From NCBI GenBank assembly GCA_947494195.1, contig CANLUC010000004.1:186188-250187 (forward strand): a DNA stretch of 64,000 nt, read 5' to 3'. Made by a program: the position numbers and the translations under genes. The notes under the pieces were generated by a model that was given only the letters and a program-made list of their open reading frames with translations, searched no databases and was not told the DNA's origin. Shown here in pieces: positions 1 through 64,000 of the stretch. How positions within the stretch are numbered: position 1 is the stretch's first letter; the number at the start of each line of letters is the position of its first letter. This DNA is from an uncultured Nesterenkonia sp. GTDB taxonomy: Bacteria; Actinomycetota; Actinomycetes; Actinomycetales; Micrococcaceae.

Positions 1-801
1 GCTGCCGCGCAGAACCTCTCCGACCTCAATGCAATGGCGGCGAGCCCGATCTCACTGCTGGTGAGCCTGACCCTGCCGGCCGACACGCCGCTGGACTGGG
101 TGCGTGGCTTCTACCGAGGCCTCGCCACTTCGCTGCGCACGCAGGGAGCCGAACACTGCGTCGTCGCCGGGGGAGACCTGGGCTCCGGCCCGCAGATCTC
201 CGTGAGCATCACCGCGGTCGGCCGGCTTCCAGCCTCACAGCAGCCGCTGACCCGCGCGGGCGCCCACGCGGGGGACCAGGTGGCCGTCTCCGCTGCGCTG
301 GGCCGGGCGGCGGCCGGGCTGGCGCTGCTGGAGGCCGGACATGACTGCGCTCAGGAAGACCTTGCCGCCTTGCGAGACGCGCAGATCGCCCCGAGACCGG
401 CGCTGACCACCGGTGCCCAGGCCGTTCAGGCGGGCGCCACCGCGGGGATGGATCTCTCCGACGGCCTGCTGCGCGATGCCGCACGACTCGCGCGGGCCTC
501 CGGAGTCCGGATTCGGATCGACGAGGCGGTGCTGCGCGCGCAGGCGCGAGCTCTGGATCCCGCGGCCGTCGCCCTGGACCTTCCCGAGGCGCAGAGCCTA
601 CGCTGGGCCGCGGCCGGGGGTGAAGACTACGCCCTGCTGACCACGTTCCCGGCCGAGGCCGTCCTGCCGGTGGGATTCTTCCGGGTGGGAGAGGTCCTCG
701 CGCCTGAGGATCCGCAAGAGCCCGGAGACGCCGATGGCGCCCCCGAAGTGATCTTCGAGAGCGCCATCGATGAACGTGGCTGGGATTCCATGCGGACCTG
801 A
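1..801 (+). CDS. thiL: Thiamine-monophosphate kinase (5' end outside window)
   Basis: ThiL phosphorylates thiamine monophosphate to the active cofactor thiamine diphosphate in the cytoplasm. The reading frame is open from base 1, with 266 residues visible, and the first ones (NLSDLNAMAA) match the metal-binding segment that lies inside the protein, so the true start is upstream. Other family marks are GGDLGSG near residue 56, the DLSDGLL loop near 150 and GGEDYALL near 206, all typical of the PurM/ThiL ATP-binding fold. The C-terminus looks complete. It converges on ugd with a small inverted repeat between them. In mycobacteria thiL lies between the DUF3515 and DAK2 genes; here it is about 9 kb from that position. 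Confidence 0.93.
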   Translation, partial: AAAQNLSDLNAMAASPISLLVSLTLPADTPLDWVRGFYRGLATSLRTQGAEHCVVAGGDLGSGPQISVSITAVGRLPASQQPLTRAGAHAGDQVAVSAALGRAAAGLALLEAGHDCAQEDLAALRDAQIAPRPALTTGAQAVQAGATAGMDLSDGLLRDAARLARASGVRIRIDEAVLRAQARALDPAAVALDLPEAQSLRWAAAGGEDYALLTTFPAEAVLPVGFFRVGEVLAPEDPQEPGDADGAPEVIFESAIDERGWDSMRT

Positions 802-834
802 GCCCACTGCGGGCCGAAACCGCGCCCTGCGACT

Positions 835-867
835 CAGGCGCCGGTGACCATGCGAATCAGGCGCCTG
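835..867. terminator. Inverted repeat between convergent thiL and ugd
   Basis: CAGGCGCC at 835-842 is mirrored by GGCGCCTG at 860-867 across a 17-nt loop, between two genes that converge. No T-run follows on either strand, so it is at best a weak or Rho-assisted terminator. Confidence 0.35.
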
Positions 868-879
868 TGGCGCTGTGAC

Positions 880-2211
880 TCAGGCTTCGACGAAGTGGCG
901 GCCCAGCTGGGCGAAGCGCCAGCCGGCGCCTTCCCACTGTGCGGCGTCGAGCACGTTGCGGGCGTCGATGAACTGCTTCTGTCCCACCAGGGACTCGAGG
1001 TCGGCCGGGACCAGACCCTTGAACTCGTTCCACTCGGTGGTCAGCACCACCAGGTCTGCGTTGGTGACGGCCTCGGTCATCGAGTCCACGTAGCCCAGGC
1101 GCGGGAAGCGCTTGGCGGCATTCTTATTGCCCTCCGGGTCGTAGACCGCGACGTCGGCGCCGGCGCTGAAGAGCCGGACGGCCACGTCGAGCCCGGGGGA
1201 GTCTCGGACGTCGTCGGAGAGCGGCTTAAAGGCCACACCCAGCACGGCGATGCGCTTGCCGGTGAGATCCCCGGAGAGGATGTTCTCCGCCAGGTTCACC
1301 ACGCGGTCGCGGCGGCGCAGATTGATCTGGTCCATCTCGTCGAGGAACCGCATGGTGTGGTCCAGGCCGAGCTCGCCCACGCGGGTCTGCAGGGCGCGGA
1401 TGTCCTTGGGCAGGCAGCCACCGCCGAAGCCGACGCCGGCATTGAGGAACTTGCGCCCGATGCGGGTGTCGTGACCGATGGCGTCCGCGAGCGTGGTGAT
1501 GTTGCCGCCCACGGCCTCGGTGACCTCGGAGAAGGCATTGATGAAGGAGATCTTGGTGGCCAGGAACGCATTCGCGGCGACCTTGACGAGCTCGGCGGTC
1601 TCGAAGTCGGTGTTGATCCAGGGGGTGTCGCGGCCGAGGGCGTCGGAGTAGACATCGCGCAGGATGGCCTCATCGGCCGGATCCGCGGTGCCCACCACGA
1701 GGCGGTCGGGGCTGATCGTGTCCTTGACGGCGAAGCCTTCGCGCAGGAACTCGGGGTTCCAGGCCAGGGTGACGCGCACATCGGGTGCGGACTCCTCTTC
1801 GACCAGCTTGGCGAGCCGGCGCGCGGTGCCCACGGGCACGGTGGACTTGCCGACGATCAGCGCGTCCTTGGTGATGGCCCGGGCGAGCGAGGCGGTGGCC
1901 GCATCGACGAAGGTCATGTCCGCCCCGGTGCCGCCGGCCTGCTGGGGGGTGCCCACGGCGATGAAGTGCACGTCGCCCCAGGCGCCGACCGTCTCGAGAT
2001 CTGTGGTGAAACGCAGTCGGCCCGAATCCACGTGCTTGCGGATCAGTTCGGGCAGGCCGGGTTCATGGAAGGGGAGCTCTCCGCGGGAGAGCGAGTCGAT
2101 CTTCTCGGGATCAATGTCCACGCCGAGCACGTTATAGCCCAGTTCAGCCATGCATGCCGCATGGGTGGCGCCGAGGTAGCCGGTTCCGATGACGCTTATA
2201 TTCTCAATCAC
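880..2211 (-). CDS. ugd: UDP-glucose 6-dehydrogenase
   Basis: The enzyme oxidises UDP-glucose twice with NAD+ to UDP-glucuronate, a precursor for envelope glycans. The N-terminus has the Rossmann signature VIGTGYLGATHAA. The mid-section carries ELVKVAANAFLATKISF with the catalytic Lys, and GFGGGCLPKD holds the catalytic Cys near residue 266. The length (443 aa) fits the family. I chose GTG 2211 because it puts the protein start directly before the Rossmann strand and because TATGAT lies 7 nt upstream, the leaderless pattern seen across this window; ATG 2223 would add four residues. With galU at 18.4 kb the strain can go from glucose-1-phosphate to UDP-glucuronate. The neighbouring genes do not suggest an operon. 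Confidence 0.95.
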   Translation of the reverse strand: MIENISVIGTGYLGATHAACMAELGYNVLGVDIDPEKIDSLSRGELPFHEPGLPELIRKHVDSGRLRFTTDLETVGAWGDVHFIAVGTPQQAGGTGADMTFVDAATASLARAITKDALIVGKSTVPVGTARRLAKLVEEESAPDVRVTLAWNPEFLREGFAVKDTISPDRLVVGTADPADEAILRDVYSDALGRDTPWINTDFETAELVKVAANAFLATKISFINAFSEVTEAVGGNITTLADAIGHDTRIGRKFLNAGVGFGGGCLPKDIRALQTRVGELGLDHTMRFLDEMDQINLRRRDRVVNLAENILSGDLTGKRIAVLGVAFKPLSDDVRDSPGLDVAVRLFSAGADVAVYDPEGNKNAAKRFPRLGYVDSMTEAVTNADLVVLTTEWNEFKGLVPADLESLVGQKQFIDARNVLDAAQWEGAGWRFAQLGRHFVEA

Positions 2212-2218
2212 GCCCCTC

Positions 2219-2224
2219 ATCATA
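2219..2224 (-). promoter_or_regulatory. -10 hexamer of ugd
   Basis: TATGAT on the minus strand ends 7 nt before GTG 2211, so transcription would begin at or next to the start codon. No convincing -35 is visible. Confidence 0.45.
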
Positions 2225-2276
2225 AGGGTCTGAAGTGCAATTCCGGGAATACCGGTTCACGGGGGCGCCGAATCCG

Positions 2277-3200
2277 CTATTGCTCGCCCAAGCCGTGCTC
2301 CGCCGCGTCGGGGTTCTTCCGCACGAGCTCGGTCAGCTGGTGGGCGGCCTGGACGACGACGCCGGCGTATTGCCGGCCGGGCTGGCGGGTCAGCCGCTCG
2401 ATCGGTCCCGAGATGGAGACCGCCGCGATCACTCTGCCGGAGGGGCCGCGCACCGCCGCCGAGACGGAGGCGACTCCGGCTTCGCGTTCACCGAGAGATT
2501 CGCCCCAGCCGCGGCGCCGCACGCCCGCGAGCACAGTCGGGGTGAAACGTGCGCCCTGCAGGCCCTCGACGAGACGCTCATGGTCCTCCCAGGCCAGCAG
2601 CACCTGCGCGGCGGAACCAGCCTTCATGGACAGCTGGGTGCCCACCGGAATCGAATCGCGCAGTCCGATCGGGCGTTCGGCGGAGGCTACACACACCCGG
2701 GCGTCGCCTTGACGTCGGTACAGCTGCGAGCTCTCCCCCGTGGCATCGCGCAGACGCAGCAGGATCGGACCCGCGGCGGTGACCAGCCGGTCATCGCCCG
2801 CAGCGGAGGCCAGCTCGGCGAGCCGGGAACCGATCACATAGCGCCCGCGCACATCTCGGCTGAGGAACCGATGGTGGACCAGGGCGCTGGCCAGCCGGTG
2901 CACGGTCGGACGCGCCAATCCGGTGCACTCCACCAGCTGCGCCAACGAGGCCGGCCCGGCCTCCAAGGCGTCCATGATCATCACGGACTTGTCCACCACG
3001 CCGATCCCGGAGGGGGAGTGCAGCGGACGCGGTGGATCCGGGGGCAGCGTGGGTGGGGTCCCCCCGCCAGCCTCTGCGGGGCCCAGCTTCTGCGCCACCA
3101 TGCGGCGCTGCCGCGCGGTCGACGTTTGGGGTGAGTAGATCTCAGAGGACTGAGGCGGACGCGGCTCCCCGGGACGGGGCGAGGACGGCGAAGCTGGCAT
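2277..3200 (-). CDS. IclR-family regulator, LtbR-like
   Basis: This is a transcription factor with an N-terminal winged helix (DALEAGPASLAQLVECTGLA and the recognition segment ARPTVHRLASAL) followed by an IclR effector-binding domain (AERPIGLRDS, MKAGSAAQVLLAW, GVASVSAAVRGP). It is divergent from leuCD, the position of LtbR, the leucine/tryptophan biosynthesis regulator of actinobacteria, so it probably controls leuCD and itself through the palindrome at 3232-3246. ATG 3200 gives 307 aa with a Pro-rich, low-complexity first 65 residues that other family members usually lack. TATCAT 6 nt before it supports a leaderless start there. ATG 3101 or a GTG near 3001 remain possible. The effector is unknown. 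Confidence 0.85.
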   Translation of the reverse strand: MPASPSSPRPGEPRPPQSSEIYSPQTSTARQRRMVAQKLGPAEAGGGTPPTLPPDPPRPLHSPSGIGVVDKSVMIMDALEAGPASLAQLVECTGLARPTVHRLASALVHHRFLSRDVRGRYVIGSRLAELASAAGDDRLVTAAGPILLRLRDATGESSQLYRRQGDARVCVASAERPIGLRDSIPVGTQLSMKAGSAAQVLLAWEDHERLVEGLQGARFTPTVLAGVRRRGWGESLGEREAGVASVSAAVRGPSGRVIAAVSISGPIERLTRQPGRQYAGVVVQAAHQLTELVRKNPDAAEHGLGEQ

Positions 3201-3206
3201 GGGTCC

Positions 3207-3212
3207 ATGATA
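3207..3212 (-). promoter_or_regulatory. -10 hexamer of the IclR-type regulator
   Basis: Minus-strand TATCAT lies 6 nt before ATG 3200, in leaderless spacing. The palindrome at 3232-3246 sits just upstream, roughly where the -35 would be. Confidence 0.4.
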
Positions 3213-3231
3213 CTGGCAATCCGACCGACGA

Positions 3232-3246
3232 TCTCAGATAATGAGA
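3232..3246. promoter_or_regulatory. Candidate LtbR operator between regulator and leuC
   Basis: TCTCAGATAATGAGA is a perfect TCTCA-N5-TGAGA palindrome in the divergent regulator/leuC interval. It contains GATAAT (3237-3242), which with TGGCAA at 3214-3219 and a 17-nt spacer could be the leuC promoter. Repressor binding would then block leuCD directly. A second possible leuC -10, TAGTAT, is at 3291-3296. Confidence 0.6.
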
Positions 3247-3318
3247 CCTCTGCGGCCGGGTATAGATGCCGCCGTGCATTGGTGTTTCTCTAGTATGTGA
3301 GCCCATCAGGAGGATCCC

Positions 3319-4752
3319 ATGGCAGAGAAGCCACTCACATTGCCTGAAAAGGTCTGGCGCGATCACGTGGTCGTCCCCGGCAAAGAATCCGATGGTCAGC
3401 GTTCCCCTGACCTTCTCTACATCGATCTGCACCTGGTCCATGAGGTCACGAGCCCGCAGGCCTTCGAGGGCCTGCGGCTGGCCGGACGGCCCGTCCGCCG
3501 TCCGGACCTGACCATCGCCACGGAGGACCACAACACTCCCACCCTGGAGATCGACAAACCCATCGCGGACCCCATCTCGCGCAAGCAGGTGGACACGCTG
3601 CGCGCCAACGCCGAAGAGTTCGGCGTACGCATCCATTCCCTCGGCGATGCCGACCAGGGCATCGTCCACGTGGTGGGTCCCCAGCTCGGCCTGACCCAGC
3701 CCGGAATGACCGTGGTCTGTGGCGACTCGCACACCTCCACCCATGGAGCCTTCGGCGCGCTGGCGATGGGCATCGGCACCTCCGAGGTGGAGCATGTGCT
3801 CGCCACGCAGACCCTGCCGCTGAAGCCCTTCAAGACCATGGCCATCACCGTCAACGGGTCGCTGCGCCCAGGGGTCAGCTCCAAGGACATCATCCTGGCG
3901 GTCATCGCCGAGATCGGCACCGGCGGCGGACAGGGCTACGTCCTGGAATACCGCGGGAGCGCCATCGAGGAGCTCTCCATGGATGCACGGATGACCATCT
4001 GCAACATGTCCATCGAAGCCGGCGCGCGCGCCGGAATGATCGGGCCGGATGCGACCACCTTCGAGTTCATCCAGGGCCGTCCGCATGCTCCTCAGGGAGA
4101 GGACTGGGACGCCGCCGTCGAATACTGGACCTCCCTGCGCACCGATGAAGGCGCCGTCTTCGACGCCGAGGTCATCCTCGACGCCGACACCCTGGATCCG
4201 TTCGTCACCTGGGGAACCAACCCCGGCCAGGGCGTGAGCCTCAACGGCACGGTCCCCGCACCGACCGACTTCACCGACGACGTCGCCCGCGAATCTGCTG
4301 AACGGGCGCTCACCTACATGGACCTCACCCCGGGCACCCCGATGAAAGACATTCGGGTGGACACCGTCTTCCTGGGCTCCTGCACCAACTCCCGCATGGA
4401 AGACCTGCGCGCCGCCGCGGAGATCATCGCCGGACGCGAGAAGGATCCGGAAGTCCGCATGATCGTGGTCCCCGGCTCCGCGAAGGTCCGACTGCAGGCC
4501 GAGGCCGAGGGGCTTGACCAGGTGTTCAAGGACTTCGGGGCAGAATGGCGCTTTGCCGGCTGCTCCATGTGCCTGGGCATGAACCCCGATCAGCTCGCCC
4601 CCGGAGAGCGCTGCGCCTCCACCTCCAACCGCAACTTCGAGGGTCGACAGGGCAAGGGTGGCCGGACCCACCTGGTCTCACCCGTGGTGGCCGCCGCGAC
4701 TGCCATCCGTGGCACGCTCTCCGCTCCTGCCGACATCCTGGTCCCCGCCTGA
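3319..4752 (+). CDS. leuC: 3-isopropylmalate dehydratase large subunit
   Basis: LeuC with LeuD isomerises 2-isopropylmalate to 3-isopropylmalate in leucine biosynthesis. It is a 4Fe-4S aconitase-family protein. The cluster ligands are Cys355 ([11 protein letters not shown]) and Cys415/Cys418 ([13 protein letters not shown]). [20 protein letters not shown] is the substrate-binding signature. The length of 477 aa is normal. ATG 3319 follows an AGGAGGA ribosome site at 3308-3314. leuD begins 78 nt downstream, and the pair is probably controlled by the divergent IclR-type regulator. Confidence 0.98.
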
Positions 4753-4830
4753 CACCGCTCACCCTCCGCACACCGTCAGTCCTGAGCTCCGTTCTCGAGA
4801 GCCGAAGCTCGACAGCCAAAGAAGGTCATC

Positions 4831-5430
4831 ATGGAACCCATCACCACGCACACCGGCGTCGGTGTCCCGCTGAAGCAGTCGAACGTGGACACCGACCAGA
4901 TCATCCCGGCCGTGTACCTGAAGCGGATCACCAAGACCGGGTTCGAGGACGCGCTGTTCTCGTCCTGGCGCAAGGACCCCAGCTTTGTGCTCAACCAGCC
5001 CACCTACCAGCACGGCTCTGTTCTGGTAGCCGGTTCGGACTTCGGCACCGGATCCTCCCGTGAACACGCGGTCTGGGCGCTCAAGGACTACGGCTTCCGC
5101 GCCGTCATCTCCTCGCGCTTCGCCGACATCTTCTACGGGAACTCCGCGAAGCAGGGACTGCTCGCCGCCAAGGTCGCCCAGCCCGATGTGGAGCTGATCT
5201 GGAAGGAGCTGGAGAACAATCCCGGCATCGAGATCACCGTGGACCTGGTGAACCGCACCGTGACCTGCGGGACCATCGAGACCAGCTTCGAGATCGACAA
5301 CTACACCCGCTGGCGCCTTCTCGAAGGGCTGGACGATATCTCGCTCACACTGCGCGAGGAGTCAGCCGTGGAGACCTTCGAGGCCACTCGGCCCGGATTC
5401 AAGCCGAAAACCCTGCCAGCAAAGGTCTGA
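4831..5430 (+). CDS. leuD: 3-isopropylmalate dehydratase small subunit
   Basis: This is the swivel-domain partner of LeuC. The conserved [13 protein letters not shown] segment near residues 72-84 binds substrate, and the 199-aa length is typical. GAAGG at 4821-4825 is 5 nt before ATG 4831. It is co-transcribed with leuC. The 144 nt to murA carry a possible new promoter, so murA may be expressed separately. Confidence 0.98.
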
Positions 5431-5523
5431 AGCCGCCGCGGCCCTGCAGTGCCCGAGGCCTCCTTGATGGAATCGTTGTCTCAGCCAGCGGCGGAACTGG
5501 GAAGGGATCCCAGCGGTGTTGGT

Positions 5524-5529
5524 TACAGT
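5524..5529 (+). promoter_or_regulatory. Possible -10 hexamer of murA
   Basis: TACAGT lies 46 nt before the preferred murA start at 5575 and only 3 nt before the alternative ATG 5533, which argues against 5533. No clear -35 is seen. Confidence 0.3.
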
Positions 5530-5574
5530 GGCATGGCTACATTCCGCGTCACCGAAGAAGGGACTTCCAGTCCA

Positions 5575-6897
5575 ATGGCCAAGCTGCTCACCGTCCAGGG
5601 TGGAAAGCCACTAGAGGGATCCGTCCATGTCAGGGGCGCCAAGAACCTGGTTCCCAAGGCGATGGTCGCGGCCCTGCTGGGCAGCGAACCCTCCCAGCTG
5701 CGCAATGTCCCGGAGATCAAAGACGTCGAGATCGTCACCAATCTGCTGCAGATCCACGGCGTCAAGGTCGACGCCGACCCTGCCACCGGCGACCTCACGC
5801 TTGACCCGCGAGACACCTACAGCGCCGCGCATTCGGAGATCGACGCCTATGCCGGGGACTCCCGCATCCCGATCCTCTTCTGCGGGCCGCTGATGCATCA
5901 GAACGGAGAGGCGTTCATCCCCGATCTCGGCGGATGCAGGATCGGTGACCGACCGATCAACTACCACCTCGAGGTGCTGCGCAACTTCGGCGCCGTCGTC
6001 GACAAGACCCCCACGGGCATCCACATCTCCGCCCCCCGCGGGCTCAAGGGCGCCAAGCTCACGCTTCCCTTCCCCTCAGTGGGTGCCACCGAACAGGTGC
6101 TGCTCACCGCAGTCCTGGCTGAGGGCATCACCGAGCTGGACAACGCGGCAGTCGAGCCGGAGATCCACGACCTGATCGCGATCCTGCAGCAGATGGGTGC
6201 GATCATCACGGTCTTCACCGACCGGGTCATCCGCATCGAGGGTGTGGAGCGCCTCTCCGGCTACCGCCACCGCGCCATCCCCGACCGCAACGAGTCGGCC
6301 TCCTGGGCCTCCGCCGCGCTGGTCACCCAGGGCGACATCTACGTCAAGGGCGCCGCCCAGCGGGACCTCACCGCGTTCCTGAACACCTACCGCAAGATCG
6401 GCGGCGAGTTCTCCGTCGACGATGAGGGCATCCGCTTCTGGCACGCGGGACACCCGCTGAAGCCGCTGGTGCTGGAGACCGACGTGCACCCAGGCTTCAT
6501 GACCGACTGGCAGCAGCCGCTGGTCGTGGCCCTCACCCAGGCGCACGGCGTCTCCATCGTCCACGAGACGGTCTACGAGAACCGCTTCGGCTTCACCGAG
6601 GCGCTGGAACGCATGGGCGCCTCCATCCAGCTGCACCGGGAATGCCTGGGCTCGAGCCCCTGCCGCTTCGGGCAGCGCAACTTCCTGCACTCTGCCGTGA
6701 TCTCCGGACCCGTGGAGCTCAAGGGTGCCGAGATCAACGTCCCAGATCTGCGCGGAGGCTTCTCCCACCTCATCGCGGCGCTTGCGGCGAAGGGCACCTC
6801 GACGGTGACCGGCATCGAGGTCATCAACCGTGGATACGAGCACTTCATGGACAAGCTCGTCGGACTCGGTGCGGATGTCGAGATGTCCGAACGCTGA
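5575..6897 (+). CDS. murA: UDP-N-acetylglucosamine 1-carboxyvinyltransferase
   Basis: MurA transfers enolpyruvate from PEP to UDP-GlcNAc, the first committed step of peptidoglycan synthesis, in the cytoplasm. The N-terminal GGKPLEGSVHVRGAKN holds the conserved Lys/Asn pair. The active-site loop LGGCRIGDRP has Cys at about residue 121 (Cys115 in E. coli), whereas mycobacteria have Asp there and are fosfomycin resistant. The repeated alpha/beta domains give 440 aa. ATG 5575 is chosen because MAKLLTVQGGKPLEG is the family N-terminus and GAAGGGA precedes it; ATG 5533 and 5449 would add unconserved residues. It begins a run with plsC, gpsA and ddl. Confidence 0.95.
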   Translation: MAKLLTVQGGKPLEGSVHVRGAKNLVPKAMVAALLGSEPSQLRNVPEIKDVEIVTNLLQIHGVKVDADPATGDLTLDPRDTYSAAHSEIDAYAGDSRIPILFCGPLMHQNGEAFIPDLGGCRIGDRPINYHLEVLRNFGAVVDKTPTGIHISAPRGLKGAKLTLPFPSVGATEQVLLTAVLAEGITELDNAAVEPEIHDLIAILQQMGAIITVFTDRVIRIEGVERLSGYRHRAIPDRNESASWASAALVTQGDIYVKGAAQRDLTAFLNTYRKIGGEFSVDDEGIRFWHAGHPLKPLVLETDVHPGFMTDWQQPLVVALTQAHGVSIVHETVYENRFGFTEALERMGASIQLHRECLGSSPCRFGQRNFLHSAVISGPVELKGAEINVPDLRGGFSHLIAALAAKGTSTVTGIEVINRGYEHFMDKLVGLGADVEMSER

Positions 6898-6921
6898 TTC
6901 TGGCCGGTAGGGTTGATCTCT

Positions 6922-7800
6922 GTGACCGACCACAGCAGCGACCCAGCACCCATCGAGGGCCGACGCCCCCCGAAACCTCGAGATCCTCGCGGTAGAGCAG
7001 CCCTGCGGGCGGATGAGGTGGACTACACCGTGGGACGCGGCACCCGGATCGGATTCGGGGTGACCGCCGCGGCCGCCGTCCCCGTGCTCAACCTGCTGCT
7101 GGGACGCAGCTGGCGAGGCTTGGACACGCTGCCGGACGAAGGGTTCATCGTCGTGTCCAACCACATCAGCGAGGCGGACCCGCTGGCGGTGGCGCACGCG
7201 GTCTACCGCAGCGGCCATACCTTCCACTTCATGACCAAGGACTCGCTGTTCAGGGTTCCGTTGCTGGGCAGGCTCCTCAGCGGGCTCAAGCAGATTCCGG
7301 TGAGCCGGGACAGTCGGACCGATGCGCGCCGCTCGCTCGACGCGGCGCGCGATGTCCTCTCCGCAGGTGGCGCAATCATGATCTACCCCGAGGGCACGCT
7401 CACCCGCGATCCCGAGGGCTGGCCCATGCGCGCCAAGACGGGCGCGGCGCGACTGGCGCTGAGCACCGGCGCACCGCTGATCCCGATCACCCACTGGGGC
7501 GTCCAGGACTTCTTCGGGACCTACGCCAAGCTGCCGAAGGTTCTGCCCCGCAAGCGCTACCGGCTCACCGTGGGCCAGGAGATCGACCTCGCCGACCTGC
7601 GCGCGGTCCCGATGACCCGAGCGGTGCTCACCGAGGCCACTGAGCGCATCGAATCCGCGCTCACCGAGGGCGTCGCCGCACTGCGCGGCGAAGAGCCCCC
7701 GGAGCTGATCTGGGATCGCAGCCTGCGCCAGCGGGTGCCGCGCAAGCAGCCCCGCGGCGGACGCGCGCCGAAGTCCACGCCCGAGGAGGGTTCACCGTGA
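6922..7800 (+). CDS. 1-acyl-sn-glycerol-3-phosphate acyltransferase family protein
   Basis: This PlsC-type acyltransferase probably acylates lysophosphatidic acid at the membrane. The HX4D motif is in SNHISEADPLAVA, the substrate motif is YPEGTLTRDPEGW, and a hydrophobic stretch before the first motif may anchor it. The start is GTG 6922, or TTG 6913 three codons earlier; GGTAGGG lies upstream. The C-terminus is Arg/Lys-rich. Its stop overlaps gpsA by 4 nt, so phospholipid precursor supply and acylation are coupled. A second family member is at 60516. The exact acyl acceptor is not proven. Confidence 0.9.
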   Translation: MTDHSSDPAPIEGRRPPKPRDPRGRAALRADEVDYTVGRGTRIGFGVTAAAAVPVLNLLLGRSWRGLDTLPDEGFIVVSNHISEADPLAVAHAVYRSGHTFHFMTKDSLFRVPLLGRLLSGLKQIPVSRDSRTDARRSLDAARDVLSAGGAIMIYPEGTLTRDPEGWPMRAKTGAARLALSTGAPLIPITHWGVQDFFGTYAKLPKVLPRKRYRLTVGQEIDLADLRAVPMTRAVLTEATERIESALTEGVAALRGEEPPELIWDRSLRQRVPRKQPRGGRAPKSTPEEGSP

Positions 7801-8816
7801 CCACGATCGCTGTGCTGGGCGCCGGCAGCTGGGGCACCACCTTCGCCAAGGTCCTCGCCGACGCCGCCGTGACGGGGGGCCAGGAGACCAGCGTGACGCT
7901 GTGGGCCCGCCGCGCCGAAGTGGCCGCTGAGATCAACGGGGCCCATACGAACACGACCTACCTGGGGGAGACCGCACTTCCCGAGATGATCACCGCGACG
8001 AGCGACCTGGCCGAGGCGGTCACGGGCGCCGAGATCGTCGTGCTCGCCGTGCCGGCCCAGTCGCTGCGCTCTCACCTGAGCGTGGTCCGGGAGAATCTCC
8101 ACCCCGCGGCGGTGCTGGTCTCGCTGATCAAGGGTCTCGAACGTGGAACGGATCTGCGCATGTCGGAGGTCATCGCGGCGGAGCTTGCCGTGGGTCCCGA
8201 CCGCAGCGTGGTCATCTCCGGTCCCAACCTCGCGATGGAGATCGCCCGCGAGGAGCCCACCGCCTCAGTGGTCGCCTGCGCCGAGGAGTCCGTGGCCGAG
8301 CGGATAGCCGCCCTGTGCAACAACGCCTACTTCCGCCCCTACACGAACACCGATGTGATCGGCGTCGAGATCGCCGGAATCGTCAAGAACGTGATCGCGC
8401 TCGCCGTGGGGATCTGTGACGGACAGAAGCTCGGGGACAACTCCAAGGCTTCGGTCATCACCCGCGGACTCGCCGAGACCACCCGACTCGCCACCGAGCT
8501 GGGCGGAACGCTGGAGACCTTCTCCGGGCTCGCCGGGCTGGGTGACCTCGTCGCGACCTGCGCCTCACCGCTGTCCCGCAACCGCAGCGCCGGGCGCCTC
8601 CTGGGCGAGGGCCTCACCGCCGAGCAGGTCACCGAGCAGCTCTCGCAGACCGCCGAGGGCATGAAGTCAGGCTCCGCCGTCGTGGAGCTCGCCCGTCAGC
8701 ACCAGGTGGAGATGCCCATCTGCGAAGCTGTAGTGGCCGTGCTCGAGGGAAAGCTGACGGTGGACCGTTTGGCTTCTCTGCTGCTCGCCCGAGACCTCAA
8801 AGCCGAAGGAAAGTAA
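7797..8816 (+). CDS. gpsA: Glycerol-3-phosphate dehydrogenase [NAD(P)+]
   Basis: GpsA reduces dihydroxyacetone phosphate to sn-glycerol-3-phosphate for phospholipid synthesis. The N-terminal dinucleotide fold has GAGSWGTTFAKVLAD. ISGPNLAMEIA and KNVIALAVGICDG, with the catalytic Lys, form the active site. The length (339 aa) is normal. GTG 7797 overlaps the acyltransferase stop (GTGA), indicating translational coupling. ddl follows 4 nt after the stop. Confidence 0.97.
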   Translation: MTTIAVLGAGSWGTTFAKVLADAAVTGGQETSVTLWARRAEVAAEINGAHTNTTYLGETALPEMITATSDLAEAVTGAEIVVLAVPAQSLRSHLSVVRENLHPAAVLVSLIKGLERGTDLRMSEVIAAELAVGPDRSVVISGPNLAMEIAREEPTASVVACAEESVAERIAALCNNAYFRPYTNTDVIGVEIAGIVKNVIALAVGICDGQKLGDNSKASVITRGLAETTRLATELGGTLETFSGLAGLGDLVATCASPLSRNRSAGRLLGEGLTAEQVTEQLSQTAEGMKSGSAVVELARQHQVEMPICEAVVAVLEGKLTVDRLASLLLARDLKAEGK

Positions 8817-8820
8817 AGCC

Positions 8821-9969
8821 ATGGCAGAAAACGCCCCGGCACTGAAGCCGCGCGTCCTCGTCCTCTACGGAGGTCAGTCCTCTGAGCACTCGGTGAGCTG
8901 TGTGACCGCAGCAGGAGTGCTCGGCGCCATCGACACCGACGCCTTCGACGTCGTCGCCGTGGGCATCACCGCCACCGGCCAGTGGACCCGTCCGGTGACC
9001 GACCCGCGCACCCATGCCTTCGACGCGGACGAGCTGCCGCGGGTGCTGCCCACCGCGTCCACGGTGCAGCTGCACTCCGGCGCGGCCGGGTCCTCCGAGC
9101 GCAGCGCCGAGCTGTTGGAGGTCCACCCGGACGGCTCCTCCACGGCCATGGGTCAGGTGGACGTGGTCTTCCCGCTGCTGCACGGCCCCTTCGGCGAAGA
9201 CGGCACCCTGCAGGGTCTGCTGGAGCTTGCCGGACTGCCCTATGTCGGTGCCGGCGTGCTCAGCTCGGCGATGGCCATGGACAAGCACTATATGAAGATC
9301 GCCTTCGCCGCGGCAGGACTGCACGTCGGGCCCTGGGTGACCATCACCGATCGGCAATGGTCTCAGGACCCCGCGGCCGCGCTGGAGCGCGTGCGCGCGC
9401 TTGAGCTGCCCGTGTTCGTCAAACCTTCGCGCGCCGGCTCATCCATGGGGATCACCCGCTGCGATGCCTTCGACCAGCTTGAGGAAGCCATCGCCGCGGC
9501 TCGGAAACACGATCCCAAGGTCATCGTGGAGCAGGGCATCGATGGCCGCGAGATCGAGTGCGGCGTGCTCGGCTCCCAAGCAGGCGAGCCGGCCCGTGCC
9601 TCGCTGCTGGGCGAGATCGTCGTCCATGACGGATCCCAGGAGCACCAGTTCTACGACTTCAACGCCAAGTACACCGACTCCACCGCCGCAGACCTCTCAT
9701 GCCCGGCTGCGCTGCCCGATGATGTGAGCGACGAGATCCGCCGACAGGCAGTGATCGCCTTCGAGTCGCTCGGCGCCGAGGGAATCTCCCGGGCAGACTT
9801 CTTCTACACCGGCGCGGGCGAGGTGGTCATCAATGAGATCAACACGATGCCCGGATTCACTCCGATCAGCATGTATCCGCAGATGTGGAAGGCCACCGGC
9901 ATCGACTACCCGGAGCTGATCACCGAGCTCATCTCGCTGGCGCTGGCGCGACCCGCCGGGCTGCGCTGA
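8821..9969 (+). CDS. ddl: D-alanine--D-alanine ligase
   Basis: Ddl makes the D-Ala-D-Ala dipeptide of peptidoglycan precursors using ATP. The N-terminus VLVLYGGQSSEHSVSC is diagnostic. The ATP-grasp core shows FVKPSRAGSSMGIT and the metal-binding end VINEINTMPGFT. At 382 aa it is of actinobacterial length. It is the last gene of the murA-plsC-gpsA-ddl run and converges on the DUF3515 gene with 51 nt between, an arrangement also known in mycobacteria. Confidence 0.97.
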   Translation: MAENAPALKPRVLVLYGGQSSEHSVSCVTAAGVLGAIDTDAFDVVAVGITATGQWTRPVTDPRTHAFDADELPRVLPTASTVQLHSGAAGSSERSAELLEVHPDGSSTAMGQVDVVFPLLHGPFGEDGTLQGLLELAGLPYVGAGVLSSAMAMDKHYMKIAFAAAGLHVGPWVTITDRQWSQDPAAALERVRALELPVFVKPSRAGSSMGITRCDAFDQLEEAIAAARKHDPKVIVEQGIDGREIECGVLGSQAGEPARASLLGEIVVHDGSQEHQFYDFNAKYTDSTAADLSCPAALPDDVSDEIRRQAVIAFESLGAEGISRADFFYTGAGEVVINEINTMPGFTPISMYPQMWKATGIDYPELITELISLALARPAGLR

Positions 9970-10020
9970 GCGAAGCCTCCGGGCAGCCGGAACCAGGCAG
10001 CAGCAGGAACCGGCCCGCCG

Positions 10021-10560
10021 CTAGGAGTTCTCCTCGGCGGCTTCCGCGTCCTCGGTCGGCTCGATGTCCTGCTCCGTGGTCGTGCAGCTGCGCGTCTGCT
10101 CCACCCGCTGCACCGCCGTGGACATGGCCAGCATCGCCGTGGAAGAGGCAACCTCGTCCAGATTCAGCAGCACCTCCACCGCAGGGTCTCGTCCGTAGCT
10201 GATCAGACGCCAGGTCTGGTCATCCTCTTCTATCGCGAGCCAGTCGACGCCGTCGGCCGAGACACAGAACTCCGGACTGGGGCCCGGCGGTACGACGCCG
10301 CAGCGCACCACGACCTCACTGGGATCACCCCAGACCGCCGTCCCCTGAGAGGCAGTCGGTCTCAGCTCGTTCTCCCCGATGACCTCCGGGATCGCGAGCA
10401 TCACATCGGCGCATTCGGGGTTCGCGGCGTCGGGGGCCGCCTCCACGGTGGCGGTGCTGGCGCATCCGCTCAGGGCCAGACCGGAGGCGATCACCACCGA
10501 GCCCAGAACCGCGCGGACGCCACGACCACGCTCACGGTGATATCCAGGGTTCAACGGCAT
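10021..10560 (-). CDS. DUF3515 family lipoprotein
   Basis: This is an exported protein of unknown function, conserved next to ddl in actinobacteria. From ATG 10560 there is a basic stretch, a hydrophobic helix and the lipobox LALSGC (Cys33), so it should be a lipoprotein on the outer face of the membrane. The mature part has a few cysteines (VRCGVVPPG, EFCVSADGVDW) that may form disulfides, and an acidic tail rich in Glu/Asp. The frame opens ten codons further upstream, but those residues do not look like a signal peptide. No catalytic motif is recognisable. Confidence 0.85.
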   Translation of the reverse strand: MPLNPGYHRERGRGVRAVLGSVVIASGLALSGCASTATVEAAPDAANPECADVMLAIPEVIGENELRPTASQGTAVWGDPSEVVVRCGVVPPGPSPEFCVSADGVDWLAIEEDDQTWRLISYGRDPAVEVLLNLDEVASSTAMLAMSTAVQRVEQTRSCTTTEQDIEPTEDAEAAEENS

Positions 10561-10612
10561 ATGACATATTCTGTACGAAGTCCACAGCATTTGCCCATTT
10601 CAGGAGCACCAC

Positions 10613-11641
10613 ATGACGCACCAGTTCGGCTACGACGAACCCAAGCCCACGAAGCGTCGTGGGCGCCGTGTCGCGCTGATCATCGTCAGCGTGGTCGCTG
10701 TGCTGGTGGTCGGTGCCCTGGTGGCAACAATGATGTACATCAACTCGCTCAGCAGCGCGTACGAGGACAACGCCCAGGTCTTCGAGGAGAGCTTCCCCGA
10801 GGAGGAGGGCCGCCCGGTCAAGGCCGAGGATGACGAGTCGATCAATATCCTGCTTCTGGGGTCCGATGCCAACGGAGGCTCCGGGGAGACCGAGGACCTG
10901 CCGGACGTCCCCCAGGGCGGACGCTCGGACACCATGATGTTCGTGCACGTCCCCAGTGATCGCGACGGCGTACAGGTCATGTCGATCCCGCGCGACCTGT
11001 GGGTCGAGGTCCCCGGCCAGGGCCAGCACAAGATCAACGCGGCACTGAGCCTCGGTGGCCTTCCGCTGACCATCAGCACCATCGAATCCCTCTTCAATGC
11101 TCGCATCGACCATGTCGCTGCCGTAGACATGCTCGGCTTCACCGGACTCGTCGACGCACTCGGCGGAGTGACGGTGAACTCCAGCTACGGCGAGGCGTTC
11201 ACCACAGGTGAGGGCTACACCTTCCAGCCCGGCGAACAGACCATGAATTCCGAGGAGGCGCTGTCCTTCGTGCGCCACCGCAAGAGCTTCCCCGATGGGG
11301 ACCTCCAGCGGGTGCGCAATCAGCAGGCCTTCATCCGTGCAGTCATCGATGAGACGCTGACCCCAGCGAACCTCAGCAATCCCGGCCGCGTCCAAGACAT
11401 GGTGGAGACCTTCTCCCCGCACCTGATCGTGGACGACACGCTCGACTCCTCCACCGTGGCGTCCCTGGCCTGGGACATGCGCGGCGCCGCGAACAACATC
11501 GACATGTTCACCGTTCCCACGGCCGGCAACGGGTACTCGGACGACGGGCAGTGGATCTTCTACCAGGACGAAGCTGCCATGGCGGAGATCTCCTCTGCGA
11601 TCCAGGACAACACCCTGGACGAGTATGCCGCCAGCAGATGA
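10613..11641 (+). CDS. LytR-CpsA-Psr (LCP) family protein
   Basis: LCP proteins sit in the membrane with an extracellular domain that transfers lipid-linked glycopolymers onto peptidoglycan. Here a basic N-terminus (KPTKRRGRR) precedes one membrane segment at about residues 22-45. The LCP domain follows with GRSDTMMFVHV, MSIPRDLWVEVPG, the LGGLPLTISTIE region and the Arg-rich SFVRHRKSFPDGD, which bind the pyrophosphate-lipid substrate. ATG 10613 has an AGGAG site 6 nt upstream. It is similar to the LCP at 22199. It occupies the place where thiL is found in mycobacteria, so it may be a later arrival here. Confidence 0.93.
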   Translation: MTHQFGYDEPKPTKRRGRRVALIIVSVVAVLVVGALVATMMYINSLSSAYEDNAQVFEESFPEEEGRPVKAEDDESINILLLGSDANGGSGETEDLPDVPQGGRSDTMMFVHVPSDRDGVQVMSIPRDLWVEVPGQGQHKINAALSLGGLPLTISTIESLFNARIDHVAAVDMLGFTGLVDALGGVTVNSSYGEAFTTGEGYTFQPGEQTMNSEEALSFVRHRKSFPDGDLQRVRNQQAFIRAVIDETLTPANLSNPGRVQDMVETFSPHLIVDDTLDSSTVASLAWDMRGAANNIDMFTVPTAGNGYSDDGQWIFYQDEAAMAEISSAIQDNTLDEYAASR

Positions 11642-11722
11642 GGTGAGCGCCCCGGCCAGCGGCCGGAGCGCAGGTGAGGGGCCGAGCGCGCAGCGAGAGA
11701 TCCACCGAGAGGGGTGCGGCAG

Positions 11723-12682
11723 ATGAGGGGCAAGGTCAAGGGCGCCGCCGCCGTGCACCGCTGGTTCCTCCTCGCAGAGGCTGCTCTGGAGCAGAACAGA
11801 GACAGCCTCAACCGGCTCAACGTGTTTCCCATCCCCGATTCGGACACTGGGGAGAACATGCTCGGCACCATCCGCGCCTGCCGCAGCAGCGTGGAACAGG
11901 CACCGAGCCAGGACCTCGGTGAGCTCTTCGCCGCCGCGGGCTCCCGGGCGATGTCCGAGGCCTACGGCAACTCGGGAACGCTGCTGGCCGTGCTGATCTC
12001 CGGTCTCGCGGAGCCGCTCCACGGCCAGGAGCGCCTGACCATCACCGGACTCAGCCACGCCCTGGAGCGGGCCCGCGTCCGCTCCTGGTCCGCACTCACC
12101 GATCCCGTGGCCGGCACGATGCTCTCGGTGCTGGACGCCGTCCACGATGAGGTGCGTCGATGCGCGGTCGAGGCCGAGGAGCCGGAGAGCCGGGCAGCGC
12201 TGGAGGCCGTCATGCCCAGCGTGGTCTCGCGAGCCCTCGCCGCGGTGGAAGCCACGCGGGATCAGCTGCCTGCCCTGCAGCGCGCGGGGGTCGTGGACTC
12301 CGGGGGAGCCGGACTGCTGGTCGTGCTCATCGCGCTGCACGCCACCATCACGGGCCGCGACATGGACTTCTCCGCGCTGCAGACGCTTCCCGGATGGAAC
12401 CAGGGCCAGGAGGCGCAGGCCGCGCAGGAGTCGACCGGGGTGGAAGTCATGTGCACCGTCCGGCTTGATCCCCTCGGCGCCGCTTCGCTGCGGCATGAGC
12501 TGAACACGCTCGGCGATTCCGTCATTGTGACCCCCATCGACTCGGCGGCCGCCGAGGACGGCAGCTACCGTTGGCGCATCCACGTCCACACCAGCGAGGA
12601 GCCCCGCACCGCGGAGACCGTGCACGCGGCAGGGGCGGTGGAGTCCTACTCCGCCACACCCCTGCACCGAACCCAGGAGTGA
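11723..12682 (+). CDS. DAK2 (DhaL-like) domain protein
   Basis: The N-terminal 200 residues form a DhaL/DAK2 domain like that of dihydroxyacetone kinase and the fatty-acid kinase FakA. The Mg-ADP site is in VFPIPDSDTGENML, followed by AYGNSGTLLAVLISG and VVDSGGAGLLVV. After a linker there is a small alpha/beta domain (VEVMCTVRLDP onward). At 319 aa it is shorter than FakA-type proteins of about 550 aa, so a full FakA role is not assured. ATG 11723 is preferred over GTG 11714 because AGAGGGG lies 8 nt before it and overlaps the GTG. The gene sits 6 nt upstream of recG, as is usual in actinobacteria. Confidence 0.85.
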   Translation: MRGKVKGAAAVHRWFLLAEAALEQNRDSLNRLNVFPIPDSDTGENMLGTIRACRSSVEQAPSQDLGELFAAAGSRAMSEAYGNSGTLLAVLISGLAEPLHGQERLTITGLSHALERARVRSWSALTDPVAGTMLSVLDAVHDEVRRCAVEAEEPESRAALEAVMPSVVSRALAAVEATRDQLPALQRAGVVDSGGAGLLVVLIALHATITGRDMDFSALQTLPGWNQGQEAQAAQESTGVEVMCTVRLDPLGAASLRHELNTLGDSVIVTPIDSAAAEDGSYRWRIHVHTSEEPRTAETVHAAGAVESYSATPLHRTQE

Positions 12683-12688
12683 CCCGGC

Positions 12689-14986
12689 GTGGCAGTGCTA
12701 CCGACCACCGAACTCCATCGAGTTCTGGGTGCAGAGTCCGCCAAGACCCTCGAGCAGGGACTGGGCATCACCACCGCGGCGCAGCTGCTGCAGCACTATC
12801 CCCGCCGCTGGATCGAATTCGGACATCTCTCCTCCTTCCGGGACCTGCCCGAAGCGGGGGAACATGTCAGCCTGATCGCTGAGGTGACCGGGGTCTCGGT
12901 GCGCAAGATGCACAACCGACGCGGCTCGCTCGCCGAGGTCTGGGTGGCCGACGATGATGGCAACTCGCTGAAGATGGCCTTCTTCAACGGCTGGTCCGTG
13001 GGCAGGACGCTGCGCGCCGGCGTGCGGGCGATCTTCCACGGCAAGGTCGGCAGCTACCGGGACCGACCGACGCTGACCAATCCCGACTTCACGGTGCTCC
13101 TCGATACGGATCCCCTGGACACGGAGCCCCTGGACACGGAGCCCCTGGACACCTCCAAGGGGCCCGAGGGACCACAGGAATCACAGGAAGGTGTCCATTC
13201 CGGGGGGAGGGACAGCCCAGCGGCGAGCCCCTCGGATTCGGGGAGCGCCGTCCAGGCTCCCCGGGTGCTCAGCCGGGGCCGCACCCCGGTGCCGCTCTAC
13301 CCGGCCACCTCCAGCATCAGCAGCTTCCGCATCCTCGACTGCATCGAGATCCTGCTGGACATGATCGACTTCGAGGACTGGCCCGAACCGATCCCCGATG
13401 CCGTCCGAACCGCCGAGCAGCTCCCCGGCCTGGGGGAGGCGTATCGGCTGATCCACCGACCCGAGACCTTGGAAGACCCGGAACGTGGTCTGCATCGGAT
13501 GCGCTTCCACGAGGCGTTCCTGCTGCAGGGACTCCTGCACCTGCGACGCGTCCAGGACCAGGACCGCGCAGCCCGGCCCAGGCCTCGACGTGCCGGGGGC
13601 CTGCTCGAACGCTTCGACGCCTCCCTGCCGTTCACGCTCACAGCAGGACAGCGGGACTGCGGTGAACTCATCGCCGCCGAACTCGATCGGCCGCGCCCGA
13701 TGAATCGACTGCTGCAGGGCGAGGTCGGCTCGGGAAAGACTCTCGTGGCGCTGCGAGCCATTCTGCAGGTGCTCGAGACCGGGGCGCAGGCCACGCTGAT
13801 CGCCCCGACCGAGGTCCTCGCCGCACAGCATGAACGGTCCCTGCGCCGCATGCTCGGCGGCCTGGCGGATGAGCTCGGACTGACGCTGCTCACCGGATCG
13901 CTCAACACCGCCCAGCGGCGCAGCGCGCTGCTGGACATCGCCTCCGGCACCGCGCGCCTGGTGGTGGGCACGCACGCGGTGCTCGGCGAGCAGGTGCACT
14001 TCCTGGATCTGGGGCTGGCCGTGGTGGACGAGCAGCACCGCTTCGGCGTCGAGCAGCGGGACGCGCTGCGCCACCGCTACGAGCTGACCCCGCATATGCT
14101 CGTCATGTCCGCCACGCCCATCCCACGGTCGGTGGCGATGACCGTCTTCGGCGACCTCGAACTGACAACGCTCGAGGGCCTCCCCAGCGGTCGCCAGCCG
14201 ATCGCGACCCACGTGGTCCGCACCGTGCAGGGCCCCCGCATGATCGGGCGGGTCTGGGAGCGCATCGCAGAAGAGGTTGCTGCCGGACACCAGGTCTATG
14301 TGGTCTGTCCCAAGATCAATGAAGCTGACCACCGCGAGGATCCAGACACAGGGGTCCAGACGGACCAGGACGCCTCGGTGGAGCTCATCTCCCAACGGCT
14401 CGCCGAGCACCCGCTGCTGGGTGAGACCCGACGGGCCCAGGTCCACGGCAGAATGGACGCCTCCGCCAAGGAGGAGGTCATGACCGCCTTTGAACGCGGC
14501 GAGATCGACGTGCTGATCTGCACCACCGTGATCGAGGTCGGAGTCGATGTCCACAACGCCACGGTCATGGCCATCCTCGACGCCGATGCCTTCGGCGTCT
14601 CCACGCTGCACCAGCTGCGCGGGAGGATCGGTCGCGGCGGCGCCCACGGACTGTGTCTGCTGGTGACCCGGCTTCCCGACGAACATCCTTCGCTGGAGCG
14701 TCTGGACCAGGTCGCCGAACACTCGGACGGCATGACCCTGGCGAGGCTTGATCTCGAGCGGCGCCGCGAGGGCAATGTGCTGGGCGCGGCCCAGGCGGGA
14801 CGTGCCTCCACCTTGAAGCTGCTGCGCACGATCCGAGATGAGAAGATCATCACTCGCGCCGCTGCGCTGCTGGCGGAGCTCAGCGCGGCGGACCCCCGAT
14901 GGGAGGCGCACCCCGGGCTGCGCGACGCGGTGGCGGAGTATCGCGATCTCCACACCGGCGCCGACGAGTTCATCCAGCGCGGCTGA
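12689..14986 (+). CDS. recG: ATP-dependent DNA helicase RecG
   Basis: RecG regresses stalled forks and branch-migrates Holliday junctions. The N-terminal wedge/OB domain (to about residue 260) is followed by helicase motifs: GEVGSGKTLVAL (I), DEQHRFGVEQRD (II), SATPIPRSVAMT (III) and LRGRIGRGG (VI). GTG 12689 begins 6 nt after the DAK2 stop. The wedge domain has an insertion of about 55 residues (139-195): three DTxPL pentapeptides from 15-bp repeats, then a Ser/Gly/Pro-rich stretch before the fold resumes at PVPLYPATS. The insert should be disordered and is not expected to stop catalysis. Confidence 0.96.
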   Translation: MAVLPTTELHRVLGAESAKTLEQGLGITTAAQLLQHYPRRWIEFGHLSSFRDLPEAGEHVSLIAEVTGVSVRKMHNRRGSLAEVWVADDDGNSLKMAFFNGWSVGRTLRAGVRAIFHGKVGSYRDRPTLTNPDFTVLLDTDPLDTEPLDTEPLDTSKGPEGPQESQEGVHSGGRDSPAASPSDSGSAVQAPRVLSRGRTPVPLYPATSSISSFRILDCIEILLDMIDFEDWPEPIPDAVRTAEQLPGLGEAYRLIHRPETLEDPERGLHRMRFHEAFLLQGLLHLRRVQDQDRAARPRPRRAGGLLERFDASLPFTLTAGQRDCGELIAAELDRPRPMNRLLQGEVGSGKTLVALRAILQVLETGAQATLIAPTEVLAAQHERSLRRMLGGLADELGLTLLTGSLNTAQRRSALLDIASGTARLVVGTHAVLGEQVHFLDLGLAVVDEQHRFGVEQRDALRHRYELTPHMLVMSATPIPRSVAMTVFGDLELTTLEGLPSGRQPIATHVVRTVQGPRMIGRVWERIAEEVAAGHQVYVVCPKINEADHREDPDTGVQTDQDASVELISQRLAEHPLLGETRRAQVHGRMDASAKEEVMTAFERGEIDVLICTTVIEVGVDVHNATVMAILDADAFGVSTLHQLRGRIGRGGAHGLCLLVTRLPDEHPSLERLDQVAEHSDGMTLARLDLERRREGNVLGAAQAGRASTLKLLRTIRDEKIITRAAALLAELSAADPRWEAHPGLRDAVAEYRDLHTGADEFIQRG
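13103..13147 (+). repeat. 15-bp tandem repeats inside recG
   Basis: Three consecutive 15-bp units (13103-13117, 13118-13132, 13133-13147) encode DTDPL, DTEPL and DTEPL; a partial fourth unit gives DTS. The last two full units are identical at DNA level, which suggests recent slippage duplication. The reading frame is kept. Confidence 0.9.
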
Positions 14987-14991
14987 CCGTC

Positions 14992-15066
14992 GAACAGCGC
15001 AACCCAGAACAGCGCAACCCAGAACAGCGCAACCCAGAGCAGCGCAACCCAGAGCAGCACAGTGCA
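14992..15066. repeat. 15-bp tandem repeats between recG and rsmD
   Basis: Unit GAACAGCGCAACCCA occurs exactly at 14992, 15007 and 15022, with one change at 15037 (GAG for GAA) and a decayed copy at 15052-15066. The array fills nearly all of the 94 nt between the recG stop and the rsmD ribosome site. It has no spacers, so it is not CRISPR. Confidence 0.95.
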
Positions 15067-15080
15067 GACAGGAGCAGGCC

Positions 15081-15656
15081 ATGGCACGCATCATCGCTGG
15101 CACGCATAAGGGGCGTCGTCTCACGGCCGTCCCCACCGACGCCACCCGGCCCACGAGCGACCGGGTCAAGGAATCCCTGTTCTCCCGGCTTGAAGGCTAT
15201 GACGCGCTCGAAGACGCCGTCGTCGTCGATCTCTATGCCGGGTCAGGAGCGCTGGGCTTCGAGGCGCTCAGCCGCGGCGCGCGCAGCCTGGAGGCGGTCG
15301 ACAAGGCGGAGGCCGCGGTCAAGACCCTGCGCCGCAATGCCGAGCCCTTCCACACAGCCGGGGTGGAGATCAGCGTGCACAAGGCAGACGCACTGAAATA
15401 CCTCGCCGCACGCACAGGGCCCGCGATCGAGCTGCTCTTCCTCGACCCGCCCTATCAATTCGGTGACGCCGAGCTGCTGAAGGTCCTCACCGCAGCAGTG
15501 GACCAGCTGCATGAGGCGGCCACCGTCGTGATCGAACGAGAGAAGCGCAGCGGACGCCCGTCGATGCCCGAGGGACTGGAGATCTTCAGTGAGAAGTCTT
15601 ACGGGGGAACCCACGTGTGGCTGGCCGAGCCCACTGGTGAAGCTCCTCCCCGCTGA
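15081..15656 (+). CDS. rsmD: 16S rRNA (guanine(966)-N(2))-methyltransferase
   Basis: RsmD methylates G966 of 16S rRNA with S-adenosylmethionine. The N-terminal MARIIAGTHKGRRL is the family start, motif I is DLYAGSGALGFEALSRGA, and the catalytic motif IV is LDPPY. ATG 15081 is preceded by AGGAG at 15070-15074. The frame is open far upstream through the 15-bp repeats, but those residues (RTAQP repeats) are not part of the family. The last 71 nt overlap the 3' end of the convergent spermidine-synthase-like gene. coaD is the usual downstream neighbour, here separated by two minus-strand genes. Confidence 0.95.
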   Translation: MARIIAGTHKGRRLTAVPTDATRPTSDRVKESLFSRLEGYDALEDAVVVDLYAGSGALGFEALSRGARSLEAVDKAEAAVKTLRRNAEPFHTAGVEISVHKADALKYLAARTGPAIELLFLDPPYQFGDAELLKVLTAAVDQLHEAATVVIEREKRSGRPSMPEGLEIFSEKSYGGTHVWLAEPTGEAPPR

Positions 15657-16467
15657 GCACGTCGCCGGGATGCGGGCCAGCGGCCCAGATGGCGTTGAGC
15701 TCGGTCTGCTCCAGCGGAGCTGACCGGCGCGCGGCGAAGGTCAGATTCCCCTCCGCGCGGGCCTCGAGCACATCGGCGGGCGCGCTCAGCAGCGCGGCGT
15801 CGCCAGAATCGCCAGAATCGCCGGGCCCGGCCCAGGTGTCGAGCAGCGAGGCCACCTGGGCGCGGACGAAGTCCATGGGCGGTTCATCCCCGAGGTTCAT
15901 CAGCAGCAGGCCTCCCGGCGCGACCTGTTCGAAGGCCCGGGAGTGAAACGCGGCGCTGGTCAGCCGTCCGGGCGCCTCCGCGCTGTTGAACAGGTCGACG
16001 ACGACGACGTCGAAGGTGCGTCCGTGAAGAACGCCGCCGGGGGCGATCGCCGTGGCGGCGTCCGCGATCAGGCTGTGCGGTCGGGTGCGCATCGGCAGGT
16101 GATCGAGCACGAACTCCACCAGCTCCGGCTCGATGTCGAGCACCGTCTGCTCGACTCCGGGGAAATGGTGCTCCAGCCAGCGCGGCAGGGTCAGCGCACC
16201 GGCGCCCAGATGCAGGATCTGCGGAGCCTGCGCCCCGCCAGCGGACAGGCGCTCGCGGGCGCAGGTCTGCAGCACCGCTGCCATCCTGATGAGGTAGTCA
16301 TGCAGCAGGAACCCCGGGTCTCCGACCTCGACATGGGACTGTTCGGCCCCGCCGATGCTCAGCACGACGCCGTCCTCGGTCAGGTCATCGCGGTGCAGCT
16401 CCGCCAGGCTGCCCGAGAAGGACAGCCGCTGGCTGCGGGGGAGTCCGAGCCCGTCGCGTGCCGGCAT
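15586..16467 (-). CDS. Spermidine-synthase-like SAM-fold protein
   Basis: The protein has the Rossmann methyltransferase/aminopropyltransferase fold seen in actinobacterial 'spermidine synthase-like' proteins. ILHLGAGALTLPRWLE is the nucleotide-binding loop, VLDIEPELVEFV the acidic strand and DVVVVDLFNSAEAP the motif after it. The usual GGGDG and the substrate Asp pair of true spermidine synthases (DSSDP) are absent, so polyamine synthesis is doubtful and the substrate is unknown. Its ATG (16467) shares one base with the aminotransferase stop, so the two are translationally coupled. Its 3' end runs 71 nt into rsmD from the other strand. Confidence 0.8.
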   Translation of the reverse strand: MPARDGLGLPRSQRLSFSGSLAELHRDDLTEDGVVLSIGGAEQSHVEVGDPGFLLHDYLIRMAAVLQTCARERLSAGGAQAPQILHLGAGALTLPRWLEHHFPGVEQTVLDIEPELVEFVLDHLPMRTRPHSLIADAATAIAPGGVLHGRTFDVVVVDLFNSAEAPGRLTSAAFHSRAFEQVAPGGLLLMNLGDEPPMDFVRAQVASLLDTWAGPGDSGDSGDAALLSAPADVLEARAEGNLTFAARRSAPLEQTELNAIWAAGPHPGDVLSGEELHQWARPATRGFPRKTSH

Positions 16468-17795
16468 CAACGGTGCGCCACCGGCTCGCTGACTCGCTCC
16501 TCGGCTGGGTGCGCGGCCAGTGCCGCCGGAAGATGCTCGCGCATGCGGCGCAGCGCCTCGGTGATGGTGGCGTGATCCTTGCAGAAGGCAAAGCGCACCA
16601 GCCGCTGGAGCTCGTCCTTGGGCTGCGCCGTGTGCTGGATCGTCAGTGCTGCGACCGGGATCGCGGCGACTCCCACCTCCTCGGTGAGGATCCGGCAGAA
16701 GTCCACAGCGGAGAGCGAGGTGAGTCCGGAGACGTCCCCGAGCACGAAATAGCCCGCCTCCGCCACATTCGGGGCCAGCCCGAGCTCGTGGAGGCCGTTG
16801 CGCAGCAGGTTGCGTCCGGCCTCCAGCTCCGCCGTGTTCCGGGCGAAGAACCCACGGTCGTCCTCGAGGCCCTGAGCGACGGCCCATTGGAACGCAGGTC
16901 CCGAGGAGAAGCTCAGGAACTGCTTGACCCCGCGGATCTGGCTGATCAGCTCCGCGCTGCCGGTCACCCACCCCACCTTCCACCCGGTCACCGAGAAGGA
17001 CTTTCCGGCGGAGCCCACGGCGACCGCCACGTGCTCGGCCCCATCCACGGTGAGGATGCTGCGGTGGGGGAGGGCGGCATCGGAGAGGACGAGATGCTCA
17101 TAGACCTCGTCGCACATGATCCGCAGGTCATGCTTCTTCGCCAGCTCGACGATCCGTCCCAGCTCCTCGGCGCTGAAGACGGTCCCGGTGGGGTTGTGCG
17201 GCGTGTTCAGCAGGATCATGGACGTGCGCTCGGTGATCGCCGCCTCGAGCGCGTCCACATCCGGTCGGAACCCCGGGCCGCGCAGCGGCACCCCGACCAT
17301 CCGGGCGCCAGCCAGCGCGACGCAGGCGCCGTAGGAGTCATAGTGCGGCTCGAAGGTGAGCACCTCGCTGCCCGGGCGGGCGAAGGCGAGGATCGTCGCA
17401 GAGATGCCCTCGGTGGCTCCGGTGGTGACCATGACCTGGGTCTCCGGGTCCAGGTCCAAGCCCTGCCGACGTCGCTGCGCGGAGCTGATGGCGGACCGCA
17501 GCTCGCCCAGCCCCATTCCGGGCGCGTACTGGTTCCGGGGGCCCGAGCCGGGATCGGTGATGGACTCCGACGCGAGCTCGAGCAGCCAGTCCGGGCCCTC
17601 GGTGTCCGGAAAGCCCTGGCCGAGATTGATGGCCCCGTGCGCGAGTGCGGACGCCGTTGTGCGTTCGTAGATGGTGGGCACGACCTGGGGTGCGGAGCGT
17701 GGGGACTCCGGTTCAAGGGTGTTGGCACCGGCGGCGCTGCGCGCCCAGGGCATCTCGAAGGCGAGCGGATCTGGGCTGGAAGAGGAAGTGGACAT
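16467..17795 (-). CDS. PLP-dependent class I/II aminotransferase
   Basis: This is a fold-type I aminotransferase of 442 aa. INLGQGFPDTEGPDW, NTPHNPTGTVFS, CDEVYEHLVL and the PLP lysine in SAGKSFSVTGWKVGW mark the kynurenine/methionine aminotransferase-like group. The amino donor cannot be fixed from sequence. ATG 17795 is preferred because TACCAT lies 7 nt before it (leaderless spacing); ATG 17804 would add MVS. The first 35 residues are variable. It is divergent from coaD and directly coupled to the spermidine-synthase-like gene. Confidence 0.9.
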   Translation of the reverse strand: MSTSSSSPDPLAFEMPWARSAAGANTLEPESPRSAPQVVPTIYERTTASALAHGAINLGQGFPDTEGPDWLLELASESITDPGSGPRNQYAPGMGLGELRSAISSAQRRRQGLDLDPETQVMVTTGATEGISATILAFARPGSEVLTFEPHYDSYGACVALAGARMVGVPLRGPGFRPDVDALEAAITERTSMILLNTPHNPTGTVFSAEELGRIVELAKKHDLRIMCDEVYEHLVLSDAALPHRSILTVDGAEHVAVAVGSAGKSFSVTGWKVGWVTGSAELISQIRGVKQFLSFSSGPAFQWAVAQGLEDDRGFFARNTAELEAGRNLLRNGLHELGLAPNVAEAGYFVLGDVSGLTSLSAVDFCRILTEEVGVAAIPVAALTIQHTAQPKDELQRLVRFAFCKDHATITEALRRMREHLPAALAAHPAEERVSEPVAHR

Positions 17796-17802
17796 GGACA
17801 CC

Positions 17803-17808
17803 ATGGTA
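17803..17808 (-). promoter_or_regulatory. -10 hexamer of the aminotransferase gene
   Basis: Minus-strand TACCAT is 7 nt before ATG 17795. It overlaps the alternative ATG 17804, which favours the shorter protein. Confidence 0.4.
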
Positions 17809-17869
17809 GAACGCACACGAATCCTGGACATTTCCTGCGCGCCCCCAGCAGGGCCGTCTCCACCTGGAG

Positions 17870-17875
17870 TAATGT
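17870..17875 (+). promoter_or_regulatory. -10 hexamer of coaD
   Basis: TAATGT ends 6 nt before ATG 17882 and there is no purine-rich ribosome site between them, so coaD is probably leaderless. Confidence 0.5.
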
Positions 17876-17881
17876 CGTTCC

Positions 17882-18361
17882 ATGCAGCTAGCAGTGTGCC
17901 CCGGATCATTCGACCCCCTGCACAACGGACATGTGGAGATCGTCGCGCGTGCCTCGAACCTCTTCGACGAGGTGATCGTCGCCATCTCGCCGAACATGCA
18001 CAAGAACCCGATGTTCTCGGTCCAGGAACGCATGGACATGGCCCGGGAGACCTTCTCCTACGTGCGCGGGGTGAGCGTCAGGCCGCTGGGTTCTGGGCTG
18101 TTGACGGAGTTCTGCAAGGAGGTCGGAGCCAACGCCCTGGTCAAAGGTCTGCGGGACCCCAAGGACCTGGCCTACGAAAGCCCCATGGCCACGATGAACC
18201 GCCATCTCTCCGGCCTCGAGACGGTGTTCCTCGCCGCGGACGGCCGCTACACCCACCTGTCCTCGACCCTGGTCAAGGAAGTCCATTCCCTCGGCGGCGA
18301 CGTCTCCGAGTTCGTGCCGCGTGCCGTTCAGCGCCGGCTGCACGAGCGGCGACGCAGCTGA
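17882..18361 (+). CDS. coaD: Phosphopantetheine adenylyltransferase
   Basis: CoaD joins 4'-phosphopantetheine and ATP to dephospho-CoA, the fourth step of CoA synthesis. The nucleotidyltransferase signature is CPGSFDPLHNGHVEI with the HxGH box, and THLSSTLVKE is the second conserved motif. 159 aa is normal. coaE, the next enzyme, is 28 kb away in the same window. Confidence 0.97.
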   Translation: MQLAVCPGSFDPLHNGHVEIVARASNLFDEVIVAISPNMHKNPMFSVQERMDMARETFSYVRGVSVRPLGSGLLTEFCKEVGANALVKGLRDPKDLAYESPMATMNRHLSGLETVFLAADGRYTHLSSTLVKEVHSLGGDVSEFVPRAVQRRLHERRRS

Positions 18362-18442
18362 ACCGCTGAGCGGAACCTCCCTCTCGAAGAATCCGATAAA
18401 GCGCAGCGCAAAAGATTCACTGGTCCCCGGGCCGAATAACGA

Positions 18443-18448
18443 TAAGGT
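18443..18448 (+). promoter_or_regulatory. -10 hexamer of galU
   Basis: TAAGGT lies 6 nt before ATG 18455 with no separate ribosome site, consistent with a leaderless transcript. Confidence 0.45.
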
Positions 18449-18454
18449 GTGTAC

Positions 18455-19378
18455 ATGAGTTCAACGACTTCTATCCGCAAAGCTGTGATTCCTGCCGCTG
18501 GTCTGGGAACACGCTTCCTGCCGGCCACCAAGGCGATGCCCAAAGAGATGCTCCCGGTGGTGGACCAGCCGGCCATCCAGTACGTCGTGGCTGAGGCCTC
18601 GAAGGCCGGCCTTGAAGACATTCTGATGATCACGGGACGCAATAAGCGCTCGCTGGAGAATCACTTCGACCGCGTGCCGGACCTGGAAGCCACGCTTGAG
18701 GCCAAGGGGGACTCCAAGAAGCTCTCCGCCGTGCGTCAGGCCACCGAGCTCGGGGACCTGCACTACATCCGGCAGGGTGAGGCCAAGGGTCTCGGCCATG
18801 CCGTGCTCTGCGCCAAGCGCCACGTGGGAGATGAGCCCTTCGCGGTGCTCCTCGGCGACGATCTCATCGACGAGCGGGACGAGCTCCTCTCCACGATGCT
18901 GGAGACCCAGCAGCGCCTCGGCGGCTCGGTCATCGCGGTGATGGAGGTGCCGGAGGAGAACATCAGCGCCTACGGCGTGATCGACGCCAACGGCAAGGAC
19001 AAGGAGACCGACTCGGACGGCAAGCCCGCCGACGTCGTCCCGGTCCACGCCCTGGTGGAGAAGCCCGCGGCGGAGGACGCCCCCTCCAACCTGGCCATCA
19101 TCGGACGCTACGTCCTGCACCCCGGGATCTTCGCGGAGCTCGAGCAGACGGCGCCGGGCCGCGGAAACGAGATCCAGCTGACCGACGCTCTCCAGGAGAT
19201 GGCGGGCAAGCCGGTCGAAGACGGCGGCGGAGTGCACGCGGTGATCTTCCGCGGTCGCCGCTACGACACTGGCGACAAGCTCAGCTATATCAAGGCTGTC
19301 GTCACCCTGGCTGTGGACCGCGAGGACCTCGGACCGGATCTGCGGGAGTGGCTGAAGGAGTTCGTCGCAGAGATCTGA
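18455..19378 (+). CDS. galU: UTP--glucose-1-phosphate uridylyltransferase
   Basis: GalU makes UDP-glucose from UTP and glucose-1-phosphate. The N-terminal IPAAGLGTRFLPATKAMPKE is the nucleotidyltransferase signature. AVLLGDDLID and the GVIDANGKD and YVLHPGIF segments complete the fold. The length is 307 aa. ATG 18455 is used rather than GTG 18449. UDP-glucose would feed Ugd at the left of the window and the glycosyltransferases to the right. Confidence 0.97.
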   Translation: MSSTTSIRKAVIPAAGLGTRFLPATKAMPKEMLPVVDQPAIQYVVAEASKAGLEDILMITGRNKRSLENHFDRVPDLEATLEAKGDSKKLSAVRQATELGDLHYIRQGEAKGLGHAVLCAKRHVGDEPFAVLLGDDLIDERDELLSTMLETQQRLGGSVIAVMEVPEENISAYGVIDANGKDKETDSDGKPADVVPVHALVEKPAAEDAPSNLAIIGRYVLHPGIFAELEQTAPGRGNEIQLTDALQEMAGKPVEDGGGVHAVIFRGRRYDTGDKLSYIKAVVTLAVDREDLGPDLREWLKEFVAEI

Positions 19379-19410
19379 TCCTCGGTTCGCATGCCACCTG
19401 CCCCGACTGG

Positions 19411-19416
19411 TAGAGT
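19411..19416 (+). promoter_or_regulatory. -10 hexamer of the yceD-rpmF run
   Basis: TAGAGT at 19411-19416 is followed by a leader of about 30 nt and the AAGGAG site at 19438-19443. A partial -35 (TTCGCA, 19-nt spacer) is present. Confidence 0.4.
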
Positions 19417-19453
19417 GGCACGTCGGTCTAGATCATTAAGGAGTGGTTCAGCG

Positions 19454-20017
19454 ATGACTGCTCTCACTGTAGACGTCCAGGAGCTTCGGGGCAGGCCCGG
19501 AACTCAGGACGAACTCTCCAGAACTGTCCCTGCCCCGAAGGACCTTGCAACGGTCCTCATCGGGATTCCGCAGGGCAGTGATCTGCAGCTGGATCTGCGC
19601 CTGGAATCGGTGCACGAGGGTGTGCTGATGACTGGCACGGCCTCTGCCGAGGTCAGCGGCCAGTGCGGACGTTGTCTGGATGAGATCAGGTACCCGCTCA
19701 CCGTCGACGTGATGCAGCTGTTCAGCTGGCCGCAGAAGGCCCAGGCAGCTGCTGACGCCGAGGATGAGGACACGCGCCTGATCCCACACGACCTCACCAT
19801 CGATCTGGAACCGGTGCTGCGCGACCTGATGGTCTCGGCACTGCCGTTCCAGCCGGTCTGCCGCGAGGACTGCCCGGGTCTGTGCTCCGAGTGTGGATTC
19901 CGCATGGAGGATGACCCCGAGCATTTCCACGAGCAGCTCGATCCCCGGTGGGCAGCGTTGAAAGACGTGGCCGCCGGAATGCCGGATCCGGACTCATCGT
20001 CCGAATCCAGCACCTAG
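19454..20017 (+). CDS. DUF177 (YceD-like) protein
   Basis: YceD proteins sit upstream of rpmF in most bacteria. Some are tied to 23S rRNA processing or to ribosome assembly, but the activity is not settled. The central [12 protein letters not shown] and the later [13 protein letters not shown] give four to five cysteines that look like a metal site. ATG 19454 has AAGGAG 10 nt upstream; the longer frame adds an Arg-rich unconserved stretch. rpmF begins 49 nt after the stop, so the two are likely co-transcribed. Confidence 0.9.
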
Positions 20018-20066
20018 AACCAAGTCAAGAAGACCCTGTCCATCATCGAGAGAGAAAAGAGACACC

Positions 20067-20270
20067 GTGGCTGTTCCAAAGCGGAAGATGTCCCGATCCA
20101 ACACCCGTCACCGCCGCTCCCAGTGGAAGGCTTCAACCCCGAAGCTGGTGAAGACCGTGGAGAACGGTCGCGTCGTCTACAGCCAGCCTCACCAGGCCAA
20201 GCTGGTCACGGACTCCGCCGGCACCCCGCTCTTCTATGAGTACAAGGGTCGCAAGGTCGCTGACGCCTGA
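20067..20270 (+). CDS. rpmF: 50S ribosomal protein L32
   Basis: The protein (67 aa) begins [20 protein letters not shown] after the start, the classical L32 N-terminus. It starts with GTG 20067, with only a weak purine run (GAGAGAAAAGAGA) before it. The zinc-binding cysteines found in some L32 proteins are missing, so this is the Cys-less form. It lies between yceD and rnc, as in other actinobacteria. Confidence 0.98.
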
Positions 20271-20310
20271 TTCTCCTGCACGGAAGAATCGAGCAGTGGA
20301 GAACCAAGCA

Positions 20311-21063
20311 GTGACGAAACACGAAGAGCTTGCGAAGAGCCTCGGGGTGCACATCGCCCCCGAGGCTCTTCGTCTTGCCCTGACGCACCGGTCCTACGCC
20401 TACGAGAACTCCGGGCTGCCCACGAACGAGCGGCTGGAGTTCCTCGGCGACTCGGTCCTCGGCCTGGCCGTGACGGACTACCTCTACCGCAGCTTCCCGG
20501 ATCTTGCCGAGGGAGACCTCGCCAAGCTTCGCGCCGCTCTGGTGAGCACCCGCGCACTGGCCCGCGTGGCCCGCGGACTCGGCATCGGCCCTTATATCAG
20601 CCTCGGCGCCGGCGAACAGCTGACCGAGGGCAAGGACAAGGACTCGATCCTCGCCGACACCATGGAGGCGCTCATCGGCGCCGCCTACCTGTCCACCGAC
20701 ATCGAGACCGCGCGCCGGCTCGTGCTGCGCCTGGTCGTCCCGCTGCTCAGCGACAAGGACGCGATGACCGCCGGCAAGGACTGGAAGACCACCATTCAGG
20801 AGATCGCCGCGGGACGCGGCTTGGGAGAGATCCGCTACCTGATTGCTGACTTCGGGCCCGACCATCACAAGTCCTTCACCGCCACCCTGGTCATCGGCGG
20901 CGTCGAGCATGGCTCCGGCTCGGGGCCCTCCAAGAAAGAGGCCGAGCGCGAGGCCGCCCGGAGGACCGTGGAGACGCTGACCTCCGGCCGAGGGGAGCAG
21001 GGCGACATCCTCACCCTTGTCCTTGACCGGTTCGAAGACGCAGCGCCCTCCAGCTCTCGATGA
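20311..21063 (+). CDS. rnc: Ribonuclease III
   Basis: RNase III cleaves double-stranded RNA in rRNA and mRNA processing. The signature NERLEFLGDSVLG holds the metal-binding acidic residues. ADTMEALIGAAYL is the second catalytic segment, and the C-terminal third is a dsRNA-binding domain (DWKTTIQEIAAGRG and SKKEAEREAARRTVE). GTG 20311 is chosen, with GGAG 9 nt upstream. GTG 20296, with GGAAG 9 nt upstream, is an equal signal but adds five residues. It is followed 12 nt later by mutM. Confidence 0.96.
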   Translation: MTKHEELAKSLGVHIAPEALRLALTHRSYAYENSGLPTNERLEFLGDSVLGLAVTDYLYRSFPDLAEGDLAKLRAALVSTRALARVARGLGIGPYISLGAGEQLTEGKDKDSILADTMEALIGAAYLSTDIETARRLVLRLVVPLLSDKDAMTAGKDWKTTIQEIAAGRGLGEIRYLIADFGPDHHKSFTATLVIGGVEHGSGSGPSKKEAEREAARRTVETLTSGRGEQGDILTLVLDRFEDAAPSSSR

Positions 21064-21075
21064 GTCCGGTGCTCG

Positions 21076-22059
21076 ATGCCTGAGCTGCCCGAGGTGGAGG
21101 TGGTGCGCCGCGGCGTGGACCGCTGGGCCACCGGGCGCAGAGTCGACTCGGTGCAGGTCCATGACCATCGCAGCCTCCGGCGACACGCCCCGAGCATCCC
21201 CGATGAGCAGGTGCGGATCGAGCCCTTCGGCTCCGCGCTGCGAGGGAACATCCTGCTGGCACCTCAGCGGCGGGGCAAATTTCTCTGGATCCCGCTGCAG
21301 CATCCCTCCGACCCACCGCGGCACGCCGGCCTGACGGAGCAGATCGGCTCTGCCGCGCAGGCCGGTCCGGCACGCGCGCTGCTGATCCATCTGGGCATGA
21401 GCGGCCAGGTGCTGATCAACACACCAGAGACCGAGAGCCAGAAACACCTCAAGATCACCCTCGGGCTGACCGCTGAGGGGGAGGCCCCAAGTCAGCTGCG
21501 CTTCATCGATCAGCGCATCTTCGGCGGGATGCAGATCTCAGAGCTCGTCGCCTCGACGCACCCCAGCGGCACCGTGCCCCTCGCCGCCGCCCATATCGCC
21601 GCCGACCCGCTGGAACCAAGCATGGACCCCGAGGTCTTCTTCCGCACCCTGCGGCGGCGCAAGACCGGGCTCAAGCGAGCGCTGCTCGATCAGAGCATGA
21701 TCTCGGGCATCGGCAACATCTACGCGGACGAGGCCCTGTGGCGCTCCCAGCTGCACTACACCCGACCGACCGAGACCATCACCCGCAGTGAAGCCCGCCG
21801 GCTGCTGGACAGCGTGGAATCGGTGATGGCGGCCGCCCTGGAGGCCGGCGGGACCAGCTTCGACTCGCTCTACGTCAACGTCAACGGGGCCTCAGGCTAC
21901 TTCGACCGGTCGCTGCAGAGCTATGGGCGCGCCGGTCAGCCCTGCCGCCGCTGCGCGGGGACCCCGCGCGCCGCCGCGATCCGCCGTGACCCCTTCATGG
22001 GGCGCTCCTCCTACTGGTGCCCCACCTGCCAGCCCCGCCCGCGCCGCGCCCGGGGTTGA
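21076..22059 (+). CDS. mutM: Formamidopyrimidine-DNA glycosylase
   Basis: MutM (Fpg) removes 8-oxoguanine and ring-opened purines. After Met removal the N-terminal Pro is the nucleophile (PELPEVEVVRRG). Lys is present in FLWIPL context, the helix-two-turn-helix GIGNIYADEALW is intact, and the C-terminal zinc finger has CRRC and CPTC pairs. At 327 aa it is longer than most, with an insertion around residues 75-95 (SDPPRHAGLTEQIGSAAQ). It is the end of the yceD-rpmF-rnc-mutM run. Confidence 0.95.
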   Translation: MPELPEVEVVRRGVDRWATGRRVDSVQVHDHRSLRRHAPSIPDEQVRIEPFGSALRGNILLAPQRRGKFLWIPLQHPSDPPRHAGLTEQIGSAAQAGPARALLIHLGMSGQVLINTPETESQKHLKITLGLTAEGEAPSQLRFIDQRIFGGMQISELVASTHPSGTVPLAAAHIAADPLEPSMDPEVFFRTLRRRKTGLKRALLDQSMISGIGNIYADEALWRSQLHYTRPTETITRSEARRLLDSVESVMAAALEAGGTSFDSLYVNVNGASGYFDRSLQSYGRAGQPCRRCAGTPRAAAIRRDPFMGRSSYWCPTCQPRPRRARG

Positions 22060-22159
22060 CCTGAGGCTGAGGTGTCCTCGCTTCGCAGCTCCGCCAGGGG
22101 CAGCCCCCGACGTCGGCCTCGTGACACCAGCTGATGCGGGGACCGCGAAGCTGGTGGGC

Positions 22160-22165
22160 TAGCAT
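22160..22165 (+). promoter_or_regulatory. Possible -10 hexamer of the second LCP gene
   Basis: TAGCAT lies 33 nt before GTG 22199 and would give a leader of about 27 nt that includes the strong AAAGGAG ribosome site at 22187-22193. Confidence 0.35.
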
Positions 22166-22198
22166 GAATCGGATCGACGAACGTGTAAAGGAGAGTCT

Positions 22199-23353
22199 GT
22201 GGCGGATAGGAATCCCCCCGAGCCGCAGCCGCACCGACCCCGCCGGGCGGCGCGGATGCCTGCAGACTCGGCGAACTCTGCGCAGTCGGCCGACGACCCC
22301 TCCTCACCCGCCTCGGCCACGAAGGCACGAGACCCCCGACGACGTCGCCGCACCATCCGCACGGTGCTCATCGCGGTGGCCGTGCTGCTCGTCGTGGCGG
22401 TCGGTGCCGGGCTGATCTACGTCCAACAGCTGCGCAGCGCCTTCGACGACCAGCGCAACGTGCTCGACCTCCAGCTCGACGGCGACGACTCCGCCGAGCG
22501 CACCGAGGAGGGGACGATCAACATGCTCCTGCTCGGCTCGGACAGCCGCGGCGAGGATGACATCGAATACCGTGGCCGCATCGGTGACAACGCCTCGGAA
22601 CGCTCCGACACGATGATGTTCGTCCACATCCCCGAGGACGGTTCCGGGGTGTACGTGATGTCGATCGTGCGCGACCTCTGGGTGGACGTGCCCGGGGAGG
22701 GCCAAGGCCGGGTCAACTCTGCCCTGGGAATGGGCGGCTATCCGCTGGTGGTCGACACCGTGGAGGAGCTGCTGAACACCCATATCGACCATGTGGCGAT
22801 CATCGACTTCGACGGGTTCGCCGATCTGACCCGGGCGCTGGGCGGCGTCTACATCGACAATCCCCGTCCCTTCTCGACCGGACAGCACAACCCGGCGTTC
22901 TACCCCGAGGGCACCATCCGGCTCGAAGGCGACAACGCGCTGCGCTTCGTGCGCGAACGCAAGGCCTTCCCCACCGGCGACTTCGTCCGAGTGCAGAACC
23001 AGCAGCTGGTCGTCAACGGGATCGTGGACCGGCTGCTCTCCGCCGATACTCTGACCAACCCCCAGCGGGTCATGGACATCGTCAACGGCATCGTGCCCTA
23101 CCTCAGCGTCGACGATGGACTCGACGCCGACACCATCGCCTCCTATGCCCTGGAGATGCGAGACATGCGCTCCGAGGACATCCACATGTTCACCATCCCC
23201 ACCGGGGACCTGGCGACCACCGCCAGCGGAGCTCAGGTGATCCTCAAGGACGAGGAGACGCTCGAGCTGCTCCAACGTTCCCTGAAGAACGAGAACATGG
23301 AGGGCTTCCTGGAGTATATGGAGCTGCGTGAATCCCAGGAAGACCAGCAGTGA
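22199..23353 (+). CDS. LytR-CpsA-Psr (LCP) family protein
   Basis: A second membrane-anchored glycopolymer ligase. The first 50 residues are polar and Pro/Ser-rich, followed by DPRRRRRTIRT and one membrane helix at about 58-78. The extracellular LCP domain has MLLLGSDSRGEDD, ERSDTMMFVHIP, MSIVRDLWVDVPG and FVRERKAFPTGDFVR. SIVRDLW replaces the usual SIPRD(T/S) sequence but keeps the Arg-Asp pair. GTG 22199 is 5 nt after AAAGGAG. Its stop overlaps the next glycosyltransferase by 4 nt, so it is in an operon with two glycosyltransferases, which fits attaching their product to the wall. Confidence 0.93.
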   Translation: MADRNPPEPQPHRPRRAARMPADSANSAQSADDPSSPASATKARDPRRRRRTIRTVLIAVAVLLVVAVGAGLIYVQQLRSAFDDQRNVLDLQLDGDDSAERTEEGTINMLLLGSDSRGEDDIEYRGRIGDNASERSDTMMFVHIPEDGSGVYVMSIVRDLWVDVPGEGQGRVNSALGMGGYPLVVDTVEELLNTHIDHVAIIDFDGFADLTRALGGVYIDNPRPFSTGQHNPAFYPEGTIRLEGDNALRFVRERKAFPTGDFVRVQNQQLVVNGIVDRLLSADTLTNPQRVMDIVNGIVPYLSVDDGLDADTIASYALEMRDMRSEDIHMFTIPTGDLATTASGAQVILKDEETLELLQRSLKNENMEGFLEYMELRESQEDQQ

Positions 23354-24576
23354 CGCCACGTGTGCAGCTGCTGACGCACAGCTATTGGCCTGAGCGCACC
23401 GCACCCCAGCGGCGCTGGGAGCGCCTCGTCGCGTCCCTGCGAGAGGACGGCTGGACGGTCGACGTCGTCGCTCCTGCGGCCAATAAGCACCACACCCCCG
23501 TCCAGCATCGCGGGCAGGGTCGGTTCAGCCTCGCGCCCGTCATCGGCCCCTCCGGTGAGCGGGTGCACCGGACCCCCTATGTGCTGCTGCGGAATTCGCG
23601 GGCGGGCAGGTTCGCCTCCGATCTCGCCTCGGGGGTGCTGATGGTGCCGCGGGCGCTGGCCGCGCCTAAGCCCGATCTCGTGGTGGCCACCGTGCCGGCG
23701 CTGCCCACGATCTGCGCGGGATGGGTCGTGGCCCGAGCCCGCGGGATTCCGCTGGTGGTCGATATGCGCGACGCCTGGCCCGAGCTCGCCCGCGAGGCCG
23801 AGGTCAGGGCGGGACCGCTGGGACGGCTCATGGAGGCCGCAGTCATCAGCGTGCAGCGTCGAGCCGAGCTGGTGGTCACGGTCACCGAAGGATTCGCGCA
23901 GCGGCTCCGTGAACGCCAGGTCTCGCCGGTGGAGACCATCAGCAACGGCGTGGCACTCGACCAGGTGCCCCAACTGGACCAGCGACGGCGTGCCCCCGGG
24001 GAGCTGCGGCTCGTCTATCTCGGAAATCACGGTGAGAGTCAGGCACTCGAGCGGATGATCCGAGCCGTGGCAGCGATTCCACGAGACCAGGGACTCGACG
24101 TCAGGCTGCGCCTCGTCGGCTCCGGCACCCAGAAGGAGCAGCTGCGCCAGGTGGCTCTCGCCACCGGGGCGCACGCCAGCGGAGCTGTCGAGTTCTGCGA
24201 CCCTGTCCACGGCGACGAGGTCTGGGACCACTACCGCTGGGCCGACTCCGCACTGGTGAGTCTGCGCACCGACTGGGCCTCCTTCGCCTGGACCGTTCCA
24301 TCGAAGACCTTCGAGCTGATGGGACTGGGCAAACACATCACGGCGGCCGTCACCGGGGAGGCCGCCTGGGTGCTGGGTCATGCGCAGAACGTGACCTACC
24401 TCAGCGGCGACACCGAGCAGATCGCCGCCAGGCTCGCCGAGCTGGCCGCGGACCCGGACTCCACGCCGGTGGACCCGCGAGGCCGCAGCTGGGTCGCGGA
24501 GTACGCCGATCTTCCCGGCCTGGGCACCCGCTATGCCGCACTGCTCGCGGATCTGCGCGCCGAGGCGCACCGGTGA
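23350..24576 (+). CDS. GT4-type glycosyltransferase
   Basis: This is a GT-B fold transferase of the WbuB/WcaI kind, acting on envelope or capsule glycan precursors at the cytoplasmic membrane face. The N-terminal THSYWPERTAPQRRWERLV is typical. The C-terminal half has LVYLGNHGESQALERMIRA and the donor-binding FELMGLGKHI region. GTG 23350 overlaps the LCP stop, and its own stop overlaps the next gene by 4 nt. The length is 408 aa. The sugar and acceptor are unknown. Confidence 0.88.
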   Translation: MTPRVQLLTHSYWPERTAPQRRWERLVASLREDGWTVDVVAPAANKHHTPVQHRGQGRFSLAPVIGPSGERVHRTPYVLLRNSRAGRFASDLASGVLMVPRALAAPKPDLVVATVPALPTICAGWVVARARGIPLVVDMRDAWPELAREAEVRAGPLGRLMEAAVISVQRRAELVVTVTEGFAQRLRERQVSPVETISNGVALDQVPQLDQRRRAPGELRLVYLGNHGESQALERMIRAVAAIPRDQGLDVRLRLVGSGTQKEQLRQVALATGAHASGAVEFCDPVHGDEVWDHYRWADSALVSLRTDWASFAWTVPSKTFELMGLGKHITAAVTGEAAWVLGHAQNVTYLSGDTEQIAARLAELAADPDSTPVDPRGRSWVAEYADLPGLGTRYAALLADLRAEAHR

Positions 24577-25487
24577 TCACCGCAGCCAATGCCTATGTCT
24601 GTGTGTGCACGTTTCGGCGTCCGGAACCGCTCGCGCAGCTGCTGAGCTCCCTGCGCGCCCAGGAGCGCGTCGCGCTGCCGAACCTGATCGTGGTGGACAA
24701 CTCGCCCAGCGGTGATGCGCAGGCCCAGGTCACAGACCAGTATCCCGAGGCTCGGTATGTCCACGAGTCGCGGCCGGGCATCGCCGCGGCGCGCAATGCG
24801 GCCCTGGAGGCGGTGCCGGAGGACGCGCAGGCGGTGTTGTTCCTCGACGACGACGAACGGGCCGCCGCGAATTGGCTGGCCACGCTGCTCGACTGCGCGA
24901 ACGAGTCCGGGGCGGACACCGTCTCGGGGCCGGTGATCTCACACTTCGGCGAGGATCCCCCGAGATGGCTTCAGGAGTCCGGTTTCATCCGGCGCACCGA
25001 TTTCCCCACCGGGCCCTGGGGCTACCGTCCCGCGACCAACAATGTGCTCGTCCGCGCCGCCTGGTTCCGCGAAGCAGGGTTCCGCTTCGATGAGGCCTTC
25101 AGCTTCATCGGAGGCGAAGACTCGGACCTCTTCGGACGGATGCAGGCGGCGGGCGCACGGTCCTGGTGGTGCGCCGAAGCGGTCGTCGTCGAAGATGTGC
25201 CCGCCGAGCGCCTGAGCCCCGCCTGGATGCGCCAGCGCGGACTTCGGGCCGGGCATGTGCGCGCGATGAAGCTGATTCGTCGCGCCGACCGGGACCATCC
25301 GGGCCTCGGGCTGCGGGCGCGGATCGCCGGTGAAGGTCTCGGCCGCATCGGCTACGGGCTCGCGCGCACCGCGGCGCGGCGCCTGAGACGGGCACCCGTG
25401 CGGTATGTGGACAGCATCTACCACCGGGAGGGTCTGGGCATGCTCCAGGCAGCGGCTGGACGACGCTACGAGGAATACCGCCGCTGA
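24573..25487 (+). CDS. Family 2 glycosyltransferase
   Basis: This is a GT-A fold enzyme of 304 aa. CVCTFRRPEPLAQLLSSL begins the nucleotide-binding domain, IVVDNSPSGD is the first acidic motif and VLFLDDDERAAANWL contains the metal-binding DxD. SFIGGEDSDLFGRMQAAG is the conserved acceptor/catalytic ED segment. GTG 24573 is coupled to the GT4 gene. The 3' end overlaps the opposing large glycosyltransferase by 22 nt. Confidence 0.9.
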   Translation: MITAANAYVCVCTFRRPEPLAQLLSSLRAQERVALPNLIVVDNSPSGDAQAQVTDQYPEARYVHESRPGIAAARNAALEAVPEDAQAVLFLDDDERAAANWLATLLDCANESGADTVSGPVISHFGEDPPRWLQESGFIRRTDFPTGPWGYRPATNNVLVRAAWFREAGFRFDEAFSFIGGEDSDLFGRMQAAGARSWWCAEAVVVEDVPAERLSPAWMRQRGLRAGHVRAMKLIRRADRDHPGLGLRARIAGEGLGRIGYGLARTAARRLRRAPVRYVDSIYHREGLGMLQAAAGRRYEEYRR

Positions 25488-28400
25488 ACCGCCAGCCAGT
25501 AGGCCGTCTCCGCCGCAGTGATGCCCCAGTGCTCTCTCGCGCGCCGATGCACCCGCTCCACCTCGGCGGCCACCTCGCGCAGCGCATCAACCTGATCAGC
25601 CGACCGGGGTTTCAGTGTGCGGCGATACAAGACGCCGGCTCCCCGGCCCCAGCGCGTGCGCTTGAGCTGGTCCAGCTGCACGGTCGCGGCCGCGCGCGCT
25701 CGGCGCTTGAGCCGCCCCGCCACCGGTCGCAGCTTTCGGGCTGAGGGCAGCCGGCGCTGACCGAAGAACTGCAGCGCCTCCGGAGTGCTCCACCGGTGCT
25801 GGCCCGGATCCCCGACGTAGAACGCTGCGATCTCTCGCAGCACCTCGGCAGCCTCCGTCCGCTGGGGCGTGGGCACCCGCGAGTACTTCCACAGGTACCA
25901 GGTGACGAAGAAGTGCTCGAAGCGGGTGTCCAGATAGTCCTGCAGCAGCCCTTCCTCCTTGAGCCAGGCGGATCGCGCGGCCTCCAGGATCAGGTACTTG
26001 CGGAAGTAGCTGGGGGTCACGACGTTGACGATCGAGGTGTCCACCGCGCCGTAGTAGATATAGACCGGCCGATCGACCGGGATGTAGGCGCGCGCGTGGA
26101 AGAGCAGCTGCTGGAAGAAGAAGGTGTCCTGCCCGGTGGCGCCCTCCGGCTGGGTCAGTCCCAGACCCTGCAGCCAGGCGGTGCGGGCGAGCAGTCCTTC
26201 GATGGAGGCTGGGCGGAAGCGGATCCCGCGCAGCGAGTCGCGCGTGGGCCAGCAGAGCCCGGCCCGCCGTTCGATCGCGGAGTACCACTCGTGGACCGGG
26301 AGGACCATGTGCCGGTCGGTCCAGGTGACCTGGGTGCCGAGCGCGAAGTCGGCCTCGGGGTGCTCGGTGAGGCTCCGCTGCAGCTCGTGATAGCCGGCCT
26401 CAAGCTCCTCATCGTCGGGATCAAGGTAGGTGACGAACTCCGTGGCGGCGAGCTCCAGGCCCGTGTTGCGCGGTCGGGATGCCGAGCCGGAGCCCCCGGT
26501 GTGGTGGCGGAAGGCGAACACATTGGGGTGGGCTCGTGCGAGCTCCTCCACGGTGGCCACGGTGACCGGATCGGTGGAGCCGTCGTCGACCAGCAGCACG
26601 TGGGTGCGGGGGAAGTGCGGTGAACGGCGCAGCGAGGCGAAGGTCTTATGACGCAGGTGGTCACCGTTGTTGTAGACCGGGACGATCACGGACAGCTCGA
26701 GGTCCTCGGCCTGCGCTGCCTGGCGGACCTGTTCCTTGGCAGCAGTGAGCTCATCCCCGGGGTGCGGCAGCGCAGCGGGCAGCAGGCCTGCATCCCGGAG
26801 GGATGCCGCAGGCGCATGCCCCAGGTGATCGATGGCGTAGACCCGAGCGTCCTGCCCTGAGGCCGCCAGCACAGGGGCGGAGACGAGTGCAGCCGGCTCG
26901 GGGCGCCACCACGCGGTCAGCCCCAGGTCCGGCCCCAGGTCCAGCCCCATGTCATGGGACTCAGGGAGTGAAGCGAGACCACGGTGGTGCCGATGAGCCC
27001 AGCCGTCGGCCTCCGCCGCGGATCCGCTGAGCTTCGTGGTGATCGTCGCCGACTGGTAACGGAACGCGGCCACGTGGTCGGCCGCGTAGTGCGGCAGATA
27101 CCGCCGCCTCGCATCCAGCGGCAGCAGCACATCGATCTGGCGGGCGAGCGGGTCCGCAGCGCGGGCGCCCAGCTCATCCCAGGTCAGCAGTTCCACCTGC
27201 CCCAGACCACGCGCCGCCAGGTCCTGCGCCGCCATGTCCTGGGCGAGCTCCGGGGTGACCGTTTCCGCCACGGCCACGACCAGCTCCTGCTGGGGAGGCT
27301 CTGCCTTGCCGGCGATCCGACCCACGCGAGCGAGCAGATCGGAGACGTGGTGGCGCAGGAAGACCTCCCGGACGCCGTCGCCCTGGGCCCGGCGCAGCTC
27401 CTCGAGGTCGAGCGCGCGCAGGCTCTCCTGGACATCCGCCGAAGAGTTCGCGATGCGCACCTGCGGGTGATACGAGTTCAGGCCCTGGTTGTAGCTCGAG
27501 AGCACCAGGGTTCCGGAGGCCTGCAGCTCCAGCGCCCGGTTGGCGAACATCGTCTGGGAACCGATCACCGAATTCAGGTTCACCGCGATGTCCACCACGC
27601 GCTGGAGGTCCATGAGCTGGTGGTGGTCGATGGCGGGGACCCGGTAGGGCCAATACTTGACCGGGATCAGCTGGTTGCCGCTGAGCATCGGCTGCGCCGA
27701 GTCGAGCTGGGCGGAGATCTCCTCCCACCAGCGGTCCACGATCGCCAGCGGCCGACCCGCGGCGAGCACACCGTCGAGGATCCATTCCGCGAAGCGGGCC
27801 CGCTCGGGGTACTTCTTCCCCATCCAGGAGCCGGCGAAGAAGACCAGTTCGCGCGCCTGGGCCGGGGCGCTGCGCGAGCCGATCGGGGAGTGCAGGAGCG
27901 GATTGACCCCGAAGGGCAGCACCTCGATGGTGTGCGCGGCCGGGCAGTCGCGCCGATAGTCCTCGATGACCTCGGCGGCCGTGGTGAGGATGTGGTCACA
28001 GGCCCTGGCCACATCCAGGAACTGGCGGTAGTCCGGCGGGTCCTCCTTGCCGTAGTAGACCGGGGGAGCACCCGCGTCCCGGAAGGCCGGGATGATGGTG
28101 TTGATCAGGAGTCGACGGCGCGCAGGAGCCTCGGGGGAGGTGTTGTCCCAGGAGCGTCCATCGTGACCGCGCCAGGTGGCGGCGACCAGCAGCAGATCCA
28201 CCTCGCCCAGGTGGTTCTGCCAGTTCTCAGGCGTGATCGGGAACAGCTGGGCCGAGCCTGAGTAGGTGTCGAAGAGGAACCGGTCGCAGATGATCCCGAT
28301 CCGCAGGTCCAGCGGCGGCCTTGAGACGCCGGCCTCCGTGGAGGGCAGCTGTGCGGCGGCGGCCTGTGCGGCGGCGAGCGAGTCCTGGACCGGCTGGGCG

Positions 28401-28708
28401 GCCAGCGGGGCGGCGAGCGGGGCGTCAGGGGCCTCAAGCGCCTCAGCGGCGGCAGAGTCCTGGGCCGCATCACTCTCTGCGGCGGTGTGTGCCCTGCGGC
28501 GCAGATCAGCGGCGCGCTCGCGGTGCGCCCGTTCCAGCGGAGCCCAGAGCTGCTCGTGGTGCGCTGAGCTGGAGAGTTCGTGAGCCGCGGCCTCGTGCGC
28601 CTGAGCTGCCCGCTGCGCCGTCGACGCGATCGCGGAGGTCTCAGAGGCCTCGGCGGCGGCAACAGGGTCGCTGGCGGACTGTGCGGAGGCTTCGTCTGGG
28701 CGATTCAC
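25466..28708 (-). CDS. Large two-domain glycosyltransferase (CgeB-like plus GT2)
   Basis: A 1080-residue protein with three parts. Residues 1-135 are Ala/Glu-rich low complexity, probably helical. About 140-480 is a CgeB-like GT-B domain (IGIICDRFLFDTYSGSAQLF, VYYGKEDPPDYRQFLDVA, FANRALELQASGTLVLSS). About 660-900 is a GT2 domain (LSVIVPVYNNGDHL, LLVDDGSTDPVTVATVEEL, FVTYLDPDDEELEAGYHEL). A C-terminal helical tail follows. Two transferase domains in one chain suggest sequential sugar additions, as in teichoic-acid-type or capsule polymerases. The start is GTG 28708 with TAGTGT 6 nt upstream. It opposes the LCP/GT operon and shares its 3' end. Confidence 0.88.
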   Translation of the reverse strand: MNRPDEASAQSASDPVAAAEASETSAIASTAQRAAQAHEAAAHELSSSAHHEQLWAPLERAHRERAADLRRRAHTAAESDAAQDSAAAEALEAPDAPLAAPLAAQPVQDSLAAAQAAAAQLPSTEAGVSRPPLDLRIGIICDRFLFDTYSGSAQLFPITPENWQNHLGEVDLLLVAATWRGHDGRSWDNTSPEAPARRRLLINTIIPAFRDAGAPPVYYGKEDPPDYRQFLDVARACDHILTTAAEVIEDYRRDCPAAHTIEVLPFGVNPLLHSPIGSRSAPAQARELVFFAGSWMGKKYPERARFAEWILDGVLAAGRPLAIVDRWWEEISAQLDSAQPMLSGNQLIPVKYWPYRVPAIDHHQLMDLQRVVDIAVNLNSVIGSQTMFANRALELQASGTLVLSSYNQGLNSYHPQVRIANSSADVQESLRALDLEELRRAQGDGVREVFLRHHVSDLLARVGRIAGKAEPPQQELVVAVAETVTPELAQDMAAQDLAARGLGQVELLTWDELGARAADPLARQIDVLLPLDARRRYLPHYAADHVAAFRYQSATITTKLSGSAAEADGWAHRHHRGLASLPESHDMGLDLGPDLGLTAWWRPEPAALVSAPVLAASGQDARVYAIDHLGHAPAASLRDAGLLPAALPHPGDELTAAKEQVRQAAQAEDLELSVIVPVYNNGDHLRHKTFASLRRSPHFPRTHVLLVDDGSTDPVTVATVEELARAHPNVFAFRHHTGGSGSASRPRNTGLELAATEFVTYLDPDDEELEAGYHELQRSLTEHPEADFALGTQVTWTDRHMVLPVHEWYSAIERRAGLCWPTRDSLRGIRFRPASIEGLLARTAWLQGLGLTQPEGATGQDTFFFQQLLFHARAYIPVDRPVYIYYGAVDTSIVNVVTPSYFRKYLILEAARSAWLKEEGLLQDYLDTRFEHFFVTWYLWKYSRVPTPQRTEAAEVLREIAAFYVGDPGQHRWSTPEALQFFGQRRLPSARKLRPVAGRLKRRARAAATVQLDQLKRTRWGRGAGVLYRRTLKPRSADQVDALREVAAEVERVHRRAREHWGITAAETAYWLAVQRRYSS

Positions 28709-28714
28709 CCCTCG

Positions 28715-28720
28715 ACACTA
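28715..28720 (-). promoter_or_regulatory. -10 hexamer of the large glycosyltransferase gene
   Basis: Minus-strand TAGTGT is 6 nt before GTG 28708. The short GAGGGG between them could also act as a ribosome site. Confidence 0.4.
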
Positions 28721-28738
28721 TCCCGAGGCGTGTTGGGT

Positions 28739-28767
28739 TTGGAGCAGGCAGTCCGCCTTGCTAGAGT
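28739..28767 (+). promoter_or_regulatory. Promoter of the tRNA-Gly gene
   Basis: TTGGAG at 28739-28744 and TAGAGT at 28762-28767 are separated by 17 nt, giving transcription from about 28774, roughly 50 nt before the mature tRNA. Confidence 0.5.
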
Positions 28768-28825
28768 AAGGACTCGTTGCGGCGGATGATCGGCTCTTCT
28801 CGAGAGTCGGATTTCGGGCGCATGC

Positions 28826-28899
28826 GGGGATGTAGCTTAGTGGTAAAGCTTTGGTCTTCCAAACCAACGATGCGGGTTCGATTCCCGTCATCCCCTCCA
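28826..28899 (+). tRNA. tRNA-Gly (anticodon UCC)
   Basis: A full cloverleaf can be drawn. The acceptor GGGGATG pairs with CATCCCC (28889-28895), the D stem GCTT with AAGC, and the anticodon stem TTGGT with ACCAA around the loop CTTCCAA, which gives anticodon TCC. The T stem surrounds TTCGATT. The discriminator is T and CCA is encoded (28897-28899). It reads GGA/GGG glycine codons and is flanked by glycosyltransferase genes. Confidence 0.96.
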
Positions 28900-28909
28900 G
28901 TCACTGACG

Positions 28910-28959
28910 AGCCTCTCCCGCGGACCGGGTCTTTCCGGTCACAGCAGGAGGGGCTTTTT
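28910..28959 (+). terminator. Intrinsic terminator after tRNA-Gly
   Basis: AGCCTCTCC (28910-28918) pairs with GGAGGGGCT (28947-28955), enclosing a perfect inner hairpin GACCGG/CCGGTC (28923-28940). A five-base T-run ends at 28959. Confidence 0.8.
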
Positions 28960-29001
28960 GTGTATCTGCCTGCTGCGTGAGCTGACGAGTGAGAGGAACT
29001 C

Positions 29002-30129
29002 ATGGTGCGTCCCCGGATCTACTTCGTGGTTCAGCCGACCGTGGCGCACTATCGCGAGCCGCTGCTGCGCCGACTGCTCGAATCCTCACGCTACGAGTTT
29101 GACCTCGTGGGGAGGTTCAAGAATTCGGAAGAGTCTGCCAATGACCGCATACACTCCGCCGCCGATGAGGTCCTCGCCCAGGTGCGCCCGCTGCGGTTCT
29201 CCACTCTGCGGGGGTATTGGTGGGAGCACGGTCAGGTCCGCGAGATCTGGCGCGGTGAGCATGACGCCTATGTGATTTCCGGGCGTATCCATACCGTCTC
29301 TGCCTGGGTCGCCTCGGCCGTCGCCGCGCTGCGCGGGCGCACGCTGATCATGTGGGGGCACGGTTGGAAGCGCCCCGAGGACGGGCTCAAGCGCCGCATC
29401 CGGCTCGCGTTCTACCGGCTGACCGAGGGCCTGCTGGTCTACGGCGACCGCGCCAGGGAGCTGGGCAGCTCCTACGGGGTGCCCGCGGAAAAGATCCAGG
29501 TCGTCTACAACAGCATCTATCCGGAATCGAGGATCGGCGCAGCACGGGAGAACGACGACGACGCCGGCTCGCCCGCCACGATCATCTACAGCTCCCGGCT
29601 CACCGCCCGGCATCGCCTGGACCTCCTCGCCGAGGCTCTCGGCGGCATGGATGCCCAGGTGCGACCCAAGGTCCTGATCGTCGGCGATGGCGCCGAGCGC
29701 CCCCGACTCGAAGAGGTCTTCACGGCCCGCGGGGTGGACGCCGCGTTCCTCGGTGCCGTCTATGACTACGCCGAGCTGCGCAGGCTCTACGCCCAGGCCG
29801 ATCTCGCCGTCTCGGTCGGAGGCGCGGGGCTCAACGTCACCCAGGCGATGAGCTTCGGGGTGCCGGTGCTCGCCGAGGACGGCAACCCCGACTCGAGCCC
29901 TGAGATCGAGGCAGTCATCGAGGGTGAGACCGGACGGTATTACCAGAGTGGTGACGCGGGCTCTCTGCGCCGGGTCCTCACCGAGCTCATGGCGTCTCCG
30001 GAGCAGCTAAGGCAGCTGGGGGAGGCGAGCCTCGCCGTCGTGCGAGACCGCTATACCGCCGAGAAGCATGCTGAAGCGATCGAGAACGCCCTGGACGTTC
30101 TGCTCGCCCGCGCGGCGCGTCGGCCTTAG
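29002..30129 (+). CDS. GT4/family 1 glycosyltransferase
   Basis: A GT-B transferase of 375 aa. The N-terminal half has YFVVQPTVAHYREPLLRRLL, typical of transferases that read a donor near the membrane. The C-terminal half has ATIIYSSRLTARHRLDLL, FLGAVYDYAELRRLYAQADL and the donor loop MSFGVPVLAEDGNPD. ATG 29002 has GAGAGG 6 nt upstream. It follows the tRNA terminator and converges on the thioesterase gene. It probably belongs functionally to the envelope-glycan locus; the substrate is unknown. Confidence 0.87.
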   Translation: MVRPRIYFVVQPTVAHYREPLLRRLLESSRYEFDLVGRFKNSEESANDRIHSAADEVLAQVRPLRFSTLRGYWWEHGQVREIWRGEHDAYVISGRIHTVSAWVASAVAALRGRTLIMWGHGWKRPEDGLKRRIRLAFYRLTEGLLVYGDRARELGSSYGVPAEKIQVVYNSIYPESRIGAARENDDDAGSPATIIYSSRLTARHRLDLLAEALGGMDAQVRPKVLIVGDGAERPRLEEVFTARGVDAAFLGAVYDYAELRRLYAQADLAVSVGGAGLNVTQAMSFGVPVLAEDGNPDSSPEIEAVIEGETGRYYQSGDAGSLRRVLTELMASPEQLRQLGEASLAVVRDRYTAEKHAEAIENALDVLLARAARRP

Positions 30130-30188
30130 GTCCCAGCCGGAGGGCCTGGCCACGTGCTAGCGCAGAGGTCAGCGCGCCCTCGAGCCGC

Positions 30189-30722
30189 TCAGTCCCGGTT
30201 CGGCAGGATCATGTTCGTCATCCGCGCGGTCGAGAGGCGACGGCCGGCGTCGTCGGTCATCACGATCTGATGGCTGGTCAGCTGGCGGCCCAGGTTGATC
30301 GGGGTGCAGGTCGCGGTGACCATACCCTCGGTGACCGACCGGTGGTGGGTGGCGCCGAGCTCGGTCCCGACCACGGCGTTGTCGATGCCCAGGTTGACCC
30401 TGGCGTGCAGGATCGCGGCGATCGAGCCGAGAGTCTCGGCGAGCACCATGTGCGCACCCCCGTGGAACAGCCCCATGTTCTGCTCATTGCCGCCCACCGG
30501 CATCGTGGCAACCAACTTGTCCGGGCTCATCTCCAGGTACCGCAGGCCCATCTTCGCGCCCAGCGGGGTGGTGCCGTGCGGGCCGGTCAGGTGGTGGTAC
30601 TCCTTCGGGATCCCGGCCGCCTCCATCCGGGCCGAGCGCTCCTGCTCATCGGGGAAGGGGGTGGGCTCACCGGGGGCGGGATAGTTCGAGAGGCGGTTCG
30701 GGGCATCATGCTGAGAAGTCAT
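30189..30722 (-). CDS. PaaI-type hotdog-fold thioesterase
   Basis: A single hotdog domain of 177 aa. The family signature NMGLFHGGAHMVLAETLGS carries the HGG loop and the catalytic acidic residue on the long helix. The later segment VVGTELGATHHRSVTEG is also conserved. Such enzymes hydrolyse acyl-CoA thioesters, commonly aromatic or menaquinone-pathway CoA esters. ATG 30722 is chosen because the longer frame adds unconserved residues and TAAGCT lies 7 nt upstream. It is divergent from polA. Confidence 0.85.
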   Translation of the reverse strand: MTSQHDAPNRLSNYPAPGEPTPFPDEQERSARMEAAGIPKEYHHLTGPHGTTPLGAKMGLRYLEMSPDKLVATMPVGGNEQNMGLFHGGAHMVLAETLGSIAAILHARVNLGIDNAVVGTELGATHHRSVTEGMVTATCTPINLGRQLTSHQIVMTDDAGRRLSTARMTNMILPNRD

Positions 30723-30729
30723 GGGCTCC

Positions 30730-30735
30730 AGCTTA
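30730..30735 (-). promoter_or_regulatory. -10 hexamer of the thioesterase gene
   Basis: Minus-strand TAAGCT is 7 nt before ATG 30722, in leaderless spacing. Confidence 0.4.
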
Positions 30736-30836
30736 GATGGTGCCGCCGCAGGGATCGACGCAAGGAATGGCTCAGGGGAAGGCTGAGGGGATGGGCAGGA
30801 GTGGAACACCTCTGGGATGAGCGACGGGGGTCGCGA

Positions 30837-30842
30837 TAGGCT
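30837..30842 (+). promoter_or_regulatory. -10 hexamer of polA
   Basis: TAGGCT ends 7 nt before GTG 30850. No -35 or ribosome site is evident, so polA may be leaderless. Confidence 0.4.
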
Positions 30843-30849
30843 TAGGCGC

Positions 30850-33717
30850 GTGTCAACTAGCCCCCATAAACTCCTGGTCATCGACGGTCACTCCATGGCG
30901 TTCCGGGCCTTCTACGCCCTGCCCACGGAGAGCTTCCTCACGGATTCCGGCCAATACACCAACGCGGTGCATGGCTTCACGAACATGCTGCTCAAGCTGA
31001 TCCGCGAGGAGCTCCCCACCCATGTGATCCTCGCCTTCGACCTGGACACCCCCACCTTCCGGCACACCTCCTACGCCGAATACAAGGGCGGCCGTGCGAA
31101 GACTCCCGAGGAGTTTCGCGGCCAGATCGACCTGATCCAGCAGGTCGCCGAGGGGATGAACATCGCGGTGGTGACCCTGGAGGGCTACGAGGCCGATGAC
31201 ATCGTCGCCACTTACGCCACCCGCGCGGACACCGCCGGCTGGGAGACCCTGATCGTCTCCGGGGACCGCGACACCCTGCAGCTGGTCACCGAACGGACCA
31301 CGCTGATGTACCCCACCTCGGGCCTGTCCAAGGTCGCGATGCTGGACCCGGCGGCCGTGGAGGAGAAGTACCTGGTCCCGCCGCTGAAGTATCCGGACCT
31401 GGCCGCACTGGTGGGGGAGTCCGCGGACAACCTCCCCGGAGTGCCGAAGGTGGGCCCGAAGACGGCCGCGAAATGGATCGCGGAATACGGCTCCACCCGC
31501 GGCATCATCGAGAATGCCGATTCCATCGGTGGCAAGGCCGGAGAGAACCTGCGCGAGGCGCTCGCCGATGTGGAGCGCAACCTGGAGCTGAACCTGCTGC
31601 TGCGCGACCTCGATCTCCCCGTGGCGCTGGAGGACTCCGAGCTGCAGCTCCCCGACCGTGAGGTCCTGGATCCGCTCTTCGACGCGCTGCAGTTCAACCA
31701 GATCCGGGAACGGCTCTTCGAGACCTTTTCCGCGCGCTTCCCCGAGGCCGTGGTGGCGCCCGAGCCCACCGAGGCCCTGCCTGCTGTCACCGTGACCGAG
31801 CAGGCCGATGAACTGGCAGCTTTCCTGGAGACCCATGCCGGGGCGCCGATGGCGATCGCGGTCTGTCTGGACCGCAGCGGCGAATCGCTGACCACCAAGC
31901 CCAAGCGGGACGAGGCCGCCCGGGTGGCGGAGGCGCTCGCCGTCGTGCTGGTGCCCTCGGCCTCCGGGGAGGTGGTGCCGGCTCCCGAAGGGGCGAAGCC
32001 CACCGACGACGCCGGGGAGTCCGCCGCGGAGCCGACCGGCATCCCTGCCATGGCGGTGTCGTTGAGCGCCCTGGACGCAAAGGCTGATGCAGTGCTCGCG
32101 GAGTGGCTGGAGGATCCTGAGGCGCCGAAGCTGGTCCACGACCTCAAAGACGCCGGTAAGCGGCTGGCCTGGCGCGGGCTGCACCTGCGGGGGGCCGTGG
32201 AGGACACGCTGATCTCTGGCTACCTGATCCAGCCCGATCGGCGGAACTTCGCCTTCACCGAGCTGGTCACCCAGTACCTGGGTGCCTCCACCGATCCGGC
32301 TTCCTACCTCGGGGGCCACAGCGCCGACGACGCCGAGGCGCCCGGTTCACAGGGGCCTGACCTGTTCTCCTCCCAGGATCTGCTTCCCGGGGTCACCGCC
32401 GAAGACCTGGACGCCGCGGCCCTGCACGGGATGCTCCTGCATCAGCTCTCCCAGGCGCTGGGGGAGCAGCTGGTGGAGCGCAACGGTGAGAAGCTGCTGC
32501 GCGAGATGGAGATCCCGCTGGCCGAGATCCTGCTGCAGATGGAGCTCACCGGCATCGCCGTGAGCACCGAGAAGCTGGACTCGCTGGACGCGGAGTTCGC
32601 CGCCGCCATCGAACAGTCGGCGCAGGACGCCTACGCCGTGGTCGGACATGAGGTGAAGCTCGGCTCGCCCAAACAGCTGCAGACCGTGCTCTTCGAGGAG
32701 CTCGAGCTGCCCACCGCCGGGGTGAAGAAGAACAAGACCGGCTACTCCACCGATGTGGAGACCCTGCAGGCGCTGCTGATCAAGACACAGAACGACTTCC
32801 TGGTGCACCTGATGAATCACCGGGACTCGTCGAGGCTGCGCCAGACCGTCACGGGGCTGACCGATACGGTCACCGGGGATGGGCGGATCCACACCACCTA
32901 CGCGCAGACCGTGGCCGCCACCGGTCGCCTCTCCTCACTCAATCCGAACCTGCAGAACATTCCGGTGCGCACCGCCGCGGGACGGAAGATCCGCGACGCC
33001 TTCGTGGTCGGCTCCGGCTACGAGACCCTGCTCACCGCGGACTACTCGCAGATCGAGATGCGCATCATGGCGCACCTGTCTCAGGACCAGGCGCTGATCG
33101 AGGCGTTCCGGGCGGGGGAGGACCTGCACAGTTTCGTCGGTTCGCGGGTCTTCGGGGTGGAGGCCTCCGAGATCACGCCCGAGCAGCGCTCCAAGGTCAA
33201 GGCGATGAGCTACGGGCTGGCCTATGGGCTCTCCAGCTTCGGGCTCTCCAAGCAGCTGGGCATCGGGGTCGATGAGGCCCGGAACCTGATGAACGAATAC
33301 TTCGAGCGCTTCGGCGGAGTCCGGGACTATCTGCGCGAGGTGGTCACCCAGGCCAAGAAGGACGGGTTCACCTCGACCATCTTCGGGCGACGCCGCTACC
33401 TGCCGGATCTGACCAGTGAGAATCGGCAGCTGCGCCAGATGGCTGAACGCGCCGCGCTGAACGCCCCCATCCAGGGCTCTGCGGCGGACATCATCAAGCA
33501 GGCGATGATCGGCGTGGATTCAGCCATGCGCGCCGAGGGGCTCGAGTCCCGGCTACTGCTGCAGGTCCACGATGAGCTCATCTTCGAGGTGGCGGCGGGA
33601 GAGCGCCAGGCCCTGGAGACCCTGGTGGTGACCCATATGGGCGCCGCCGCCGAACTCGACGTCCCGCTGGACGTGCATGTGGGCGTGGGCTCCTCCTGGC
33701 ACGAGGCCGCACACTGA
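30850..33717 (+). CDS. polA: DNA polymerase I
   Basis: PolA fills gaps in excision repair and removes Okazaki primers. Residues 1-300 are the 5'-3' exonuclease (LLVIDGHSMAFRAFYALP, GYEADDIVATYA, SGDRDTLQLV). About 305-520 is a decayed 3'-5' exonuclease: the DxE metal motif is absent, as in other actinobacterial PolA, so it cannot proofread. The polymerase core has motif A (ADYSQIEMRIMAHL, near 732), the O-helix (RSKVKAMSYGLAYGLSSFG) and motif C (LLQVHDELIFEV, near 905). GTG 30850 is used; the upstream frame adds MSDGGRDRLRR only. In mycobacteria rpsA lies directly downstream; here 5 kb of accessory genes intervene. Confidence 0.97.
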   Translation: MSTSPHKLLVIDGHSMAFRAFYALPTESFLTDSGQYTNAVHGFTNMLLKLIREELPTHVILAFDLDTPTFRHTSYAEYKGGRAKTPEEFRGQIDLIQQVAEGMNIAVVTLEGYEADDIVATYATRADTAGWETLIVSGDRDTLQLVTERTTLMYPTSGLSKVAMLDPAAVEEKYLVPPLKYPDLAALVGESADNLPGVPKVGPKTAAKWIAEYGSTRGIIENADSIGGKAGENLREALADVERNLELNLLLRDLDLPVALEDSELQLPDREVLDPLFDALQFNQIRERLFETFSARFPEAVVAPEPTEALPAVTVTEQADELAAFLETHAGAPMAIAVCLDRSGESLTTKPKRDEAARVAEALAVVLVPSASGEVVPAPEGAKPTDDAGESAAEPTGIPAMAVSLSALDAKADAVLAEWLEDPEAPKLVHDLKDAGKRLAWRGLHLRGAVEDTLISGYLIQPDRRNFAFTELVTQYLGASTDPASYLGGHSADDAEAPGSQGPDLFSSQDLLPGVTAEDLDAAALHGMLLHQLSQALGEQLVERNGEKLLREMEIPLAEILLQMELTGIAVSTEKLDSLDAEFAAAIEQSAQDAYAVVGHEVKLGSPKQLQTVLFEELELPTAGVKKNKTGYSTDVETLQALLIKTQNDFLVHLMNHRDSSRLRQTVTGLTDTVTGDGRIHTTYAQTVAATGRLSSLNPNLQNIPVRTAAGRKIRDAFVVGSGYETLLTADYSQIEMRIMAHLSQDQALIEAFRAGEDLHSFVGSRVFGVEASEITPEQRSKVKAMSYGLAYGLSSFGLSKQLGIGVDEARNLMNEYFERFGGVRDYLREVVTQAKKDGFTSTIFGRRRYLPDLTSENRQLRQMAERAALNAPIQGSAADIIKQAMIGVDSAMRAEGLESRLLLQVHDELIFEVAAGERQALETLVVTHMGAAAELDVPLDVHVGVGSSWHEAAH

Positions 33718-33784
33718 GCTGAGCCGTCCCATCGCTGCGAGTGCCCAGGCGACTCAGGCTGGCGCCTTGCTGCCGGCAACCCGC

Positions 33785-34495
33785 TCAGCGGCTGAAGAGT
33801 GCTCCGAGCCCCTCGGCGCGAGCCGGGTGGCCGGCCAGACGGAGCCCGTGCCAGGCGGTGACCTGGTTCGCAGTGAGCACAGGGGCACCCAGGGCCTCCT
33901 CGAGCCGGGGCAGCACGGCGATCGTGTGCAGCGCAGTGTCGGGGATCAGCAGGCACTGCGCGCCGGTCAGATCGGCGGCTCGCGCAGTCTCGAGCACCCA
34001 CTCGGCGTCCAGCAGCCCCGCATCCTCGCCGCTGGGAACGTCGTAGGTGGACAGTGCGCCCACCGTGATCCCGTTCTCCTCGAGGAAACGCACGAAGTGC
34101 GACGCGACCGCCTCAGGGTAGGTCGCGGCCACGGCGACCCTGCTCAGCCCCAGGTGGTGGACCGCTTCGGCGAAGGCCAGAGAGGTGGAGGACGACGGGG
34201 CCCCGGACGCTTCCTCGATCCATCTCGCCTGCTCTCGGCAGCCATCCAAGCCATATACGAAGCTGCCCGAGGTGCACGCCCAGATCGCGGCTCCGGGGGC
34301 GAACTCGCCGGCCCTCTCGGCGGAAGGCGTCAGCGTCTCTCGCGATCCCAAGGTGAGCAGTGAGTCGACGTCGTGGTGGGTGCTGCCTTCCCAGGTATGG
34401 ATCACCTGGAAGGAGGCATCCGGAATGAGCTGTTCCAGGGCGGGGAACTCGTCCTCCGCGCTGTATCCGGGATAGAGGATGGCGAGAGTGTGCAT
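33785..34495 (-). CDS. Asp/Glu racemase-fold (maleate isomerase-like) paralogue lacking the second Cys
   Basis: Maleate isomerase/arylmalonate decarboxylase-type protein of 236 aa. Such enzymes use one or two cysteines for cofactor-free proton transfer on dicarboxylic acids. The first site is kept (IWACTSGSFVYG, Cys74). At the second site, where the paralogue at 35325 has VVSCTNLP, this protein has LLIPDTALH, so Asp186 takes the place of the Cys. PVLTANQVTAWHGL matches the conserved C-terminal region. ATG 34495 starts MHTLAILYPGY. It is divergent from the DUF3830 gene and shares the palindromic interval. The activity is probably altered: decarboxylase-like, a regulatory subunit, or inactive. 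Confidence 0.82.
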   Translation of the reverse strand: MHTLAILYPGYSAEDEFPALEQLIPDASFQVIHTWEGSTHHDVDSLLTLGSRETLTPSAERAGEFAPGAAIWACTSGSFVYGLDGCREQARWIEEASGAPSSSTSLAFAEAVHHLGLSRVAVAATYPEAVASHFVRFLEENGITVGALSTYDVPSGEDAGLLDAEWVLETARAADLTGAQCLLIPDTALHTIAVLPRLEEALGAPVLTANQVTAWHGLRLAGHPARAEGLGALFSR

Positions 34496-34551
34496 AGTGG
34501 TGGAAGGCCCTCTCAGGGTGCGTCGCGTGTCTCTCCAAGAACCTACAGGTA

Positions 34552-34565
34552 GATTGTAGACAATC
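34552..34565. promoter_or_regulatory. GntR-like palindrome in the racemase/DUF3830 interval
   Basis: GATTGTAGACAATC is a perfect 6-2-6 inverted repeat, and its TTGTAGACAA core resembles sites of GntR regulators of the FadR/VanR type. It lies between divergent genes starting at 34495 and 34614, so one regulator could control both. No regulator gene is adjacent. Confidence 0.6.
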
Positions 34566-34613
34566 ATAGGGTGTTGTCTCATGGCGCCCGAAGCTCGTCG
34601 AATGGAGATCCTC

Positions 34614-35126
34614 ATGGCCCGGTACCTCACCATCACCCTTGAGAAGCGCGGCGTCACCGCGCGGGCTCGCCTGCTCGACGAAGAGGCCCCGCGCACCGCC
34701 GAGGCCGTATGGCAGGCCCTGCCCCAGTCCGGACAGGTGATCCATGGCAAGTTCGCGCGCAACGAGATCTACGCCCTGGTCCCCGCCTTCGCACCCGAGG
34801 AACCCGGACCCGAGAATCAGACGATCACGCCGATCCCGGGGGACCTGTGCTACTTCACGTTCGAAGGGGTGCTCGACAACCCCGCCTACGGCTACGACGC
34901 CTCCGCAGGCACAGCCGAGAATCGATTGCTGATTGATCTTGCCGTCTTCTACGGGCGCAACAATCTGCTGGTCAACGGTGACGTCGGGTGGGTCCCGGGG
35001 AATGTGTTCGCCACGATCGAAGAGGGGCTCGCCGAGCTTGCCGCCGCATGCCAGGACGTGTGGATGGGTGGTGCCAGGGGAGAGACGCTGAGCTTCGCCC
35101 GCGCTGAGACGCCCGAGGGTGACTGA
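34614..35126 (+). CDS. DUF3830 family protein (cyclophilin-like fold)
   Basis: A 170-residue soluble protein recognised as DUF3830 by its N-terminal RYLTITLEKRGVTARARLLD, the central GDLCYFTFEGV and the segment NRLLIDLAVFYGRNNLL. The family has a cyclophilin-like barrel with no proven activity. It often sits beside amidase, racemase or hydantoinase-type genes. ATG 34614 is 6 nt after GGAG; the frame continues 11 codons upstream without family similarity. It is flanked by two Asp/Glu-racemase-fold paralogues, and its partner in metabolism is probably their substrate or product. Confidence 0.82.
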   Translation: MARYLTITLEKRGVTARARLLDEEAPRTAEAVWQALPQSGQVIHGKFARNEIYALVPAFAPEEPGPENQTITPIPGDLCYFTFEGVLDNPAYGYDASAGTAENRLLIDLAVFYGRNNLLVNGDVGWVPGNVFATIEEGLAELAAACQDVWMGGARGETLSFARAETPEGD

Positions 35127-35196
35127 TCTGACAGACCTGCACGACCCTCGGCCGTTCTCGCTGCAGCATCCTGGACTGTGTTCACCTGGCTGAAAC

Positions 35197-35213
35197 CTCC
35201 CAACGGGTGGGAG
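35197..35213. promoter_or_regulatory. Small hairpin/palindrome before the second racemase-fold gene
   Basis: CTCCCA and TGGGAG form a perfect 6-bp inverted repeat with a 5-nt loop. TATAGT follows at 35218-35223 as a possible -10. It may be an operator or a structured end of the DUF3830 transcript. Nothing else is seen in the 198-nt gap. Confidence 0.3.
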
Positions 35214-35324
35214 CCCCTATAGTCGGAATCTCCAGCACAATGAGTGCGGTTCAGCTGTCATGGCGCACCTCTCAGGACTGTCGTTTTCGCCAGTTCAACC
35301 ACCATGCGATTCATTGGAGTGAAC

Positions 35325-36161
35325 ATGACATTGGAAGCCCAGGGACTGCTGTCCGGCCCGCCTTCCCGCTCGGCGCTCGGTGTGGTCATGCCATTCGACA
35401 TGGAGCTCGACGCGGAGCTGTGGCGCTGGGTCCCCGCAGACGTCGACCTGCTGGTGACACGGACGCCGTTCGTGGAGGCCGTCGTCACCGTGGAATTTGC
35501 GCAGGAGGTGGCGCAGGCGGGAGTCGTCACGGATGGAGTCCGCAGTGTCATCGCCGGCCGCGCGGACGTGGTCCTCTACGCCTGCACGTCAGGAAGCTTC
35601 GTGCGTGGTCGGGCAGGACAGGAGGAGCTCGTGCGCGCGATGACCGACGCCGGCTCGCGTGACGCGGTGACCTCGTCCGGCGCGATCGTCGAGGCTCTCG
35701 GCGCCCTCGGGATCACGCGTGTCGCCACGGCCACGCCCTATCTGCCGTCTCTGTCTCTTCTGCTGGAATCGTTCCTCAACGAGTACGGAGTCACCGTGAC
35801 CGGCAGCGCCGAGCTCGGACTCGACCGGCGCATCTGGGAGGTTCCCTACGCGCAGACTGCGGAGCTGATCCGTCTGGCTGACACCCCCGACGCCCAGGCC
35901 ATCGTGGTGAGCTGCACCAATCTTCCGACGTATGACCTCATCGCACCTCTGGAGATGGAACTGGGAAAGCCGATCATCACGGCCAACCAGGCCATCGTGT
36001 GGGCCGGACTCCGGCGACTGGGAAAGCTCGCGAAAGGCGAAGGGCAGTCACTGCTGTGGGCCCCGGCGCACCGCGATCAGCCCGGGACCGGGCCGACGGA
36101 GCGGTATTCTCTCCTCTCGCTCCCCCCGGAGCCTCTCGCCGGCACCGTTGTTCCGTCCTGA
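35325..36161 (+). CDS. Asp/Glu racemase / maleate isomerase family protein
   Basis: A 278-residue member with both catalytic-type cysteines: Cys87 in LYACTSGSFVRG and Cys197 in IVVSCTNLPTYD, the pair used by maleate cis-trans isomerase and Asp/Glu racemases. KPIITANQAIVWAGLRRLGK closes the fold. There is an N-terminal extension of about 15 residues and a 30-residue tail (GPTERYSLLSLPPEP) not common to the family. ATG 35325 has GGAG 6 nt upstream. It follows DUF3830 by 198 nt in the same direction. A dicarboxylate isomerase or racemase role is likely; the substrate is not determined. Confidence 0.85.
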   Translation: MTLEAQGLLSGPPSRSALGVVMPFDMELDAELWRWVPADVDLLVTRTPFVEAVVTVEFAQEVAQAGVVTDGVRSVIAGRADVVLYACTSGSFVRGRAGQEELVRAMTDAGSRDAVTSSGAIVEALGALGITRVATATPYLPSLSLLLESFLNEYGVTVTGSAELGLDRRIWEVPYAQTAELIRLADTPDAQAIVVSCTNLPTYDLIAPLEMELGKPIITANQAIVWAGLRRLGKLAKGEGQSLLWAPAHRDQPGTGPTERYSLLSLPPEPLAGTVVPS

Positions 36162-36237
36162 CGGGCGGATGAACGCCTCACGCTGGGCAGGACCTCACGG
36201 CGAGTGACCACCACCGCTGCCTCTCCCGGTGCACCCG

Positions 36238-36888
36238 TCAGGGCACGGTGACCAACCCAGAAGCCAGATCGCTGACGCGGGCCCGCAGGGCTTCACGGAC
36301 GGCGCGCACGCCTTCGAGATCCAGCTCGGCCGGGTCGCTGATGTTCCAGTCCTCGTACTTCTTGCCGGGATAGATCGGGCAGGTGTCTCCACATCCCATG
36401 GTGATGGCGACGTCCGCGGCTTGGACGACGTCGTCGGTGAGCGGCTTGGGGAACTCCTCGCCGAGGCTGACCCCGATCTCCTCCATCGCGGTGACGACAT
36501 TCTCCTCGAGATGCTCTGCCGGCATCGATCCCGCGGAGCGGACATTGATCGCTCCTTGGGTGAGGTCGCGGAGAAGCGCGGCAGCCATCTGGGAGCGTCC
36601 GGCGTTCTGCACGCAGACGAAGAGGACTTCCGGGACGCCACTGGGCCGCATGCCTTTGGCATGGGCGAGCGCGTTCAGTCGATCCTGAGCGAAGCGGCGC
36701 GTGAGGATCGGCAGGTAGGTCTTGATCTTCGCTGTTCGGGCGAGGGCTGCATAGGACTCAAAGACATAGCGTTCGATCGTCTCCGCGGCGAAGACGCCCG
36801 TAAAGGTCGCGGCGAGTTCTTCGCTGATGCGGTGCAGGACGTGTTCGTGGGGGCCGGTGGGAGCGTCGGTCTGCGGTGATGTGCTCAC
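36238..36888 (-). CDS. arsC: Arsenate reductase, mycothiol/thioredoxin type
   Basis: A low-molecular-weight phosphatase-fold ArsC with an N-terminal three-helix domain (residues 10-75, EELAATFTGVFAAETIERYV) as in corynebacterial arsenate-mycothiol transferases. The active-site P-loop is CVQNAGRS (Cys92) and the second Cys region is MGCGDTCPIYPGKKYEDW. It would reduce arsenate to arsenite for export. No arsR, acr3 or arsB gene is in the window, so the exporter must lie elsewhere. The promoter region at 36984-37022 has an inverted repeat that could be an ArsR-type site. Confidence 0.92.
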   Translation of the reverse strand: MSTSPQTDAPTGPHEHVLHRISEELAATFTGVFAAETIERYVFESYAALARTAKIKTYLPILTRRFAQDRLNALAHAKGMRPSGVPEVLFVCVQNAGRSQMAAALLRDLTQGAINVRSAGSMPAEHLEENVVTAMEEIGVSLGEEFPKPLTDDVVQAADVAITMGCGDTCPIYPGKKYEDWNISDPAELDLEGVRAVREALRARVSDLASGLVTVP

Positions 36889-36983
36889 GGTGTGAGTCCC
36901 TTCAAGAGTCCGCGAATGGTGAGAAGACGAGGACTCCCGCGTCGCTGCCGCACAGACGGCGATTCACAAGAGATCGACCACCT

Positions 36984-37012
36984 TCGATATTCAGTATGGA
37001 GAGCTATATCGA
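36984..37012. promoter_or_regulatory. Inverted repeat at the arsC promoter
   Basis: TCGATAT (36984-36990) and ATATCGA (37006-37012) form a 7-bp inverted repeat that straddles the minus-strand -10 (CATACT, 36993-36998). It is a plausible ArsR/SmtB-family operator by position; the regulator gene is not in the window. Confidence 0.45.
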
Positions 37013-37022
37013 CGGATGTCAA
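36993..37022 (-). promoter_or_regulatory. arsC promoter
   Basis: On the minus strand TTGACA (37022-37017) and CATACT (36998-36993) are 18 nt apart. Transcription would start near 36986, giving a leader of about 97 nt before arsC. Confidence 0.55.
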
Positions 37023-37096
37023 TGAAAATAGTGCTGAGTGCAGAAGTGAACCGAGCGGGAAGAATCGGTCGTCTGGCACCTGCACCCCCGGACCGA

Positions 37097-37102
37097 TATC
37101 GT
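37097..37102 (+). promoter_or_regulatory. -10 hexamer of the Eis-like gene
   Basis: TATCGT ends 8 nt before GTG 37111 with no ribosome site between, as in the other leaderless candidates. Confidence 0.35.
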
Positions 37103-37110
37103 GAACCACT

Positions 37111-38508
37111 GTGGCAGACCTACACACACCCCAGCAGCCCGCGATCGCACCCCTGGCGAAGGGGCTGCGCAGCGAGACCTTCCCCGCAGCGTTGAGTGCG
37201 GACGGCAAGACCGTGAACCCTCAGACGGCCGCCTTCGCCCGCACCGCTGAACAGGGCTTCTACGAGCCGTGGTTCTCCGACGAGCAGATCGACCGGATCG
37301 GCCGGACCCTCGTGGCCGACGAGCAGACGCTCTCCGCGGTCTACGTGGACCGCGACGCCGCCGCCGAGGAGTACTGGGGCCCCGCGCTCGCGGACGTCGG
37401 CTTCGACACCGAGCACCCCGTGGGCACCTTCGTGGACTACGACAAGACCCTCAACGCTGGCGGCACCAACGGCCCGTTGCCGGCGCGGCTGATCACCGTG
37501 GTCACGGTCAACCCGAGCTTCCGCCGTCGAGGCATCCTCAAGCACCTGATGACCTCCGCGCTCTCCCGAGCCGTGGCCGACGGGCTGCCGATCGCGGCGC
37601 TGACCGCCACCGAGGGCGGCATCTACGGCCGCTTCGGCTTCGGCATCGCGACCCGCGAGGCACGGATCCGGGTGGATCTGGGCGAAGGCACCGGGGAGGG
37701 CTTCGCCCTGCGCTCTCAGCCCGCCGGCAGCGTGATCTCCGCAGACCCGGTCAAGCTCGACGAGGTCATCGACACCAGCTTCGCTGAATTCCATGCACGC
37801 ACCCGCGGATCCATCGGCCGCCAGCAGACCTACCAGATGATCAGCACCGCACGGCTGAACCCCGAGGACCAGAGCGCGTGGAACCGGAATCTCCGCGCGG
37901 CCGTCCACATCCGCGAGGACGGCAGCATCGGCGGCTACGTGACCTTCAAGCACGAGGGGTGGGACACCGAGCCCAGCACCATCCGCATCTACGACCTCAT
38001 CGCCGCCGATGACCAGAGCCATCTCGCCCTCTGGAACCACGTGGCAAGCCTCGACCTCGTCCGTCGGGCGACCATGCGTACCGCTCCGCTGGTGGACCCG
38101 CTGCAGGCGGCCCTGGTGAATCCGCGCAGCTACCGGGTGGAGTCGCTGAAGGACCTGCTCTGGGTCCGGATCCTCGACGTGAAGAGGGCGTTTGAGGCAC
38201 GTGCGTTCCACGGCGATGGCGACTTCGCCCTCGAGGTGGAGGATTCGCTGGGCATCACTGGGGGTCACTTCACGGTCAGCGTCAGCGACGGCGTCGCCAC
38301 GGTCACCCCTGCGCAGGCATCTTCCGCAGCCGGACTGCCCTCGCTCCAGCTCAGCGTCGAGACCCTGGGATCGATGTATCTCGGTGATGTCTCCGTGCGA
38401 ACCCTGCACGCCGCCGGTCGGCTCGGGTCCAGCACGGAGCAGGACGTGGAGCGGATCTCCCGCATCGTGGATCTGCCGACCGCTCCGTTCTGCGCCACCC
38501 ACTTCTGA
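37111..38508 (+). CDS. Eis-like GNAT N-acetyltransferase
   Basis: A 465-residue member of the Eis (enhanced intracellular survival) family, made of two GNAT domains and a sterol-carrier-like C-terminal domain. The acetyl-CoA loop is VVTVNPSFRRRGILKHLM and the conserved GGIYGRFGFGIAT follows. The extreme C-terminus ends in Phe (FCATHF), which in Eis provides the catalytic terminal carboxylate. Family members acetylate aminoglycosides, polyamines or Lys side chains. GTG 37111 has TATCGT 8 nt upstream. It lies in the accessory insert between polA and rpsA. Confidence 0.88.
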   Translation: MADLHTPQQPAIAPLAKGLRSETFPAALSADGKTVNPQTAAFARTAEQGFYEPWFSDEQIDRIGRTLVADEQTLSAVYVDRDAAAEEYWGPALADVGFDTEHPVGTFVDYDKTLNAGGTNGPLPARLITVVTVNPSFRRRGILKHLMTSALSRAVADGLPIAALTATEGGIYGRFGFGIATREARIRVDLGEGTGEGFALRSQPAGSVISADPVKLDEVIDTSFAEFHARTRGSIGRQQTYQMISTARLNPEDQSAWNRNLRAAVHIREDGSIGGYVTFKHEGWDTEPSTIRIYDLIAADDQSHLALWNHVASLDLVRRATMRTAPLVDPLQAALVNPRSYRVESLKDLLWVRILDVKRAFEARAFHGDGDFALEVEDSLGITGGHFTVSVSDGVATVTPAQASSAAGLPSLQLSVETLGSMYLGDVSVRTLHAAGRLGSSTEQDVERISRIVDLPTAPFCATHF

Positions 38509-38534
38509 GTCGCCTGCCGCCCGGGGTCTTCCGG

Positions 38535-38564
38535 TTGATTCGTATTGGATTGCCGGTATAAACT
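38535..38564 (+). promoter_or_regulatory. rpsA promoter
   Basis: TTGATT at 38535-38540 and TATAAACT at 38557-38564 (16 nt to TATAAA, 18 to TAAACT) make the best canonical promoter in the window. It predicts a leader of about 205 nt before rpsA. Confidence 0.65.
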
Positions 38565-38774
38565 CAATGGGCGCGCTCTGCGCACAGTGTCGCCTCTGGC
38601 ATCTGATGCAGACCAAGCTCGAAAGTCCGCCCTTCGGCCTCCGTGCCGGAATTGGGACCTGCTGAGTCCATCCTGTTTCACGTGTCTTTCGCTCTGTGTC
38701 AATGAACGTCGCCCTGCACGGCACGTCCGTGCACTGACCACGCCAGCCACAATCCATATCGGAGCCCCTACTAC

Positions 38775-40283
38775 ATGACCACCACCACCAACGCCCCACA
38801 GGTCGCCGTCAATGACATCGGCACCGCAGAAGAGTTCCTCGCCGCTGTAGATGCGACTATGAAGTACTTCAACGACGGAGACCTCGTAGAGGGCACCATC
38901 GTCAAGGTCGACCGCGACGAGGTCCTCCTCGACATCGGGTACAAGACCGAAGGCGTCATCCCGTCCCGCGAGCTCTCCATCAAGCATGATGTGAACCCGG
39001 ACGAAGTCGTCGCCGTCGGCGATCTAGTGGAGGCTCTGGTCCTCACCAAGGAGGACAAAGAAGGCCGCCTGATCCTCTCCAAGAAGCGCGCACAGTACGA
39101 GCGCGCCTGGGGCGACATCGAGCGCATCAAGGAAGAGGACGGCGTCGTCTCCGGCACCGTGATCGAGGTCGTCAAGGGCGGCCTCATCCTCGACATCGGT
39201 CTGCGCGGCTTCCTGCCCGCATCGCTGGTCGAGATGCGCCGTGTCCGCGATCTCGCGCCCTACATCGGCCAGGAGATCGAAGCCAAGATCATCGAGCTGG
39301 ACAAGAACCGCAACAACGTGGTCCTGTCCCGCCGTGCATGGCTCGAGCAGACCCAGTCCGAGGTCCGCTCCTCCTTCCTCAACAAGCTCGAGCGCGGTCA
39401 GGTCCGCACCGGCACCGTCTCTTCGATCGTCAACTTCGGTGCGTTCGTGGATCTCGGCGGCGTCGACGGTCTGGTTCACGTCTCAGAGCTGTCCTGGAAG
39501 CACATCGATCACCCGAACGAGGTTGTCGAGGTCGGCCAGGAAGTCACCGTCGAGGTCCTCGAGGTGGATATGGACCGCGAACGCGTCTCCCTGTCGCTCA
39601 AGGCCACGCAGGAAGACCCATGGCAGACCTTCGCCCGCACTCATGCACTGGGCCAGGTCGTCCCCGGCAAGGTCACCAAGCTGGTGCCCTTCGGTGCATT
39701 CGTCCGCGTGGAAGACGGCATCGAAGGCCTCGTGCACATCTCCGAGCTGGCAGTGCGCCACGTTGATCTGGCCGAGCAGGTCGTCTCCGTGGGTGACGAG
39801 CTCTTCGTCAAGGTCATCGACATCGACCTCGAGCGCCGCCGCATCAGCCTCTCCCTGAAGCAGGCCAACGAAGGTGTCGACCCCGAGGGTGCAGAGTTCG
39901 ACCCCGCCGTCTACGGCATGGATGCCGAGTACGACGACGCCGGCAACTACAAGTACCCCGAGGGCTTCGACCCGGAGACCAACGAGTGGATGGAAGGCTA
40001 CGACGAGCAGCGTTCCGTCTGGGAGGCCCAGTACGCCAAGGCCCAGGAGCGTTGGGAAGCGCACAAGAAGCAGGTCGTTGCGGCTATCGAGGCCGACGCC
40101 GAGGCTGCCGCCCAGGCAACCGTCGGTTCCAGCTCCTCGAGCAGCAGCAGCTCCAGCAGCAAGTCGGAGCCTGCTCCGTCGAACTACTCATCCTCGCAGA
40201 ACACCACCACTGAGGATGCCGGCACGCTGGCCTCCGATGAGGCACTGGCTGCTCTGCGCGAGAAGCTCACCGGAAACGGCTGA
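38775..40283 (+). CDS. rpsA: 30S ribosomal protein S1
   Basis: S1 binds mRNA at the 30S subunit. Four S1 (OB-fold) domains are visible at about residues 35-105 (GTIVKVDRDEVLLDIGYKTE), 120-188, 207-278 (GTVSSIVNFGAFVDLGGVDG) and 292-363 (GKVTKLVPFGAFVRVEDGIE), the usual actinobacterial number. After about residue 375 comes an acidic Tyr/Glu-rich region and then a tail with an 11-residue Ser run near 454, followed by TTTEDAGTLASDEALAALRE. ATG 38775 begins MTTTTNAPQVAVNDIG, the family N-terminus. A long leader precedes it and a strong terminator follows. Confidence 0.98.
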   Translation: MTTTTNAPQVAVNDIGTAEEFLAAVDATMKYFNDGDLVEGTIVKVDRDEVLLDIGYKTEGVIPSRELSIKHDVNPDEVVAVGDLVEALVLTKEDKEGRLILSKKRAQYERAWGDIERIKEEDGVVSGTVIEVVKGGLILDIGLRGFLPASLVEMRRVRDLAPYIGQEIEAKIIELDKNRNNVVLSRRAWLEQTQSEVRSSFLNKLERGQVRTGTVSSIVNFGAFVDLGGVDGLVHVSELSWKHIDHPNEVVEVGQEVTVEVLEVDMDRERVSLSLKATQEDPWQTFARTHALGQVVPGKVTKLVPFGAFVRVEDGIEGLVHISELAVRHVDLAEQVVSVGDELFVKVIDIDLERRRISLSLKQANEGVDPEGAEFDPAVYGMDAEYDDAGNYKYPEGFDPETNEWMEGYDEQRSVWEAQYAKAQERWEAHKKQVVAAIEADAEAAAQATVGSSSSSSSSSSSKSEPAPSNYSSSQNTTTEDAGTLASDEALAALREKLTGNG

Positions 40284-40311
40284 TCTTCACGGCTGATCTA
40301 GGCTGAGCGAA

Positions 40312-40354
40312 AAGAAGGGCCCGTTCCACCGATCCGGTGGGACGGGCCCTTCTT
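40312..40354. terminator. Strong bidirectional terminator between rpsA and rsmC-like gene
   Basis: A 20-bp stem (40312-40331 with 40335-40354) has one G-T wobble and a 3-nt loop, starting AAGAAGGGCCCG. A run of T/C on each side lets it serve both convergent genes. Confidence 0.9.
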
Positions 40355-40394
40355 CGTGCGCCGCGGGGGTCAGTCGGCGGCCCACCAACGAGCC

Positions 40395-41630
40395 TCAGTT
40401 GGCCGTGGAGACCGTCACGGTGAAGCGCGCATCGCGTGCGAGCTGCTGGGTGGGGCCGATCTCGCGAGTCAGCACCGCGCGGTGCAACAGATGCGAGTTG
40501 TAGACGCAGTACAGCCGTCCCCCTGGTGCGAGCACCCGCGCGGCGGCCCTGATCAGCCGGTTGGCCGCCCCCGGGTCCACCGCGTTGCCCTGGTGGAACG
40601 GCGGATTGAGCAGGATGAGCTCTGCCGAGGAGTCGGCAAGAGTCGACAGCGCATCGTCGCGCATCGCCTGGATCCGGTCTGTGATGCCATTGGCGGCGGC
40701 GGTCAGGCGGGTGGACTGCACAGCCGAGGCGGAGTGATCGGTGGCGATCATGCGCAGCTCCGGGTGGCGAAGCGCCAGGAAGGCGCTGACGGTCCCGTTG
40801 CCCGAGCCGAAGTCCACGGCCTCCTCGGCACCGGGGAACTCCGCGTGGGCCTCGGCAGTCTGCAGCAGCAGCCGCGTGCCGGGGTCCAGCTTGGTCCCTC
40901 CGTAGGTGGCGCCCATGCTGCACAGGGTCAGATCGGTCGGCGCCGCCCCGGGCACGCTGACCTGGTGGGCCTGTGTGCGCGGCTCGGCCGCGGGCACGTC
41001 GCCGCGCGGTCCGCGCGCAGTGAGGATCCGCGACTTGGACCGACCACGGCCTGCCGAGACGTCGGAGAAGTTCTTCTCCAGGACCTGGTTCATCGAGTGG
41101 TTCATGTGCTTGTCCCGGCCTCCGGCCAGCACGACGACGTCGGCTGCCGCATGCTCGCGGATGAGCCACGCCCAGTCGGCGAGGGTCTCCAGGGAGCGGG
41201 GGAGGTGCATCAGCACCGTGTGCACCCCGGTGAACGCCGCCGGTGCCGCGTCGCTCAGGGCGGGCAGCTCTGCGGGGACGGGGGCAGGCAGCTCGTAGCG
41301 CCGCGCATTGCGCTGGAGAGCCAGTTCGGCCCCCAGCTCGTCCTGGACGACACGTACGGCGGAGACGGCGTCCTCCACCGCGGCGCAGGCTGACCCGGGC
41401 CTGCCGGCGTCGGAGATCAGCGAATCCAGCACGGGCAGGGTGAGTGCTCCCGACCGGTCATCGAGGATGAGCACGCCGTCGCGCGCGTGGCCCTGTTCCC
41501 ACCATGCGGCTGCGGTGTCGAGCAGCAGCAGGTCCACCGCATCTGCCGGGGGGCTCAGTCGGGTGAAATCGAACGTCTCGGTGAGCTGAGAAGGGTGGAC
41601 ATCGGGGGTCTGACCCGCAGGAAATGACAT
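40395..41630 (-). CDS. RsmC/RlmG-like methyltransferase
   Basis: A 411-residue protein with two consecutive SAM-fold halves: a degenerate N-terminal one and a catalytic C-terminal one. The latter has AVDFGSGNGTVSAFLAL (SAM loop) and LILLNPPFHQG (the N6/N2-guanine motif IV NPPF). RsmC and RlmG methylate G1207 of 16S or G1835 of 23S rRNA. Which target applies here is not clear, as actinobacterial members are little studied. ATG 41630 has TAAGCT 6 nt upstream. Confidence 0.87.
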   Translation of the reverse strand: MSFPAGQTPDVHPSQLTETFDFTRLSPPADAVDLLLLDTAAAWWEQGHARDGVLILDDRSGALTLPVLDSLISDAGRPGSACAAVEDAVSAVRVVQDELGAELALQRNARRYELPAPVPAELPALSDAAPAAFTGVHTVLMHLPRSLETLADWAWLIREHAAADVVVLAGGRDKHMNHSMNQVLEKNFSDVSAGRGRSKSRILTARGPRGDVPAAEPRTQAHQVSVPGAAPTDLTLCSMGATYGGTKLDPGTRLLLQTAEAHAEFPGAEEAVDFGSGNGTVSAFLALRHPELRMIATDHSASAVQSTRLTAAANGITDRIQAMRDDALSTLADSSAELILLNPPFHQGNAVDPGAANRLIRAAARVLAPGGRLYCVYNSHLLHRAVLTREIGPTQQLARDARFTVTVSTAN

Positions 41631-41636
41631 GTTTCA

Positions 41637-41642
41637 AGCTTA
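41637..41642 (-). promoter_or_regulatory. -10 hexamer of the RsmC-like gene
   Basis: Minus-strand TAAGCT lies 6 nt before ATG 41630 with no ribosome site. Confidence 0.45.
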
Positions 41643-41805
41643 GAGGCTCTACCGATCCGCCGGTCCCGGAATGCGACGGTGAATCGTTACTCGAATGAGA
41701 TCGGGGGTGCCGCTCCGGGAGATGACGGGGGAGCCGCAGGGAATCCGGGTTCACCACCTGGTCTGACGGGGCAGAAATCCGCCGACCCGCCGCGATCGCG
41801 GGTGC

Positions 41806-41820
41806 ATTCTCGGCGAGAAT
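41806..41820. promoter_or_regulatory. Operator-like palindrome before the BCCT gene
   Basis: ATTCTCGGCGAGAAT is a perfect 7-1-7 inverted repeat ending 4 nt before TAGCGT (41825-41830), a candidate -10 for the transporter. A repressor or activator bound here would act on the promoter. A 12-bp palindrome, CCGCGATCGCGG, lies at 41790-41801. Confidence 0.55.
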
Positions 41821-41882
41821 TCCATAGCGTAGGAACGATCACCCGCCGGTCGGGCCTCAGCCAGACACTATGAAAGGCAATG

Positions 41883-43670
41883 ATGCTGCTCCGCCTCCAC
41901 GATTTCTTCAGGTTGAGAACCAGCCCGATCCTGTTCTTCGGATCTGCTGCCATCGTCATCGGGTTCGTGATCCTGACCCTGCTCATTCCCACCGGAATGG
42001 GCGACTTCTTCGGGGCAGGGTCCTCCTGGATCTACGAGAACCTCGGCTGGTTCTACATCTCCGGTGTGACCATCTTCCTGATCTTCCTGATCTATAAGGC
42101 CTCGGGCCGCTTCGGGCGTATCAAGCTCGGCGCCGACGGCGACGAGCCCGAGCATTCCGACGTCGCCTGGTTCGGGATGCTCTTCGCCGCAGGCATCGGC
42201 ACCATCCTGATGTTCTGGGCCGTCGCCGAACCCGCCAACCACTTCGCCAACCCTCCGCGCGGAGAGCAGATGGGCGTGGAGCCGCGCTCCATGGAGGCCG
42301 CCAACGAGGCCATGGGCTTCACGCTCTACCACTTCGGCCTGCACACCTGGACGATCTTCGCGCTGCCGGGACTGGCCTTCGCCTACTTCATCTACAAGAG
42401 GAACCTGCCCCCGCGGGTCTCCTCGATCTTCCAGCCGATGCTCGGCGACAAGATCCACGGCCCCATCGGCAAGGGCATCGACATCCTGGCGATCGTGGGC
42501 ACCATCTTCGGTGTGGCCGTCTCGATCGGGCTGGGCACCCTGCAGATCCACGCCGGGCTCGCCAACCTGCTGGGCATCAGCGACTCCGCCTGGAACTTCA
42601 TCATGATCATCGCGGTGGTCACCGTGATCGCCACGATCTCCGCGGTTCTCGGCGTCGACAAGGGCATCAAGCGGCTCTCGAACTTCAACATCTGGACCGC
42701 CATCGCGCTGCTGCTCTTCGTGCTGATCACCGGTCCCACCGTGTTCATGCTGCGCGGCATGATCGAGTGGACCGGCGTCTACGTCTCGATGCTTCCGGAA
42801 CTCGCGTTCTGGAACGACACGCTCGCCGACACCGGCTGGCAGAACTCCTGGACCATCTTCTACTGGGCCTGGACTGTAGCCTGGGCGCCCTTCGTGGGCA
42901 TCTTCATCGCCCGCATCTCCCGCGGGCGCTCCGTGCGTCAGTTCGTGGCCGGCGTGCTGGGACTGCCCACGCTGTTCACGATCATCTGGTTCGGGATCTG
43001 GGGTGCGGGCGTCTTCGACATCGAGCTCAACGGTGATGGGGGACTGGTGGACACCGTGCTGGACGACGGCGTCGAGGGTGCGCTCTTCGCGTTCCTCAAC
43101 GAGTTCCCGCTGGCCACCCTGACCTCCTCGATCGCCATCATGCTGGTGGGCATCTTCTTCGTCACCTCCATGGACTCCTGCTCACTGGTCCTCGATGACA
43201 TGTGCAACGGCTATGAGGGCAAGGCCCCGCTGCACCAACGAGCCTTCTGGACCATCGCCATCGGCACCATCGCGGCCGTGCTGCTCACCGCCACCGGTGA
43301 AGGTGGCCTGGCCGCGCTGCAGAACGTGGCCCTGGTCCTGGGGCTTCCGTTCTTCATCCTGGGCTACTTCATGATGTACAACCTCTCCCGCGCCATGCGG
43401 GAGGACGCCGGTGAGATCGGCTTCCTGAGGACCCGCCGCTGGCTCAAGACGCTTCCCCCCGAGGAGTACGAGCGTCGCATGGAGGAGCCGGACGAGTCGC
43501 TGCAGGAAGCCGTGGTCGCCCCGGACTATCACGAGGGCACCCAGCCGGAGAATGCCCCGGACGTGGACCACGCCGATCAGCCGCCGATCGTGGAGCAGTA
43601 CCGGGTGCGCACCGGCGATCTGCCCACGGTCGGGCCGAGGGACCCAGGGGGCCCTCACGTGAGTCACTGA
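41883..43670 (+). CDS. BCCT-family betaine/carnitine/choline transporter
   Basis: A 595-residue integral membrane protein with about twelve membrane segments that takes up quaternary-amine compatible solutes. Family marks are GMLFAAGIGTILMFWAVAEP (the glycine-rich third helix), FNIWTAIALLLFVL and WTIFYWAWTVAWAPFVGIF (the conserved Trp-rich eighth helix). A polar C-terminal tail of about 70 residues could sense osmolarity, as in BetP. The Met/Asp choices usual in the third-helix motif (GMGIG/D) are replaced by GIGTI, so coupling ion and substrate are uncertain. ATG 41883 is preferred over 41880, with GAAAGG 5 nt upstream. Confidence 0.93.
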   Translation: MLLRLHDFFRLRTSPILFFGSAAIVIGFVILTLLIPTGMGDFFGAGSSWIYENLGWFYISGVTIFLIFLIYKASGRFGRIKLGADGDEPEHSDVAWFGMLFAAGIGTILMFWAVAEPANHFANPPRGEQMGVEPRSMEAANEAMGFTLYHFGLHTWTIFALPGLAFAYFIYKRNLPPRVSSIFQPMLGDKIHGPIGKGIDILAIVGTIFGVAVSIGLGTLQIHAGLANLLGISDSAWNFIMIIAVVTVIATISAVLGVDKGIKRLSNFNIWTAIALLLFVLITGPTVFMLRGMIEWTGVYVSMLPELAFWNDTLADTGWQNSWTIFYWAWTVAWAPFVGIFIARISRGRSVRQFVAGVLGLPTLFTIIWFGIWGAGVFDIELNGDGGLVDTVLDDGVEGALFAFLNEFPLATLTSSIAIMLVGIFFVTSMDSCSLVLDDMCNGYEGKAPLHQRAFWTIAIGTIAAVLLTATGEGGLAALQNVALVLGLPFFILGYFMMYNLSRAMREDAGEIGFLRTRRWLKTLPPEEYERRMEEPDESLQEAVVAPDYHEGTQPENAPDVDHADQPPIVEQYRVRTGDLPTVGPRDPGGPHVSH

Positions 43671-43683
43671 GCGGCGCCGATCG

Positions 43684-44469
43684 ATGAGGCGTGCTCCACA
43701 TGCAGATGCCCGGCCTCCCTCAGGGAGTGCCGGGCGTCTGCACGTCCGGGCACCTCGCCCGCGCGGTCAGCTCTCGCGCAGGAACCGGAAGCCACCGCAG
43801 CGGGGCTCCTCGAGAGCGTGGAACGGCGTCTTCCTCGTCATGCTGGCCCTCGCCGTGGCCGCCGTGGTCCTGATCGAGCGGGAACCCGACGTGGCCGCAC
43901 AGGAACCTGAGGTGGCCGAGCAGGGCGGCGTCGCGGTGGTGGGGGATTCGCACACTGAGATGGACTCGCTGAACTTTGCCGAGGGACGCATCGGGGACCT
44001 CTCCTGGGTCTCCACCCTGGTCTCTGCGGGATACCGGTTCGCCGGCGGGTGGGCTGTGGCCGGGGCCACCTCCACCCTTCAGGCGGAGAGTTTCCGCGGA
44101 GTGACGGGTGCAGATGCCCTGCTCGTGATGACGGGGACCAACGATCTCGTCCGCGGAGTGCCCTTCGAGCAGACTGCCTCGAGTCTCGACACGATCGTCG
44201 CCAAGGCACCGGCTGACCGCGTCCTCGTGCTCGCCATTCCGCCGTTGGACCAGGAGGTCGTGCCCACGAGCAGCGTGTTCAATGACTCGCTTCAGGAATT
44301 GGCGGAAGACCGGGGGTGGGAGTACTTCGATGGCTTCGAATTCCTGCGAAGCCCGGACGGCGGGTTCGTCGAGGGAATGACCTACGACGGGATCCATCTC
44401 ACCCCAGACGCTCAAGAGCGGTTCGGAACGGCGGTGGTCGAGTACCTGGGTCGAGAGTCCGACTCGTGA
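43684..44469 (+). CDS. SGNH/GDSL-type hydrolase, membrane-anchored
   Basis: A 261-residue protein with one N-terminal hydrophobic helix (WNGVFLVMLALAVAAVVLI) and an extracellular SGNH domain. Block I is VVGDSHTEMD, block III is MTGTNDLV and block V is DGIHLT, which together supply Ser, Asn and the Asp/His pair for ester hydrolysis. It may act as an acetyl-esterase on wall or capsule glycans. The start is unclear: ATG 43684 gives 50 Arg-rich residues before the helix but spans a strong hairpin (43702-43741). The only other in-frame start is ATG 43840, inside the helix. The 3' end overlaps the opposing exporter by 58 nt. Confidence 0.75.
   Translation: MRRAPHADARPPSGSAGRLHVRAPRPRGQLSRRNRKPPQRGSSRAWNGVFLVMLALAVAAVVLIEREPDVAAQEPEVAEQGGVAVVGDSHTEMDSLNFAEGRIGDLSWVSTLVSAGYRFAGGWAVAGATSTLQAESFRGVTGADALLVMTGTNDLVRGVPFEQTASSLDTIVAKAPADRVLVLAIPPLDQEVVPTSSVFNDSLQELAEDRGWEYFDGFEFLRSPDGGFVEGMTYDGIHLTPDAQERFGTAVVEYLGRESDS
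43702..43741. terminator. Long hairpin after the BCCT gene
   Basis: GCAGATGCCCGGC (43702-43714) pairs with GCCGGGCGTCTGC (43729-43741) with one G-T wobble, and an inner CTCCC/GGGAG pair tightens the loop. It has no U-run. It starts 31 nt after the BCCT stop and lies in the 5' end of the SGNH frame. Confidence 0.55.
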
Positions 44470-45395
44470 GGCTCCCGGGGCCCGGCCGTCTCCACGGTCC
44501 CCAGAACCGGGGACGCTGGCTGCGCCGAAGAGACACCACGACGTGAGGCATAGATGACGCCGCCCACCACCAGGACGCCGCCCGCCAGCTCCAGCCAGGT
44601 CGGCACCTCGCCCAGGACGAGCCAGGCCGCCAGAATCCCGACCACCGGCACCATCATGGAGAAGGGCGCGACGACGCCGGCCGGGTGCCGGCGCATCAGC
44701 CAGACCCAGATCCCCGAGCCCACCACTGTGCCGAAGAGGATCGTGTAGGCGAGTCCGACCCAGGCGGGAACTGCCTGAAGGCTGACGGAGGAAGCCAGTG
44801 CCGCGCCGATCTGCTCCGGTCCCTCGACCAGGAAGGCCACCGTGAGCAGCGGCACCGGCGGCACGACCGCCATCCACAGCACCAGCGCCATCGGCCGGTC
44901 AGTCTGAGCCTTTCGCGAGGCGAGGTTGCCCAGCGCCCAGCCGAAGGCTCCGAGGAGGACCAGCAGGAACGGAGTCCACCCGTCGAGGACGCCTCGGGAG
45001 AGTCCCACCAGGGCCAGGCCGAAAACCGCGACGCCGACGCCCATCGCCCGACGGGCAGTGATGTGCTCCTTGAGCACGAGGGCCCCCAGGAGAACCGTGA
45101 ACGGTGCGGAGGCCTGCAGCACCAGGGAGGCGAGTCCGGTCGGGAATCCTGCTGACATGCCCAGGTAGAGACCGAAGAACTGCAGTGTCCCGAAGCCGAG
45201 GCCATAGCCCAGGAGGTACCGGATCTTGACACCGGGCCAGGGCACGAAGAGCAGGGCCGGAAGTGCCAGGAGCATGAACCGGAGCCCCGCGAGGAACATC
45301 GGCGGGAACTGGTCGAGCGAGAAGCGTATCGCCAGGAAGTTCAGGCCCCAGAGGAGAGCGACGAGCAGGGCGAGGAGAGTGTGACGCATGGGCAT
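44412..45395 (-). CDS. EamA-type exporter of the DMT superfamily
   Basis: A 327-residue protein with ten predicted membrane segments in two EamA repeats. The N-terminus LALLVALLWGLNFLAIRFSL and the MSAGFPTGLASLVLQASAPF segment resemble E. coli EamA, which exports cysteine and O-acetylserine. It is divergent from a LysR-type regulator, a common pairing for amino-acid exporters. ATG 45395 or 45389 may be the start. The C-terminus overlaps the SGNH gene by 58 nt on the other strand. Confidence 0.9.
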   Translation of the reverse strand: MPMRHTLLALLVALLWGLNFLAIRFSLDQFPPMFLAGLRFMLLALPALLFVPWPGVKIRYLLGYGLGFGTLQFFGLYLGMSAGFPTGLASLVLQASAPFTVLLGALVLKEHITARRAMGVGVAVFGLALVGLSRGVLDGWTPFLLVLLGAFGWALGNLASRKAQTDRPMALVLWMAVVPPVPLLTVAFLVEGPEQIGAALASSVSLQAVPAWVGLAYTILFGTVVGSGIWVWLMRRHPAGVVAPFSMMVPVVGILAAWLVLGEVPTWLELAGGVLVVGGVIYASRRGVSSAQPASPVLGTVETAGPREPHESDSRPRYSTTAVPNRS

Positions 45396-45454
45396 GGGTC
45401 AATACTCCGATCTCGAGGCGTTCAGGTCTACTGAATCGTTGTGCGCCGAGGGTG

Positions 45455-45460
45455 TAGTTT
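45455..45460 (+). promoter_or_regulatory. -10 hexamer of the LysR-type regulator
   Basis: TAGTTT is 6 nt before ATG 45467 with no ribosome site, in the divergent EamA/LysR interval. Confidence 0.4.
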
Positions 45461-45466
45461 TCCTAC

Positions 45467-46378
45467 ATGGAACTGCGTCATCTGGAGCTGCTGCGGGAGA
45501 TCGCCGCACGGGGCACGCTCGCCGCGGTGGCGCGGGCCACCCACCGGACACCCTCCGCGCTCTCCCAGCAGCTGCGCACGGCGGAGCGTGACCTCGGCGT
45601 CCGTCTGGTAGAGCCGGATTCCCGTGGACTGCGACTGACCTCTGCGGGGCAGCTGCTCGCAGAGGGAGCCGAGGAGGTGGCGGAGAGTCTCGCAAGACTG
45701 CAGGCGCGCCTTGCGGAGAGCATCGGGGAGCCGCGGGGACTCGTCCGGGTGGGCACCCTGCCCAGTGCCGGCCAGGCGCTGCTGCCCGCGCTGGTCGAAC
45801 GGCTTAGGGGGAGCGCCATCACGCTGGCCCTGGACGATTTCGACATCGCTGAGGCTGATTTCGCCGCGCGTGCTCTCGATGCCGACATCGTCATCAGTCA
45901 CAGTCTCACCGGAGAGACGCCCACCGGCGCTGAAGGGCTGCGCAACACTTTGCTCGCGCGGGAACCCATCGACGTCGCACTCCCAAGGGAGCATCCGCTG
46001 GCTTCCACGCCACAGCTCAGGCCCGAGGATCTCGTCGACCAGGACTGGATCGGCGTCCCGGAGGGGTATCCCTTCGACGCGATCCCCCTCGCCATCGAGC
46101 AGCTCACCGGTCGCCCCGCGCATCGAGCGTTCCGGCTCCGGGACAACCACCTCGTGGAGTCGCTGGTGGCTGCCGGTGCAGGGATCGGCCTGCTTCCCCG
46201 GTTCACCACGCTCCCCGGCTCCGGGGTGATCCTGCGGCCCTTGATCGGCGTGCACGCGGAGCGCAGCATCGTCGCGCTGAGCAGAGGGGATCGTTTCCAG
46301 CGGCTGGCAGTGCGAACCGTCACCGATCAGCTGGTGGAGATCGGACGCGACGTCACGCGTGCTCACGCAGTTCGGTGA
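45467..46378 (+). CDS. LysR-family transcriptional regulator
   Basis: A 303-residue regulator. The N-terminal helix-turn-helix is LRHLELLREIAARGTLAAVA and THRTPSALSQQLRTAERDLG. The substrate-binding domain has LVRVGTLPSAGQALLPALVE and the C-terminal DNHLVESLVAAGAGIGLLPR. Its divergence from the EamA exporter suggests it activates that gene on amino-acid excess, as LysE/LysG-type pairs do. The inducer is unknown. Confidence 0.92.
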   Translation: MELRHLELLREIAARGTLAAVARATHRTPSALSQQLRTAERDLGVRLVEPDSRGLRLTSAGQLLAEGAEEVAESLARLQARLAESIGEPRGLVRVGTLPSAGQALLPALVERLRGSAITLALDDFDIAEADFAARALDADIVISHSLTGETPTGAEGLRNTLLAREPIDVALPREHPLASTPQLRPEDLVDQDWIGVPEGYPFDAIPLAIEQLTGRPAHRAFRLRDNHLVESLVAAGAGIGLLPRFTTLPGSGVILRPLIGVHAERSIVALSRGDRFQRLAVRTVTDQLVEIGRDVTRAHAVR

Positions 46379-46401
46379 GCAGCCCTCCGCGCCCGGAGCA
46401 C

Positions 46402-46407
46402 TAGGAT
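46402..46407 (+). promoter_or_regulatory. -10 hexamer of coaE
   Basis: TAGGAT ends 6 nt before ATG 46414; no ribosome site lies between them. Confidence 0.45.
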
Positions 46408-46413
46408 CGGTGC

Positions 46414-47028
46414 ATGGCGGAGATCTATTCAGTGGGACTGACCGGAGGCATCGCCTCCGGCAAATCAGCGGTCGCGGCCCGGCTGGCCGAGCACGGGGCG
46501 CTGATCATCGACGCCGACCGCCTCGCCCGCGAGGCGCTGGAACCCGGAAGCTCAGGATTTGGCGAGGTGATCTCCACCTTCGGTCGCGAGCTGGTGACCG
46601 ATGCCGGAGAGCTGGACCGAGCCGCCCTGGGTCGGGTGGTCTTCAACGACGAGGAAGCCCGGAAGAAGCTCAACGCGATCGTGCATCCGCGGGTGCGTGC
46701 CGCAGCCGCTCGGCTGCGAGAGGGGGCCCCGGCGGGAACCGTGGTGGTCGAGGACATTCCGCTGCTCGTCGAGACCGGCCAGCAGGGCCGATTCGACCTG
46801 GTCCTGGTGGTGCAGGCGCCGGAGTCGCAGCGGATCACGCGGATCGTGGAGAACCGCGGCTCCACGGAGGAGGACGCCAGGGCGCGCATCGCAGCTCAGG
46901 CCACCGACGCCGAGCGGGCCGCTGCGGCAGACGTCATTCTGGACAACTCCGGCACCGTCGAGGACCTGCGGCAGCAGGTCGATGAGCTGTACGAGAAACT
47001 CCAGGGACGTGTCAGAGCCCGGCAGTAG
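46414..47028 (+). CDS. coaE: Dephospho-CoA kinase
   Basis: CoaE phosphorylates dephospho-CoA at the 3'-OH, the last step of CoA synthesis. The P-loop is GLTGGIASGKSAVAARLAE, followed by the substrate segment IIDADRLAREALEPGS. 204 aa is normal and lacks the GrpB-type extension found in mycobacterial CoaE. uvrB starts 9 nt after the stop, but TAGCAT across the stop gives uvrB its own promoter. Confidence 0.96.
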   Translation: MAEIYSVGLTGGIASGKSAVAARLAEHGALIIDADRLAREALEPGSSGFGEVISTFGRELVTDAGELDRAALGRVVFNDEEARKKLNAIVHPRVRAAAARLREGAPAGTVVVEDIPLLVETGQQGRFDLVLVVQAPESQRITRIVENRGSTEEDARARIAAQATDAERAAAADVILDNSGTVEDLRQQVDELYEKLQGRVRARQ

Positions 47029-47031
47029 CAT
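47026..47031 (+). promoter_or_regulatory. -10 hexamer of uvrB
   Basis: TAGCAT overlaps the coaE stop codon and lies 6 nt before ATG 47038. I see no SOS box near it, in contrast to uvrA. Confidence 0.45.
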
Positions 47032-47037
47032 TGATCC

Positions 47038-49182
47038 ATGAGTCTCGCTCAGAAGATCAGCCGCACCGTCGCCCCCTTCGAAGTCATCAGCCCGTTCCAG
47101 CCTTCCGGCGATCAGCCCAAGGCGATCGAGGAGCTTGCGGAGCGCATCGAGGGCGGAGAGAAGGACGTCGTGCTGATGGGTGCCACCGGCACCGGAAAGT
47201 CAGCGACGGCGGCCTGGCTGGTCGAGCGCATCCAGCGCCCCACCCTGGTCATGGTGCAGAACAAGACCCTGGCCGCCCAGCTGGCCAATGAGTTCCGCGA
47301 GCTGCTGCCGAACAACGCAGTGGAGTACTTCGTCTCCTATTACGACTATTACCAGCCCGAGGCCTATGTGCCGCAGACGGACACCTTCATCGAGAAGGAC
47401 TCCTCCGTCAACGAGGAGGTCGAGCGGCTGCGGCACTCTGCCACCAATGCGCTGCTGACCCGTCGCGACGTCGTCGTCGTGGCCACCGTCTCCTGCATCT
47501 ACGGTCTGGGCACGCCCGAGGAATACATCAAGCAGATGGTCGAGGTGAAGGTCGGGCAGACCATCGAGCGCGACGAGCTGCTGCGCCGCTTCGTGGGCAT
47601 GCAATACGCCCGCAATGACACTGACTTCCATCGCGGCACTTTCCGCGTGCGCGGCGACACCGTCGAGATCATCCCCATGTATGAGGAGCTCGCGGTGCGC
47701 ATCGAGTTCTTCGGCGACGAGATCGAATCGATCTCCACCCTGCACCCGCTCACCGGCACAGTGGTGCGCGAAGAGGATGAGATGTACATCTTCCCCGCCA
47801 GCCACTATGTGGCCGGTGATGACCGGATGGCCCAAGCGATCACCCGGATCGAGGACGAGCTGCGTGTCCGGCTCGAGGAGCTGGAGTCCCAGGACAAGCT
47901 CCTGGAGGCCCAGCGGCTGCGCATGCGCACCACCTACGACCTCGAGATGATGCAGCAGATGGGCTTCTGCAACGGCATCGAGAACTACTCACGGCACATT
48001 GATGGCCGGGGTCCCGGTTCCGCCTCGCACTGTCTGCTGGACTACTTCCCGGACGACTACCTGCTGATCGTCGACGAGTCCCACGTCACGATCCCGCAGA
48101 TCGGCGGCATGTATGAGGGCGACATGTCGCGCAAGCGGACCCTGGTGGACCACGGCTTCAGGCTGCCCTCGGCGATGGACAACCGGCCGCTGAAGTGGGA
48201 CGAGTTCCTGGAGCGGATCGGGCAGACCGTGTACCTCTCGGCGACTCCGGGCTCCTATGAGCTGGGCCAGGCCGATGGCTACGTGGAGCAGATCATCCGC
48301 CCCACGGGCCTGGTCGACCCGCAGATCGTGATCAAGAAGACCAAGGGGCAGATCGACGATCTGCTCGGCGAGATCCGCACGCGCACCGCGAAGAACGAAC
48401 GTGTGCTGGTGACCACGCTGACCAAGCGCATGGCCGAGGACCTCACCGAGTACATGCTGGAGAACGGCATCAAGGTGGAGTACCTGCACTCGGACGTGGA
48501 CACGCTCAAGCGGATCGAGATCCTGCGCGACCTGCGCCGCGGCGTCCACGACGTGGTCGTCGGCATCAACCTGCTCCGTGAGGGCCTGGACCTGCCCGAG
48601 GTGTCCCTGGTGGCCATCCTCGACGCAGACAAGGAGGGCTTCCTGCGCTCCACCACCTCGCTGATCCAGACCATCGGACGCGCGGCCCGCAACGTGTCCG
48701 GCGAGGTGCACATGTACGCGGATCGGATCACTGACTCGATGCGCCGCGCCATCGATGAGACGGACCGCCGTCGGCAGCGCCAGATCGACTACAACACGGA
48801 GCATGGGATCGATCCGACCCCGCTGCAGAAGAAGATCGCGGATATCACCGACCAGCTCGCCCGAGAGGATGCAGACACGGCAGACCTGCTTCAGGGCATG
48901 GGCGGCCTCGCCACCGGATTCCAGTACGGCAAGGGTCACCGCGGCTACACCAGCTTCGAGGCTGAAGAGGGAGAGTCCGGTGCGGAGAACGGCTCAGCAA
49001 AGTCGATGGCCTCCCAGACACCGGCCAAGGACCTCACCGATCTGATCGGCCAGCTCACTGAGCAGATGCACCATGCGGCTGAGGAGCTGAACTTTGAGGT
49101 GGCCGCGCGGCTGCGCGATGAGATCGGGGAGCTCAAGAAGGAGCTGCGGCAGATGCAGAACGCCGGACACGACCAGATGTGA
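47038..49182 (+). CDS. uvrB: UvrABC system protein B
   Basis: UvrB receives damaged DNA from UvrA, verifies the lesion and positions UvrC. The Walker A motif is [15 protein letters not shown]. The beta-hairpin region has [19 protein letters not shown], and the helicase motifs include [16 protein letters not shown] and [13 protein letters not shown]. The C-terminal UVR domain ([20 protein letters not shown]) contacts UvrC. 714 aa is of normal length. It is 9 nt after coaE. Confidence 0.98.
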
Positions 49183-49261
49183 TGACGGGGCACCGCGGCG
49201 CCGTGCTGGCCTTACGGAGCCCAGCGGGTCGAAGTGATCGCGCGGGAGCTGGGAGGCGTCC

Positions 49262-50203
49262 CTAGGCGGTGGGCGGTGCCGAGACGATGGGGCGGGTGGC
49301 ATAGCCGGCCGCACCCAGGACCATCTCCCGGGTGAGCGCGCTGGTCTCGGCGGCCACGGCGATCTCTTCGCGGTCTGCCAGGGTGGCGATCTGGGCCTGG
49401 TGATCGTCGACATGCTCCTGACGCGCCTTCCTGCGGATGGCCAGGATGGGGAACTTGCCGATATCCAGGAGGCCCAGGAGCGACCCGACTCCGGCGTGGC
49501 TGATGACCACGTCTGCGGCCTGGGCGTGAGAGCGGAAATCGGCCGCCGGCATCTCCCGGTAGACGGTGCCGGGGAGGTCCTCTCGGCCATAGGTCGCGCC
49601 GAGCTGCCACACCGTCTCCTCGTTCGCCAGCCCCGTCGCCAGCACGGCGTCCACCATCGAGTCGAACCGGAATCCATCGATCGTGCCAAGAGTGACGAAT
49701 AAGCGGGGGCTGGTGGTCTCGGCGCGCTCGAGAGAGTAGCGCTCGTAGGAGGAGAAGACGCTGTCGCGCAGGGCCCACCGATCATCCGCCCAGCCCTCAT
49801 GCTGGGTGAACAGGTCCGCCACGCGCAGCCGGGCCAGGATGCGCCCCGAGAGCGACGGTCCGTTCACCCGGGAGACGCTCTCGATGTACCGCGCCTCGAC
49901 GCCGTGCAGGCGGGCCACGGGCAGCGCGCCCACGGCAGGGGCCGCGCCGGTGCTGATCGCGAGGTCGAACCTTTCCCGGCGGAGGATGCTGTGCACGGTG
50001 CGGGCGAGCTTGATGGTGCCCCACCAGTCTCGCGGCCGGATGTACGGGACGAAGACCGCGCGCTGACCCGCGAGCAGAGATTCACTCTGCGGGTTCTTGA
50101 AGGTGATCCACAGTGAATCCTCGGAGACGTCGAGCTGTGGGGCCATGCGCGTCAGCTGCGCGAGATGGCCCCCTGTGGACGCAACCAATAGGGCTTTCTT
50201 CAT
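49262..50203 (-). CDS. Alg14/Alg13-type glycosyltransferase
   Basis: A 313-residue GT-B protein joining an Alg14-like acceptor domain (KKALLVASTGGHLAQLTRMA; LAISTGAAPAVGALPVARLH) with an Alg13/GT28-like donor domain (RLFVTLGTIDGFRFDSMVDA; ADVVISHAGVGSLLGLLDIG). In bacterial polysaccharide loci these two are often separate genes (EpsE/EpsF, WelK/PssD/PssE type); here they are fused. It would add the second sugar to a lipid-linked polysaccharide precursor. ATG 50203 has GGAAGGTGAG upstream. An unusually AT-rich stretch precedes it. Confidence 0.85.
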   Translation of the reverse strand: MKKALLVASTGGHLAQLTRMAPQLDVSEDSLWITFKNPQSESLLAGQRAVFVPYIRPRDWWGTIKLARTVHSILRRERFDLAISTGAAPAVGALPVARLHGVEARYIESVSRVNGPSLSGRILARLRVADLFTQHEGWADDRWALRDSVFSSYERYSLERAETTSPRLFVTLGTIDGFRFDSMVDAVLATGLANEETVWQLGATYGREDLPGTVYREMPAADFRSHAQAADVVISHAGVGSLLGLLDIGKFPILAIRRKARQEHVDDHQAQIATLADREEIAVAAETSALTREMVLGAAGYATRPIVSAPPTA

Positions 50204-50226
50204 TTCTCACCTTCCCTAGGCGATGA

Positions 50227-50236
50227 TGATATATCA
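50227..50236. promoter_or_regulatory. AT-rich palindrome upstream of the Alg14/13-type gene
   Basis: TGATATATCA is a perfect 10-bp palindrome in a roughly 50-nt AT-rich stretch. It may be the promoter or operator of the glycosyltransferase gene. Confidence 0.35.
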
Positions 50237-50334
50237 CTATTGTTTCTCTGTGATGAGGAAAATCAGGTGACTTCACGGCGCCTGCTGGAGGCAGGACCAC
50301 GCCCACAAAGGTCACTGGACTCGCCGGACCGGTG

Positions 50335-50340
50335 TAACAT
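50335..50340 (+). promoter_or_regulatory. -10 hexamer of the terC transcript
   Basis: TAACAT at 50335-50340 gives a predicted start near 50347, exactly at the 5' end of the structured leader. The -35 is poor (GTCACT). Confidence 0.4.
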
Positions 50341-50346
50341 CATCCA

Positions 50347-50474
50347 AGCGTGGGGGAGTATCCCAAACACTGTGGACGTCAGCACGCGAAGCAATGACGC
50401 TTCGCCGGACGCAGGGGCCTGAGCACAGGCGGAGAGACTCGCGACGACATCGCTGTATCCTCCTCCTCGAAAGG
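50347..50474 (+). ncRNA. Structured leader of terC, candidate yybP-ykoY (Mn) riboswitch
   Basis: The 135-nt leader begins with GGGGGAG (50352-50358), which can pair with CTCCTCC at 50460-50466, closing the leader just before the GAAAGG ribosome site. Inside is a perfect hairpin GCGAAGC/GCTTCGC (50386-50405) on a CGTC/GACG helix. The GGGGAGTA start, multihelix layout and TerC gene downstream fit the yybP-ykoY manganese riboswitch class. I could not score it against a covariance model. Confidence 0.5.
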
Positions 50475-50481
50475 CCTCCCT

Positions 50482-51708
50482 ATGGAGATCTCCCCTCTGG
50501 TCTGGATCGTCACTCTCGTTCTGATCATCGGACTGCTGCTCTTCGACTTCGTCTTCCACGTGCGCAAGGCGCACACCCCGACGATCAAGGAGGCGGCCCT
50601 CTGGTCCGCGTTCTACGTCGGCGTGGCCCTGCTCTTCGGCCTGGGGTTCTTCGCGCTGGGCCACCCCGAGATGGCCACGGAGTACTACGCCGGCTACGTC
50701 ACCGAGAAGGCCCTCTCGGTGGACAACCTCTTCGTGTTCCTGGTCATCATGGGCAGCTTCAACGTGCCCCGCGAGTACCAGCAGAAGGTTCTGCTCTTCG
50801 GCATCGTGTTCGCCCTGATCGCCCGCAGCATCTTCATCTTCGTAGGTGCCGGGCTCATCAGCCTGTGGAGCGATGTCTTCTACCTCTTCGGCATCATCCT
50901 GCTGATGACCGCAGGCCAGCTGCTGAAGAAGGAGCTTGCCGGGGATTCAGAGGAGGACGAGTCGGACAACTTCATCATCCGTTTCGCGCGCAGGCATCTG
51001 AACACCACCGAGGAATACCACGGTGACAAGATCACCACTCGGGTCGACGGCAAGCGGATGTTCACCCCGATGCTGCTGGTGATGATCGCCATCGGCGGCA
51101 CCGACCTGCTCTTCGCCGTGGACTCGATCCCGGCCATCTACGGGCTCACCCAGGAGCCGTTCATCGTCTTCGCCGCCACCGCCTTCTCACTGATGGGCCT
51201 GCGGCAGCTCTACTTCCTCATCGATGGTCTTCTGGACCGGCTCATCTACCTGTCCTACGGTCTGGCCCTCATTCTGGGCTTCATCGGCGTCAAGCTCATG
51301 ATCCATGCTCTGCACGAGAACAACCTCGGCTTCATCAACGGCGGCGACGATGTCTCGGTCGTCGAGATCTCCACCGGACTCTCGCTGGTGGTCATCATGG
51401 CCGTGCTCGCAGTGACCGTGACCGCTTCGCTCCTCGCGCCCAAGGGACGCGCTCTGCGCGCCATCCAGAATGCCGAGAAGTACTCGCTGCGGTATGTGGA
51501 CCTGGCAGGCAAAGATCCGGAAGAGCGTGAGTTCAACCTGGTCAAGACCGCCGAACAGTCGGACTACTGGACCGCCAAAGCCCAGGCCGTGCCGGAGCGC
51601 TATCAGGAGGACCTGATCACGCACCGCGACCACTATCTGGCAACGCTGGAGAAGGCGCGCGGCCTGCGCACGGGAGCCTCTGCCGATGGGGAACCGAAGG
51701 CGGCCTGA
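50482..51708 (+). CDS. TerC-family membrane protein, probable Mn exporter
   Basis: A 408-residue integral membrane protein with about nine helices. The two diagnostic segments are EKALSVDNLFVFLVIMGSF and AVDSIPAIYGLTQEPFIVFA with the conserved Asp pair. TerC/Alx-type proteins export manganese and help metalate secreted proteins; historically they are linked to tellurite resistance. The C-terminal 90 residues are soluble and Ala/Glu-rich. ATG 50482 has GAAAGG 7 nt upstream. It is the only gene of its transcript, since the next gene converges after 22 nt. Confidence 0.93.
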   Translation: MEISPLVWIVTLVLIIGLLLFDFVFHVRKAHTPTIKEAALWSAFYVGVALLFGLGFFALGHPEMATEYYAGYVTEKALSVDNLFVFLVIMGSFNVPREYQQKVLLFGIVFALIARSIFIFVGAGLISLWSDVFYLFGIILLMTAGQLLKKELAGDSEEDESDNFIIRFARRHLNTTEEYHGDKITTRVDGKRMFTPMLLVMIAIGGTDLLFAVDSIPAIYGLTQEPFIVFAATAFSLMGLRQLYFLIDGLLDRLIYLSYGLALILGFIGVKLMIHALHENNLGFINGGDDVSVVEISTGLSLVVIMAVLAVTVTASLLAPKGRALRAIQNAEKYSLRYVDLAGKDPEEREFNLVKTAEQSDYWTAKAQAVPERYQEDLITHRDHYLATLEKARGLRTGASADGEPKAA

Positions 51709-51730
51709 CCCGAGGTGTTCTGGCCCGAGG

Positions 51731-53053
51731 TCAGGACGTTCGCTGCAGCAGCTCGCTGAAGACGCGACCGCCGTCTTCGCTCAGCCCGTCGTGATGGAAC
51801 TCGTCGGTCTCCCAGACGGTGATGCCAGCGACCTCATCCGCGGTCTCCCAGGAGAGTTCACGCGCGACGTAGACATCATCGGTGTAGAGCGCCGCAGCCG
51901 TGGGAACACGGTTGCGGCGCAGCTGCGCCAGGTCATAGAGCGGCTCCCAGTCTTCGACGGCGGCCAGTTCCTCTGCCGCCGCCGCCAGCTCCTTCAGCGC
52001 CGGGTCCAGCTGGAGATGCTCGCGGAGGATCATCTCGCCGAGCAGCAGCGGAGATTCTCCGTTCGGATCAAACTCCTCGAACTCGTCCAGCACCCGCTCG
52101 GCCGACCAGTTCGTGGCCGGGCGTCCCTCGGTGAGTTCTGCGGGCTGCCCGTAGATCGACTCGTGCATCACGGCATACATCGGGTTCGCTGCGAAGGAGA
52201 GCTGCTGGCCCACTGTGCTCAGGAAGGTGTCTGAGAGCTCGGTCCGATCGGCGGAGGTGAACGCCTCCTCGAGCAGGTAGTGCAAGCTGTCTGCTCGCGT
52301 GTTGCCGCCCAGGAGCATGCCGATCATCTGCAGCCGCGCCGGAGTCAGCGGCGAGCCGTCCGGAAGCTGCACGGGGTGGGCGCGCAGGTGGGCGAAGACG
52401 GCATCGAGGATCTCGCGATCCTGCGGGAACCTGGCGAAGTGTTCACGGTTGCGGCTGCGCATCTTCACGTAGGTGGCGCGGTAGACCCGGTCAGCGTGTC
52501 CCGACAACGGGCCGAGTCCGCCGGTGATCAGTGCTCGGTCCAGGGACTCGGGCGCAAAGGAGAGGTAGCTGAGCGTGGCGAAGCCGCCGAAGCTCTGCCC
52601 GAGCACGCTCCAGGAGCTCAGCCCGAGGCTGCGTCGGAACGCCTCGGCATCTCTCACGATGGAATCGGCTCGGAAGTGGCGCATATACGCGGCCTGGGCC
52701 GCAGCGTCGCCGCGCAGGGCCAGCGACTGCCGGTTCAGCGGCGCCGAGAGACCCGTGCCGCGCTGATCCAGCATCAGGATGCGGAACTCTTTGCCTGCTT
52801 CGGCCATCCAGCCGCCGAGCTTGGCCGGCCGGCTGCCCTTCCCGCCGGGCCCGCCCTGAAGGAAGAGCAGCCAGGGGAGGGAGTCCACCCGCTCAGCCCC
52901 TTGCTTCACGTTCTCCGCCGCGACAAACTCACGGGCGTAGAGGCGGATCTGCTCGCCGTCGGGGTTCTTGGAATCGAGAGGCACGTCGAGCCAGTGGTCG
53001 GTGATCTGTGTGCCGTCGATCAGCGTGGAGGTGCTTCCTGCCGTGCTGCTCAT
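51731..53053 (-). CDS. Proline iminopeptidase-like alpha/beta hydrolase (S33)
   Basis: A 440-residue alpha/beta hydrolase. LLFLQGGPGGKG is the oxyanion loop (HGGPG equivalent), VLGQSFGGFATL carries the nucleophile Ser, and the C-terminal DDVYVARE and TDEFHHDGL give the acid and His. The family releases N-terminal proline from peptides. Its ATG overlaps the helicase stop by 4 nt (ATGA), making it the last gene of the HAD-MBL-helicase run. Confidence 0.92.
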   Translation of the reverse strand: MSSTAGSTSTLIDGTQITDHWLDVPLDSKNPDGEQIRLYAREFVAAENVKQGAERVDSLPWLLFLQGGPGGKGSRPAKLGGWMAEAGKEFRILMLDQRGTGLSAPLNRQSLALRGDAAAQAAYMRHFRADSIVRDAEAFRRSLGLSSWSVLGQSFGGFATLSYLSFAPESLDRALITGGLGPLSGHADRVYRATYVKMRSRNREHFARFPQDREILDAVFAHLRAHPVQLPDGSPLTPARLQMIGMLLGGNTRADSLHYLLEEAFTSADRTELSDTFLSTVGQQLSFAANPMYAVMHESIYGQPAELTEGRPATNWSAERVLDEFEEFDPNGESPLLLGEMILREHLQLDPALKELAAAAEELAAVEDWEPLYDLAQLRRNRVPTAAALYTDDVYVARELSWETADEVAGITVWETDEFHHDGLSEDGGRVFSELLQRTS

Positions 53054-55710
53054 CCCAGTTCGCCCACTCGGTCCATGACGACCACCGGGGCGCCGGTCTC
53101 ATCCGAGGCGGTGAGGTCGATCCAGGCGTGGATTCCCCAGTCGTGGTGGGACTCGGGGTCGTCCAAGACCTGCACGGCACGCCACCAGCGGCGCTCGGCA
53201 TTGGGGGTGTCTTTCGGTGAGACGTCGATGCGGACCAGCGAGGGCCCGCGGGACTGGGCGTCGGTGTAGAGGTCCTCGTAGACGTCGAAGTAGGCGTCGA
53301 GCGCCTGGCCCCAGCGGTCGGCGTCCCAGCCGTGCTCGGCATCGAGCTCGGCGAGCTTCGCCTCCTTCTCGTGGGCGAAGAGCTCCGCGCGCAGGAACAT
53401 CGCGTTGCGGACCATCACCTTGAAGGCGCGGGGGTTGGAGGTCACCCGGTCCGGATGGTCCAGGGCGGAGATGTCGGCCTCCATGGCGGCGAGCTCGGCG
53501 AGCTTCTCCGGATCGTCTCCCGCCTGGAGGCGCTCCCACTCCTCGAGCAGCGAGCTGTCGGTCTGCCGGACGACCTCGCCCAGCCACTCCAACAGATCCT
53601 GGAGCTCCTCGGTGAGTCGGTTCTCCGGCACGGTCTGCCGCAGCGCCTTATAGGCGTCGCTGAGGTAGCGCAGCAGCACGCCTTCGGAGCGCGCGATCTG
53701 ATAATGGTTGACCATGTCGGTGAACCCGAAGGCTCGCTCGAGCATGTCGCGCACCACCGATTTGGGCTGCAGCGCATAGTCCGAGACCCACGGGGCACTG
53801 CCGCGGTAGACCTCGAACTGCTGGGTCAGCAGCTCCGCCAGCGGCTGCGGGGGAGTGAGCTCATCGAGGATGCGCATGCGTTCCACATAGTCCACGCCCT
53901 CGGCCTTGAGCTCGCCGATCTTCTCCGACTTCAGCTGCTTCATCTGGGCGCCGGTGACCTGGTGTGGGGTCTCCAGGATGGACTCGATCACGCTGATCAC
54001 GTCCAGCGCGTAGGACTCCGACTCGGCGTCGAGCAGCTCCACGGCCGCCATCGCGAAGGGAGCCAGCGGCTGGTTCAGCGCGAAGTTGTCCTGCAGGTCC
54101 AGGGTCAGGTCGACGGTGCGCCCGTCCTCGTCGGGGCGCTCCAGGCGTTCGAGCACCCCTGCGGTGAGCAGCTCGCGGAGGATCTGCAGCGCCTGACGCT
54201 GCAGCTGCGCCTTGCGGACCGGGGTCTCATCGGCGGCGAGGATCATCCGGCGCATGGCGCGGATCGGATCCTCGGGCCGCTCGAGCAGATGCAGCACCAT
54301 CGAATAGCTGACCTGCATGCGGGAGACCATCGGCTCCGGCGTCGCGGTGATGATCCGCTCGAAGGTCTTCTCGCTCCAGGAGACGAAGCCCTCGCGGGGC
54401 TTCTTCTTGCCGGCGGAGCGGATCGCCTGGGAGACCTTCTTCTCGTCGTCTCCGTGCTTGGACCGAGCCTTGGCGATGGCCTGTTCATTCTCGATCACGT
54501 GCTCCGGCGCCTGGACCACCACGGTCCCGGCGGTGTCATAGCCGGCGCGCCCGGCACGGCCGGCGATCTGGTGGAACTCACGGGCATTCAGCTGCCGGGT
54601 GCGGGTCCCGTCGTATTTGCTCAGCGCGGTCAGCAGCACGGTGCGGATGGGCACGTTGATCCCGACGCCGAGGGTGTCGGTGCCGCAGATGACCTTGAGC
54701 AGACCCTGCTGGGAGAGCTGCTCCACCAGCCGACGATACTTCGGCAGCATGCCGGCGTGGTGCACGCCGATGCCCGCCCGCAGCAGCCGGTTCAGCGTCT
54801 TGCCGAAGCCCTTGGCGAAGCGGAAGGTCTCCAGCTTCACCCGGATCAGCTCGCGCTCCTCCTTGGAGACCACGTTGAGCGAGGCCAGGCCGACGGCGCG
54901 CTCGGCCGCCTCCCGCTGGGAGAAGTGCACCACATAGACCGGAGCCTGGTGAGTGGTGACCAGCTCCTCGAGCTTGGTCTGCAGGGGAGTGGTGGAGTAC
55001 TCGAAGCTCAGCGGCACCGGTCGTTCAGCGCTGCTGACGGTGACGACGTCGCGCCCCGTGCCCTCGCTGAGCCGGGTCTCGAAGCGAGTCGTGTCGCCCA
55101 GCGTGGCGGACATGAGCAGGAACTGCGCGCGGCTTCCGGAGGATCCGCGGCCCGGGCTGCCCGGTTCCGCGCGGCCGGTGAGCTCCAGCAGCGGCACCTG
55201 CCAGGCCCAGCCGCGCTGCGGATCGGCATAGAAGTGGAACTCGTCCATGATGACCGGCCCGACGTCGGCATCCCGACCGTCGCGCAGGGACTCGTTGGCG
55301 AGGATCTCCGCGGTGCAGCAGATGACCGGCGCCGAGGCGTTGACCGAGGAGTCACCGGTGACCATGCCGACGTTCTCGGCGCCGAAGATCTCCACCAGGG
55401 AGAAGAACTTCTCGGAGACCAGCGCCTTGATGGGCGCGGTGTAGACGCTGCGCTCCCCGCGGGAGAGCGCGAAGAAGTGCGCGGCGGTGGCCACCAGGGA
55501 CTTTCCCGAACCGGTGGGCGTGGACATGATCACGTGCTGCCCGTCGGCGAGCTCGAGGATCGCGTCCTGCTGGGCGGGGTAGAGCGTCAGTCCCTGCGTC
55601 TGAGTCCAGGACTCAAAGGCGGCGAAGAGCTCCTCGGGTCCAGGGGGCCCCTGCGATCCGGCGGGGGATTCCAGCTTGAGCAGACGCTTGGACGCGGTGG
55701 CGGCGCTCAC
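53050..55710 (-). CDS. DEAD/DEAH-box helicase with DUF3516 C-terminal region
   Basis: An 886-residue Ski2-like helicase found in actinobacteria. Motif I is STPTGSGKSLVATAA. Motif II is DEFH rather than DEVH or DEAH. Motif III is MSATLGDT and motif VI is QIAGRAGRAGYDTAG. The C-terminal 400 residues are the DUF3516 region, largely helical, of unknown role. RNA processing is likely by analogy with Ski2/Mtr4. GTG 55710 (GTGA overlap with the MBL stop, GCGGGAA 8 nt upstream) is preferred; ATG 55728 would extend it by six residues. It is flanked and coupled on both sides. Confidence 0.9.
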   Translation of the reverse strand: MSAATASKRLLKLESPAGSQGPPGPEELFAAFESWTQTQGLTLYPAQQDAILELADGQHVIMSTPTGSGKSLVATAAHFFALSRGERSVYTAPIKALVSEKFFSLVEIFGAENVGMVTGDSSVNASAPVICCTAEILANESLRDGRDADVGPVIMDEFHFYADPQRGWAWQVPLLELTGRAEPGSPGRGSSGSRAQFLLMSATLGDTTRFETRLSEGTGRDVVTVSSAERPVPLSFEYSTTPLQTKLEELVTTHQAPVYVVHFSQREAAERAVGLASLNVVSKEERELIRVKLETFRFAKGFGKTLNRLLRAGIGVHHAGMLPKYRRLVEQLSQQGLLKVICGTDTLGVGINVPIRTVLLTALSKYDGTRTRQLNAREFHQIAGRAGRAGYDTAGTVVVQAPEHVIENEQAIAKARSKHGDDEKKVSQAIRSAGKKKPREGFVSWSEKTFERIITATPEPMVSRMQVSYSMVLHLLERPEDPIRAMRRMILAADETPVRKAQLQRQALQILRELLTAGVLERLERPDEDGRTVDLTLDLQDNFALNQPLAPFAMAAVELLDAESESYALDVISVIESILETPHQVTGAQMKQLKSEKIGELKAEGVDYVERMRILDELTPPQPLAELLTQQFEVYRGSAPWVSDYALQPKSVVRDMLERAFGFTDMVNHYQIARSEGVLLRYLSDAYKALRQTVPENRLTEELQDLLEWLGEVVRQTDSSLLEEWERLQAGDDPEKLAELAAMEADISALDHPDRVTSNPRAFKVMVRNAMFLRAELFAHEKEAKLAELDAEHGWDADRWGQALDAYFDVYEDLYTDAQSRGPSLVRIDVSPKDTPNAERRWWRAVQVLDDPESHHDWGIHAWIDLTASDETGAPVVVMDRVGELG

Positions 55711-56399
55711 CAGCCGCGTTCCCGCCATGCGGGGAGCTGGGCGCGTTCGGCGCCCAACGTCGTGGGTCTGCCGTGGCCGGGATGAATGATCGTGTCGTCC
55801 TCGTAGAGGTCGAAGATGCGGGCTTCGACGTCGTCGAGCAGCGTGGTGAAATCCTCCCGCGCCCAGGTCTTGCCGACTCCGCCGGGGAACAGCGAGTCCC
55901 CGGTGAAGATGTGGGTGGGGCCGTCCTCCACGGGGTAGACGAAGGCCACCGAGCCGGGGGTGTGGCCGCGCAGGTGGATCACGTCCAGGGCGATGCCGTC
56001 GTAGCTCAGCTGATCGCCGTGCTGGACCCGGCGGTCGATGGTCACGCCCTTCTCTGCCTCGATGGTCGGGGCATCCGCTTCACCGGCCGCAGCCTCGATC
56101 CCGGTGCCCGTGGCTGTTTCCGCGGTGGGGGTATCGAGCAGGTCGGGGAGGGCCCGGATGTGGTCCCAGTGCGCATGGCTGGTGAGCACGGCGGCGAGCT
56201 CCAGCGGGCAGGGGGTGTCCGGCGTGGCGGAGGCCAGCAGCTCCCGGATCGCCCCGGCGTCGTCGGCGGCATCGATCAGCACCTGGACCCCGGACTTCTT
56301 CGCGGTCAGCAGATAGACGTTGTTGTCCATCTCGGAGACGGACACGCGTCGAAGCGTGATGGCGGGCAGATCGTAGAGCAGGGAACTGTCAGAGGGCAT
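55707..56399 (-). CDS. MBL-fold metallo-hydrolase
   Basis: A 230-residue glyoxalase II-like hydrolase. The metal ligands are in TSHAHWDHI, GHTPGSVAFVY, GDSLFPGG and IIHPGHG. It probably hydrolyses a thioester or is a general MBL esterase. The central 30 residues (ETATGTGIEAAAGEADAP) are a low-complexity insert. ATG 56399 starts 5 nt after the HAD stop, and its stop overlaps the helicase start. Confidence 0.9.
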   Translation of the reverse strand: MPSDSSLLYDLPAITLRRVSVSEMDNNVYLLTAKKSGVQVLIDAADDAGAIRELLASATPDTPCPLELAAVLTSHAHWDHIRALPDLLDTPTAETATGTGIEAAAGEADAPTIEAEKGVTIDRRVQHGDQLSYDGIALDVIHLRGHTPGSVAFVYPVEDGPTHIFTGDSLFPGGVGKTWAREDFTTLLDDVEARIFDLYEDDTIIHPGHGRPTTLGAERAQLPAWRERGW

Positions 56400-56404
56400 G
56401 GGGC

Positions 56405-57241
56405 TCAGTCTAGGGTCTGGGGTGCTGGAGCGGCCACGGGCTCGGCCTGCTCGGCGCAAGAGACGGTCGGCGGCACGGGGGTCAGAATTCCCACCCCGGC
56501 GAGGGCCTGCCGAAGCTGATCCGCGGTGTCCACGAGGGGGGCCGCTCCGGCCTGCTGCAGCTCACCCTCGGGCGCGTACCCCCAGTTCACCCCGATGCAG
56601 CGCAGTCCATGATCGGCGGCGCCGTCGACATCGAAGATCCGATCACCCACCATGACGACGCGGGCGTCCGAGCTGGACTCGAGGGTTCCGCTGGTGGCGG
56701 AGCTGAGGCCGATCGCTGCCAGCGCAGCGCCGACGATCGGGCCCTTGCCCGCGTGCGGGATCGACTCGTCCTCCGGAGAGCCGTGCACCGCGGCGAAGTG
56801 CTCGCGGATGCCCATGATGCTCAGCAGCCGCTCGGCCAGACCGGTGGGCTTCGAGGTGGCCACCGCGCAGGTCACACCTGCCGCGTTGAGCGTGCTCAGC
56901 AGCTCTTCGATGCCCGGGTAGACCCGGCTGGCCTGCATGCCTTCGGCCAGGTACTGCTGCCGGTATTCCTCCACGATGGAAGGGATCAGCGCCTCGGTGA
57001 CTCCGGGCAGGCTGGCCAGCGAGGCGGCCAGCGGCGGACCGACGAACGAGTCCAGCCGCTCCTGGTCTGGCACCTCGATGCCGTGCACCCGCAGCGCGTG
57101 ACTGATGCCGCTGGTGATGGCGCCCGCGGGGTCCACCAGGGTGCCGTCGAGGTCGAAGAGCACGGCACGCGGGCCGGCGGAGTCGGAGGCATCGGTCGAG
57201 TGGTCGTCGGGGCGGGGTGCGGGGGAGGAGTCGAAGGTCAC
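56405..57241 (-). CDS. HAD-family phosphatase (phosphoglycolate phosphatase-like)
   Basis: A 278-residue HAD hydrolase. The nucleophile motif is VLFDLDGTLVDP, motif II AVATSKPTGLA, and motif IV MVGDRIFDVDGA. The cap (GPPLAASLASLPG) is like Gph. GTG 57241 is preferred; there is no Shine-Dalgarno, and CAGAAT 6 nt upstream is a near -10. The C-terminus has a Pro/Ala-rich tail (ILTPVPPTVSCAEQAEPVAA). It heads the four-gene operon and is divergent from uvrA. Confidence 0.88.
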   Translation of the reverse strand: MTFDSSPAPRPDDHSTDASDSAGPRAVLFDLDGTLVDPAGAITSGISHALRVHGIEVPDQERLDSFVGPPLAASLASLPGVTEALIPSIVEEYRQQYLAEGMQASRVYPGIEELLSTLNAAGVTCAVATSKPTGLAERLLSIMGIREHFAAVHGSPEDESIPHAGKGPIVGAALAAIGLSSATSGTLESSSDARVVMVGDRIFDVDGAADHGLRCIGVNWGYAPEGELQQAGAAPLVDTADQLRQALAGVGILTPVPPTVSCAEQAEPVAAPAPQTLD

Positions 57242-57261
57242 CGCGCCATTCTGGCACGCCC

Positions 57262-57369
57262 TCCCGCGCTGAGCGGCAGAACGTTCACCTTCCCGCGCTG
57301 AGGGGCGGAAACTCCGAGCAGTTAGGCCCGAAAACCGCGTGAGATGCTCGGAGAATCCGCCGCTCAACG
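57262..57369. repeat. Inverted and direct repeats between the HAD gene and uvrA
   Basis: Two 25-nt arms, 57296-57320 and 57345-57369, are complementary at 21 of 25 positions, with a perfect 9-bp core CTCCGAGCA/TGCTCGGAG next to the 24-nt loop. In addition 57262-57281 and 57291-57310 match at 18 of 20 positions, so the left arm is partly duplicated. It could be an interspersed palindromic element or a regulatory hairpin; it is not a classic terminator, as no U-run follows. Confidence 0.7.
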
Positions 57370-57396
57370 GGGTGGGTGACCTGCCGCACTCTCACT

Positions 57397-57412
57397 TCGA
57401 ACATTTGTTCGA
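57397..57412. promoter_or_regulatory. SOS (LexA) box of uvrA
   Basis: TCGAACATTTGTTCGA is a perfect match to the actinobacterial LexA consensus TCGAAC-N4-GTTCGA. It overlaps the uvrA -35, so LexA should repress until DNA damage. Confidence 0.92.
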
Positions 57413-57433
57413 GCCCCTCAGGGGTTCTACACT
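57405..57433 (+). promoter_or_regulatory. uvrA promoter, leaderless
   Basis: TTGTTC (57405-57410) and TACACT (57428-57433) are 17 nt apart. The start point would fall at GTG 57441 itself, 7 nt after the -10. Confidence 0.75.
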
Positions 57434-57440
57434 GAAGCAC

Positions 57441-60437
57441 GTGTCAGAGCGAGCAGCCGAAACAGCCATCATCGAATCCGTAGACGACTATTACGCCGAG
57501 GGTGCGCGACGAAAGTCCGCCACCAACGGCACGATCGGTCGTGCCGAGGCGGATCGGATCGTGGTGCAGGGTGCCCGCGAGCACAACCTCAAGGACGTCA
57601 CCGTGGAGCTGCCGCGGAACTCCTTCATCGTCTTCACCGGCCTCTCCGGCTCGGGCAAGTCCTCATTGGCCTTCGACACCATCTTCGCCGAGGGTCAGCG
57701 CCGCTACGTCGAGTCGCTCTCCGCGTACGCCCGGCAGTTCCTGGGCAGGGTAGACAAGCCGGACATCGACTTCATCGAGGGGCTCTCCCCGGCGGTCTCC
57801 ATCGACCAGAAGTCCACCTCGAAGAACCCGCGCTCCACGGTGGGCACGGTCACCGAGATCCATGACTACCTGCGCCTGCTCTGGGCCCGCATCGGCGTGC
57901 CGCACTGCCCGGTCTGTGGCGAGAAGATCGAGCGCCAGACCCCGCAGCAGATCGTGGACCAGGTCCTCGGCTTCCCGGAGAAGACCCGCTTCCAGGTGCT
58001 GGCCCCAGTGGTCCGCGGCCGCAAGGGCGAGTTCAAGGACCTCTTCCGCGACCTCGCCTCTGAAGGCTTCTCCCGCGCCATCGTGGACGGGGAGATCATC
58101 CAGCTCAGCGAGCCGCCCACGCTGGAGAAGACCTATAAGCACCAGATCGAGGTCATCATCGACCGCCTGGTCATCCGTGACGGCATGCGCCAGCGGCTCA
58201 CCGACTCGGTGGAGACCGCGCTGAAGCTCGCCGACGGCCGGCTGGTCATCGACCTGGTGGACCTCGACGACGACGGCGAACCCACCAACGACCGGGTCCC
58301 CGAAGGCCTCACCGGGCCCAAGCACCGGCCCTTCTCGGAGAACCTGGCCTGCCCGAATGAGCACCCGCTCGAGCTCGACGAGATCGAGCCGCGCTCCTTC
58401 TCCTTCAACAACCCCTTCGGCGCCTGCCAGGTCTGCTCCGGAATCGGCTCCAGCCTCGAGGTCGACATCGACCTGGTGATCCCCGATGACACGCTCTCCC
58501 TCGAGGGCGGCGCCATCGCGCCCTGGGCGCTGGGCAAGGCCTCCAAGGACTACTGGCTCCGGCTGATCTCCGGCCTCTCCAAGGAGCTGGACTTCTCCGT
58601 GCGCACTCCCTGGAAGGATCTGCCCAAGAAGGCGCAGAAGGCGCTGCTGCACGGGCGCAACCATAAGGTCGTGGTTCAGTACCGCAACCGCTTCGGCCGC
58701 GAACGCACCTATTCCACCGGGTTCGAAGGCGTGCTCTCCTACATCTCGCGCAAGCACCTCGAAGTGGAGTCCGACAACGCCAGGGATCGCTACGAGCAGT
58801 ACATGCGCCAGATCCCCTGCCCGGCCTGCAACGGTCAGCGGCTGAACCCCGCCGCGCTGGCGGTCACCGTCCAGGGCGCCTCGATCGCGGAGATCGCCCG
58901 CCTGCCGCTGGACAAGTGCGCTGAGTTCTTCTCCACGGTGAAGCTCTCGGCCCGTGACGCCACCATCGCCGACCAGGTGCTCAAAGAGATCATGGCGCGG
59001 CTGAACTTCCTGCTCGACGTCGGGCTCAGCTACCTCAACCTCGAGCGCGCCGCCGGGACGCTCTCCGGGGGCGAGGCCCAGCGCATCCGGCTCGCCACCC
59101 AGATCGGCTCCGGACTGGTCGGGGTGCTCTACGTGCTGGACGAGCCCTCCATCGGGCTGCACCAGCGGGACAACGCCCGGCTGATCCAGACGCTCACCCG
59201 GCTGCGTGACCTCGGCAACACGCTGATCGTGGTGGAACACGATGAGGACACCATCGCCGAGGCGGACTGGATCGTGGACATCGGTCCCGGTGCCGGCGAG
59301 CGGGGCGGTGAGATCGTGCACTCCGGCTCCGTCCAGGGACTGCGCGAGAACACCCACTCGATCACCGGTGACTACCTCGCGGGCCGGCGCAGCATCCCGG
59401 TGCCCACCACGCGCCGCCCGGTGGACAAGACTCGGATGCTCAAGGTCATCGAGGCCCAGGAGAACAACCTGGACAAGGTCTCCGTGGAGATCCCGCTGGG
59501 GATCTTCCTCTCTGTCACCGGCGTCTCCGGATCGGGCAAGTCCACGCTGATCAACGAGATCCTCTACAAGTCCCTGGCGAACAAGCTCAACGGAGCCAAG
59601 CAGGTCCCCGGCCGGCATCGCAGGATCGACGGGATCGACGATCACCTGGACAAGGTGATCCACGTGGACCAGTCACCGATCGGGCGCACCCCCCGCTCGA
59701 ACCCGGCAACCTACACCGGCGTCTTCGACCACGTCCGCAAGCTCTTCGCCCAGGCGCCGGAGTCCAAGACCCGCGGCTACCAGCCTGGCCGGTTCTCCTT
59801 CAACATCAAGGGCGGCCGCTGCGAAGCCTGCTCGGGCGACGGCACGCTGAAGATCGAGATGAACTTCCTGCCCGACGTCTACGTGCCCTGCGAGGTCTGC
59901 CACGGCGCCCGCTACAACCGCGAGACGCTCGAGGTGAAGTACAAGAACAAGAACATCGCAGAGGTCCTCGACATGCCGATCGAGGAGGCCGCGGAGTTCT
60001 TCGCGGCCTTCGCTCCGATCGCGAGGCATCTCAACACGCTGGTCGAGGTGGGCCTGGGCTACGTCCGGCTGGGCCAGTCCGCCACCACGCTCTCCGGCGG
60101 CGAGGCGCAGCGCGTGAAGCTGGCCAGCGAGCTGCAGCGCCGCTCCAACGGGCGCAGCGTCTACGTGCTCGACGAGCCCACCACGGGGCTGCACTTCGAA
60201 GACATCCGCAAGCTGCTCCAGGTCCTGCAGGGACTGGTCGAGAAGGGCAACAGCGTGATCACCATCGAGCACAACCTCGACGTGATCAAGTCCTCCGACT
60301 GGGTGATCGACCTCGGACCCGAAGGGGGAAGCGGCGGCGGGCTCGTCGTCGCCCAGGGCACCCCGGAGAAGGTCGCCTCCACGGCCGAGAAGACCGGATC
60401 CCATACCGGCGCGTTCCTCGCACCACTGCTAAAGTGA
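57441..60437 (+). CDS. uvrA: UvrABC system protein A
   Basis: UvrA is the damage-sensing ABC ATPase of nucleotide excision repair. The first Walker A is [20 protein letters not shown] and the second [20 protein letters not shown] signatures are [17 protein letters not shown] and [16 protein letters not shown]. Zinc-binding CxxC pairs occur at [23 protein letters not shown] and CEVCHG. GTG 57441 gives 998 aa; the longer frame would run through the SOS box and promoter. The N-terminal 30 residues before the first domain are variable. Confidence 0.98.
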
Positions 60438-60515
60438 GTGGGCCAGTTCACAGACCGGCACCCACGGCACAGAGCAGAACGACGTCGCTGATCAGCGAGT
60501 AAGCGGAGGCACCAG

Positions 60516-61226
60516 GTGAGCACCACCCCCGAGGCGCAGGAGTCTGAGCGCGTCGCCACCAATGATGCGGTCCGCAAAGCTTTCGAGATCGCCGTGAAGC
60601 TGTCCTGCCGTCCGGTCATCACCGGCCTCGAGAACACCCCGGCTGAAGGCGGTTTCATCGTCGCCTCCAACCACCTGTCCTTCCTGGACTCGGTGCTGAT
60701 CCAGGCGCTGTTCCCACGCACCGTCAGCTTCTTCGCCAAGGCGGAGTACTTCAACCAGACCGGAGTGAAGGGCCGGGCGATGAAACTGTTCTTCGAGTCG
60801 GTGGGTTCGGTGCCCGTGGAGCGTCAGCATCACTCCGCCTCGGTGGAGGCGCTCTTCTCGCTGGGCGCCATCGCCTCCGCGGGCCACGGCGTCGGCATCT
60901 ACCCTGAGGGCACCCGGAGCCGGGACGGCCGGCTCTACCGCGGCAAGAACGGTGTGGGATGGCTCGCCGTCGCCACCGGGCTGCCCGTGGTGCCCGTCGG
61001 ACTGCGCGGCACCGAGGCGCTGCAGAAGCCAGACTCACGGATGGTCCGTCCGCGAAAGTTCGAGATGCACGTGGGGGAGGCGCTGCACTTCGAGCAGCTG
61101 GGCAAGAAGCACCCGCTGCCCGCCCGCCGCAAGGCCACCGAAGAGATCATGGACTCGATCGCCGCGCTCAGCGGCCAGGAACGCGTGGCGAGCTACAACG
61201 CGCCACCGGCAGAGGCCGATGGCTGA
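60516..61226 (+). CDS. 1-acyl-sn-glycerol-3-phosphate acyltransferase family protein
   Basis: A 236-residue PlsC-type enzyme. The HX4D motif is ASNHLSFLDSVLIQ, and GIYPEGTRSRDGRLY is the substrate motif. FESVGSVPVERQHH and the VGLRGTEAL region also fit. GTG 60516 has GGAGG 8 nt upstream. It overlaps uvrC by 8 nt, so it is co-translated with uvrC between the uvr genes. It is more like canonical PlsC than the family member at 6922. Confidence 0.92.
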   Translation: MSTTPEAQESERVATNDAVRKAFEIAVKLSCRPVITGLENTPAEGGFIVASNHLSFLDSVLIQALFPRTVSFFAKAEYFNQTGVKGRAMKLFFESVGSVPVERQHHSASVEALFSLGAIASAGHGVGIYPEGTRSRDGRLYRGKNGVGWLAVATGLPVVPVGLRGTEALQKPDSRMVRPRKFEMHVGEALHFEQLGKKHPLPARRKATEEIMDSIAALSGQERVASYNAPPAEADG

Positions 61227-63240
61227 TCCCAGCACCTACCGCCCGAAGCCCGGCGAGATCCCCACCACCCCAGGGGTCTACCGGTTCATCGACCCCCACG
61301 GCCGTGTGGTCTACGTGGGCAAGGCCAAGAACCTGCGCTCCCGGCTGAACTCGTACTTCGCCCGGGTGAACACGCTGCACCCCAAGACCCATGCCATGGT
61401 CCATGCCGCGGCCAGCGTCGAATGGACCGTCGTCGGCTCGGAGCTCGAGGCCATCCAGCTCGAATACACCTGGATCAAGCAGCACACCCCGCGGTTCAAC
61501 ATCATGTACCGGGACGACAAGTCCTACCCGTATCTGGCCGTGACGATGAATGAGAAATACCCCCGGGTCCAGGTCATGCGCGGGGACAAGAAGCCCGGGG
61601 TGAAGTACTTCGGACCCTTCTACCCGGCCAAAGCGATCCGCGAGACCGTGGACACGATGCTGCGGGTCTTCCCGGTGCGCAGCTGCTCCGCCGGGGTCTT
61701 CAAGCGCGCCAAGGCCTCGGGTCGGCCGTGCCTGCTGGGCTATATCGGCAAATGCGCCGCGCCGTGCGTGGGGGAGATCAGCGAAGAGGACCACCGCAAG
61801 CTCGCGGAGGAGTTCTGCGATGTGATGGCAGGGCGTCCCGGCCCCCAGGTGAAGCGGATCGAGAATGAGATGAAGGCCGCCGTGGCGGATCTGCGCTTCG
61901 AGGACGCGGGCCGGCACCGGGATGACCTCGAAGCCATCCGCCGAGTCTTCGAGCGCAACGCCGTGGTGCTCTCGGAGGACACCGAGGCCGACATCTTCGC
62001 CTTCGCCGAAGATGAGCTTGAGGCCGCGGCCCAGGTCTTCCACGTCAGACAGGGCCGCATCCGGGGTCAGCGCGGCTGGGTCGTGGAGAAGGTCGAAGAC
62101 ACCGACGCCGGCGCAATGGTCGAACAGCTGCTGATGCAGGTCTACGGCTCGATGGCCGACACCGAACGCATTCCGCCCGAGGTGCTCGTCCCGGCGCTGC
62201 CGGACAACGCCGAGGAGATGACCACCTGGCTGCGTCAGCTGCGCAGCGACTCCGGCGAGGGCAAGGCGCAGATCAACCTGCGCGTGCCGCAGCGTGGCGA
62301 CAAGGCCGCCCTGCTGGGAACCGTGCAGGAGAACGCTGAACAGGCGCTGCGACTGCACAAGGCCCGGCGCAGCTCGGACATCACCACGCGCTCCGCGGCG
62401 CTGCGCGATCTCCAGGAGGCGCTCGGCGCCGTCGAGCCGCTGCTGCGCATCGAGTGCTTCGACATCTCGCACACCTCGGGCACCAATGTGGTGGCCTCGA
62501 TGGTGGTGCTGGAGGACGGCCTGGCGAAGAAGCGTGACTACCGCAGGTTCTCGGTGAAGGGGGATGCCGCACGCGACGACACCTCGGCGATGTATGACGT
62601 GATCTCCCGGCGCTTCGCGCGGCACCTGAAGGACCAGGAACAGGCCACCACCGCCGTCACCGATCCCGCCGACGAGACCGAAGCCACCGACGCGGGCGCC
62701 GAGACCGCCACCCGTGTCGACCCGGCGGGCGAGGAGGTGCTGACCTCCACAGTGGTGGAGCGGGAGGCGGAGCGCTTCGCGTACCCGCCGAGCCTCGTCG
62801 TCGTCGATGGGGGACAGCCGCAGGTCAACGTGGCCAAACAGGCTCTGGATGATCTCGGCATCACGGATCTCCCCGTGGTCGGGCTGGCCAAGCGTCTTGA
62901 AGAGGTCTGGCTTCCCGGCGACGACTTCCCACTGGTGCTCCCTCGCTCCTCCGAGGCGCTGTACATGCTGCAGCGCATCCGCGACGAGGCGCACCGGTTC
63001 GCGATCGCCTACCACCGCTCCAAGCGGTCCAAGCAGATGACCGCCTCGGCGCTCGACGATGTGCCGGGTCTCGGGCCGAGCCGACGGGCCGCCATCGTGG
63101 CGCACTTCGGCTCGGTGGCGAACCTGAAGAAGGCCTCCGTGGAGGAGATCTCCGAGGTGCCCGGCCTGGGACGGGGCACCGCGCAGAAGATCCTTGACCA
63201 CCTGAACGCCGAGACCGAGACGGCCAGCTCAGCGTCCTGA
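61219..63240 (+). CDS. uvrC: UvrABC system protein C
   Basis: UvrC makes both incisions in excision repair. The N-terminal GIY-YIG nuclease is at TPGVYRFIDPHGRVVYVGKA. The UVR motif is near residue 215 (IENEMKAAVADLRFEDAGRH). The RNase H-like second nuclease has IECFDISHTSGT and VVVDGGQPQVN, and a helix-hairpin-helix pair ends the protein (DVPGLGPSRRAAIVAHFG, EVPGLGRGTAQKILDHL). ATG 61219 gives 673 aa; the longer frame is a shadow of the acyltransferase. There is an insertion of about 35 residues (ATTAVTDPADETEATDAGAE) before the second nuclease's final motif. Confidence 0.97.
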   Translation: MADPSTYRPKPGEIPTTPGVYRFIDPHGRVVYVGKAKNLRSRLNSYFARVNTLHPKTHAMVHAAASVEWTVVGSELEAIQLEYTWIKQHTPRFNIMYRDDKSYPYLAVTMNEKYPRVQVMRGDKKPGVKYFGPFYPAKAIRETVDTMLRVFPVRSCSAGVFKRAKASGRPCLLGYIGKCAAPCVGEISEEDHRKLAEEFCDVMAGRPGPQVKRIENEMKAAVADLRFEDAGRHRDDLEAIRRVFERNAVVLSEDTEADIFAFAEDELEAAAQVFHVRQGRIRGQRGWVVEKVEDTDAGAMVEQLLMQVYGSMADTERIPPEVLVPALPDNAEEMTTWLRQLRSDSGEGKAQINLRVPQRGDKAALLGTVQENAEQALRLHKARRSSDITTRSAALRDLQEALGAVEPLLRIECFDISHTSGTNVVASMVVLEDGLAKKRDYRRFSVKGDAARDDTSAMYDVISRRFARHLKDQEQATTAVTDPADETEATDAGAETATRVDPAGEEVLTSTVVEREAERFAYPPSLVVVDGGQPQVNVAKQALDDLGITDLPVVGLAKRLEEVWLPGDDFPLVLPRSSEALYMLQRIRDEAHRFAIAYHRSKRSKQMTASALDDVPGLGPSRRAAIVAHFGSVANLKKASVEEISEVPGLGRGTAQKILDHLNAETETASSAS

Positions 63241-63252
63241 CGGGTCATCTGC

Positions 63253-63282
63253 TTCACCCCATCCGCGCATCACGGCTAAGGT
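63253..63282 (+). promoter_or_regulatory. rapZ promoter
   Basis: TTCACC (63253-63258) and TAAGGT (63277-63282) are 18 nt apart, and ATG 63289 follows 6 nt after the -10, so the transcript is probably leaderless. Confidence 0.5.
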
Positions 63283-63288
63283 CTAAGC

Positions 63289-64000
63289 ATGGATGTTGGT
63301 CTGACCCCGGTGAAGCCTCCCGAGAACGAACTGTTGATCGTGACCGGCATGTCCGGCGCCGGCCGCACCACTGCTGCCCACGCCCTGGAGGATCTGGGCT
63401 GGTACGTGGTGGAAGGGCTGCCGCCCGAGCTGATCACCACCATGATCGACATCATCTCCCGCCACCCCGGCTCCATGGAGAAGCTTGCCGTGGTGATCGA
63501 TGTCCGGACCCGCGCCCTCTTCTCGAACATGCTCGGCGCTCTGGAGCAGCTCAAGGCCACCGGCGTGAACTACCGGATGCTCTTCCTGGACTCCTCGGAT
63601 GACCTTCTGGTCCGCCGGTTCGAACAGGGGAGGCGCCCGCACCCGCTGCAGGGCTCCGGCCGCATCCTCGACGGCATCACCGCCGAGCGTGACCTGCTCA
63701 AGGAGGTCAAGGCCGCGGCAGAGATCGTGTTGGACACCACCGATCTCAACGTGCACGGGCTGGCCAAGGAGATCATCGAGATCTTCAACGAGGACGGGCC
63801 GGTCCAGCTGCGGCTGAACGTGATGAGCTTCGGCTTCAAGTACGGAGTCCCGGCGGACGCGAACTTCATCGCTGATATGCGCTTCATCCCGAACCCGCAC
63901 TGGGTGCCCGAGCTTCGCCCGTTCACCGGTCAGGACGCCGCGGTGAGCGAGTACGTGCTGGGCAACGAGGGGGCCGGCGAGTTCATCGATCGCTATGTCG
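63289..64000 (+). CDS. rapZ: RapZ/YvcJ-family nucleotide-binding protein (3' end outside window)
   Basis: A P-loop protein, of which 237 codons are visible. The Walker A region is VTGMSGAGRTTAAHALEDLG, with Arg in place of the usual Lys, as in actinobacterial members. FLDSSDDLLVRRFEQGRRPH and the MSFGFKYGVPADA motif identify the family. In E. coli RapZ is an RNase E adaptor controlling glmS; in actinobacteria it heads the rapZ-yvcK-whiA run, though what follows here is out of view. Confidence 0.95.
   Translation, partial: MDVGLTPVKPPENELLIVTGMSGAGRTTAAHALEDLGWYVVEGLPPELITTMIDIISRHPGSMEKLAVVIDVRTRALFSNMLGALEQLKATGVNYRMLFLDSSDDLLVRRFEQGRRPHPLQGSGRILDGITAERDLLKEVKAAAEIVLDTTDLNVHGLAKEIIEIFNEDGPVQLRLNVMSFGFKYGVPADANFIADMRFIPNPHWVPELRPFTGQDAAVSEYVLGNEGAGEFIDRYV

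Follow-up and report, generated by a model that had tools for sequence, protein, structure and literature searches.

The two genes of the arylmalonate decarboxylase (AMDase)/EutA fold and the DUF3830 gene that sits between them, in the window analysed here (a stretch of 64,000 nucleotides from an uncultured Nesterenkonia sp.), can be understood as one part of a catabolic regulon that is scattered over three places in the genome, is repressed by a GntR regulator of the FCD type and has ectoine, 5-hydroxyectoine or a close relative as its leading substrate, a reading to which we give a probability of roughly 0.55. The most likely repressor of all three parts is a protein of the GntR family whose sensor domain is of the FCD type, and it presumably binds a palindrome that they share. 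The pathway would open and de-amidate a nitrogenous compound, the resulting omega-amino acid would be transaminated, and the semialdehyde then oxidised. Within this route P0003 would be an EutA-like two-thiol epimerase or racemase, inverting the carbon beside a carboxylate, and the DUF3830 protein another enzyme of the same route.

Table 1. The trio, its proposed operator and the other genomic copies of the palindrome (positions are those of the window)
Feature	Position	Strand	Remarks
P0001, AMDase/EutA-fold protein, natural Cys/Asp variant	33785-34495	minus	236 aa; Cys74 and Asp186
GATTGTAGACAATC, proposed GntR(FCD) operator	34552-34565	.	divergent promoter; one of three exact genome copies of GATTGTNNACAATC
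P0002, DUF3830 protein	34614-35126	plus	PF12903, 217.2 bits (cut-off 26)
P0003, AMDase/EutA-fold protein, two-thiol paralogue	35325-36161	plus	278 aa; Cys87 and Cys197
GATTGTNNACAATC, copy 2			between the GntR and D-2-hydroxyacid dehydrogenase-amidase genes
GATTGTNNACAATC, copy 3			between the class III aminotransferase and succinate-semialdehyde-type (aldehyde) dehydrogenase genes

Two paralogues and their second catalytic position

On their profile scores both paralogues are members of the AMDase/EutA family: they pass the Pfam Amdase model PF17645 (82.5 bits for P0001, 93.9 for P0003, gathering cut-off 25.9) and miss the cut-off of 31 of the Asp/Glu racemase family PF01177 (15.4 and 26.2, respectively). 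A plain label of EutA or AMDase is ruled out by scores far under the equivalog cut-offs, be it that of EutA (TIGR02990, 67.1 and 94.1 bits, cut-off 318) or that of arylmalonate decarboxylase (NF052327, 80.2 and 89.9 bits, cut-off 225), and the AMDase signature, Gly74 with the single Cys188, is absent from both, P0001 being Cys/Asp and P0003 Cys/Cys. The relevant residues lie in WACTSGSF (Cys74) and IPDTAL (Asp186) of P0001, and in YACTSGSF (Cys87) and SCTNLP (Cys197) of P0003. The initial annotation had the coordinates, strands and motifs of the two genes right, and its proposal that P0001 carries aspartate at the place of the second cysteine of P0003 is borne out by two alignments. BLASTP (35% identity over 172 amino acids, E 2e-23) aligns Cys74 and Asp186 with Cys87 and Cys197, Asp186 being directly opposite Cys197, and a profile of 21 members of the P0001 family, aligned with the AMDase structures, equates Cys74 with Gly74 and Asp186 with Cys188 (numbering as in an excerpt of PMC6563808); in neither does the cysteine of P0001 fall elsewhere.

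The substitution is real, and constant throughout one clade. Among homologues aligned from 110 loci (four of them repeats, L067-L070), the second place is occupied by Asp or Cys, and by no other residue, in 208 of 208, X being present in four rows and a 42-residue segment (L095) having been left out; in all 208 the residue type matches that of the best-scoring reference. The 80 named loci had been picked with two peptide patterns, one of which contains the first Cys motif. In the tree of the counted loci each type makes a single group, and Cys74, Asp186 and the surrounding motifs are invariant in the 21 aligned members of the P0001 family. Residue count and tree together rule out the aspartate as drift. 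That the two genes are ordinary paralogues of relaxed function, brought together by chance, finds nothing in its favour beyond their low sequence identity; complete co-occurrence among relatives and the shared palindrome further argue against this reading, which we hold to be scarcely credible.

Two EutA sequences used for comparison, from a family that shares the fold, have the Cys/Cys pair of P0003, and the tree places them with the P0003 clade; P0001 differs from them in having Asp for the second Cys. A Cys/Cys protein of Rhizobium jaguaris is placed by the tree on the side of the Cys/Asp proteins, with a long branch, so that residue and clade may disagree outside the counted loci. Plasmid searches returned no close relative of the trio, the 216 racemase-fold records being all below 60% and the one DUF3830 record at 30.7%.

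The closest fold to that of P0001 is found in maleate cis-trans isomerase (Nocardia farcinica and Pseudomonas putida, Foldseek TM 0.85-0.89), an enzyme with two cysteines, whereas P0001 lacks the second. We take the first cysteine of the isomerase to correspond to Cys74; on an alignment that runs as with AMDase, the second, given in the structure titles as Cys194 or Cys200, would have Asp as its counterpart in P0001. When the second thiol of the isomerase is mutated, it is the first that carries the succinyl intermediate. Because P0001 has kept the first thiol, with a carboxylate replacing the second acid/base thiol, its reaction is probably a proton transfer or isomerisation in one direction rather than a free racemisation, and a changed chemistry is plausible. 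The AMDase of Bordetella bronchiseptica, of the same Pfam family, also has a similar fold (TM 0.85), but the natural enzyme is Gly74/Cys188; being Cys/Asp, P0001 has its thiol at the first place, as have the engineered form G74C/C188G, S-selective according to an excerpt of PMC6563808, and the G74C/C188S form named in the title of 3ixl. A natural Cys/Asp clade is thus added to a fold that has been engineered for stereoselectivity through the placement of cysteines.

What suggests P0001 as a partner of P0003 is their co-occurrence. One protein of each type is present together in 99 of the 110 loci (the four repeats included), and every one of the 31 DUF3830-bearing genomes among 147 relatives gives two profile matches, as would be expected of a mixed oligomer in which P0001, devoid of the second thiol, plays chiefly a structural or regulatory part. 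Yet the P0001-type gene stands without a P0003-type gene in ten of the 110 stretches (some are cut by a contig end, and the partner could be encoded at another place), a single match was obtained in six genomes of one genus in the phylum sample (with up to seven candidates scored per genome), and the invariance of Cys74, Asp186 and their motifs is that of an active enzyme. The mixed oligomer appears to us improbable.

A palindrome shared by three loci

The palindrome consists of two six-base arms, GATTGT and ACAATC, around an AG spacer. The DUF3830 gene had been described as lying behind a perfect palindrome: a palindrome does stand there, but its spacer is not palindromic, and it lies in the promoter from which P0001 and DUF3830 diverge, rather than in front of DUF3830 alone. 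The exact sequence TTGTNNACAA occurs once in the window, where ATTGTNNACAAT remains unique even with one mismatch allowed (0.14 expected from shuffles). In the whole genome of 2.78 Mb there are exactly three copies of GATTGTNNACAATC (0.019 expected, none for the reversed-pattern control), all at promoters of the module, and since these three exact copies stand at enzyme loci the trio would belong to a split catabolic regulon.

The 119 loci fetched (2.28 Mb, some repeated) contain 195 ATTGTNNACAAT sites, as against 0-1 for seven control patterns, and 171 of the 195 are upstream of module genes. One row of this survey, the second hydroxyacid dehydrogenase query with 0/41 sites, was given no weight because the called start is too long. 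Among the 147 relatives the palindrome is present in 52 genomes, the reversed control occurring once in each of six; 5 of 30 fetched palindrome loci have no clear module gene. Chance is ruled out by the genome-wide count and the control patterns, and the palindrome is probably an operator.

As for the regulator, that of one cluster (L108) scores 84.3 for FCD (cut-off 24.3) and 61.4 for GntR (cut-off 27); it is in this protein that FCD was scored, the GntR of the window's own genome being 65% identical (tblastn) to that of another cluster (L033). The pattern given for FadR/FCD-type GntR regulators in an excerpt of PMC4494728, a palindrome with TTGT/ACAA boxes, fits. The present system is like these regulons in its boxes and in the FCD domain of a cluster GntR, and differs from them in that two bases separate the GT and AC boxes where three are typical.

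DUF3830 and its partners

P0002 matches the solved structure 3kop, a DUF3830 protein listed as uncharacterised, over nearly its full length (E 1.2e-81), and a literature search found no paper naming DUF3830. A family with a structure and no function would gain seven partner genes in one defined regulon, together with a candidate inducer. In the 147 related genomes, those with DUF3830 are the very ones with the Cys/Asp protein (31/31 against 0/116), a sub-cut-off DUF3830 match at 7.9e-4 (G073) being counted as absent and Cys/Asp profile matches of 77-83 bits (G056, G066, G067 and G083) not being counted as orthologues. An apparent exception (locus L035 of genome G038) does carry one protein of each type, Cys/Asp and Cys/Cys, some 85 kb off and next to a palindrome of its own. 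Accidental neighbourhood is ruled out by these profiles, and the placing of DUF3830 in one system with the racemase pair is upheld by them and by the shared operator. The general association that the initial annotation foresaw is more restricted: it holds for DUF3830 of the window type, accompanied by the Cys/Asp protein in 18 of 19 genomes of the phylum sample as well as in the 31 relatives, but not for distant DUF3830, where 23 of 24 genomes have no Cys/Asp profile match at E 1e-20 and the remaining one has a weak one (up to seven candidates scored per genome in both counts).

Two isolated cases may be recorded here, both read from incomplete gene tables: a Caballeronia DUF3830 gene whose listed neighbours up to a distance of 9 kb include no racemase gene, and a Nitratireductor Cys/Asp protein with no DUF3830 listed within the same distance.

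Beyond the trio, the most constant partner is the amidase family, found with DUF3830 in 30/31 against 8/116 of the 147 genomes (P 9e-23; this and the following P values are descriptive, since the genomes, being related, do not count as independent). In genomes of other genera, DUF3830 and the palindrome are found together in 4/8 against 20/109 (P 0.05).

Ectoine or another substrate

An ectoine-type osmolyte is the leading substrate because the operator precedes genes for an EhuB-type transporter and for EutD-like proteins in some other Actinobacteria. The EhuB cut-off (TIGR02995, 190.9) is exceeded beside three clusters of other genera (264.5, 253 and 263.1), and the 12-base core of the palindrome lies upstream of EhuB-like genes in three genomes (G113, G095 and G038; the G095 protein, with 182 bits, narrowly misses the cut-off) and of EutD-like genes in two (G084 and G080). 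With EutD-like defined by more than 380 bits (15 genomes; below these the best score is 192) and EhuB by a score over the cut-off (12 genomes), the palindrome outside the genus goes with EutD-like genes (11/15 against 13/102, one-sided P 2e-6) and with EhuB (7/12 against 17/105, P 0.003), the latter link being weak over all 147 genomes (one-sided P 0.08).

The odds for an ectoine-type osmolyte are nevertheless put at about even, because the genome of the window has no EutD-like (TIGR02993) match at E 0.001 and DUF3830 does not track either gene, being present with EutD-like genes in 3/31 against 12/116, and with EhuB in 2/31 against 10/116, of the 147 genomes. The best EhuB-like protein of this genome stays below the cut-off at 156.3 bits, and the 18.5 kb surrounding its gene are free of the palindrome; a plain ectoine pathway in this organism is weakened accordingly. 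To our knowledge, the ectoine route as described involves neither the amidase nor the hydroxyacid dehydrogenase. The regulon might then serve another substrate, an amide of an amino- or hydroxy-dicarboxylic acid or some other omega-amino acid derivative, with the ectoine-type transporter and the EutD-like hydrolase recruited in certain lineages only. It would explain why, of 30 genomes of the genus that were searched (the window's own included), 23 have DUF3830 and the Cys/Asp protein and none of the 30 has EhuB over the cut-off or a EutD-like match of more than 380 bits, and why the amidase is the steadiest partner. The palindrome, on the other hand, also precedes EhuB-like and EutD-like genes in genomes lacking DUF3830, and the types of the aminotransferase and semialdehyde dehydrogenase correspond to the final two reactions of the ectoine route as set out in an excerpt of PMC13188858. 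This second substrate class we consider a serious contender, at clearly less than even odds.

If the ectoine-type reading is retained, these genes could make up an undescribed actinobacterial route, run by GntR-FCD, in which a one-directional Cys/Asp enzyme, a Cys/Cys EutA-like epimerase and DUF3830, with a new activity, replace EutB and EutC and, in some genomes, EutD, a proposal that we put forward tentatively and regard as rather doubtful. The link with ectoine, if true, would help to account for a potential use of ectoines by many soil Actinobacteria; an excerpt of a 2026 paper (PMC13188858) terms such clusters putative in Gram-positive bacteria. By eye, neither EutB nor EutC was recognised in the loci read, and a member of an Arthrobacter cluster has 416.3 bits with the EutD/DoeA model TIGR02993 (cut-off 613). 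Compared with the proteobacterial eutABCDE clusters, the present system has a GntR-FCD gene in place of the MocR-type EnuR and the amidase, the hydroxyacid dehydrogenase and DUF3830 in addition, its own genome having no EutD-like match; some actinobacterial loci likewise have the EhuB-type transporter, the aminotransferase and the semialdehyde dehydrogenase nearby.

The palindrome as a candidate operator

The trio formed by P0001 (a Cys/Asp racemase-fold protein), its Cys/Cys paralogue P0003 and the DUF3830 protein P0002 is predicted to belong to a regulon marked by a palindrome, a reading to which we would give a probability of about 95%. Coordinates and Pfam matches agree with the initial annotation in placing the DUF3830 gene between the two paralogues. 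The palindrome, the proposed operator of a GntR regulator, occurs as GATTGTNNACAATC in exactly three copies in the genome, while base composition would lead us to expect 0.019 (P for at least three, approximately 1e-6).

Features of the trio, its neighbourhood and the palindrome copies (window coordinates)
Feature	Position	Strand	Remark
P0001	33785-34495	minus	passes Pfam Amdase
DUF3830 (P0002)	34614-35126	plus	passes Pfam DUF3830
P0003	35325-36161	plus	passes Pfam Amdase
polA	30817-33717		flanks the trio on one side; name read by eye
rpsA-like gene	38775-40283		flanks the trio on the other side; name read by eye
Low-molecular-weight phosphatase/arsenate reductase-like ORF	36238-36888	opposite	directly 3' of P0003; by eye
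BCCT-type osmolyte transporter-like gene	41880-43670		near the trio; no palindrome copy; by eye
1080-aa ORF	25466-28708		two fused glycosyltransferase-type domains, by eye
GATTGTNNACAATC copy 1	34552-34565		
GATTGTNNACAATC copy 2			GntR/dehydrogenase promoter
GATTGTNNACAATC copy 3			divergent promoter, class III aminotransferase/semialdehyde dehydrogenase

The 119 loci fetched, some of them repeated and 2.28 Mb in all, contain 195 ATTGTNNACAAT sites; seven control patterns gave 0-1 each. For 171 of the 195 a module gene follows, the upstream interval counted being -40 to 260 bases. Within the same loci a site precedes the aminotransferase in 41 of 49 cases, the semialdehyde dehydrogenase in 22/41, the Cys/Cys gene in 39/86, the Cys/Asp gene in 52/116, DUF3830 in 29/96, the amidase in 10/97 and GntR in 7/86, as well as EhuB (8/21), RidA (6/11), M24 (5/14) and MFS (5/23) genes, it being understood that operon-internal genes are not expected to have a site of their own. 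For the hydroxyacid dehydrogenase the figure is 39/42 by one query and 0/41 by another, which was called with an overlong start. No site was seen there upstream of GlnQ-type ATPase (0/42), AT1 (0/16) or M20 (0/16) genes. Among 11 inspected sites without an assigned gene, several are GntR or dehydrogenase promoters.

Across 147 related genomes the palindrome is present in 52 and its reversed control in 6; it occurs in 26 of the 31 genomes that have DUF3830 and in 26 of the 116 that do not. Thirty palindrome loci were fetched from these relatives: a clear module gene is found at 25 and none at L166, L177, L180 and L181, with L178 giving a weak GntR match only.

Fuller clusters elsewhere also contain the GntR regulator, a D-2-hydroxyacid dehydrogenase and an amidase, with the class III aminotransferase and the semialdehyde dehydrogenase as frequent further members. 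Within at most 10 kb of flank, the 80 named loci hold an amidase in 68 cases, DUF3830 in 65, GntR in 60, the hydroxyacid dehydrogenase in 57 (either query), the aminotransferase in 38, the semialdehyde dehydrogenase in 29 and an EutD-like M24 protein in 13. Matches to the amidase family NF004815 pass the cut-off in 38/147 relatives, among them 30 of the 31 genomes with DUF3830; the exception, G009, has its amidase split across two reading frames. In the genome under study, GntR, dehydrogenase and amidase lie on a different contig (L147) from the trio. In three Kribbella loci (L101, L115, L142) the Cys/Asp gene and GntR appear, by eye, alongside a MerR-like gene and an amidase of a second, distant type, joined in L115 and L142 by an MFS transporter.

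Two racemase-fold types and one DUF3830 subfamily

P0001 and P0003 are 35% identical across 172 residues, and their direct alignment upholds the earlier claim that Asp186 of P0001 occupies the place of P0003 Cys197. The alignment to AMDase which the initial annotation had proposed, made on structures, sets Asp186 on Cys188 and Cys74 on Gly74. The AlphaFold models have a mean pLDDT of 92.7 for P0001 and 82.2 for P0003, the latter being poorly predicted at its N-terminal end and C-terminal tail; in the PDB, P0001 is closest in fold to maleate isomerases and AMDase (TM 0.85-0.89).

We examined 110 loci, 30 picked by DUF3830 alone and 80 by the Cys/Asp profile, four of the latter repeating loci of the former. 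In the 208 aligned homologues the first place is always Cys, and the second is Asp in 109, Cys in 99 and never anything else, matching the type of the best reference in 208/208; since the search patterns for the 80 loci contained the first Cys motif, it is the second residue that offers the freer test. One protein of each type is present in 99 loci (29/30 and 70/80, respectively), Cys/Asp alone within the stretch in 10, and neither in one. In a tree of 68 rows, obtained by a quick method and with long outgroup rows, the 33 Cys/Asp rows cluster together (SH-aLRT 92), as do the 29 Cys/Cys rows (97), which lie on the side of EutA (98). EutA, from Rhizobium etli and Leisingera, is itself Cys/Cys. 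Asp thus appears to be the unusual variant at the second position; as a counterpoint to this reading, a Cys/Cys protein from Rhizobium jaguaris, on a long branch, falls on the Cys/Asp side.

The genus has two distinct module lineages (L033-L062), that of the window, near Tersicoccus, and another approximately 45% identical in P0001, which suggests replacement or transfer. A non-actinobacterial Cys/Asp protein (ACTSGSF, IPDTAI) adjoins an alcohol dehydrogenase gene on a Nitratireductor plasmid (L064, 8848-9621), with no DUF3830 listed within 9 kb.

DUF3830 exceeds its cut-off in 31/147 related genomes, and the Cys/Asp orthologue (at least 332 bits) is found in exactly the same 31, all of which have a second, weaker profile match. 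Sampled across the phylum, 43/396 genomes have DUF3830. It is of the window type (>180 bits) in 19, of which 18 carry a Cys/Asp orthologue (at least 240 bits); the nineteenth, G347, has one match of 109 bits, a score within the second-paralogue range. The other 24 have only a distant DUF3830 (at most 115 bits), and in 23 of them the Cys/Asp profile found no match at E 1e-20, at most seven candidates being scored per genome, so that absent weak matches are not proof of absence; G350 gives a weak match of 87 bits. The co-occurrence of DUF3830 and racemase genes anticipated by the initial annotation therefore stands for the window type and fails for the distant one: judged by these profiles, the association is with one DUF3830 subfamily. 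Six genomes of one genus (G168, G335, G387, G324, G250, G507) have the Cys/Asp orthologue without DUF3830, and no second match among the at most seven candidates scored in each. In DUF3830 itself, residues invariant in 16 sequences (e.g. H44, R49, N50, E51, D77, D108, R115, N116, N117, D123) look like an active site. One genome has three tandem DUF3830-like matches (G319:C23:24402-25787). In the open-licence literature the word DUF3830 was found in no paper searched, and neither 3KOP nor PF12903 led to a relevant title or abstract.

Ectoine as a possible substrate

The EhuB cut-off is exceeded by binding proteins encoded near Cys/Asp genes in Arthrobacter (L083), in Streptomyces (L119) and in Nonomuraea, where the stretch concerned (L080) has no DUF3830 or Cys/Cys match. 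That of Arthrobacter is related in sequence to 2q88 (218.7 bits). It retains what we take to be the ligand contacts of the latter, Glu21, Phe24, Tyr60, Phe80 and Arg85, placed assuming an offset of one, save for Phe24, which is Tyr. The 2q88 structure was solved with ectoines, according to the available text of PMC5924519.

In genomes lacking DUF3830, the palindrome separates GntR from an EhuB-like gene in G113 (over the cut-off) and G095 (182 bits, just under), and upstream of EutD-like genes in G084 and G080. Outside the genus it is present in 11/15 genomes with an EutD-like protein (>380 bits) versus 13/102 others (one-sided P 2e-6), in 7/12 EhuB genomes versus 17/105 (P 0.003), in just 4/8 DUF3830 genomes versus 20/109 (P 0.05) and in 4/10 amidase genomes versus 20/107 (P 0.12), these values being descriptive for related genomes. 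Over all 147 the EutD-like association persists (11/15 versus 41/132, one-sided P 0.002) and that with EhuB falls short of significance (P 0.08). The genome under study has no EutD-like match, its top EhuB-like protein is below the cut-off with no palindrome near, and DUF3830 is associated with neither family across the 147 genomes; ectoine or a relative is therefore the leading substrate, unproven, at what we would consider even odds.

In the available text of PMC13188858 and PMC5924519, the ectoine ring is opened by EutD, acetate is removed by EutE, and an aminotransferase and a semialdehyde dehydrogenase then lead to aspartate. For hydroxyectoine, one proposal has EutA inverting the carbon that bears the hydroxyl group, ahead of EutB and EutC, and a later one makes opened hydroxy compounds the substrates of EutABC. 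PMC13188858, a 2026 paper on ectoine evolution, describes clusters in Actinomycetes as putative; the words DUF3830, amidase, Arthrobacter, Streptomyces and Nesterenkonia are all absent from its main text. By analogy with EutA, P0003 may be an inverting enzyme. A crystal of C194S maleate isomerase contains, by the title of entry 2xed, a covalent succinyl-cysteine intermediate, so it is the other thiol that bonds the substrate there. Compared with that enzyme, P0001 still has the first thiol, with a carboxylate in place of the second; since the two groups differ in acidity, directed proton transfer, isomerisation or elimination would be likelier for P0001 than reversible two-base racemisation.
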